Part shown: piece by piece, positions 1-35,551 of the stretch | Layout of the letters: the number at the start of each line of letters is the position of its first letter | Position numbering within the stretch: position 1 is the stretch's first letter | Assembly (NCBI GenBank): GCA_016206825.1 | Contig: JACQQY010000003.1 | Span: forward strand, 1-35,551 | DNA length: 35,551 nt | Origin: Candidatus Omnitrophota bacterium | GTDB lineage: Bacteria > Omnitrophota > Gorgyraeia > 2-02-FULL-51-18 | Direction: 5' to 3' | Made by a program: the position numbers and the translations under genes | The notes under the pieces: generated by a model | The model's input: the letters and a program-made list of their open reading frames with translations, nothing else | Databases searched by the model: none | Told to the model about the DNA's origin: nothing

Positions 1-156
1 ACCTTCCCAGTCAGTCCCACTTATGACAACCAAAGAGGCGTGGATAAAACCGACTGGATTTTTATAGATCGCGTTTTATACGACTCTTGTCTTGATCCAA
101 ATGATTATAGGCCTAAAGAAGTTGGGGAAGCAGGGCATACGAGCATCTTAAAATGA
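1..156 (+). CDS. C-terminal fragment of a CDS of unknown function (truncated by window start)
   Basis: Frame 1 is open from base 1 to TGA at 154-156: TFPVSPTYDNQRGVDKTDWIFIDRVLYDSCLDPNDYRPKEVGEAGHTSILK*. Family not recognised. Confidence 0.4.
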   Translation, partial: TFPVSPTYDNQRGVDKTDWIFIDRVLYDSCLDPNDYRPKEVGEAGHTSILK

Positions 157-324
157 TAAGGAGATGGCATGGGTATTTTGGCTCTAGTGTAGTGCCCCTG
201 GTATATTCCCGTTGAAAAATTCAGTTTGGATGTGTAAAATAAGAGACCGAAGAGTGGTTTTTATAAACCTTCCAACTTATTAAGATAAAAGCGGTTATAA
301 TCATTTGAAAATGAGGAGAACACG

Positions 325-1032
325 ATGAAGAAACAGGTGTTAAGAGGGGTTGCGGCTTTCGGCTTTGCATTGTTTTTTTCTTATCCCGTTTACGCGGCTT
401 CGATTTCGGGAAAAATTTTGTTTCAGGGAGAGCCTCCGGCGGCGGAACCCATTAAAATGGAGGCTGATCCCAACTGCCAGATGCTGCACCCGGAAGGGGT
501 GATGTCCAATGAGGTGGTCGTCAACTCAAACGGGACGCTCAAGAACGTGTTTGTTTACGTAAAGGACGGGCTGGGCGATCAAAAGTTTGATGCTCCCAAG
601 GAGGCCGTCGTTTTTGACCAGCATGGCTGTCAGTACACACCGAAGGTATTTGGAATCCAGGTCGGCCAAGCCCTCGAGATCCTGAACAGTGACGACACCC
701 TGCACAACGTCCACGCGCTGGCCGAGAAGAACCCCCAGTTCAATTTGGGTATGCCTATCAAAGGAATGAAAATCAAAAAGACCTTTCAAAATCCGGAAGT
801 CATGGTCAAGATTAAATGCGAGGTTCATCCCTGGATGAGCGCTTACGCCGGAGTATTGAGTCACCCCTTCTTCGCCGTAACGGGGGAGGATGGGAGTTTT
901 GAAATCAAAAATCTTCCGCCGGGTCAATATGTCCTGGAGGCGTGGCAGGAGAAGTACGGGGCGCTCTCTCAGAATGTGACGGTTGGTTCCGCTGAAGAAA
1001 CGCAGAGCGCGTCTTTTGAATATAAAGGATAG
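325..1032 (+). CDS. Secreted cupredoxin-like / carboxypeptidase-regulatory-like domain protein
   Basis: Signal peptide MKKQVLRGVAAFGFALFFSYPVYA; metal-site-like HNVHAL...CEVHPWM; C-terminal FEIKNLPPGQYVLEAW regulatory-like repeat; GAGGAG SD upstream. Confidence 0.75.
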   Translation: MKKQVLRGVAAFGFALFFSYPVYAASISGKILFQGEPPAAEPIKMEADPNCQMLHPEGVMSNEVVVNSNGTLKNVFVYVKDGLGDQKFDAPKEAVVFDQHGCQYTPKVFGIQVGQALEILNSDDTLHNVHALAEKNPQFNLGMPIKGMKIKKTFQNPEVMVKIKCEVHPWMSAYAGVLSHPFFAVTGEDGSFEIKNLPPGQYVLEAWQEKYGALSQNVTVGSAEETQSASFEYKG

Positions 1033-1037
1033 GGCCA

Positions 1038-1061
1038 ATGGTTCGACAGGCTCACCACGAG
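1038..1061 (+). repeat. Family A repeat, short form, at ctaA start
   Basis: ATGGTTCGACAGGCTCACCACGAG; supplies ATG and MVRQAHHE. Confidence 0.9.
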
Positions 1062-2006
1062 TCGGTGAATCACAAGCTTCATCGCTATTGCTGGTTTCTC
1101 ACCGTTTCTACCTTTGCGCTCCTTGTGGCGGGGGGGCTGGTTACGAGCACGGGCTCAGGGCTTTCCGTGCCCGACTGGCCGCTGTCCTATGGCCGTTTTT
1201 TTCCGCCCATGATCGGGGGAATTCGATTCGAGCACACTCACCGGGTGCTTGCGGGGTTCGTGGGTGTGCTCACGTTTATCCTGGTTATTCTCCTTTCTTG
1301 TTTTGAGAAAAGAAGGTGGGTCCGGCTCTTTGGGCTTTTAGCCCTTGCCTCAGTTGCCGCGCAGGCCGTCTTGGGCGGGATGACGGTGATTCATCTTCTG
1401 CCGATGGCTCTTTCCGTGATGCACGCCTGTCTGGGGCAGACTTTCTTTGCGCTCGTGGTTCTCCTTACGCTTTTCACTTCCCGAGAGTGGCAGGAAAGCT
1501 GTCCCACGGCGGTTTCAAACGACGTCCGGCAATCCGTTCAAAGATTATTCGCCGCTGCCTCCTTTTTTGTTTACGCCCAGCTTGTGTTGGGAGCCCTTAT
1601 TCGCCATGGAGAGGGGAGGGGAGTGCCGTACCATTTGGTCGCTGCGTTTCTGATCATTTTTCATTTGCTCCTCGTGACGTTAAAAATCTCTAAGGACCCG
1701 GCCGTCCAGAGCAAACTTCTAAAGCCCGTGATTTTCCTGGGTTTTTTGGCGATCGTACAGATCTTTGCGGGGCTCGGCGCTTTCCTCTTCACGCAAATCC
1801 TTCCCAAAACGGACATGCCGGGGAAATGGAAAGTATTCTTTGCCACTTTTCACCAAACCAATGGAGCTTTGATTTTGGCCTTGGTCTTTCTTTTAACCCT
1901 GCGGTCCTTCCGGCTCTTTCAAGAAAAAGGCGCGGCTCTCCATCAAAGCCACCCTCATTCCTCGGCGCTTGCTTTTAAGCAGCAACTTTATGAATCGCGT
2001 ATTTAA
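1038..2006 (+). CDS. ctaA: Heme A synthase (COX15/CtaA family)
   Basis: LLVAGGLVTSTGSGLSVPDWPLSYG...HTHRVLAGFVG motifs, multi-TM. The first 8 codons are repeat-derived; alternative GTG start at 1065. Confidence 0.9.
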   Translation: MVRQAHHESVNHKLHRYCWFLTVSTFALLVAGGLVTSTGSGLSVPDWPLSYGRFFPPMIGGIRFEHTHRVLAGFVGVLTFILVILLSCFEKRRWVRLFGLLALASVAAQAVLGGMTVIHLLPMALSVMHACLGQTFFALVVLLTLFTSREWQESCPTAVSNDVRQSVQRLFAAASFFVYAQLVLGALIRHGEGRGVPYHLVAAFLIIFHLLLVTLKISKDPAVQSKLLKPVIFLGFLAIVQIFAGLGAFLFTQILPKTDMPGKWKVFFATFHQTNGALILALVFLLTLRSFRLFQEKGAALHQSHPHSSALAFKQQLYESRI

Positions 2007-2844
2007 AGCCTACCTCTCCCTTATAAAACCGGGCGTGACAGGGATGGTGCTTGTTACGGCCTCCGTCGGGTTTTACCTGGGAGCGGACGTTTTTCGATGG
2101 CCCCATTTTTTCTCCGCGCTCGCAGGGGTGTCGCTCACGGCCGCGGGGGCCAATGCCCTGAACCAGTGGATGGAGCGCGAAGCGGATGCGCGAATGGAAA
2201 GGACAAAAACAAGGCCTTTGCCGAGCGGAAAGCTCGGAGGGAGATCGGCTTTGGTTTTTGGAAGCCTTTTGTCTTTCCTGGGCGTGGCGGTGAATTTTTA
2301 TTTTGTGAATCGATCGACGGCCTTTGCCGCCCTTGCAAGTTTAGTGAGTTATCTGTTTCTTTACACGCCTCTTAAAAGAAAAACGGTCTACAATACTTTC
2401 GTCGGCGCCGTTGCGGGGGCGATACCAGCGCTCATGGGATGGACGGCGGCGCAGGGACGGCTGGAACTCGCGGCCTTCGCCCTTTTTCTCATTCTCTTTG
2501 TTTGGCAATTACCGCATGTCTTTGCCATTGCGTGGGTCTATCGCAAGGATTATAAAAATGGGGGTTTCCGGATGATGACTCTTACGGATGAAAGCGGGTT
2601 ACGAACCGCGTGGCAGATTGCGGGCGGCGCCTTTCTCGTGTTTCTGGCGAGTCTCCTGCCGGCATTCCTCGGAATAGCGGGGCCTGCTTATTTGTCCATC
2701 GCTCTTTTTGCAGGGATTGTCTTCACGGGTTTTGCCGTTTGCCTGGTGTCCAGCCGGCTGCGTTATGCGAAGGAATTTATTCCGGTTTCCATCATCTATC
2801 TGGCTGTTTTACACATCACGTTATTGACGGACAAAATGGGCTAA
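1990..2844 (+). CDS. ctaB: Heme O synthase (protoheme IX farnesyltransferase)
   Basis: UbiA-type: SLIKPGVTGMVLVT, GANALNQWMEREADARMERTKTRPLPSG, YTPLKRKTVYNTFVGAVAGAIPALMGW. Start chosen at internal Met (ORF opens at 1969). Confidence 0.92.
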   Translation: MNRVFKAYLSLIKPGVTGMVLVTASVGFYLGADVFRWPHFFSALAGVSLTAAGANALNQWMEREADARMERTKTRPLPSGKLGGRSALVFGSLLSFLGVAVNFYFVNRSTAFAALASLVSYLFLYTPLKRKTVYNTFVGAVAGAIPALMGWTAAQGRLELAAFALFLILFVWQLPHVFAIAWVYRKDYKNGGFRMMTLTDESGLRTAWQIAGGAFLVFLASLLPAFLGIAGPAYLSIALFAGIVFTGFAVCLVSSRLRYAKEFIPVSIIYLAVLHITLLTDKMG

Positions 2845-2857
2845 AGGAGCTTAAAAG

Positions 2858-3436
2858 ATGGGCGCCGTTCTTTGGTGGGTGGGGTGGATTGTTTTGACCC
2901 TCTTGTCCTTTTTTGTCTCATGTTATTTTTGGACGGGGTTTATCGCCAAACACGTTGGAACCATGACGAAGCCGGGGGCGCCGGTCTTATGGGTTGCGGC
3001 CGTGTTTGGAACGTGGCTGCTTTTTCTGCTTCCTCTGATTATTGTGATGTACCGGAAGGTGGACAAGGCTTACGAAGATGCGCGGATGGCCAGAGAAAAA
3101 GCGCTGGGGGAAAAGAAAGGGGAGCGTCGAGAGTATAGAAGTGTTTTTGTTGAGAGGTCAAAACGGATTTTGAATGGAGAACTCATCCGTAAACTTAAGA
3201 AATTTCCGGAAACCGTGAGACGGGGCCATTTGGTAACGGTCATCCTCCGTGATGGCCGGAGGGTGGAGCACGTCTTTGTCCGGGATAAAAAAGAAGTGAC
3301 GGGTATTTATGGCGCAAGGGATTTATCTTTTCAAATGGATGATATTCTTGACGTCGAACTTGTGGGAGCGGCCGAATGGCCTTCGTTCCAATCGGAAGAA
3401 TGGCTGCGATTGGATGGGGAGGGGCAAAATGAATGA
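2858..3436 (+). CDS. Small membrane protein with soluble C-terminal region, function unknown
   Basis: Two predicted N-terminal TM segments then a charged domain; tightly packed between ctaB and the ferredoxin gene. Confidence 0.6.
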   Translation: MGAVLWWVGWIVLTLLSFFVSCYFWTGFIAKHVGTMTKPGAPVLWVAAVFGTWLLFLLPLIIVMYRKVDKAYEDARMAREKALGEKKGERREYRSVFVERSKRILNGELIRKLKKFPETVRRGHLVTVILRDGRRVEHVFVRDKKEVTGIYGARDLSFQMDDILDVELVGAAEWPSFQSEEWLRLDGEGQNE

Positions 3437-3794
3437 GTTGCGCGTCGATAGAGTAAAAGAGATCCAAGAGAGGAGAGCTTTAAAACCTCCCCGTAAGAAG
3501 GTCCCGCCGAAACTGGCCGTGATCGATCAAAGCGGATGCACGGGGTGCGAGGCCTGCATCATTTTTTGTCCGGTCGACTGCATTGAGATTGTCCCGGGAG
3601 TAGAGCACGTTCAATTGCAACAGGTAGTCGAAGTGGATCTTGAGCGGTGTATTGGCTGTGCTCTTTGTGCGAAATACTGCCCGTGGGATACAATCGTGAT
3701 GCTTCCCCACCAGGAAGCGCTGAACCAATCGTCCAATCTCACCTTAAAAAGTGTCTGCGGGCAAAAGACGGTGGAGAATATTTCGTCCTCATAA
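3429..3794 (+). CDS. 2x[4Fe-4S] ferredoxin
   Basis: CTGCEACIIFCPVDC and CIGCALCAKYCPWD cluster motifs; start taken at ATG 3429 inside the longer ORF. Confidence 0.88.
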   Translation: MNELRVDRVKEIQERRALKPPRKKVPPKLAVIDQSGCTGCEACIIFCPVDCIEIVPGVEHVQLQQVVEVDLERCIGCALCAKYCPWDTIVMLPHQEALNQSSNLTLKSVCGQKTVENISSS

Positions 3795-4733
3795 GGAATG
3801 GCATCTTTCTTCTATAAAATCCGCCACTTTTGTTTCAAGGCAAACTCCATTGAGAGCATTGATTTCCGGTATGCCTGCCGGGCTCGTGACGTTGATCTCC
3901 GTTAGCGCTTTCCCAATGACGTCTAAGCCGACAAAAAAGAGGCCATGCCGCTCGAGTACGGGAGCCATTTCTCCCACTATTTTTTTATCCCAACCGTTTA
4001 CCTCGGCCCGATGCATGGTACCTCCGGCGCTCAAATTCGCCCGAAAATCCGTACGCGAGGGCTTGCGAATAAAAGCGCCTAGTATTTTTCCATCGAGGAC
4101 AAGCAGTCTTTTATCGCCGAAGCGTTCCGTCGGCAGAAACCGCTGAATGAGTACCTTGCGCTGGCCGCGTCTCGTCGCCATTTCTAAAAGAGAGGGGAGA
4201 TTCCTATCCGAAAAAGAGGTCACAAAGATTCCCGCGCCCCCTTTTTCATGCAGGGGTTTGACAACCGCTCTTTTATGCAAGGTCCTGATAAAGCGAACGG
4301 CCTCCGGTATGCGCTCCGTCACCAGGGTTTCCGGGATATGTTTCGAGAACGCAAGCGTAAAAAGTTTCTCATTGGCGAGAGCAATTCCGTCGGGATCGTT
4401 GACCATAAAAACCTTGTCCTTGATCAGTCTTAAAAGCTGCAGGGCATAGAGATAATCTTTGTTAAAAGGAGGCTCTTTGCGGATAAATACGCAGTGCATT
4501 TGGCTGAGATCCACAGGCTCCGGGGAAACCGGAGAGGGCAAAAACCCTTTTTTGACGTTCAAGCGCGGTTTTCGCAGGAAGGCATGGGGAGATCCTTTCG
4601 ACCACAAGAGCTCGGAATGCTGAAAGTAAGATACCTCATGGCCGCGCCTTTGAAGCTCATGCATGATCCAGAAAGAAGAGTCTTCGTCAGGCTTTACCTT
4701 CTCGGTTGGATAAAGCAAAAAGGCTATTTTCAT
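3789..4733 (-). CDS. gshB: Glutathione synthase-like ATP-grasp ligase
   Basis: MKIAFLLYPTEKVKPDEDSSFWIMHELQRRGHEV; KPLHEKGGAGIF; DKRLLVLDGKILGAFIRKP; GLDVIGKALTEINVTSPAGIPEIN; paired with gshA. Confidence 0.85.
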   Translation of the reverse strand: MKIAFLLYPTEKVKPDEDSSFWIMHELQRRGHEVSYFQHSELLWSKGSPHAFLRKPRLNVKKGFLPSPVSPEPVDLSQMHCVFIRKEPPFNKDYLYALQLLRLIKDKVFMVNDPDGIALANEKLFTLAFSKHIPETLVTERIPEAVRFIRTLHKRAVVKPLHEKGGAGIFVTSFSDRNLPSLLEMATRRGQRKVLIQRFLPTERFGDKRLLVLDGKILGAFIRKPSRTDFRANLSAGGTMHRAEVNGWDKKIVGEMAPVLERHGLFFVGLDVIGKALTEINVTSPAGIPEINALNGVCLETKVADFIEERCHSL

Positions 4734-4775
4734 AACGGCGTTTATTATAACATAGGGGTTCCTTTGGACAAGTTC

Positions 4776-4811
4776 CTGCGAAGCTGTGCCGTCAAGGACA
4801 CAGCGAAGCAG
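4776..4811 (+). repeat. Family B hairpin repeat, copy 1 (upstream of gshA)
   Basis: CTGCGAAGCTGTGCCGTCAAGGACACAGCGAAGCAG; arms CTGC-GAA-GCTGTG / CACAGC-GAA-GCAG. Confidence 0.9.
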
Positions 4812-4824
4812 AAGGAGTTTGCAA

Positions 4825-6183
4825 ATGCAGTACTCAATGAATGAACCCCCTTTATCTCTTGATCAGCTTGCCGGGTATTTTTTGGAAGGCTGTAAGAAAG
4901 AATCTGAGTTGAAGGTAGGGGTTGAATGGGAGAAGATAGGGGTCTACCGGGAAACGGGCAAGGCCGTTTCTTACTCGGGCCCATGCGGCGTGGAAAGCAT
5001 TTTTAAGGCGCTCATGGCTCGGTATGCCTGGGAACCCGTTTTTTCCGGTTCCCATGTCATCGCCCTGAGAAAAGGCGACTCCTCCATTACACTTGAGCCT
5101 GGGGGCCAAATTGAATTGAGCGGCCAAAAAGCGGCCTTCCTAAGCGAAAATGCCGTGGAGCTGGATCGTCACTTAGAGGAAGTCAGAGCCGTTTCCGGAC
5201 CGATGGGAATTGTTTGGCTGGGGCTTGGGGTTCAGCCGGTCAGTAAGACCGGGGAGATCGAATGGGTGCCAAAAGAGCGTTACCGCATCATGCGCGAGGC
5301 GTTGAAAAACAACGGCGCCCTTTCGCATGCGATGATGCAGGAAACCGCGGCCATTCAAATTTCTCTGGATTTTATGAATGAGGAGGACGCTGTCCGGAAG
5401 CTTAGACTCGCGATGGCGCTTTCTCCTTTCCTGTACGCCCTCTTTGCCAATTCGCCGGTTTCAGAAGGCAAACGAAACGGCTTTTATTCGCGCCGGTCCG
5501 CCATTTGGCTCGAAACGGCGCCTGAGCGGACCGGCATTATTCGAAAGGTGTTCGATGACGGTTTTACGATTCGGGACTATGTGGAATACGCGTTGGATGT
5601 GCCGCTTTTTTTTATCATTCGCAGGGGGAAATGGGTGCCTGTCGAAAATACGACGTTCCGTCAATTCTGGCGGAATGGACTCGACCACTATCAGGCCACT
5701 TTAGCCGATTGGCGGCTGCATTTAAGCACCCTCTTTACCGAGGCGCGTTTAAGGCAGTATCTGGAGATAAGAAGCGTGGATTGCCAAGGAAGAGATCTCG
5801 GTCTTTCCGCGCCTGCTTTCCTGAAGGGTTTGTTTTATGATAGGGACGCCCATCGATCTGCCTGGGAGCTGCTGGGCAATTTGCCCTGGGAGGAGAGGAT
5901 GCGATTAAGGCAGGAAGTTCCCGTGAAAGGACTGCATGCTTCTTTTAAAGGAGCTGCGTTGTGGGAGGTAAGCCAGAAACTGGTGGTGTTGGCGGAAGAA
6001 GGCTTGGCGAGATTGAGCGCCAAGCAGCTTGCCGCGAAAGATGAAATAAAATATCTAAATCCCCTGAAAGCCCTTCTCTTTGAAAAGCACAAAATGCCCG
6101 CCGAGCTTTTGTTGGAAGGCTTTGCGGACGATCTGCCGATGGAAGAAAAAGTACGTCATATTATCCAAAAGACTGCGTTATAA
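4825..6183 (+). CDS. gshA: Glutamate-cysteine ligase (plant-like/GCS2 type)
   Basis: VGVEWEKIGVYRETGKAVSYSGPCGVESIF, LEPGGQIELSG, RSVDCQ; AGGAG SD before ATG 4825. The ORF opens at 4786 inside a repeat but the real start is probably 4825. Confidence 0.85.
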   Translation: MQYSMNEPPLSLDQLAGYFLEGCKKESELKVGVEWEKIGVYRETGKAVSYSGPCGVESIFKALMARYAWEPVFSGSHVIALRKGDSSITLEPGGQIELSGQKAAFLSENAVELDRHLEEVRAVSGPMGIVWLGLGVQPVSKTGEIEWVPKERYRIMREALKNNGALSHAMMQETAAIQISLDFMNEEDAVRKLRLAMALSPFLYALFANSPVSEGKRNGFYSRRSAIWLETAPERTGIIRKVFDDGFTIRDYVEYALDVPLFFIIRRGKWVPVENTTFRQFWRNGLDHYQATLADWRLHLSTLFTEARLRQYLEIRSVDCQGRDLGLSAPAFLKGLFYDRDAHRSAWELLGNLPWEERMRLRQEVPVKGLHASFKGAALWEVSQKLVVLAEEGLARLSAKQLAAKDEIKYLNPLKALLFEKHKMPAELLLEGFADDLPMEEKVRHIIQKTAL

Positions 6184-6239
6184 TAAATTGTATAGGTGGT
6201 ATAGGTCTTATTAGGTCATATAATGGTCTTGAGGAGCAG

Positions 6240-7112
6240 TTGTCTAACTTGATGAGACACGGCGAAAAGGCGTTTTTAAAAATAGCGGCGGAAGCCGCTT
6301 TCTTGGCGGGGAAGCTCCTCCTGCGAAGATACGGCAAGCTCAAACAAAGCCAGATCCAGGTGAAATCACGGCATGATTTTGTGACGGAAGTTGACTGCGA
6401 ATCCCAGCGCCTCATCATCTCCACGATCCAAAAATATTTTCCGGATCATCATTTTTATGCGGAAGAAGGGGAGAAGGAGTCAATGCCGGACCATGGAGTC
6501 CTTTGGGTGATCGATCCTCTGGACGGCACGGCCAATTATATTCACCGCTTTCCGCTGTTTTCGATTTCGATCGGGGTGCTGGTGGATGGGAAACCCCGAA
6601 CGGGCGTGATTTATGACCCCGTTCATCGGGAAATGTTTACCGCGCAAAAGGGTAAAGGAGCCTTTTTGAATGGGAAGCGGATTTCCGTGGCGAAGACCAA
6701 AGCCCTCGAGGATGCCTTGATGGCCACGGGGATTCCCTTTAGAGCCCGCGACCGCTTTGAAGAGTACATGGCCTCGTTTCGCCGGATTTCTCTGGCAAGC
6801 GCAGGGATGAGAAGGGGAGGGTCTGCGGCATTGGATTTGGCCTACGTGGCTTGCGGACGGCTGGACGGGTTTTGGGAGCTGGATTTGGCCTTGTGGGATA
6901 TCGCCGCAGGAGCTTTGCTGATTGAGGAAGCCGGAGGGCGGGTAACGGACGTCTGGGGAGGAAAAGAACACTGGGTAAGGGGCGATATTTTGGCGGCCAA
7001 CTCTTTTGTCCATGAGGAGCTTTTGCGAATTACTTCAAAATGCCTGATCAAAAGAAAAGGTTGCTGCGAAGCTGTGCCGTCAAGGACACAGCGAAGCAGA
7101 AAGGGCGCTTAG
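6240..7112 (+). CDS. suhB: Inositol-1-monophosphatase family protein
   Basis: VTEVDCESQRLI, YAEEGEKES, WVIDPLDGTANYIHRFP, WDIAAGALLIEEAGGRVTD. TTG at 6240 or ATG at 6252. The C-terminal CEAVPSRTQRSRKGA is repeat-derived. Confidence 0.88.
   Translation: MSNLMRHGEKAFLKIAAEAAFLAGKLLLRRYGKLKQSQIQVKSRHDFVTEVDCESQRLIISTIQKYFPDHHFYAEEGEKESMPDHGVLWVIDPLDGTANYIHRFPLFSISIGVLVDGKPRTGVIYDPVHREMFTAQKGKGAFLNGKRISVAKTKALEDALMATGIPFRARDRFEEYMASFRRISLASAGMRRGGSAALDLAYVACGRLDGFWELDLALWDIAAGALLIEEAGGRVTDVWGGKEHWVRGDILAANSFVHEELLRITSKCLIKRKGCCEAVPSRTQRSRKGA
7064..7099 (+). repeat. Family B hairpin repeat, copy 2 (suhB 3' end / upstream of thioesterase)
   Basis: Identical 36 nt to copy 1. Confidence 0.9.
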
Positions 7113-7113
7113 G

Positions 7114-7518
7114 ATGACCTTACGGTTGGAAGATGACAAGATGTGTTACGTTTGCGGCTCTAAGAACGAGAAAGGGCTCCGGCTTTCTTTTGAACACTCC
7201 AAAGAAGGTCATTTGCGGACGACCGTTGTGTTTGATAAATCGCATCAGGGTTTTAAGGACATGGTGCATGGCGGCGTGGTGGCGATGGTTCTGGATGAAA
7301 TGATGGTGAATTTGGCATGGAAAGAGGGAATGCCGGCGGTAACCGCCGAGCTTAAGGTGCGTCTAAAGAAACCCATAAGAGTAGGGGAAAAAGTCTGTTT
7401 TGAAGGGACCATCGAAAAGAGGCTTCGTAAAATTGTTTATGCCTCTTCTACCGCCAAAAATCTCGACGGGGAGATTTTAGCTTCGGCCTGGGCTGCTTGT
7501 CTCTGTGTTGATAAATAA
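7114..7518 (+). CDS. Hotdog-fold (PaaI-type) thioesterase
   Basis: CYVCGSKNEKGLRLSFE, MVHGGVVAMVLDEMM, GEKVCFEGTIEKR. Confidence 0.8.
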   Translation: MTLRLEDDKMCYVCGSKNEKGLRLSFEHSKEGHLRTTVVFDKSHQGFKDMVHGGVVAMVLDEMMVNLAWKEGMPAVTAELKVRLKKPIRVGEKVCFEGTIEKRLRKIVYASSTAKNLDGEILASAWAACLCVDK

Positions 7519-7534
7519 AATAAAAGGAGCTGCT

Positions 7535-7714
7535 ATGCCTTATATCAGTCTTCGAGTGGCAGGGAAACTGACGCGCGAGCAAAAGGCTGCCATTGCCAAG
7601 GAGTTCTCGGACACCTTGGAACGGATCGCCAAAAAGCCAAAAGAGTCGACCTACCTTGTTTTTGACGAAGTGGAAAGGGAGAATTGGGCGAAAGGCGCCG
7701 AGCTCCTCGGCTAA
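7535..7714 (+). CDS. 4-oxalocrotonate tautomerase-like protein
   Basis: MPYISLRVAGKLTREQKAAIAKEFSDTLERIAKKPKESTYLVFDEVERENWAKG: N-terminal Pro after Met, about 60 aa; AAAGGAG SD. Confidence 0.78.
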   Translation: MPYISLRVAGKLTREQKAAIAKEFSDTLERIAKKPKESTYLVFDEVERENWAKGAELLG

Positions 7715-7754
7715 AACGAGACAAAGCGAGGTCGCTGCGAAGCAGAACGAGTTC

Positions 7755-7790
7755 CTGCAAAGCTGTGCCGTCAAGGACACAGCGAAGCAG
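7755..7790 (+). repeat. Family B hairpin repeat, copy 3 (upstream of ACT protein)
   Basis: One substitution relative to copy 1 (CTGCAAAGCTG...). Confidence 0.9.
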
Positions 7791-7806
7791 AAAGGAGGAT
7801 CCACCC

Positions 7807-8205
7807 ATGCCGATAGAAAAACAGTTATCCGTATTTATGGAGAATAAACCAGGGCGTTTATCCCGGATCTGCAACACGCTGGCCGAAGCTCGTGTCAATA
7901 TTCAGTCTTTATCCGTGCACGACACGGTCGATCATGCCATCGTCCGCATGGTGGTCGATAATCCTACGAAGGCCCTTGTGTTATTGGAAGAGGAAGGACT
8001 TTACATCGTCACGCAGGACGTGGTCGTCTTGGAAATAGAGAATAAACCCGGGATCATCGCCAGCATCGCCAATAAATTGTTCCGTGCCGACACCAATATC
8101 GAATACGCCTATTGCACCGCCACCAAGAACCAAGAAGTGGGCTGTCTTGTTTTAAAAACCAAAGATGCGGAGCAAACTCTTGAAATTCTGGAAGAAATGT
8201 CATAA
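7807..8205 (+). CDS. Tandem ACT domain amino-acid-binding protein
   Basis: LSVFMENKPGRLSRICNTLAEARVNIQSLSV and VLEIENKPGIIASIANKLFRADTNIEYAY; AAAGGAGG SD. Confidence 0.85.
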   Translation: MPIEKQLSVFMENKPGRLSRICNTLAEARVNIQSLSVHDTVDHAIVRMVVDNPTKALVLLEEEGLYIVTQDVVVLEIENKPGIIASIANKLFRADTNIEYAYCTATKNQEVGCLVLKTKDAEQTLEILEEMS

Positions 8206-8212
8206 AGGCCGA

Positions 8213-8929
8213 ATGCGGCCGCTTGTTTTATTTGTTTTTGTTTCTTTTATCGGCGCCGGACAAGCTCTTTCTCGTGGTGAGCCCTTCGACAAGCTCAGGG
8301 CAGGCCTTGTCGAACCATCTGCCGAGCGTCAGTCCGCTGTCGTGCGCGAAGTCTTAACCGGGGACAGCGTGCGGCTGGAAGGGGGGCAGGTTCTTCGCTA
8401 CATTGGGATACAATCTCCGCCTCTTCAAAGCGCCATTCCGCTCGTAAGGAAGTATGGAAACGATGCGCTTCAATTTAATGCCGATAAGGTTGCAGGCAAA
8501 AAGATCCGGATTGAATGGGGCCCGCAAATTCGCGGTGATCAAAGCGAGCTTCTAGGATACGTTTTCCTTGAAGAGGGTTCGACAAGGCCTGGTTTGGGCG
8601 GAACCTTTCTCAATCTGGAGATCTTAAAGGCCGGCCAAGGCAAACTCAAAATCCTGCCGCCCAATTTGAAATATCTTGCCGAATTTCGAAAAGCCGAACT
8701 GGATGCGAGAAGAAAAAAACTAGGACTTTGGAAGGAAGAACCTGAAAACCCTTACATTCGGCATGAATATATCGGGGAGAAAAACACGCGTATTTATTAT
8801 TTTCCTACTTGTTCGGAGCTTGAGAGAATCCCTCAGGCCCAGCTCGTGACCTTTCGGTCACGGGTCGAAGCAAAAGCCGCCGGCTACCGGCCTTGCCCAA
8901 CTTGCCGTGAGGAAGTATCTCCTTACTAA
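8213..8929 (+). CDS. Secreted SNase-like (thermonuclease family) protein with C-terminal Ada-like Cys motif
   Basis: Hydrophobic N-terminus; VVREVLTGDSVRLEGGQVLRYIGIQSP; KLGLWKEE; C-terminal FPTCSELERI...AGYRPCPTC. Contains two repeat-derived stretches. Confidence 0.72.
   Translation: MRPLVLFVFVSFIGAGQALSRGEPFDKLRAGLVEPSAERQSAVVREVLTGDSVRLEGGQVLRYIGIQSPPLQSAIPLVRKYGNDALQFNADKVAGKKIRIEWGPQIRGDQSELLGYVFLEEGSTRPGLGGTFLNLEILKAGQGKLKILPPNLKYLAEFRKAELDARRKKLGLWKEEPENPYIRHEYIGEKNTRIYYFPTCSELERIPQAQLVTFRSRVEAKAAGYRPCPTCREEVSPY
8271..8318 (-). repeat. Family A repeat, long (48 bp) form, in nuclease gene
   Basis: CTCGTGGTGAGCCCTTCGACAAGCTCAGGGCAGGCCTTGTCGAACCAT; internal perfect arms TTCGACAAG/CTTGTCGAA at 8285-8293/8306-8314. 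Confidence 0.9.
8576..8592 (+). repeat. Family A partial copy in nuclease gene
   Basis: GGTTCGACAAGGCCTGG is the reverse complement of the right side of the long form (CAGGCCTTGTCGAACC). Confidence 0.65.
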
Positions 8930-8983
8930 CCGCCTTTTTCTTCTATTCTTAATGTCCTATAATGTATCTTATGTTAGGTTATA

Positions 8984-10120
8984 TTAGGTATTGTAGCTAA
9001 GGATAGTCATAGGAGTTGCTCCCGATGAAAGAAGCCCAGGCGGATTGGGGGCTTGATAATTCAAAATTAACGTGTCGTGTGTTCCCGATTCTTCCAGTTT
9101 GCCGCGGGCAACGATGGCGCCCGTTATTTCCACCCAGTCGTGATTCCCGCTCATGGAAAAGTTGCCCCCTGCATAAATAAGCCCTGTTGCAGCGAGTTTC
9201 CCTTGATTGACGGCTCCTACGCTTCGAATGGTTATATTGCCGTTTTGGCTCATGAGAGCGGGATAGTCGTTGTATTGGCTGATGGTCACCGTTCCTTGGG
9301 TAATGTCAATATTACCGGTGGCAATGAGACAAGCCGTGGTCGCTTGTGAAGCCGTGATGGTCATAGAACCGTTCACGAAGATGACGCCGCCCGTTGGCGC
9401 GAAAGGTATGGGGTTAGCGGAGGTAAAGGTTTGGTCTCCGTTATAGGTGTAACCATTAGCTGTTGCGACGCTTTGATAAAACCCATAGTCAAACACGGGA
9501 AAGCCGATAACCGACCAGTTGGGATTGACCGATCCCATGGTTATGTTTCCATCCACTTCAATGTCGTCGCCTGCATAGGCGTTTCCTAAGTTCTGCAAAA
9601 CGATGGACGAACCTGCCGCTTTGGCCTTCAGCTCGATTTCATCGTTCGCGTAAACATTGCCGACGATAGCCGCCGTCGCATAGGCCGAAAGTTTAAGCTC
9701 GATCTTCCCTCCCCCGCTTAGGATATAAGAAAGGGCCGATTCGGTGGGCCCCTTCACCTCCGCTTTTACCGTGCGCTGGACTCCCTGAACGGCGCCTGTC
9801 GAAGAAATCATCACACGTCCGTTTGTTTCCGTAATCGCGGCGTCGTACGTTCCGGGACCGAGCGTCGTTAAAGGAAAGTTGAGGGGATTGTTCTTACCGG
9901 AAAAATCGGCTTGTAAAATGCCAAGCGTATGGGCAAGTCCCGCCTCGGCAAGATACTCCGCTTGAATGGCGCGTTTCAAACGGTTAACCATAAAGACATC
10001 CTGGGAAGCAGTATGATGCATAAAACCGGCGACAAGGGTCATTAAAAGAGTGCATACCATCGTTGTGAGAAAAAGAGCGCCTTTTTCCCGCGCTTGTTGC
10101 CGCTTCCAAAGGATCGTCAT
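8984..10120 (-). CDS. PilX-like pilus assembly protein with beta-helix-like C-terminal region
   Basis: KGALFLTTMVCTLLMTLVAGFMHHTASQDVFMVNRLKRAIQAEYLAEAGLAHTL, then Gly/Asn/Ile/Val-rich repetitive region. Confidence 0.65.
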   Translation of the reverse strand: MTILWKRQQAREKGALFLTTMVCTLLMTLVAGFMHHTASQDVFMVNRLKRAIQAEYLAEAGLAHTLGILQADFSGKNNPLNFPLTTLGPGTYDAAITETNGRVMISSTGAVQGVQRTVKAEVKGPTESALSYILSGGGKIELKLSAYATAAIVGNVYANDEIELKAKAAGSSIVLQNLGNAYAGDDIEVDGNITMGSVNPNWSVIGFPVFDYGFYQSVATANGYTYNGDQTFTSANPIPFAPTGGVIFVNGSMTITASQATTACLIATGNIDITQGTVTISQYNDYPALMSQNGNITIRSVGAVNQGKLAATGLIYAGGNFSMSGNHDWVEITGAIVARGKLEESGTHDTLILNYQAPNPPGLLSSGATPMTILSYNT

Positions 10121-10140
10121 GATACCTTTCCCCCTTGTTT

Positions 10141-12195
10141 TTATTTCCCCGTATTACGGGGCTTCACTTCGCCTTTTGAAGATGAAGAAAACGTTTTCTC
10201 ACGGTAGACGTCCGCGACCGATAATTTAAGCTCCAAGGCTTTAGCCGGCGCTTTGCCGTCGACCAAAACTTTAAAAATACCGTAATCAGGCCTTTTGGTG
10301 AAATAACCCTTCAGCTCCACAAGCGTCGCTTTGCCGGGCCAAGAGATCTTCACGTTATCGAGCTCAGGCAAGCTGGTGTAAGGCGGAGCGCCTTGAGCAA
10401 GGGCGGCTTGAAACTGAACATAGCGTAAATTTGAGAGACCCGCGAGCGATGCCGGAGAAGAAGAGAAGCTCGTGACACCACTCCAATCAAGCGCGTCCGA
10501 CATGTCGGGATTATTGGCAGACCTGACTTTCAAAGTGACTGTCCCGCCGGCCGGCAGTAGGGCGTTCCATGAAAGTTCTCCATACACAGGGGCGGTCATT
10601 TGAGTATCCACTACTTGCGAAGTGGTGGTGCCGTTGGCAATCCACGTTCCCATCTGTGCGATTGCAAAAACGCTCGAGTTTGTCTCATAACCGGCAGCGA
10701 TCGGCCAGTTTGAACTCGTCGCCGCGTTCCCATTCACCCGGTAAGAATGGATGGGGGCGGGATCCGGCAATGGATTCGGAGTCCACGTGAGCGCCGTCGA
10801 ACCGTCCGCAGTGTGCATGCTGACCAAATAATCGGGCACCGGGTTGGCCGTGTCGATCACATACTCAAACCAGTTGGACCATGCGTGATAGCCGGCAGGG
10901 ATGGCGGCGTTAGGAGTGGTTCCAGGATTCATGGCCCCCGGCGGATCCGGCGCCCCTTCCAGCACAGGCGGGTTGTCAAAGAAAAGCTGGATAGGCGCTT
11001 CATCAAAGTCGCTCGTCCCCCCCTGCCGTCTCCCAAAGAAAGCGGAATAAACGGTAAGACCGGCATTTGTTCCCGACATGAACTTGATGCGGATCATGTT
11101 GGCCGATTTCGTGATAGAGGCGCCGGCGATGACGCTTCGAACGCTCTTTTCGCCAATGAGGGTTTCGTTGGTCGTTGTGCCCGATAACGTTTGGGCGCTT
11201 GCCTGCCAAGACGGTGAAGCGCCTTGATCCTCGCGGCTTGAAATCGCAATACGAGGATCACTGCCGGCCACCGTCGTGTTGGAGTGAGTCATATTAGAAA
11301 AATTGGATTCTATCCACTGATCGTAATAAGTTTCGAAATCGATAAAATGTCCCGCGCTTGATGACCCATATTCGATTTGGTGATTGCCGCCCCATACACC
11401 GCTCGGGGCCATGGTTTCCATCAAAGACGTTTGGCCGGAAGAGCCCGCGATCGGCAGGACTTCCATCTCTCGGATACCGCCGCTTGGCGTAAGAGACAAG
11501 CTATCCAATCCTAACCGATAGCCGCTCGATGAGGCATTTTTGCCCGTTATTTCGAATCGGACCGTGTGAGCGCCGGGAGTAAGCTGGATGCTTCCAAAGT
11601 TTGTGAGAATGCTTCTCTCCGTTGCGGCGGCATAAGCATCGAACGTTAAAGCCTGAGGCACAATTTCCATGCCGGTATCATCGCCGGCAAAAAGGACGGT
11701 GGTTACGCCATCGGCGCCTTCTCCGTTCACCACAACGAAATCCAGTTGGGTTTGTCGCACGGCGGTGTCGGGATTAAATGCATCGAAAACGGTGCGTCTT
11801 AATTCTTTCTTTCCATTAAGGGTGTAGAGATGGTAGACAACCGTTTGATTCCAGGTGATCGTCCCATTGGCAAAACTGAGAAAATCGTTTTGACCGGGGA
11901 CCGCGCGAGGGAGGCTCACGGCTTCATAAACGGCAGCATTCTGAGGATAGAATAGGATATTGCTTCCATCGGACAACCTGATGTCTTCTTTAATGCGTTC
12001 CATGGATTTTTCAATTTTGTAACGCAGATGACCCCGTATGTTTTCTTCCTTCCAGACCTTTGTCGAGAAGTACCAGGCGCTCAAAACGGAAGCAAGAAGG
12101 ACAACCCCAATGGCCAATGACGCCAAAGCCTCGATCAAAACGTATCCGGCAGAGATGGAAAAGGAGCCTGTCTTTTTCATGGAGTCACCCATCAT
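10141..12195 (-). CDS. Large PilW-like prepilin-like protein (684 aa)
   Basis: Class III-like prepilin signal SAG|YVLIEALASLAIGVVLLAS followed by a >600 aa extracellular region. Confidence 0.68.
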   Translation of the reverse strand: MMGDSMKKTGSFSISAGYVLIEALASLAIGVVLLASVLSAWYFSTKVWKEENIRGHLRYKIEKSMERIKEDIRLSDGSNILFYPQNAAVYEAVSLPRAVPGQNDFLSFANGTITWNQTVVYHLYTLNGKKELRRTVFDAFNPDTAVRQTQLDFVVVNGEGADGVTTVLFAGDDTGMEIVPQALTFDAYAAATERSILTNFGSIQLTPGAHTVRFEITGKNASSSGYRLGLDSLSLTPSGGIREMEVLPIAGSSGQTSLMETMAPSGVWGGNHQIEYGSSSAGHFIDFETYYDQWIESNFSNMTHSNTTVAGSDPRIAISSREDQGASPSWQASAQTLSGTTTNETLIGEKSVRSVIAGASITKSANMIRIKFMSGTNAGLTVYSAFFGRRQGGTSDFDEAPIQLFFDNPPVLEGAPDPPGAMNPGTTPNAAIPAGYHAWSNWFEYVIDTANPVPDYLVSMHTADGSTALTWTPNPLPDPAPIHSYRVNGNAATSSNWPIAAGYETNSSVFAIAQMGTWIANGTTTSQVVDTQMTAPVYGELSWNALLPAGGTVTLKVRSANNPDMSDALDWSGVTSFSSSPASLAGLSNLRYVQFQAALAQGAPPYTSLPELDNVKISWPGKATLVELKGYFTKRPDYGIFKVLVDGKAPAKALELKLSVADVYREKTFSSSSKGEVKPRNTGK

Positions 12196-12589
12196 AGATA
12201 ACCGTGGTTATTTCAACGGGCGAAGGGCGCTGGACGCCTTGAAACGTGTAATAGACGCTTACGGTTACTTGTGTCAGATTGGCATAACCCGAGTAACCGG
12301 GGGCAATCGTTGTGGAGCGCGCATAATCGCCGTTCGGATCCGAATCTCCCAGTTGATTCACGGCTGTGCCCGTTTCAGCCGCCGCCGCAAGCGATCCGAA
12401 ATCCAAAGCCTTTAATCTTTCAACTTGGTTCCTGGCAATGGCATAGGCGTTATACGTGCATTCCGCCCTCTTGGCCGCCGTCATGCTCTGCAAAAAAACG
12501 GCCAAGAGAGCCCCCAACGCTATTATTAAAATAAAGGCGGAACCCATCACTTCAATGAGACTCACCCCGCTGGTTTTATTAAGTTTCAT
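12185..12589 (-). CDS. PilV-like minor pilin
   Basis: TSG|VSLIEVMGSAFILIIALGALLAVFLQSMTAAKRAECTYNAYAIARNQVERLKAL. Confidence 0.75.
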   Translation of the reverse strand: MKLNKTSGVSLIEVMGSAFILIIALGALLAVFLQSMTAAKRAECTYNAYAIARNQVERLKALDFGSLAAAAETGTAVNQLGDSDPNGDYARSTTIAPGYSGYANLTQVTVSVYYTFQGVQRPSPVEITTVIYDG

Positions 12590-12674
12590 TACTTTTTACT
12601 ACCTTTTTTTAAAGTTTAATGTTTCTAAATAGCATCAATTTTAAGTATACCATTGGGAAAGGAAAAGGGGGTCT

Positions 12675-14747
12675 TTAACACGCCAGCATTTCTTTTAAGC
12701 ATCCCCACACCTCATCCACCGTGACGGCTTTTAAACATTCAAAATCGATGGGACAGCGATGGGCGAGGCAAACCTCGCATCCGACGTCTTTTTGAATGAC
12801 CCGATGCCCCTTCCCCAACGCTCTCCAGCGAACGGGACTAAGGCCCATTTTGTTCCTTCCGAAGATACAAAGAGTTTTCGTCCCGACCGCCGCCGCGATA
12901 TGGACAGGCCCTGAGTCATTGGATACGAGGCAATCGCATTTTTTCAAGAAAGCAGCCAATTCTCTTAAGCGGAGCCTGCCCGTCAAATCCAACAGTTTCT
13001 CCCCCATTTGCTCTTTTAAGAGTCGGCCCAGAGGTCTTTCTTCTTCCCCGCCGATAACCGTCAGAAGGCAGGGAAGCTCTCTTAGAATTTTTTCTCCGAG
13101 AAGAGCAAACTGTTCCTTTGGCCATCTTTTAGAGGGACAGCTTGCCCCTGGATGAAGCGCGACGATTTTCCCGCTGCAAGAAGGTCGGGCGCTTTGCAAA
13201 ATTTTTAAGATCAGCTTTTCTTCGTCGACATAAACAGGAAGATAAACCTCCTCGTGGTGAGCTTGCCGAACCACTTTCTCGGCCGTCGGTTCCATTCCGA
13301 ATGCCCGCGCCACATCTAAGGTATAATCCGATTCGTGCTTCTTTCCCTCACGCCGCGCGTCAGTGACCGCTTTTGTCAAGAGAAACCAAGGTCCTTTTCT
13401 GAATCCTATCCGATAAGGAATGCCCGCCAAAAAGGGAACCAGATAAGAACGATTGGAGGGATGAAGGATAAAAGCGATGTCAAAACGCCTTTTGGCGATT
13501 TCACGGATAAACCTCAAGTTGCCTAAAAGAAAACGATGCCGCCCGCCGTTTTCGTAAGAATAAGGAATCACCTCATCGATCGAGGGATGCCCTTCCAGCA
13601 CTGTTTGGGTCGAAGGCCTTGTCATCACGGAAATGTGCGCTCCGGGAAAGCGGTCTCTTATCGCTTGAATGGCCGGCAGTGAAAGCACCAAATCCCCTAT
13701 TCGATCCAAGCGAACCACAAGAATCTTCGGAGCTTTTCTCCGCCACTCGTCATTCAAAAGCCCAACGGCTTTCCGATAGACTGCCTCAACGCTCAGCTCT
13801 TTCAGGCACTCATGATGATACCGGCACTGAGCCCTCTCGCAGGGCGCGCAGAAGGGAGTTTGGTGAACGGCGGCGCTCCCTGAAAATCGAGGACCATACT
13901 TCTCGGGATCGGTGGGTCCGAAGATGGCAAGCGTGGGGGTCTTTAGGGCATCCGCGATATGCAGCGGGGCGCTGTCATTGGTGATGAGAAGACAAGCGCC
14001 TCGAAGAAGCTCCGTCAATTCTCGAAAAGAAGTGCCGCCGCACAGATCGCGTGCCGGGGCATTCATCAGCTCCGTTACGCGACGGGCGGTTGACGCATCA
14101 TCGGGATCACCGATTAAAACGATTTCGCACCCTTCTTGAAACACAAGCCGGTCCAAAAGCCTCGCAAAAGACTCCGCCGGCCACTTTTTGATGTCGCTCT
14201 TGGAACCCACAGCCGCCGCCACTCGTTTAGAGGGCTTGGTTGGATCGTTTTTTCCAAGCAATTCCTGAATTCTTCTCTGAGCCTCCACGCTCGTTCCAAA
14301 AAAGACGGATTCCCCGCAAAGTGGTTCGGCAAGCTCACCACGATGTGGGATTTCCACAAGGTTTCTTAAAGCAGAAAGATGCCGGAAGGCGCGGTGTTTC
14401 TCCCGGCGCAGAGGCCGAATATAAGAGTTTCGAAAACGAGCTCCTCCGAAGAGACCTATCCAAGAATGTCTCAAATCCACAATGAGGTCGTAACGTTCTC
14501 GGCGAAGCTGCCGGATAAAAGTCCATTTTTCGCTCCAAGACATCCGCCTGTTATAAGACCAAATTCTCCGGATGCGCCCATCTTTTTCAAAGACTTCGAC
14601 GGCCTTCTCTCCCATGACCGTATGGAGCTCCGCCTCCGGAAAGGCTTTCATCAATGCCTGAAAAACGGGAAGCGTCAGCACCACATCCCCCAAATTTGAC
14701 AGGGTGACGATTAAAATTTTACGAACGTCTACGGCGGAAATTCTCAC
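12675..14747 (-). CDS. Tandem GT9-GT9 (two heptosyltransferase domains in one polypeptide)
   Basis: Domain 1 KILIVTLSNLGDVVLTLPVFQAL...LITNDSAPLHIADALKTPTLAIFGPTDPEKYGP; domain 2 KILVVRLDRIGDLVLSLPAIQAI...LVSNDSGPVHIAAAVGTKTLCIFG. Confidence 0.88.
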   Translation of the reverse strand: MRISAVDVRKILIVTLSNLGDVVLTLPVFQALMKAFPEAELHTVMGEKAVEVFEKDGRIRRIWSYNRRMSWSEKWTFIRQLRRERYDLIVDLRHSWIGLFGGARFRNSYIRPLRREKHRAFRHLSALRNLVEIPHRGELAEPLCGESVFFGTSVEAQRRIQELLGKNDPTKPSKRVAAAVGSKSDIKKWPAESFARLLDRLVFQEGCEIVLIGDPDDASTARRVTELMNAPARDLCGGTSFRELTELLRGACLLITNDSAPLHIADALKTPTLAIFGPTDPEKYGPRFSGSAAVHQTPFCAPCERAQCRYHHECLKELSVEAVYRKAVGLLNDEWRRKAPKILVVRLDRIGDLVLSLPAIQAIRDRFPGAHISVMTRPSTQTVLEGHPSIDEVIPYSYENGGRHRFLLGNLRFIREIAKRRFDIAFILHPSNRSYLVPFLAGIPYRIGFRKGPWFLLTKAVTDARREGKKHESDYTLDVARAFGMEPTAEKVVRQAHHEEVYLPVYVDEEKLILKILQSARPSCSGKIVALHPGASCPSKRWPKEQFALLGEKILRELPCLLTVIGGEEERPLGRLLKEQMGEKLLDLTGRLRLRELAAFLKKCDCLVSNDSGPVHIAAAVGTKTLCIFGRNKMGLSPVRWRALGKGHRVIQKDVGCEVCLAHRCPIDFECLKAVTVDEVWGCLKEMLAC
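13251..13274 (-). repeat. Family A repeat in GT9-GT9 gene (domain 2)
   Basis: CTCGTGGTGAGCTTGCCGAACCAC; read as VVRQAHHE by the gene. Confidence 0.88.
14321..14344 (+). repeat. Family A repeat in GT9-GT9 gene (domain 1), opposite orientation
   Basis: GTGGTTCGGCAAGCTCACCACGAT; the first 23 nt are the exact reverse complement of 13252-13274; read as HRGELAEPL by the gene. Confidence 0.88.
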
Positions 14748-15775
14748 AAAAGCCCTTTCCCTTCGACCATCTCGACGGATTTTTGAAAAACCTCATGGGG
14801 GGTAATCCAGTCCATGCAAACACGGTAATCGCAAGACCGGAAATAGCACGGAACCTCACAGCCCGTATCTTTCCTCAAAACAACCGCCGGGCCTTTTGAG
14901 ACGGGGCCGGTTATTTCGGGAGAAGTCGGACCGAAAAGACCGATGATGTTGGTCCCTTGGCTTGCCGCAAGATGCATCGGCCCCGAATCGTTTGTCAAAA
15001 GAAACTGAGCGCCTCTCAAAAGGATCGCAAGGGTATCGAGGGATGTTTTGCCGCATAAAGAAATAAGGCGCGCCTCGTTTGGAAAATAAGAAGAAATGCT
15101 TTTGGCGATGGGTTGTTCTTTGGTCGTGCCGCACAGGAAAATCTTCCACCCAAATCGATCAAAAAAAAGACGCAGCCACTCCACAAAATAGGAAACAGGC
15201 CAGCGTTTCAAAGGCCAATTTCCTCCCGCATGCACCACTGCGTAAGGCGCGTTTAGACCGGCCCCTTGGCGCCCCAACAGCGTTCGGAGCTCTTCTTCGG
15301 CCTCCTGCCTTGGAAAAAAATCGAGCGTCCTGCCATTCGCCTCAACGCCGCTCTTTCTCAAAAGATGAAGGAAGAAATCGATTCGATGGATTCTTCCTTC
15401 GGGGAAAGAGTGGCCTTCCGTCAAAAGGAAGTCCCTAAAACCATAGCGGTACCCGACCCTCCTCCGGATACCGGAGAGGCAGGCAGCCAATGCCTTGGTT
15501 TTTGAGCGGTGAAAAAAAATGGCCGTGTCAAACCCTCTCTTTCGAAGCAAACCGATCAGCGATTTTGTTTGCCAGATCGTTGTGAAAAACGAATTCTCTT
15601 CAAACGAAATGAGCTCATCGACAGCAGGGTTGTTTTGAAGCACCACCCTTCCCCACGGCGGCACGAGACAGGCCAGATAAGCGTTTGGATGTTTCTTCTT
15701 GATGGCGCGCAGCGCCGGGGTGGAAAAAAGAATGTCGCCCAGCCAGTTTACGTTCACAACCAATATTCTCATCAT
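14744..15775 (-). CDS. Heptosyltransferase (GT9)
   Basis: MMRILVVNVNWLGDILFSTPALRAIKKKHP; FLLTNDSGPMHLAASQGTNIIGLFGPTSPEITGP. Start at internal Met (ORF opens at 15829). Confidence 0.87.
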   Translation of the reverse strand: MMRILVVNVNWLGDILFSTPALRAIKKKHPNAYLACLVPPWGRVVLQNNPAVDELISFEENSFFTTIWQTKSLIGLLRKRGFDTAIFFHRSKTKALAACLSGIRRRVGYRYGFRDFLLTEGHSFPEGRIHRIDFFLHLLRKSGVEANGRTLDFFPRQEAEEELRTLLGRQGAGLNAPYAVVHAGGNWPLKRWPVSYFVEWLRLFFDRFGWKIFLCGTTKEQPIAKSISSYFPNEARLISLCGKTSLDTLAILLRGAQFLLTNDSGPMHLAASQGTNIIGLFGPTSPEITGPVSKGPAVVLRKDTGCEVPCYFRSCDYRVCMDWITPHEVFQKSVEMVEGKGLL

Positions 15776-16533
15776 TGGGTTTGAACCCGTTCTTTTCCTA
15801 ATTGATACAAACCGGTCAGCTTTACCCAAAAGTTAAACAAATTCCCCGCCCGTTCGGTAATTTTAATGCGATGCAGGGCGTAAGGATTGTGTTTGCGCAA
15901 ACCGTGATTGGTGGTAACGGCGCCCTTATAGCCTGCCTTGCGCGCTTCTTCGAGAAGGCCCTCCGTAAAACCTCCTGCCGGATAACTCAAGAGAGTTATG
16001 GGGTGACCTAAAATTTCTTCCAAGGCCTTTTTGGATTCCGTTAGTTCCAACACGGCTTCCTCCGGTTTGAGCTTAGGCAAATAAGCGTGATGAACGGTAT
16101 GGCTCCCGATCTCTAAGCCCGATTCATCCAAAATTTTTAAGTCCTCTTCCGTCAGCCACCCCTCTTGATTGACGTTATGGGTGATGACAAAAATAGCGGC
16201 GGGAAAATTCATTTTCTTCAGCACAGGAAAGGCGTAATTGAAATTATCCACATGACCGTCATCGAAGGTGATGACCACCGCATTCCAGGGGATGTTTTTG
16301 CCGTGGTGGATGCGATCAACAAGCTCGGCAAGCGGCAGGACCCGGTAGCCGTGCACTTTGAGAAACTCCATCTGGCGTTCAAACGTCTCAGGCGTTACGT
16401 AGAGACTCGTCTTTTCCGTGGTATAACCAACGTGGTGATACATGAGAATGGGGACCTCATAGTGAAATCGGCAGAAGCCCAAAAAGAAGAGCAAAAGGAT
16501 AAGGATTGAAAAAATCTTTGTGATCCGGCGCAT
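15772..16533 (-). CDS. Polysaccharide deacetylase (NodB/CE4)
   Basis: VPILMYHHVGY; VVITFDDGHVDNFNYAFPVLKK; EIGSHTVHHAYLPKL; LSYPAGGF. Confidence 0.9.
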   Translation of the reverse strand: MRRITKIFSILILLLFFLGFCRFHYEVPILMYHHVGYTTEKTSLYVTPETFERQMEFLKVHGYRVLPLAELVDRIHHGKNIPWNAVVITFDDGHVDNFNYAFPVLKKMNFPAAIFVITHNVNQEGWLTEEDLKILDESGLEIGSHTVHHAYLPKLKPEEAVLELTESKKALEEILGHPITLLSYPAGGFTEGLLEEARKAGYKGAVTTNHGLRKHNPYALHRIKITERAGNLFNFWVKLTGLYQLGKERVQTQ

Positions 16534-16535
16534 GG

Positions 16536-18704
16536 TTAGAACAAAACGCTCAACGTTTCACGGGAATCGGCCTCTTGACTCTGCGCGGCAGGGATTTTGC
16601 TCAGGTCATCCAGGAAAGAAAGCGTTGCGTCCAAAACTTCCTGAACGGTGATTTTTTTCATGCAAATAAGTCCCACCGGACAGCTCCGCAAATAACAAGG
16701 GCTGCAGGGAATCTCCTTCCATAACACCCGGCACCGGGAAGGAGGCACCAGATGCCTTCTGGGATCCGTGGGTCCAAAGAGGGCCACCAACGGCCGATCG
16801 GCGCTCGCGGCAATGTGCATCGGAGCAGAATCGGAGCTCACAAAAACCTTGCAGCGTTTGACAAGAGCGACGAGCTCCGTAACGGAAGTTTTACCCACCG
16901 CGTCAATGGGTTTGTTCCGGGTCATTCGTAAAAGCTCATCGGCAAGAGACCGGTCTTCCGTTGAGCCGGTGATGACGACCCGGATGTTTCGTTTCGCCAG
17001 CTCATCGCACAGTTTGGCAAAGTTTTCGACAGGCCATTGCTTGGTTGGCCATCGCGCCGAAGAACCGGGATTGAGTCCAACAAGCGTTTGGCTGGGCGCC
17101 ACCCATTGAGACTCAAGGAATCCCCCCACCTTTTGATCCTCGATTTTATCCGACCAAAGCTCCAGACGCTTATCCCCGACTTCGATCCCCAAAAGACGCA
17201 GAACCTGAAACTGGTGATCAAGCGGAGAAAGAAGGGAAACCGCTTCTTTCGTGCGGCGGTTAAGGAGAAAAGACCATTTTCCGTTGGCATGCCCCGCGCG
17301 GGTCCTTGCGCCGCTTAAAAAGGCCAATAAGTGGCTTGTACGGTTATTTTGCAAATCAACGACGATGTCAAAATTCTCTTTGGCTAAAAGCCGGGCCAAC
17401 TTCACGAAGCGTTCAAGACGTTTTTGGCGAGGGGCGTCTTCATAGACAAAGATATCGTCGACGTACGGTGAATTTCTAAGCAAGCGGCGGGATTTTCTGC
17501 CCACCAAAACGGAAATCCGCGCATCGGGAAAATGGCAGCGCAGGGCCCGGATGGAGGGAACGCTTAAAATCACGTCCCCCAAGGCGCTGAGCTTAATGAT
17601 TAAAATTTTTTTCCGAGTTACGGCTTCTTCGTAAACCTCGAGAGTTTTCCCGCACATTCGTTCAAGGCCGAACTCCTTCTCGACTTTATCGCGTAAAGCC
17701 CAAGCCAAACGGTTTGCCAGCGCCGGATCCTTGAGAATTCTCAAAACGGCGTCCGCCAAAAGGCGGGGATCATCGGGCACGAGAAGCCCTGTTTTTTCAT
17801 CCTCAAGAATATCCACAAAACCGCCTATCCGAGTCGCGACCACCGGCGTGCCGCACGCGCCCGCTTCAATCACGACCCGTCCAAAGGCTTCTTCGCCCAC
17901 CGAAGGAGCTGCCAGCACCGACAGCCGGGACAAGGCTTGAGGGATATCATAACGTGTTCCCAAAAACTCGACGAACGGCGTAAGCCCCAAACGCTTGACC
18001 AGCATCAAAAGTTCTTCTTTGTACTGGGGTTTAGGAGCATCTCCGATGATATGGATTTTAACGTTGGGGAAAACGCGGGTGACACGGGCCATCGCTTTTA
18101 AAAACAAGGGATGACCTTTGATGGGCGTCAATCTTCCGATGATTCCGATGATCGCTTGGCCCGAGCGCAAAGGCCGCTGTTCAGCGCGATCTTTTTCGGC
18201 CCTCTTCCATTGAAATTCTTTGGGATCCACGCCGCGGGGAATAAACCGGATTCGTTCGTAAGGAACTCCGAAATCATCCCGCATGCGTTTGCCGATGACA
18301 TGGCTTGCCACAATGACGCGCTGCCCCCACCCCATTATCCGGCTAAAAAAATGACGGCGATAAAAACCATGGCAAGTGGTCACGAACGGAACCTGTGTTT
18401 TGCGGCTTGCCCAATAGGCGATAAGGGCCGGCACGCGGCTTCTGGCATGCAAAACGTCTATCTTTTCGTTTCGGATAATCTTGGCCAGCGCTTGCGTAGA
18501 CTGCCAGATGGTCCATGGAGATTTTCGATGAACGGGCAATGGATAGTGGACTACCCCGCTTGAAACCAATTCTTCCGCCAAAGGCCCTCCGGCCGATACG
18601 ACGACCGAGTGGTGGCCTTTCTCCCGTAAGAACTTTGCCAGATCCACCGTTCCCCGCTCGACCCCTCCCAGCCTAAGCTCAGGCAAAATCTGAAGGACCC
18701 TCAC
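16536..18704 (-). CDS. Fused glycosyltransferase GT4 + heptosyltransferase GT9
   Basis: GT4: MRVLQILPELRLGGVERGTVDLA...VGEEAFGRVVIEAGACGTPVVATRIGG. GT9: KKILIIKLSALGDVILSVPSIRAL...VSSDSAPMHIAASADRPLVALFGPTDPRRH. Boundary near 17620. Confidence 0.88.
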   Translation of the reverse strand: MRVLQILPELRLGGVERGTVDLAKFLREKGHHSVVVSAGGPLAEELVSSGVVHYPLPVHRKSPWTIWQSTQALAKIIRNEKIDVLHARSRVPALIAYWASRKTQVPFVTTCHGFYRRHFFSRIMGWGQRVIVASHVIGKRMRDDFGVPYERIRFIPRGVDPKEFQWKRAEKDRAEQRPLRSGQAIIGIIGRLTPIKGHPLFLKAMARVTRVFPNVKIHIIGDAPKPQYKEELLMLVKRLGLTPFVEFLGTRYDIPQALSRLSVLAAPSVGEEAFGRVVIEAGACGTPVVATRIGGFVDILEDEKTGLLVPDDPRLLADAVLRILKDPALANRLAWALRDKVEKEFGLERMCGKTLEVYEEAVTRKKILIIKLSALGDVILSVPSIRALRCHFPDARISVLVGRKSRRLLRNSPYVDDIFVYEDAPRQKRLERFVKLARLLAKENFDIVVDLQNNRTSHLLAFLSGARTRAGHANGKWSFLLNRRTKEAVSLLSPLDHQFQVLRLLGIEVGDKRLELWSDKIEDQKVGGFLESQWVAPSQTLVGLNPGSSARWPTKQWPVENFAKLCDELAKRNIRVVITGSTEDRSLADELLRMTRNKPIDAVGKTSVTELVALVKRCKVFVSSDSAPMHIAASADRPLVALFGPTDPRRHLVPPSRCRVLWKEIPCSPCYLRSCPVGLICMKKITVQEVLDATLSFLDDLSKIPAAQSQEADSRETLSVLF

Positions 18705-18705
18705 G

Positions 18706-20679
18706 TTACAACACCCTTTCCGCCGCGCGCTTTAAAATTTCCCGATCGTGGCCGGCCATTCCCCCGTCTCCAACCGGTTTGTGCGCTCCATTGACGGCAT
18801 TTCGAAGCGTCTCATCGAAATTGTCGGGCGTGACCCAAACAACAGCCCGGTCTTCGGTCATGCGATTCAAAAACCGCCGGTATTTTGGCTTCATTTTATG
18901 GCTTGTCGGCGTGAAGACGAAAACAGGTTTCCCCGAGGCGATCGCTTCCGAAACCATGGACAGGGATTCCCCCGACACGATGAGGATATCCGATAAACCC
19001 AAAATGGCCGGCACGGCGCCGGGAAGATTCTTTTCGTTGGCAATCACCAAAAAGGGACAATAAGCCTTCCCCTGAAAAGTCTGTTTTAAAAGCTCTTCCG
19101 CCCATACGGGCGTTCTCCGTGAAGAAGTCACCAGAAAAAACGTCTCGGCGTGCCGGGCGGAATGAATCCATTTTTTGACCCACTCGCCAAAAATCGTTTT
19201 GTTCCACTGCGTCTTTCTGGTCTCGCCTCCGATCAGGAGCCCTATTTTTCTTGAATGAGAAGAAAGGGCCATTCGGCTGGACCATCGGCAGGCCTGTTCC
19301 TGAATTTCCTTTTGATCCACGAACGATAAGGCGCCCCGGGTCACAAAAACATTTTTCTTTTGCCGCATCCGATCATGCCAAGGCACGACGACGGCCTCAA
19401 ACCGCCCGCAGGAAAGGCTTCCAGGTTTCATCAAAACGATCGATTTGGCGGCGTTTTCTTCCTTCGCGTACAGGTGGGCCGCCAAAAGGGAAGAGCCGCA
19501 GGATAGGACGACGTCGGCATAAGCCGCTGCAAGCTCTCGAAAAGAAGCTTCCTCCAAAACGCTTTTAAGCACTTGCTCCTTGAAAGGAACATGGCCTCTC
19601 GTCATCCAAAAAAGGCTTCTCATCAAAAACTTTCCCGCCTTTGTTTTGAATCGAATCGGAACGATCTTTAGATGAGTGTGATGCTTTTCGAAACCCTGTG
19701 AGCACCGCAGTTCCTCAAGGGCCCGAAAAGCCGCGAGCGACTGATGGAGGTGGCCGTTTTTGCCGTCGCTCAAAATGAGAACAAATCGATCCGGCGTGGA
19801 TTTCCAGCGCCGGTGGGCCCAAAGCCATTGGTCGGGGAACCGCCGTATCTTCGATTCGAGAACCGCGGCAAACTCCCGCAGGAGTCCCTCCTCCGCCTTC
19901 TCCGGCTGGGAATCCTCCGAAACGAAAAGAGGCGCTTCCACTTCCACGCGATGAGAAATCTTACCGGTGCGAACGATAAAAACCGGAAACACGGGGCATC
20001 CCACGCGGCGGGCGAAGGCCGCTGCTCCGCTTGGGGTTGATGAAAGCCTGCCAAAGAAAGGGACAAAAATTCCTTTCTTGCCTCCATCCTGGTCGTTCAA
20101 AATACCCACTACCTTGCCGTCCCGCAAGGCCCTGAGAATTTCCCGGACGTTCATCCCCTTTCGAATCAAAACGCTTCCTTTGGAGGCGCGCAGGGAATTC
20201 AAAAATTGATCCGACAAAGGATGTTTTTGCGGCCGGGCGAGGGCAGCCATCGGGTGCCCCAACATGCCGCTGAAGATATTCAAAAGCTCCCAACTGCCGA
20301 AATGGGCCGTCAGGAAAATAAGCCCCCCCCTTTTGCCCAGGAAGGGTTGAAACCGCTCAAGCCCCGCAAATTCAACGTGCCTGGCAAGGTAGCCTTGGTC
20401 GAATTCCGGCGCACGAAGAAGCTCTACGGCGGATAGGGCTAAATTTTGAAAAGAACGACGGGCAATTCGTTTGATCTCCGCCGTTGTCTTTTCGCCGGCA
20501 AAAGCGGCTCTTAAATTCCTAATGGCGATGATGCGGCGTTTCGAAAGAAAGTACGCAGCATTCCCCAGACATCGTGCCAGAAAAAGCGAAAAAGAAAGCG
20601 GAGAAAAACGGACAAACAGCCGCAATCCTTTGGCGACGCTAAGGATTAAGACATCTTCGAAGAAGGTTTTCCTCATCAT
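18706..20679 (-). CDS. Lipid A acyltransferase (LpxL/HtrB type) fused to an ELM1-family domain
   Basis: N-terminal RRIIAIRNLRAAFAGEKTTAEIKRIARRSFQNLA, FLTAHFGSWELL, VGILNDQDGGKKGIFVPFFGR, PDQWLWAHRRWK. C-terminal ILSDGKNGHLHQSLAAFRAL, LLIGGETRKTQWN, LVTSSRRTP, SDILIVSGESLSMVSEAIASGKPVFVF. Boundary near 19800. Confidence 0.85.
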   Translation of the reverse strand: MMRKTFFEDVLILSVAKGLRLFVRFSPLSFSLFLARCLGNAAYFLSKRRIIAIRNLRAAFAGEKTTAEIKRIARRSFQNLALSAVELLRAPEFDQGYLARHVEFAGLERFQPFLGKRGGLIFLTAHFGSWELLNIFSGMLGHPMAALARPQKHPLSDQFLNSLRASKGSVLIRKGMNVREILRALRDGKVVGILNDQDGGKKGIFVPFFGRLSSTPSGAAAFARRVGCPVFPVFIVRTGKISHRVEVEAPLFVSEDSQPEKAEEGLLREFAAVLESKIRRFPDQWLWAHRRWKSTPDRFVLILSDGKNGHLHQSLAAFRALEELRCSQGFEKHHTHLKIVPIRFKTKAGKFLMRSLFWMTRGHVPFKEQVLKSVLEEASFRELAAAYADVVLSCGSSLLAAHLYAKEENAAKSIVLMKPGSLSCGRFEAVVVPWHDRMRQKKNVFVTRGALSFVDQKEIQEQACRWSSRMALSSHSRKIGLLIGGETRKTQWNKTIFGEWVKKWIHSARHAETFFLVTSSRRTPVWAEELLKQTFQGKAYCPFLVIANEKNLPGAVPAILGLSDILIVSGESLSMVSEAIASGKPVFVFTPTSHKMKPKYRRFLNRMTEDRAVVWVTPDNFDETLRNAVNGAHKPVGDGGMAGHDREILKRAAERVL

Positions 20680-21622
20680 CGATCGTCACTTCCACCCGTA
20701 AGACCAAAAACCGGAAGTCCGGATTTTGCTTTAAGACGTCCTTTTGCTCCAAAAGGGGTTTCAACCGATAAACATCTTTTTGGGTGGTAACGACGCATCC
20801 AACGCCGATTTTCCGGCAACGGTTGATAAAATGGGCGATTTCCCCGGCGGTATAAGCATGATGGTCGTTAAAACGAGCGGCGAAGACGATCTTTGCCCCC
20901 AAATGTTCGACCGTTTTTTCAAAGGAAAACGGATCTTCGATCCCCGAAATGACCGCCAGCTCTTTTCCCGCTATTCGGACGAAAGGAACGCTTTCATTCC
21001 GGATCAAATCTTTCAGATCCACCGCCTTGTAAAAGGCTTCGTAAATCGGCGCATGGGGCTTGATCGAAAGAAGCTTTTGCCGGATCCAATGAAGATTTTT
21101 GGAGCCGAGGTTGCTCTTCGTCAAAATAAAAGCATGGGCGCGGGACAAGTGCTCGAGGGGTTCCCGCAGCGTCCCAAGCGGAATCAACCCCCCCGGCCCA
21201 AAAGGAAGGGTCGCATTGATCGCAACAATATCCAAATCCCGGTGAAGACGCAGGTGCTGAAAACCGTCATCCAAGAGGAGAATCTCCGAACCAAAGGAAC
21301 GAACCGCGAGGGCGGCGGCTTTTGCCCGATCGCGGTGGACTACCACCGGAACTCCGGGCAAGCTTTCTCTAAGCTCTTGAATCTCGTCATGACCGTAACC
21401 GCGCGTCAGCACCGCCACTTTCTTCCCGGTGTCCATTAAATCCCGCGCCAGCCGGATCACGAGAGGCGTTTTTCCCGTTCCTCCCCACGTAATATTGCCG
21501 ATACTGATGACCCGCGCAGGAATCCTTTTGACCCGGGAAGGAAATTTCCAATAACTCATCCACCACAACCAAATGAATCCCTGATAAATCGAAGCTAACG
21601 ATTTTGCTAGGACCTTTTTCAT
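20639..21622 (-). CDS. lpxK: Tetraacyldisaccharide 4'-kinase
   Basis: VISIGNITWGGTGKTPLVIRLARDL; VLTRGYG; LLDDGFQHLRLHRDLDIVAINATLPFGPGGLIPLGTLREP. Confidence 0.92.
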   Translation of the reverse strand: MKKVLAKSLASIYQGFIWLWWMSYWKFPSRVKRIPARVISIGNITWGGTGKTPLVIRLARDLMDTGKKVAVLTRGYGHDEIQELRESLPGVPVVVHRDRAKAAALAVRSFGSEILLLDDGFQHLRLHRDLDIVAINATLPFGPGGLIPLGTLREPLEHLSRAHAFILTKSNLGSKNLHWIRQKLLSIKPHAPIYEAFYKAVDLKDLIRNESVPFVRIAGKELAVISGIEDPFSFEKTVEHLGAKIVFAARFNDHHAYTAGEIAHFINRCRKIGVGCVVTTQKDVYRLKPLLEQKDVLKQNPDFRFLVLRVEVTIDDEENLLRRCLNP

Positions 21623-22923
21623 TTTTCATAACCTCCCGTCTGGGATCTCAAAACCGCCAAGATCCTTTCCGCATTTCTCTGGGCCGCTCCTCGATGCCCG
21701 GCCATTAGGTCTTTCGCGGCCCTCCCCAACCGCCGTCGTTCCGTTTCATCTCCAAGAAGCGCTTCCAGCTCTTTTTCCAATTCCTCCGCATTCGAGACTT
21801 GACGCGCTCCTTTTGCGTTTTTAAAGGTCTCCGCCATTTCCTGAAAATTTTCCATAAACGGACCGAACACAATGGGTTTTTCGAAGAAAGCCGGCTCCGC
21901 CAAGTTGTGCCCCCCCTTCGGCACGAGACTGCCTCCTACAAATACGAGATCCGCCGCTTGATACAAAAGAGCAAGAACCCCCATGACGTTTAAAACAAAA
22001 ACCTCGCCTCTTAGAGACTCCTTCTCCATTTCTTCTTGCATGATCTCTTGAACCGCCAGTCCCTTTTTCTCCGCGATGGCCTTTACCTCTTGAACCCTTC
22101 GCAAATGTCTTGGAGCCAAAAGAAGCCGTAACCGAGGATGGCGTCTTTTTAGAGATTGGTAAACGTCCAGAAGAGCCTTTTCTTCTCCCTCATGCGTGCT
22201 TCCGGCGATCCAAAGCAAATGATCCCGGCTCTTGAGCTCCCCCTGAAAACTCCGCAGCCAAGCCTCTTCCGTAAGAGACGGTTTCCAGTCAAACTTCATG
22301 TTCCCCGTAACCTGAACCGCCTCTTCTCGTGCGCCGAGATCGATAAAACGCCGTTTGGCTTCCTCATCTTGCGCATAGATTCCCGTTATCCGGCGAAGAA
22401 GCGGTCGAAAGAAAAAACGGAACCGGCAATACCTCCAAATGGCTCGATCGGAAATCCGGCCGTTCACGATAAACAAAGGGATCCGGTTCTCCGAAAGCTC
22501 CCAGATCAAGTTCGGCCAGAGCTCCGTTTCTACAATCACGACCGCCTTCGGTTTGACGGTTTTCAGAAAAAGCCGGACGGAGGGTCCAAAATCCAGAGGA
22601 AAGTAGAGCGCCCGATCCTGCGGATGAAGGCGCTTCTCGGCCACCTCCTTTCCGGCCGCCGTCGTTGCGGTAAACACAAAGCGGACTCCATCCCCCAGCT
22701 TTTCCCTCAAGCGCTCGGCTAGTTTCAAAGCCTGGGTCGTCTCTCCCACCGATACCCCATGAAGCCATACGATGGTGCCCGGATACTCACGGCTCTCTTT
22801 CGGAAGCATTCCCAGGCGGGATAAAAAACCATCTTTGTGTTTGCCCTTCTTTAAAAAAAACGGCAGATAGGCAAGAAAACCTATTAGAAATAAAATATCG
22901 TAACTCCATTTCACGAATGACAA
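21619..22923 (-). CDS. waaA: Kdo transferase (3-deoxy-D-manno-octulosonic acid transferase)
   Basis: IVWLHGVSVGETTQALKL; VVIVETELWPNLIWE; IAGSTHEGEEKALLDVY; FVGGSLVPKGGHNLAEPAFFEKPIVFGPFM. Confidence 0.93.
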   Translation of the reverse strand: MSFVKWSYDILFLIGFLAYLPFFLKKGKHKDGFLSRLGMLPKESREYPGTIVWLHGVSVGETTQALKLAERLREKLGDGVRFVFTATTAAGKEVAEKRLHPQDRALYFPLDFGPSVRLFLKTVKPKAVVIVETELWPNLIWELSENRIPLFIVNGRISDRAIWRYCRFRFFFRPLLRRITGIYAQDEEAKRRFIDLGAREEAVQVTGNMKFDWKPSLTEEAWLRSFQGELKSRDHLLWIAGSTHEGEEKALLDVYQSLKRRHPRLRLLLAPRHLRRVQEVKAIAEKKGLAVQEIMQEEMEKESLRGEVFVLNVMGVLALLYQAADLVFVGGSLVPKGGHNLAEPAFFEKPIVFGPFMENFQEMAETFKNAKGARQVSNAEELEKELEALLGDETERRRLGRAAKDLMAGHRGAAQRNAERILAVLRSQTGGYEK

Positions 22924-22941
22924 TCGAAACCTCCGTTTTTT

Positions 22942-23826
22942 TTACCCGGCCCTCGGATGCGCTTTTTGATAGGCCTCTTTCAACCTTTCCACCGACACAT
23001 GGGTGTAAATTTGAGTCGTGGAAAGGTTCTCGTGCCCCAGGAGTTCTTGGACCGAACGCAGATCGGCGCCGTGGTTCAGAAGGTGAGTCGCAAAGGAATG
23101 TCTCAATGTGTGAGGAGACACTTTCTCTCTGCGGCACGTCTTCTGAATATATTTCTCAAGAATGCGTCTCACACTGCGGGCCGTCAAACGAGAGCCGCTC
23201 TTATGAGACGAATGATTCAAGAACAAAGCCTTTTGGCTCTTCCCCGCAAACTCATGACGAACCTCCAAGTACCGCCGGATGCTCCGCAAAGCCCTGTCGC
23301 CGATGGGACACAGCCTTTCCTTGGAACCTTTTCCCCAAACACGGCAGACTCCTCCGATAAAGTCAACGTGGTCTATCTCCAATCCGATGAGTTCGGATAC
23401 GCGCATCCCCGCGGAATACAAGGTTTCCAAAATGGCTTTATCCCGTTTTCCCGCCGGGTCACCGTCCGGCGATTCCAAAAGCTCATGCACCTCCCTTTCG
23501 TCCAGCACGATCGGAAGTCTCTTTTCAAGTTTTGGGCTTCGCAGCAAAGCAACGGGATTCGTGTCCAGCCAGCCTTCCCGATTCAAAAACTTGAAGTATG
23601 TCCGCAGTGCCGCCATCCGCCTGGCTATGGTTTTCTTTGCGAAGCCCTTTTCCTTTAGAAAGGCGAGGTACTTTCTCAAGGTAAAGATATCCACGCTCGG
23701 GAGAGACCTGTCCCCCAAAAAACGGCTGAATTCCTTCAGATCGTTGGAATAAGCCGAAAGCGTATGCGAAGAATAATTTTTCTCCGCTTTAAGATACGTC
23801 AGAAACTTGTCAACAGAAGGATCCAT
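22942..23826 (-). CDS. xerC: XerC/XerD-type tyrosine recombinase
   Basis: ETLYSAGMRVSELIGLEIDHVD; GKGSKERLCPIG; SPHTLRHSFATHLLNHGADLRSVQELLGHENLSTTQIYTHVS. XerC vs XerD not resolved. Confidence 0.88.
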   Translation of the reverse strand: MDPSVDKFLTYLKAEKNYSSHTLSAYSNDLKEFSRFLGDRSLPSVDIFTLRKYLAFLKEKGFAKKTIARRMAALRTYFKFLNREGWLDTNPVALLRSPKLEKRLPIVLDEREVHELLESPDGDPAGKRDKAILETLYSAGMRVSELIGLEIDHVDFIGGVCRVWGKGSKERLCPIGDRALRSIRRYLEVRHEFAGKSQKALFLNHSSHKSGSRLTARSVRRILEKYIQKTCRREKVSPHTLRHSFATHLLNHGADLRSVQELLGHENLSTTQIYTHVSVERLKEAYQKAHPRAG

Positions 23827-26067
23827 TTAACCCGCAGGAGGCGCCGTCTCCGCCGCCGGTAATTTCTGAGCAATGTAATTGCAATCCGGATAAGCCGTGC
23901 ACCCATAGAAGGGGCGCCTTCGCCCAAACCGCGCCCGCCGTTCCACTAATTTCCCTTTGCCGCACTGAGGGCAAACGATATCCGTTGAAATGGACTTGGC
24001 GTTCTTGCACTCCGGCCAGCCGGAACAGCTCATAAACCGGCCCCTCCGGCCCCATTTGATCACCATCGGCCGGCCGCACTTTTCACACACCTCATTCGTC
24101 GGTTCGTCTTTTTTCTTCACGACCTCCATCTTTGTTTTTGCGGCATCGAGCTCATGGCGGAAGACTTCATAGAAGTCTCTCACGGCTTTCACCCACTCCA
24201 TTTTTCCTTCTTCGATGCTGTCCAGCTCGCTTTCCATCCCGGCCGTGAAATGGAAATCCAAAATTTTGGAAAAATGCCGCACCAAAAGGTCCGTCACCAG
24301 CGTTCCCAATTCCGTCGGAGCGAGGCTTCCTCCTTCCCGGTGCACGTAGCTTCGGTCGATCAGCGTCCCCAGCGTCGGCGCATAAGTCGACGGGCGGCCG
24401 ATCCCATTCTCCTCCAACGCCTTTACTAAGGTCGCATCGGTGAATCGCGGCGGGGGCTTTGTAAAATGCTGATTCGCTTCCAGCTTCACCGCTTCCAAAA
24501 CCTCTCCGCATTCCAAAGGAGGCAGAGGGCGTTCCATTTCACCGGTTTTCCCGCGCACGAGCAGATACCCCGGAAACTCAAGGCGGCCGCCGGTTGATCG
24601 AAAGAGATGCTCGCCGGCGGCAATGTCGGCCGTCTCCTGGAGAACAACGGCGGGCATCATCTGGCTTGCCGTGAACTGCCGCCAAATGAGAGAATAAAGC
24701 TCGAACTGATCCTCGGTGAGATAAGGTTTTAAATCCTCCGGCCTTCTCTTGACGGACGTCGGCCGAATGGCTTCATGCGCTTCCTGCGCCCCCTTCTTCG
24801 CCTTGTACATGGGAGGCTTCTCCGGCAGGAAGCTTTTCCCGTATTCTTTTTGGATAAACTCCCGTACTTCGCGCAGGGCCTCTGCCGATACGCGAACCGA
24901 ATCCGTTCGCATGTAAGTGATAAGACCCGTCGTGCCCGCTTTGCCGACGGCGACTCCTTCGTATAAGGTTTGAGCGACTCTCATCGTTTTGGAGGCGGAA
25001 AACCGAAGCTCGTTGTAAGCCGATTGCTGGAGTTTGCTCGTGGTAAAAGGCGCCGAGGGATTTCGTTTCTTCTTCTGGGAGCGGACGTCCTTCACCACGA
25101 ACGGGTGCGGCTTTATTTTCTCCAATACCGCGTCGGCCGTTTGACGATCTTTGATTTCCGCTTTTGCCCCGCCGATTTTTTCAAGGGCGGCGGAAAAAAC
25201 AAGCGGCGGCTCATGGGGGGCTTCTTTTTTAAGTTCCGCGTCGATGCTCCAATATTCTTCCGGGGTAAATGAGCGGATCTGCCGCTCCCGCTCCACAATC
25301 ATTCGAAGCGCCACGGACTGCACGCGCCCTGCGGATAAACCCCGCCCCACCTTCTGCCACAACAGGGGACTCAGCGAATATCCCATGAGGCGGTCCAAAA
25401 TCCGCCGGGCCTGCTGGGCGCCGACGAGGTCCATGTTGATGTGACCCGGATGTTTGAAAGCGTGTTCGATGGCTTCTTTGGTGATTTCGTTAAAGACCAC
25501 CCGAAAAACCTTCTTGCCCTTCCCCAATGCATTTCTAAGATGCCAACTGATGGCCTCCCCTTCCCGATCCGGATCGCACGCCAAATAAATTTCTTTCTTG
25601 CCTTCCGCTTTTTTCTTAAGCTCCTTCAGCGTCCTTCTTTTGTCCTGAACCACGATGTATTGAGGTTCGAAGTTATGGTCGATGTCGATCCCCATTTTGC
25701 TTTTGGGCAAATCGATCACATGGCCCATGGAAGCGGCCACCTCAAAACCGGGCCCTAAGTACTGGTGGATCGTTTTGCACTTGGCTGGCGACTCCACCAC
25801 GACAAGGGCCTTCTTCTCCGAACCCCCGCCCACAAAATGAACGATTTCCACCTCATCCCCGCCCTTTAAACGCCGCCGTGAAAAATCCTTTTTTGGAATG
25901 ACGTCCAGATTCAATTCCACGGCCACTTTTTCCTTCGGAATGGAAAGGCGGCGGAGAAGCTCTTCGATGGTCAAGCCTTCGTCAAAACGCTTCTCTTCTC
26001 CGTTGACTTTAAGGACCATGAGTTCCGACACGTCTTCTCTCTTGTGGTGAGCCTGTCGAACCATCAT
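23827..26067 (-). CDS. topA: DNA topoisomerase I with N-terminal ThiS-like domain
   Basis: TopA: ALVVVESPAKCKTI, YLACDPDREGEAISWHL, TGLITYMRTDS, two C-terminal Zn-ribbons. ThiS-like: MVLKVNGEEKRFDEGLTIEELLRRLSIPKEKVAVELNLDVIPKKDFSRRRLKGGDEVEIVHFVGGG, encoded at about 26019-25822. Confidence 0.92.
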   Translation of the reverse strand: MMVRQAHHKREDVSELMVLKVNGEEKRFDEGLTIEELLRRLSIPKEKVAVELNLDVIPKKDFSRRRLKGGDEVEIVHFVGGGSEKKALVVVESPAKCKTIHQYLGPGFEVAASMGHVIDLPKSKMGIDIDHNFEPQYIVVQDKRRTLKELKKKAEGKKEIYLACDPDREGEAISWHLRNALGKGKKVFRVVFNEITKEAIEHAFKHPGHINMDLVGAQQARRILDRLMGYSLSPLLWQKVGRGLSAGRVQSVALRMIVERERQIRSFTPEEYWSIDAELKKEAPHEPPLVFSAALEKIGGAKAEIKDRQTADAVLEKIKPHPFVVKDVRSQKKKRNPSAPFTTSKLQQSAYNELRFSASKTMRVAQTLYEGVAVGKAGTTGLITYMRTDSVRVSAEALREVREFIQKEYGKSFLPEKPPMYKAKKGAQEAHEAIRPTSVKRRPEDLKPYLTEDQFELYSLIWRQFTASQMMPAVVLQETADIAAGEHLFRSTGGRLEFPGYLLVRGKTGEMERPLPPLECGEVLEAVKLEANQHFTKPPPRFTDATLVKALEENGIGRPSTYAPTLGTLIDRSYVHREGGSLAPTELGTLVTDLLVRHFSKILDFHFTAGMESELDSIEEGKMEWVKAVRDFYEVFRHELDAAKTKMEVVKKKDEPTNEVCEKCGRPMVIKWGRRGRFMSCSGWPECKNAKSISTDIVCPQCGKGKLVERRARFGRRRPFYGCTAYPDCNYIAQKLPAAETAPPAG
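26041..26064 (-). repeat. Family A repeat at topA start
   Basis: CTTGTGGTGAGCCTGTCGAACCAT; reverse strand ATGGTTCGACAGGCTCACCACAAG = MVRQAHHK. Confidence 0.9.
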
Positions 26068-27194
26068 GCTTCAACCTTCTTGAAATTTTTTCCCGGCATC
26101 TGCCGAATGAGCCCCTTCAATTCCAAAAGAGACAAGGCGGCGGCCAGTCGGCTCGCGGGAAAACAGGAGGTTTCCGCCAACTCATCGATGGAAAGGGCCT
26201 CTCCATTCAAACAAGACAAAACCTTCTCTTCCTCCGTGCTCAAAGAAACTTCTCTTTTCGAACCATTTTTAAGCGGGGCGGTGTCCGGAAGAGCGCCGGG
26301 AATATCCCGCGTTTCCCAGCAAAGTTCCTCCAGAATGTCGGAGGCGCTCACCGTGAGTTTGGCGCCCTGCTGGATCAACCGATTGACTCCTGCCGACCGG
26401 GAAACATCCGCGTTTCCGGGAACCGCAAAGACATCCCGTCCCTGCTCCAAGGCCGCATCGGCCGTGATCAAGGCGCCGCTTCTTTCCGCCGCCTGCACCA
26501 CCAAGACCGCCCGGGAAAGACCGCTGATGATCCGGTTCCGTACGGGGAAAAAACCCGGCTGGGGCGCTGTTTCCAGCGGATATTCCGAGACAAGCGCTCC
26601 CTTTTCCGTTATTTTATCCAGGATCTTTTGGTTTGGGTGCGCGCGAAGGTGCTGCAAAAGCCCGCCCGCCAAAACGGCGATCGTTACGCCTCCCCCCGCC
26701 AAAGCCCCTTCATGCGCCGCCAAATCGATTCCTTTAGCAAAACCGCTCACAATCACGACGCCGGCCCCCGCCAAATCTCCGGAAATCCGCCTGGCCATCT
26801 GCAAACCATAAAACGTCGCGAGCCTCGATCCCACGACGGCCACTTTGGGGGCTTGAGAAGAAGGCAGATTGCCTTTGACGTAAAGAAGGATGGGCGGGTC
26901 GTAAATCTCCTTCAATTCCTGCGGGTAGTCCCCGTCAAAAAAGGTGACGACCTTTATCCCATTTTCCGCCGCCTTCTCCATCTGTCGATCGGCTTCTTTG
27001 AATAAATCGGCCGCCTTAAGGTCCGAATAAGACAATCGGGGAACGGCGAGTCGATCGAACTCTTCCCGTGTCATGGAAAAAAGCTTCGAGAGGTCCTCCT
27101 GCACGGCCTCTCTTACGCGCTTAAAAGTCACAGGCCCCATTCTTCCGATAAGGCTTAAAGCCACAACCTCTCTTAACCGGTGGTCTTGTTCCAT
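26064..27194 (-). CDS. dprA: DNA processing protein DprA
   Basis: KVAVVGSRLATFYGLQMARRISGDLAGAGVVIVSGFAKGIDLAAHEGAL; FPVRNRIISGLSRAVLVVQAAERSGALITADAALEQGRDVFAVPG. Start at internal Met (ORF opens at 27269). Confidence 0.93.
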   Translation of the reverse strand: MEQDHRLREVVALSLIGRMGPVTFKRVREAVQEDLSKLFSMTREEFDRLAVPRLSYSDLKAADLFKEADRQMEKAAENGIKVVTFFDGDYPQELKEIYDPPILLYVKGNLPSSQAPKVAVVGSRLATFYGLQMARRISGDLAGAGVVIVSGFAKGIDLAAHEGALAGGGVTIAVLAGGLLQHLRAHPNQKILDKITEKGALVSEYPLETAPQPGFFPVRNRIISGLSRAVLVVQAAERSGALITADAALEQGRDVFAVPGNADVSRSAGVNRLIQQGAKLTVSASDILEELCWETRDIPGALPDTAPLKNGSKREVSLSTEEEKVLSCLNGEALSIDELAETSCFPASRLAAALSLLELKGLIRQMPGKNFKKVEA

Positions 27195-27718
27195 TCCCCG
27201 CTCTCCATCAGCCTTTGCAGTACCCTCCGCGCTGCCTGCCTGGCCGTACACCCATCCGTTTCCACGCACATATCGGCCTGCCGGTAATAAGGCCCCCGGA
27301 TCTTCAGCAGTCTTTTGATTTCGAGAAGCTTGTCTTTGCCTTCTAAAAGAGGCCGCCGCCGCGAACGCTGAACACGCTTAAAAATCGTCCCGGGTTTCGC
27401 TAAGAGGGCGATCACGAAACCGATTTTCTTAAGAAGCTTTCTGTTGCCGGGATCCAAAATCGCCCCGCCTCCCGTAGCGAACACAAGCCCTCTCTTCCCG
27501 GCCAGATCCCGGATCGCTTTTTTCTCCAACGCCCGAAAATGAACCTCTCCTTCTTTTTGAAAAATATCCGAAATCCTTCTTCCCTCCTTTTTCTCAATGG
27601 TTTCATCCACATCCATAAAGGGGCGTTTCAAACGCTTGGCCACCATCCGACCCACGGCGCTCTTGCCCGTCCCCATAAAACCAATAAAAATGATATTTTT
27701 TCGCTCAAAACTTCTCAA
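27173..27718 (-). CDS. aroK: Shikimate kinase
   Basis: IIFIGFMGTGKSAVGRMVAKRLKRPFMDVDETIEKKEGRRISDIF; FATGGGAI; RRRPLL. Confidence 0.92.
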   Translation of the reverse strand: MRSFERKNIIFIGFMGTGKSAVGRMVAKRLKRPFMDVDETIEKKEGRRISDIFQKEGEVHFRALEKKAIRDLAGKRGLVFATGGGAILDPGNRKLLKKIGFVIALLAKPGTIFKRVQRSRRRPLLEGKDKLLEIKRLLKIRGPYYRQADMCVETDGCTARQAARRVLQRLMESGEWNKTTG

Positions 27719-28829
27719 TTTGCTTTTTGTAACCCATGAAGTTTCTTTGGGTTTCTTTCAGACTGTCTCCCCCGAACTTCTCAAGAAAACTATTGGCGAG
27801 TTCGAACGCGGCCATCGCTTCGCCGATCACGCCGCAGGCGGGCACGGCCGTCACGTCGGAACGCTCCACGGCCGCCGGCTCCTCTTTTTTGGTGTCGATG
27901 TTCACCGACCGCAAAGGGCTCATCAAGGTCGAATAGGGTTTAACGGCCGCTCGAAGAACGAGATTCTCGCCGTTGGTAACGCCCCCTTCGAAGCCCCCGG
28001 CATTGTTGGTCTTTCGATAAAAACCTCTTTTCCGGTTATGGAAAATTTCGTCATGAACGCGGCGCCCGAAAGTCTCCGACACCTTAAAACCCATGCCGAT
28101 TTCCACCCCTTTCACCGCTTGGATCGACGCCAAAGCGGCGCAAAGCTTGGCGGAAAGCCGCCGGTCGTAATGAACAAAGCTCCCGAGGCCCACCGGAACG
28201 CCTCTGGCGATCACTTCGAAAACCCCTCCTACCGTGTCTTTGGTCTGCTTTGCCCGATCGATCAAACGCATCATCTTTCTCCCGGCGTCTTCATCCGCGC
28301 AGCGCACCGGCGAAAGGGAAGACCGCCTTTTAACTTCTTCAAAACTCAAACCCTCCGTCCGCGCCTGCACGCCCCCGATGACCACCACGTGGCTCGTTAC
28401 CTCTATTCCGAAGGCCTTCAGAAAAATCCTGCACACGGCGCCTACGGCCACCCGGGCGACCGTCTCGCGGGCGCTGGCCCGCTCCAAAACGTCGCGCACG
28501 TCCTCTCTCTCGTATTTGATGGCTCCCACAAGATCCGCGTGGCCCGGCCTTGGGCGTTTCACCACCGGAAGGTCGTTGATTTTAAAATCCTTGTTGGGAA
28601 CCAAAAGAGCGATGGGACTGCCTATCGTCTTTTTAAACCGCACCCCGGAAAGAATTTGAGCCTCATCTTTTTCGATAGCCATCCGCCCCCCGCGTCCGTA
28701 GCCCATTTGCCTTCTGGCCAACTCGGCATTCACTTCTTTCTCGTCGACTTCAAGGCCGGCGACCATTCCCTCCAGAATCGCAACAAGGCATCTCCCATGC
28801 GACTCCCCACTCGTCAAAAACCTCAGCAT
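27705..28829 (-). CDS. aroC: Chorismate synthase
   Basis: MLRFLTSGESHGRCLVAILEGMVAG; RRQMGYGRGGRM; RPRPGHADLVGAIKY; RASARETVARVAVGAV; GGFEGGVTNG. Confidence 0.95.
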   Translation of the reverse strand: MLRFLTSGESHGRCLVAILEGMVAGLEVDEKEVNAELARRQMGYGRGGRMAIEKDEAQILSGVRFKKTIGSPIALLVPNKDFKINDLPVVKRPRPGHADLVGAIKYEREDVRDVLERASARETVARVAVGAVCRIFLKAFGIEVTSHVVVIGGVQARTEGLSFEEVKRRSSLSPVRCADEDAGRKMMRLIDRAKQTKDTVGGVFEVIARGVPVGLGSFVHYDRRLSAKLCAALASIQAVKGVEIGMGFKVSETFGRRVHDEIFHNRKRGFYRKTNNAGGFEGGVTNGENLVLRAAVKPYSTLMSPLRSVNIDTKKEEPAAVERSDVTAVPACGVIGEAMAAFELANSFLEKFGGDSLKETQRNFMGYKKQIEKF

Positions 28830-28841
28830 AACCCCTCCCGC

Positions 28842-29621
28842 TCAAAACCCCATCGATTGAACGTACCACCCAATCACCCGTCCGCCGAACCAAATATACG
28901 TAAAAGCCCCCAGCGCGAGATAAGGACCGAAAGGAATTTTTTCCTGCCCGGTCCTAAGGCGCAAATAAATCCCCACGATCGATCCGGCAAGCGACGACAC
29001 AAAGAGAGTCCACCAAACGCCCGCCCAGCCCGTGAAAGCGCCTATCATCGCCAAAAGCTTAACGTCCCCCCCGCCCATCGCTTCTTTTTTTAAAATCTTC
29101 TCGGCGAGGGTCCCCGCCGCATAGAGCAAACCTCCCCCCAGCAGAATCCCGAAAAAAGAAGCCTTTAATCCCTGAAGCGGAGAGAGTTCGCCCTGAAGCC
29201 CAGGCCAGCATCCGGAGACAATAAACCCAACGGCTATGCCCGGCAAGGTGATCCCATCCGGCAAAATCTGGTGTCTCCAGTCGATGACGCTCATCACCAA
29301 AAGGGCCAAAGTCAATCCCAGGGTCACGACTCCTTTGACGCTCAAACCATAACATCCATAGTAAAGAAGAAAAAAAAGCGCCGTCAAACCCTCAATGACC
29401 GGATACTGCCGGGAAATCTTGGCGCGGCACCAGCGGCAGCGCCCCTTTAAAAAGAAAAAGCTAAAAAGCGGAATATTGTCATGCCACCTGATCGGGTTTT
29501 GGCACAGGAGACAATGAGAGCGCGGGCGAATGATGGATTCGCCCTTGGGAATCCGAAAAATACACACGTTCAAAAAACTTCCCGTCACGGCGCCCAGAAA
29601 AAAAACGACTACCCACGCCAC
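28842..29621 (-). CDS. pilD: Prepilin peptidase (type IV leader peptidase)
   Basis: GSFLNVCIFRIPKGESIIRPRSHCLLCQNPIRWHDNIPLFSFFFLKGRCRWCRAKISRQYPVIE; GGGDVKLLAMIGAFTGW. Start inferred as GTG 29621 overlapping the aroE end. Confidence 0.9.
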   Translation of the reverse strand: MAWVVVFFLGAVTGSFLNVCIFRIPKGESIIRPRSHCLLCQNPIRWHDNIPLFSFFFLKGRCRWCRAKISRQYPVIEGLTALFFLLYYGCYGLSVKGVVTLGLTLALLVMSVIDWRHQILPDGITLPGIAVGFIVSGCWPGLQGELSPLQGLKASFFGILLGGGLLYAAGTLAEKILKKEAMGGGDVKLLAMIGAFTGWAGVWWTLFVSSLAGSIVGIYLRLRTGQEKIPFGPYLALGAFTYIWFGGRVIGWYVQSMGF

Positions 29622-30481
29622 TTTTGAAGAACCTCCGACATGATTTCCCGAACGTCTTCCTTCCGCCCCGTCCAAAGCCCAAAAGACAACGCCGCCTGAG
29701 CGGCGAGCATCCCCATCCCATTGGCGCATTTAAAACCAAGTTCCCCCGCCAATTTCAGAAAAGGAGTTTGGGAAGGCGAGTAAATCAAATCATAAACGAC
29801 GGCCTCGCCGCTCAAAAGCCTTAAATCCATCGGCAGCGGATCCGTTTCTTTCATCCCGCAAGAAGTCGCGTTCACCACGAAGTGCGCCTTTTCTTTTTTT
29901 AAGGCTTCAAAAGTCTCGATGGATTCGATCTCGGTTTCGGGAAAATAACCCTCGAGGTATTCTTGGAGGCCCTTGGCCTTTTCAGGAGTGCGGTTATAAA
30001 TCCATATTTTATCGGCATGAGCATACGCGAGCGCGAAAGCAACTCCCCTCGCCGCTCCTCCCGCCCCCAGCACCAAGGCCTTTTTCCCTCGGGGGTTAAA
30101 TTCAAGCTCTTCTTTCACGGCGGTCAAAAAACCCGGGGCGTCGGTATTAAAGCCGAGAAGCCTGCCCTTTTGGTTCACCACCGTGTTCAAAGCGCCGATC
30201 CCGCGGTCGAGATCCTCGGGGACATCATCCACGAAATTCAAGGCCGCTTCTTTATACGGGACCGTGACATTGACCCCTTTCATCCCGAGCGACCGGATCC
30301 CTTCGAAGGCCAATCCCAAAAAATCCTTTTCAACTTGAAAGGCCAGATACACGGCATTCAGGTGAAGCCGTTGAAAAACCGCATTATGAAGCAGCGGGGA
30401 AAGAGAATGGCGAACGGGATTTCCGAATATCCCGTAAAGTTCCGTATGCGCGTCAATAGGACTCGTTGGAAAAACCGCCAT
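29609..30481 (-). CDS. aroE: Shikimate dehydrogenase
   Basis: LYGIFGNPVRHSLSPLLHNAVF; GVNVTVPYKEAAL; GALNTVV; LGFNTDAPGF; VLGAGGAARGVAFAL. Start at internal Met (ORF opens at 30517). Confidence 0.93.
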   Translation of the reverse strand: MAVFPTSPIDAHTELYGIFGNPVRHSLSPLLHNAVFQRLHLNAVYLAFQVEKDFLGLAFEGIRSLGMKGVNVTVPYKEAALNFVDDVPEDLDRGIGALNTVVNQKGRLLGFNTDAPGFLTAVKEELEFNPRGKKALVLGAGGAARGVAFALAYAHADKIWIYNRTPEKAKGLQEYLEGYFPETEIESIETFEALKKEKAHFVVNATSCGMKETDPLPMDLRLLSGEAVVYDLIYSPSQTPFLKLAGELGFKCANGMGMLAAQAALSFGLWTGRKEDVREIMSEVLQKWRG

Positions 30482-30496
30482 TCTTATAAACACCAC

Positions 30497-30564
30497 GAGC
30501 GTATAGGCAGGAAACAACGGGCGTATGGCCCCATACGCCCCTACACCCCATACGCTATACGCTC
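30497..30564. repeat. Nested palindromic element at the leuA-aroE junction
   Basis: Outer arms GAGCGTATAG (30497-30506)/CTATACGCTC (30555-30564); inner arms GGGCGTATGG (30519-30528)/CCATACGCCC (30531-30540). Confidence 0.85.
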
Positions 30565-32094
30565 TTTCTTGAACGTCCGGCGCTTTTGCAGAAGCTTATT
30601 GATGGCATCGAGGTACGCGTGGACGCTCGCCTCGATCACGTCCGTGCTGACCCCCCGCCCCGTGATCACTTCCCCGGCCAAACCTTCGATTTTAACGGTC
30701 ACTTCACCCTGCGCGTCTTTCCCCACCGTCACGGATCGTATTTGATAGTCCAAAAGCTTCGCTTTCCTTCGGATCATTTGATCCACCGTCTTATAGGCCG
30801 CGTCCACGGGGCCGCTGCCGGTGCCGCCGGCTTCGAGAACCCTGGATTTTGACTTGAGCCGGATCGACACCCTGGGTTCTTTCCCCGTTTGCGTCAAAAC
30901 GCTTAACGAAAGAAGCCGATAGGTCTTAGGTGTGGCGACGATTTCCTTTTCAATGAGAGCCACGAGGTCTTCATCAAAGACCTCTTTCTTTTTATCCGCC
31001 AAAACCTTGAAATCTTGAAAAACGAGGTCAAGCTCCTTCTCGTTCAAGTGATAACCGAGCTTCTTCAAACGGTTTTCCAACGCATGGCGTCCGGAGTGTT
31101 TTCCCAAGACAAGCTGTGTCTCGCCGAAACCGACGTCGGCTGGATGCATGATTTCGTACGTCTTCCGGAGCTTCAAGAGCCCATCCTGATGAATCCCGGA
31201 CTCATGGGTAAAGGCGTTGCGTCCCACCACGGCCTTGTTGGGCTGGACCACCATTCCCGTGAGAGAGCTCACGAGACGGCTGGTCTTGCAGATTTGGTCT
31301 CTCCGGATGCGGGTGACTTTCTTAAAAACATCCTTCCGCGTATCCAGCGCCATCACGATTTCCTCCAAAGCCGCATTCCCCGCCCGTTCGCCGATGCCAT
31401 TGAGCGTGCACTCGACTTGTCTGGCGCCGAAACGAACCGCCGCCAAAGAATTGGCGACCGCAAGGCCCAAATCGTTGTGGCAGTGAACGCTGATGACCGC
31501 CTTGCCGGCATTGGGAACGTTCTCAAAAATCCCTTTGATCAAATTTCCAAACTCGAAGGGCACGGCATAGCCGACGGTATCGGGAATGTTGACAACCCCC
31601 GCTCCCGCTTCGATCACGGCCTGAATCACCTGATACAAAAATGCCGGCTCCGTCCGGGAGGCGTCTTCCGGAGAAAACTCCACCTCTCCGATCCGGTTTC
31701 GGGCATACTTGACCGCCCAGGCGGCGATCTTCAGGATCTCATCCTTGGCTTTGTTGAGCTTGTACTTGCGGTGAATTTCGGAAGTGGCGATAAAAACATG
31801 GAGCCTGCTTTTTTTCGCTCCTCTCAAAGTCTCAAGCGCCACATCCATGTCTTTCTGCACGGTCCTCGCCAAAGCGCAGATCGTCGGTCCTTTCACCTCT
31901 TCGGCGATCTTTCTGATGGCGGCCGCATCCCCGGGGGAAGTAATGGGAAAACCGGCTTCGATCACATCCACCCCAAGCTCGGCCAACTGCCTTGCGATCT
32001 CCAGTTTGCTTTTCGCGTCAAGGCTCGCCCCGGGTGATTGTTCCCCATCCCTCAAGGTCGTGTCAAATATGTAAATTCTATCTTTGTCGTTCAT
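30541..32094 (-). CDS. leuA: 2-isopropylmalate synthase
   Basis: IFDTTLRDGEQSPGASL; VIEAGFPITSPGD; HCHNDLGLAVANSLAAV; GIGERAGNAALEEIVMAL; HESGIHQDG; C-terminal LeuA allosteric region. Confidence 0.95.
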   Translation of the reverse strand: MNDKDRIYIFDTTLRDGEQSPGASLDAKSKLEIARQLAELGVDVIEAGFPITSPGDAAAIRKIAEEVKGPTICALARTVQKDMDVALETLRGAKKSRLHVFIATSEIHRKYKLNKAKDEILKIAAWAVKYARNRIGEVEFSPEDASRTEPAFLYQVIQAVIEAGAGVVNIPDTVGYAVPFEFGNLIKGIFENVPNAGKAVISVHCHNDLGLAVANSLAAVRFGARQVECTLNGIGERAGNAALEEIVMALDTRKDVFKKVTRIRRDQICKTSRLVSSLTGMVVQPNKAVVGRNAFTHESGIHQDGLLKLRKTYEIMHPADVGFGETQLVLGKHSGRHALENRLKKLGYHLNEKELDLVFQDFKVLADKKKEVFDEDLVALIEKEIVATPKTYRLLSLSVLTQTGKEPRVSIRLKSKSRVLEAGGTGSGPVDAAYKTVDQMIRRKAKLLDYQIRSVTVGKDAQGEVTVKIEGLAGEVITGRGVSTDVIEASVHAYLDAINKLLQKRRTFKKERIAYGV

Positions 32095-32098
32095 CTGA

Positions 32099-33085
32099 TT
32101 AAAGCCACTTCATCATTCCGCGCAGTTTGGCTCCTATTTTCTCGATGGGATGGCCGTCATCCGCATGGCGGAGCTTTTCGAATTTCGCTTTGCCGTTCCG
32201 ATAAACCGACAAAAACTCCTTGGCAAACCGGCCGTTTTGGATTTCCTTCAGGATCTTTTCCATCTCCCGCCGCGTCTTTTGATTGATGACCCGGGGTCCG
32301 CGGGTGATGTCCCCATACTCGGCCGTGTCCGAAACCCGTTTCCGCATTCCCTGAATCCCCGATGAATAAATCATGTCGGTAATGAGCTTGACCTCATGCA
32401 GACACTCGAAATAAGCGACTTCGGGCTGATAGCCCGCCTGAATAAGCGTCTCAAAACCGGTTTTAATGAGAGCGCTCACCCCGCCGCACAAAACCGTCTG
32501 CTCGCCGAAAAGGTCCGTTTCCGTCTCCTCTTTAAAGGTCGTTTCGATCACGCCGGCTCGAGTGCCGCCCAGCGCCTTTGCGTAGGCCAGAGCGGTCTTT
32601 TTGCACCGTTTGGTCGCGTCCTGGTAAACGGCCACAAGGCAGGGGACGCCCTTTCCTTCTTCGTAAAGCCGCCGGACCAGACTCCCCGGCCCTTTCGGAG
32701 CCACCATAAAGACGTCGACGTCTTTGGGAGGAACGATTTGCTTGAAGTGAATGTTAAAACCATGCGAAAAGGCAAGCGCTTTTCCGCGCGTCATGTGGGG
32801 CCGGAGACACTCCTCATAAAGATCCTTTTGCAAGGGATCCTGGACAAGCATCACCAGAATGTCCGACTCCTTGGCCGCTTCCCCGGCGCTTACCGGTTCA
32901 AAACCGTCGCCTTTGGCCGTCTCGTAATTGCTCCCCCCCGGTCTTTGAGCGACGAGGACCCTCACTCCGCTGTCCCGAAGGTTCAGGGCCTGTCCGCGCC
33001 CTTGAATGCCATAGCCGACAACCCCCACCGTCTTATTCCGGATAACGCTCAAATCTGCATCCTTGTCATAATAGATTTTTGCCAT
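32099..33085 (-). CDS. ilvC: Ketol-acid reductoisomerase
   Basis: [71 protein letters not shown]. Confidence 0.95.
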
Positions 33086-33094
33086 CTCTCCTCC

Positions 33095-33613
33095 TTACTC
33101 TCCTTCGGCTCCCGCCTTCTTCGACAACGCCACCGTTCCTGTCCTTGCGATCTCTACGATTCCCAGTTCTTTGAAGATCCCAAAGAGCTTCTCGGCATTT
33201 TGACTGGATTCGGTGCATTCAAAAGCCACGACTTTGGGATTTTCCTCCAGGACCTTTAGCGAATGCTGTGACAGCAGAACCGGCAAACGCTCTTTCAATT
33301 CCGGAGAATGGCGCACTTTCACCAGCATCAGCTCCCGGTCGATGAAATCCTCCTCCGTGAGATCCTGAATTTTGATGACATCGATCAATTTATTGAGCTG
33401 TTTTTTAATCTGCTCGAGCGTCTTCTCATCCCCATGCAAAACAAGCGTGATCCGCGAAAGCGTCGGGTCTTCCGTCTCTCCAACGGCCAGCGAATCAATG
33501 TTAAATCCGCGCGCCGAGAAAAGCCCCGTCACGTGCGACAAGACACCCGCCCTGTTTTCCACTAAAACCGATAACGTTATCCGCCTCACCGGCGTCGGTT
33601 CATGAACTGCCAT
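33095..33613 (-). CDS. ilvN: Acetolactate synthase small subunit
   Basis: RRITLSVLVENRAGVLSHVTGLFSARGFNIDSLAVGETEDPTLSRITLV. Start at internal Met (ORF opens at 33736). Confidence 0.93.
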   Translation of the reverse strand: MAVHEPTPVRRITLSVLVENRAGVLSHVTGLFSARGFNIDSLAVGETEDPTLSRITLVLHGDEKTLEQIKKQLNKLIDVIKIQDLTEEDFIDRELMLVKVRHSPELKERLPVLLSQHSLKVLEENPKVVAFECTESSQNAEKLFGIFKELGIVEIARTGTVALSKKAGAEGE

Positions 33614-33615
33614 TT

Positions 33616-35292
33616 TTAAGCCATGTCCATCATCTGTTCGATCGACTGCCCTGAGGGGATCATGGGGAAGACGTTTTCTTCTTCCGTCACCACAAAATCC
33701 AGCACGCAGGGCCTGTCCGTTATGGTTTTCGACCACTCGATCGCCTTCTCCACGTCTTTCTTTTCCGTCACCCTTATCCCGACGGCTCCATAAGCCTCCG
33801 CCAATTTCACGAAATCAGGATTTCCTTCCATGTATGAGCTCGAATAACGGTGTTTGTAAAAAATCTCCTGCCATTGTCTCACCATTCCCAGATAGTTGTT
33901 ATTGATAATGGCGATTTTGACGGGCAGTTTCCATACCACGGCGGTGGACATCTCCTGAATGTTCATTTGGAAAGAGCCGTCGCCCGTGATGCACACGACG
34001 GGCTTGTCCGGATGGGCCAGTTGGGCCCCGACGGCCGCTGGAAAACCGTAGCCCATCGTGCCGAGGCCGCCGCTTGTCAAAAATTGATTCGGACCGTTCA
34101 AAACGTAATATTGGGCCGCCCACATTTGGTGCTGACCCACGTCGGTGGTCACGACGGCATCGGGGCCGAAGATCTCTGAGAGCTTCCCAATCGCGTATTG
34201 CGGCCGGACCGAAACGGGATCGTCCTTATACCGAAGCGGGCTTTCTTTTCTCCAATGCGCAATCTGCTCGAGCCAATCCCCGGTGTCTGCCGCCTTCACG
34301 ATTTTATTCAATTCCCGCAGAACCTCCTTCACGTCGCCCACGATGGGAACGTCCACTTTGACGTTTTTGGAAATGGCGGATGGGTCGACGTCGATGTGGA
34401 TGACCTTCGCTTTTGGAGCGAACTTCTTGATGTCGCCGGTCACCCGGTCATCGAAACGGGCGCCCACTGCAATGAGACAATCGCACTCATGCACGGCCTT
34501 ATTGGCATAAACAGTCCCGTGCATGCCCAGCATTCCCAAAAAGAGAGGATGCGAGCCGGGAACCCCTCCCAAACCCATCAAAGTATTGGTGCAGGGGGCA
34601 TTTATCTTTTCCGCAAATTCTTTGAGTTCAGGGGCGGCATTCGCGATGATGACGCCGCCGCCGGTGTAAACCACCGGGCGCTTCGATTCGGCGATGAGCT
34701 TAGCCGCTTTTTTGATTTGGCCGGGATGACCCTGCATGGTCGGTTTAAAGCCCCGGATGTTCGCCGTCTCCGGATAGTGAAAATCCACCTCCGCAAGACT
34801 CACATCCGAAGGAAAATCAATGAGCACCGGCCCCGGCCGGCCGTGCGTGGCGATGTAAAAGGCCTCCTTCAGGATCCGCGGCAGTTCGCGGACGTCCCTT
34901 ACCAAATAATTATACTTCGTGATCGGACGGGTGATCCCCGTTGTATCCGCTTCTTGAAATGCGTCATTGCCTATGAGATGAGTTTTGACCTGCCCGGTGA
35001 TCACCACGAGCGGGATCGAATCCATATAAGCATCCGCCAGTCCCGTCACGGTGTTGGTTGCCCCAGGCCCGGAAGTCACCACGACCACCCCGGGTCTCCC
35101 GGTCGATCGCGCATAACCCTCCGCCATGTGGACGGCTCCCTGCTCATGTCTCACCAGCACCACCTTAAAAGGAGCATCGTACAGCCGGTCAAAAAGAGGC
35201 AGACACGCTCCTCCCGGAAGCCCAAAAACGTGCTCCACCCTCTCTTTAACAAAAGCCTCCACAACCGCCTGCGCCCCTGTCATCTTCGCCAT
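33616..35292 (-). CDS. ilvB: Acetolactate synthase large subunit
   Basis: VFGLPGGACLPLFDRLYD; RHEQGAVHMAEGYARSTGRPGVVVVTSGPGATN; CITGDGSFQMNIQEM; NNNYLGMVRQWQE. Confidence 0.95.
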   Translation of the reverse strand: MAKMTGAQAVVEAFVKERVEHVFGLPGGACLPLFDRLYDAPFKVVLVRHEQGAVHMAEGYARSTGRPGVVVVTSGPGATNTVTGLADAYMDSIPLVVITGQVKTHLIGNDAFQEADTTGITRPITKYNYLVRDVRELPRILKEAFYIATHGRPGPVLIDFPSDVSLAEVDFHYPETANIRGFKPTMQGHPGQIKKAAKLIAESKRPVVYTGGGVIIANAAPELKEFAEKINAPCTNTLMGLGGVPGSHPLFLGMLGMHGTVYANKAVHECDCLIAVGARFDDRVTGDIKKFAPKAKVIHIDVDPSAISKNVKVDVPIVGDVKEVLRELNKIVKAADTGDWLEQIAHWRKESPLRYKDDPVSVRPQYAIGKLSEIFGPDAVVTTDVGQHQMWAAQYYVLNGPNQFLTSGGLGTMGYGFPAAVGAQLAHPDKPVVCITGDGSFQMNIQEMSTAVVWKLPVKIAIINNNYLGMVRQWQEIFYKHRYSSSYMEGNPDFVKLAEAYGAVGIRVTEKKDVEKAIEWSKTITDRPCVLDFVVTEEENVFPMIPSGQSIEQMMDMA

Positions 35293-35405
35293 GACTTTTG
35301 TTCCCCGTTTGGTATCGTATCCTACTTAATTTACTATAGTTACGATAAATCTAAAAAGAAAAATCTAATAAAAAATGGGGCTTCTCAACCCACAAAGGAG
35401 TTTTT

Positions 35406-35434
35406 ATTATATCACGAAGGAAGGCGCTGTCCAA
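35406..35434 (-). promoter_or_regulatory. Putative sigma70-type promoter of the ilvB operon
   Basis: Reverse strand TTGGAC (35434-35429) - 17 nt - TATAAT (35411-35406); ATG of ilvB at 35292. Confidence 0.6.
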
Positions 35435-35443
35435 AAAAAAGAA

Positions 35444-35471
35444 GTAGGGGCACATTGCCATGTGCCCCTAC
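35444..35471. repeat. Palindrome GTAGGGGCACAT-TGCC-ATGTGCCCCTAC at the alr 3' end
   Basis: Perfect 12-bp arms with 4-nt loop; contains the alr stop codon. Confidence 0.92.
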
Positions 35472-35551
35472 TCCCGATAAATTCGGGGGACACGGCTGTG
35501 AATGGAGCAAAGAATCTCATAAGGGATGGTCCCTGCGATCCGGGCCAGATC
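35468..35551 (-). CDS. alr: Alanine racemase, C-terminal fragment (truncated by window end)
   Basis: Reverse strand reads DLARIAGTIPYEILCSIHSRVPRIYRE*, matching the conserved Alr C-terminal AGTIPYEIL...RVPRxY pattern. Confidence 0.75.
   Translation of the reverse strand, partial: DLARIAGTIPYEILCSIHSRVPRIYRE

Follow-up and report, generated by a model that had tools for sequence, protein, structure and literature searches.

The three hairpins analysed here lie just before start codons in a stretch of DNA from a Candidatus Omnitrophota bacterium. With a probability of about 0.68, they are solo hairpins that belong, as non-autonomous members, to a family of mobile palindromes of the Omnitrophota, the likely autonomous form of which encodes a GIY-YIG nuclease. 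The stretch (called the window here) is 35,551 nt long and spans positions 1 to 35,551 of contig JACQQY010000003.1 (assembly GCA_016206825.1). Its relevant features are as follows (SD, Shine-Dalgarno sequence; IMPase, inositol monophosphatase).

4776–4811 (+): solo hairpin copy 1, exact, 5′ of gshA; left flank CAAGTTC
4812–4817 (+): SD-like AAGGAG, directly 3′ of copy 1
4825–6183 (+): gshA-like glutamate-cysteine ligase (GCS2, PF04107), downstream of copy 1
6252–7112 (+): IMPase family gene (PF00459), the ORF of which continues through copy 2
7064–7099 (+): solo hairpin copy 2, exact, between the IMPase and thioesterase genes
7100–7105 (+): SD-like AAAGGG, directly 3′ of copy 2
7114–7518 (+): 4HBT thioesterase (PF03061), downstream of copy 2
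7535–7714 (+): tautomerase (PF01361), upstream of copy 3
7735–7747 (+): collapsed copy CTGCGAAGCAGAA, just 5′ of copy 3, matching the arm copy GCGAAGNAGAA that precedes hairpin 2 in the full units of relatives
7755–7790 (+): solo hairpin copy 3, one mismatch, between the tautomerase and ACT genes
7791–7798 (+): SD AAAGGAGG, directly 3′ of copy 3
7807–8205 (+): ACT-domain-pair protein (PF19571), downstream of copy 3

The original observation of three copies of a 36-mer before start codons was confirmed. Two copies are exact and the third carries a single mismatch (CTGCAAAGC); no match is expected by chance, and a shuffled sequence gave none. The distance from the end of the stem to the ATG is 13, 14 and 16 nt in copies 1, 2 and 3, respectively, and this gap holds the SD or SD-like motif listed for each. 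The hairpin also folds as described, with CTGC/GCAG and GCTGTG../..CACAGC pairs surrounding a GAA/GAA internal loop, the left side of which is AAA in copy 3. The calculated folding energy is −19 kcal/mol (z of approximately −5). Copy 2 is read as protein as well and encodes most of the C-terminal tail of the IMPase ORF (GCCEAVPSRTQRSRKGA). The gshA gene, with copy 1 in its leader, is divergent from gshB (3789–4733, −) in this Omnitrophota genome. In the gene at 8165–8929 (+), a Staphylococcal-nuclease domain is fused with a zinc-binding domain of the Ada type. The window also contains another dispersed repeat family, of the GGTTCGACAAGCTCACCACGA type, at 1038–1071, 8276–8317, 13241–13277, 14318–14348 and 26041–26064.

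The host genome is an Omnitrophota MAG of 1.29 Mb in 120 contigs, 84% complete, which was covered by pattern and model searches. The genome-wide search for the 36-mer yielded five near-identical copies at ≤3 mismatches. All are at gene–gene junctions, on the strand of the downstream gene (5/5). Outside the window, one copy is located at the ssb/rpsR junction just before the rpsR ATG, and another at the bioB/bioF junction, with the stop codon of bioB contained in the hairpin. The start-proximal placement had been described as invariable. This holds for the five near-identical copies, but not for the diverged copies of the same genome (C65, C77, C95 and C119), nor for most copies in relatives, which lie elsewhere, mainly at tRNA 3′ ends.

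A covariance model built from the five copies found matches in 23 of 59 genomes, the window's own included. A broader model found them in 26 of the 59, with up to 42 copies per genome. The core of the family is an imperfect hairpin with an outer CTNC/GNAG stem, the GAA/GAA internal loop and a covarying apical stem; the full design reads TT-S-CTNCGAAGC, a variable apical stem and GCGAAGNAGAA, with the GAA/GAA loop inside. Covariation of the arms, which had been proposed as a check, was found. In the class-wide alignment, pairing was kept in 98% of cells, and 97 cells showed a double change compared to 24.7 in shuffles, although this alignment was fitted to the structure, which favours covariation. 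Within the window's own family, an alignment made without structure gave 26 double-change cells against 6.5; here the apical loop CCGTNAAGGA is nearly constant, and the stem below it covaries. When 84,980 species were scanned with a hairpin pattern, 100 stretches matched. They came almost all from Omnitrophota, with two from Elusimicrobia and one from Acidobacteriota. The Acidobacteriota match is a chance match inside a coding sequence and was discarded. One Elusimicrobia locus (L266) has the same hairpin together with a GIY-YIG gene of the subfamily discussed below, near tRNA-His. Horizontal transfer to this other phylum is likely. A phage, plasmid or virus origin was rejected, as phages, plasmids and IMG/VR gave no match.

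Each window copy consists of one hairpin. In relatives, the copies are mostly inverted doublets, which carry the terminal inverted repeats TTCTNC...GNAGAA. We collected 84 non-redundant units at tRNA genes. Among the 60 of these with both hairpins, only two have a spacer outside the ranges of 6–47 nt and 269–368 nt. The long spacers are occupied by an ORF for an 80-aa GIY-YIG protein, so that the complete form, of approximately 0.4 kb, consists of the tRNA 3′ end, an inverted hairpin, the ORF, an arm copy and the second hairpin. The ORF-less unit of about 110 nt, made of two inverted hairpins with TTCT...AGAA ends, is a common intermediate. Because the flanking hairpins are inverted and not direct, integron attC-like cassettes, which the shape had suggested, were dropped. 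In one genome, units behind tRNA-Val, -Gly, -Ala and -Trp are 89–98% identical, whereas their flanks are only 41–68% identical. The units behind tRNA-Val and tRNA-Gly in G044 are 98% identical over approximately 114 nt with unrelated flanks, and their borders are exact (CCA|TTCTGC...GTAGAA|CA). The distal border of most tRNA units reads CA. In a few cases (L035/L282, L296, L302), the unit is followed by up to 16 nt that directly repeat the tRNA 3′ end. A direct target repeat of at least 7 nt is present in only 5 of 60 units, and a long target duplication was thus rejected as the general rule. Mobility, boundaries and site preference are all evident in these relatives. In the window, CTGCGAAGCAGAA at 7735–7747 is probably an arm remnant, since full units keep an arm copy in that place. 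Such a remnant fits the window copies as solo derivatives, either relics or moved in trans.

The 80-aa protein belongs to one subfamily of GIY-YIG nucleases. PF01541 was detected in all seven ORF proteins tested, and Y5, Y17, R27, H31 and E63, which correspond to the conserved catalytic Y, Y, R, H and E, are invariant in A7. The predicted structure (pLDDT 90) matches HIGLE, UPF0213 and Slx1, which are the closest solved relatives by sequence and fold. Unlike the structure-selective nucleases Slx1 and HIGLE, the protein consists of the GIY-YIG domain only and is encoded inside a mobile unit. Using a protein-only search of 384 Omnitrophota genomes, we inspected 66 genes of this subfamily, with 30 other GIY-YIG genes as comparison. 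A CGAAGC hairpin lies within 130 nt of 41 of the 66 subfamily genes and of none of the 30 others; a few seeds of the search profile came from hairpin loci, and those few count on both sides. Similarly, a tRNA gene is found within 200 nt upstream on the same strand for 40/66 and 5/30, respectively. The remaining subfamily genes, approximately 25 of the 66, have no CGAAGC hairpin within 130 nt; several of them have hairpins of the same design with other outer arms, which sometimes pair with the tRNA CCA. The link is limited to this one subfamily; the 30 top-scoring GIY-YIG loci showed no hairpin. At the loci outside the linked subfamily (L047–L076), 13 of 30 genes lie within 500 nt of tRNA genes, again with no hairpin. 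The nuclease is associated with the hairpin units in relatives. We infer that it also mobilises them, and such a mobiliser may have served the window's genome. In the host genome (84% complete), no match to the subfamily was found. In G003, from the same family, one hairpin adjoins a tRNA, and there too the subfamily nuclease is missing; none is recorded for G002 and G009.

In bacteria, the enzymes usually held responsible for palindromic repeats are Y1 transposases (PMC3733652). The hairpins could be repeats of the REP/REPIN type that owe their movement to a Y1 tyrosine transposase (RAYT, TnpA_REP), with the GIY-YIG gene as a passenger or neighbour. They do look like REP/REPIN elements, with single hairpins and inverted doublets, imperfect stems and intergenic dispersal (PMC3116915, PMC3733652), and, as in REPtrons, a hairpin-flanked autonomous form stands beside many non-autonomous copies of a short imperfect palindrome. 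The inverted doublets of imperfect palindromes that served as a test for REP were found in relatives. Y1 genes are also available, in 48 of 59 relatives and once in the window's genome. However, none of 30 Y1 loci has a hairpin within approximately 1.5 kb, and no GTAG or CGTC tag stands beside the hairpin, the left flank being TT-S. The tight linkage is to the GIY-YIG subfamily instead, and the targets are tRNA 3′ ends and SDs. A Y1-driven origin is unlikely. The Omnitrophota family works like REP/REPIN or MITE systems but has neither the GTAG/CGTC tag nor the Y1 linkage by which such repeats are defined.

The site preference was derived from 167 hairpins. Their left flank is mostly TT-S before CTNC, and the right flank is AA followed by the target. 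In 42 of the 167, the AGAA edge meets a tRNA gene precisely at its antisense 3′ end, with an offset of 1–2 nt in 42/42. The models behind this set included flank columns, and the count was repeated on pattern matches without flank information, where 29 of 105 unique hairpins adjoin a tRNA 3′ end. Among the remainder of this flank-unbiased set, 12 of 76 lie directly before an SD and the ATG of an open frame, compared to 0.6% of intergenic positions (p=6.5e-14), and 7 of 120 model matches outside the window's genome precede an SD and start (p=1e-5); both p-values assume independent copies, an assumption that does not hold fully for related genomes. The SD bias is thus real and family-wide, but second to tRNA 3′ ends. 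Read outward, the two targets are alike, with TGGNGG at the tRNA end and AGGAGG at the SD. As judged from this resemblance, the use of SDs may derive from their likeness to antisense tRNA ends, which would explain why the window copies lie on the coding strand just before SDs. One family member (L044, G007:C32) lies between 16S rRNA, the 3′ end of which it directly follows, and tRNA-Ile.

The same locations could arise if the hairpins moved without any target preference and selection left them in tolerated slots. Compact genomes tolerate only short intergenic gaps, and the SDs do remain intact 3′ of the hairpin. Selection for tolerated slots, however, is difficult to reconcile with an edge that meets the tRNA 3′ end to the base, with the enrichment of SD sites over other intergenic positions or with a constant orientation. 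We regard this as improbable.

The junctions occupied in the host genome are empty in relatives. All 11 family relatives examined for rpsR lack such a hairpin in the leader, and all 10 examined for the ACT gene lack it at that junction, where the gap from tautomerase to ACT is a few to a few tens of nucleotides. Four relatives have no such hairpin at the IMPase/thioesterase junction. G003 has at this junction, the site of window copy 2, a different and independent mini-hairpin of the same design (TCCTCCTTCGCTGAAGCTTCGGAGGA; L376, G003:C36). This junction is possibly an insertion hot spot. Of two further relatives, G006 has a GGTTCGACAAGCTCACCACGA-like palindrome in the ssb/rpsR gap and G005 has one of the GAGCTTGTCGAAGG type, which suggests that this gap collects different palindromic repeats. 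Empty orthologous junctions mark the hairpin as an insertion and not as a conserved regulatory RNA; a conserved regulatory leader was rejected on these grounds. More generally, an origin as a cis-acting RNA hairpin that regulates how the downstream gene is translated, one of the original suggestions, could draw on the strict 13–16 nt spacing to the ATG, the shared strand and the stable covarying fold, but it is very improbable given these empty junctions, the unrelated downstream genes (gshA, thioesterase, ACT, rpsR, bioF), the location of most family members at tRNA 3′ ends or elsewhere rather than at SDs, the inconsistent SD pairing across copies and the lack of an Rfam match at the hairpins. 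A secondary effect of the hairpin on translation is conceivable. The other original suggestion, a mobile element targeting or selected at SDs, is supported by the empty sites, by the nearly identical units in unrelated flanks, by the SD enrichment, which extends to other genomes, and by the covarying arms; the SD is, however, the minor target and tRNA 3′ ends the main one.

Several known systems share parts of this architecture. CGTC palindromes and Rickettsia palindromic elements (RPE) are also small palindromes that can be read within proteins, as in the IMPase tail here. They differ in sequence, and the Omnitrophota family has no CGTC tag and has a candidate nuclease; no dedicated transposase is known for CGTC-tagged repeats (PMC3733652). 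Prokaryotic MITEs likewise have an internally deleted, ORF-less unit with inverted ends beside a full ORF-bearing unit. Unlike in MITEs, the ends here are hairpins and tRNAs are targeted, and no classical DDE or other parent transposase was found (Y1 and GIY-YIG were searched). The free-standing GIY-YIG homing endonucleases of the phage T4 SegB type are small genes associated with tRNA genes as well. Here, in contrast, the copies occur at many different tRNAs and are hairpin-bounded and chromosomal.

On the preferred reading of a mobile palindromic family, the AGAA edge of an inserting element would come to lie directly 5′ of a GG-rich motif. Antisense tRNA 3′ ends (T/C-GG-N-G) would be the main target, and the similar SD (A-GG-A-GG) the minor one. 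Slx1 cuts branched DNA. A structure-selective nuclease of the Slx1/HIGLE kind may recognise the extruded hairpin through its GAA/GAA loop and may cut the element, the target or both. Host repair would then copy the element into the cut.

Whether this amounts to a new class of minimal mobile element we consider an even bet. The class would comprise a 0.4-kb unit with an 80-aa Slx1-like GIY-YIG nuclease between inverted hairpins as its sole protein. Its insertion sites would be the 3′ ends of tRNA genes of nearly every isotype and, owing to their similar sequence, SDs. It would also give off solo hairpins and doublets without the ORF, and their spread through the genomes of Omnitrophota would reshape 5′ leaders and protein tails. 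In the open-access literature on GIY-YIG proteins with palindromes, REP, tRNA or mobile elements, we found no description of such a system in bacteria. With a stand-alone GIY-YIG nuclease tightly linked to the hairpin repeats and to tRNA 3′ ends, there is a testable candidate for a different mobilising enzyme. This link would also explain the pile-up of hairpins at ribosome-binding sites. Should the nuclease act in the proposed way, these units would rank with the smallest known autonomous mobile elements and would have a safe target built in.
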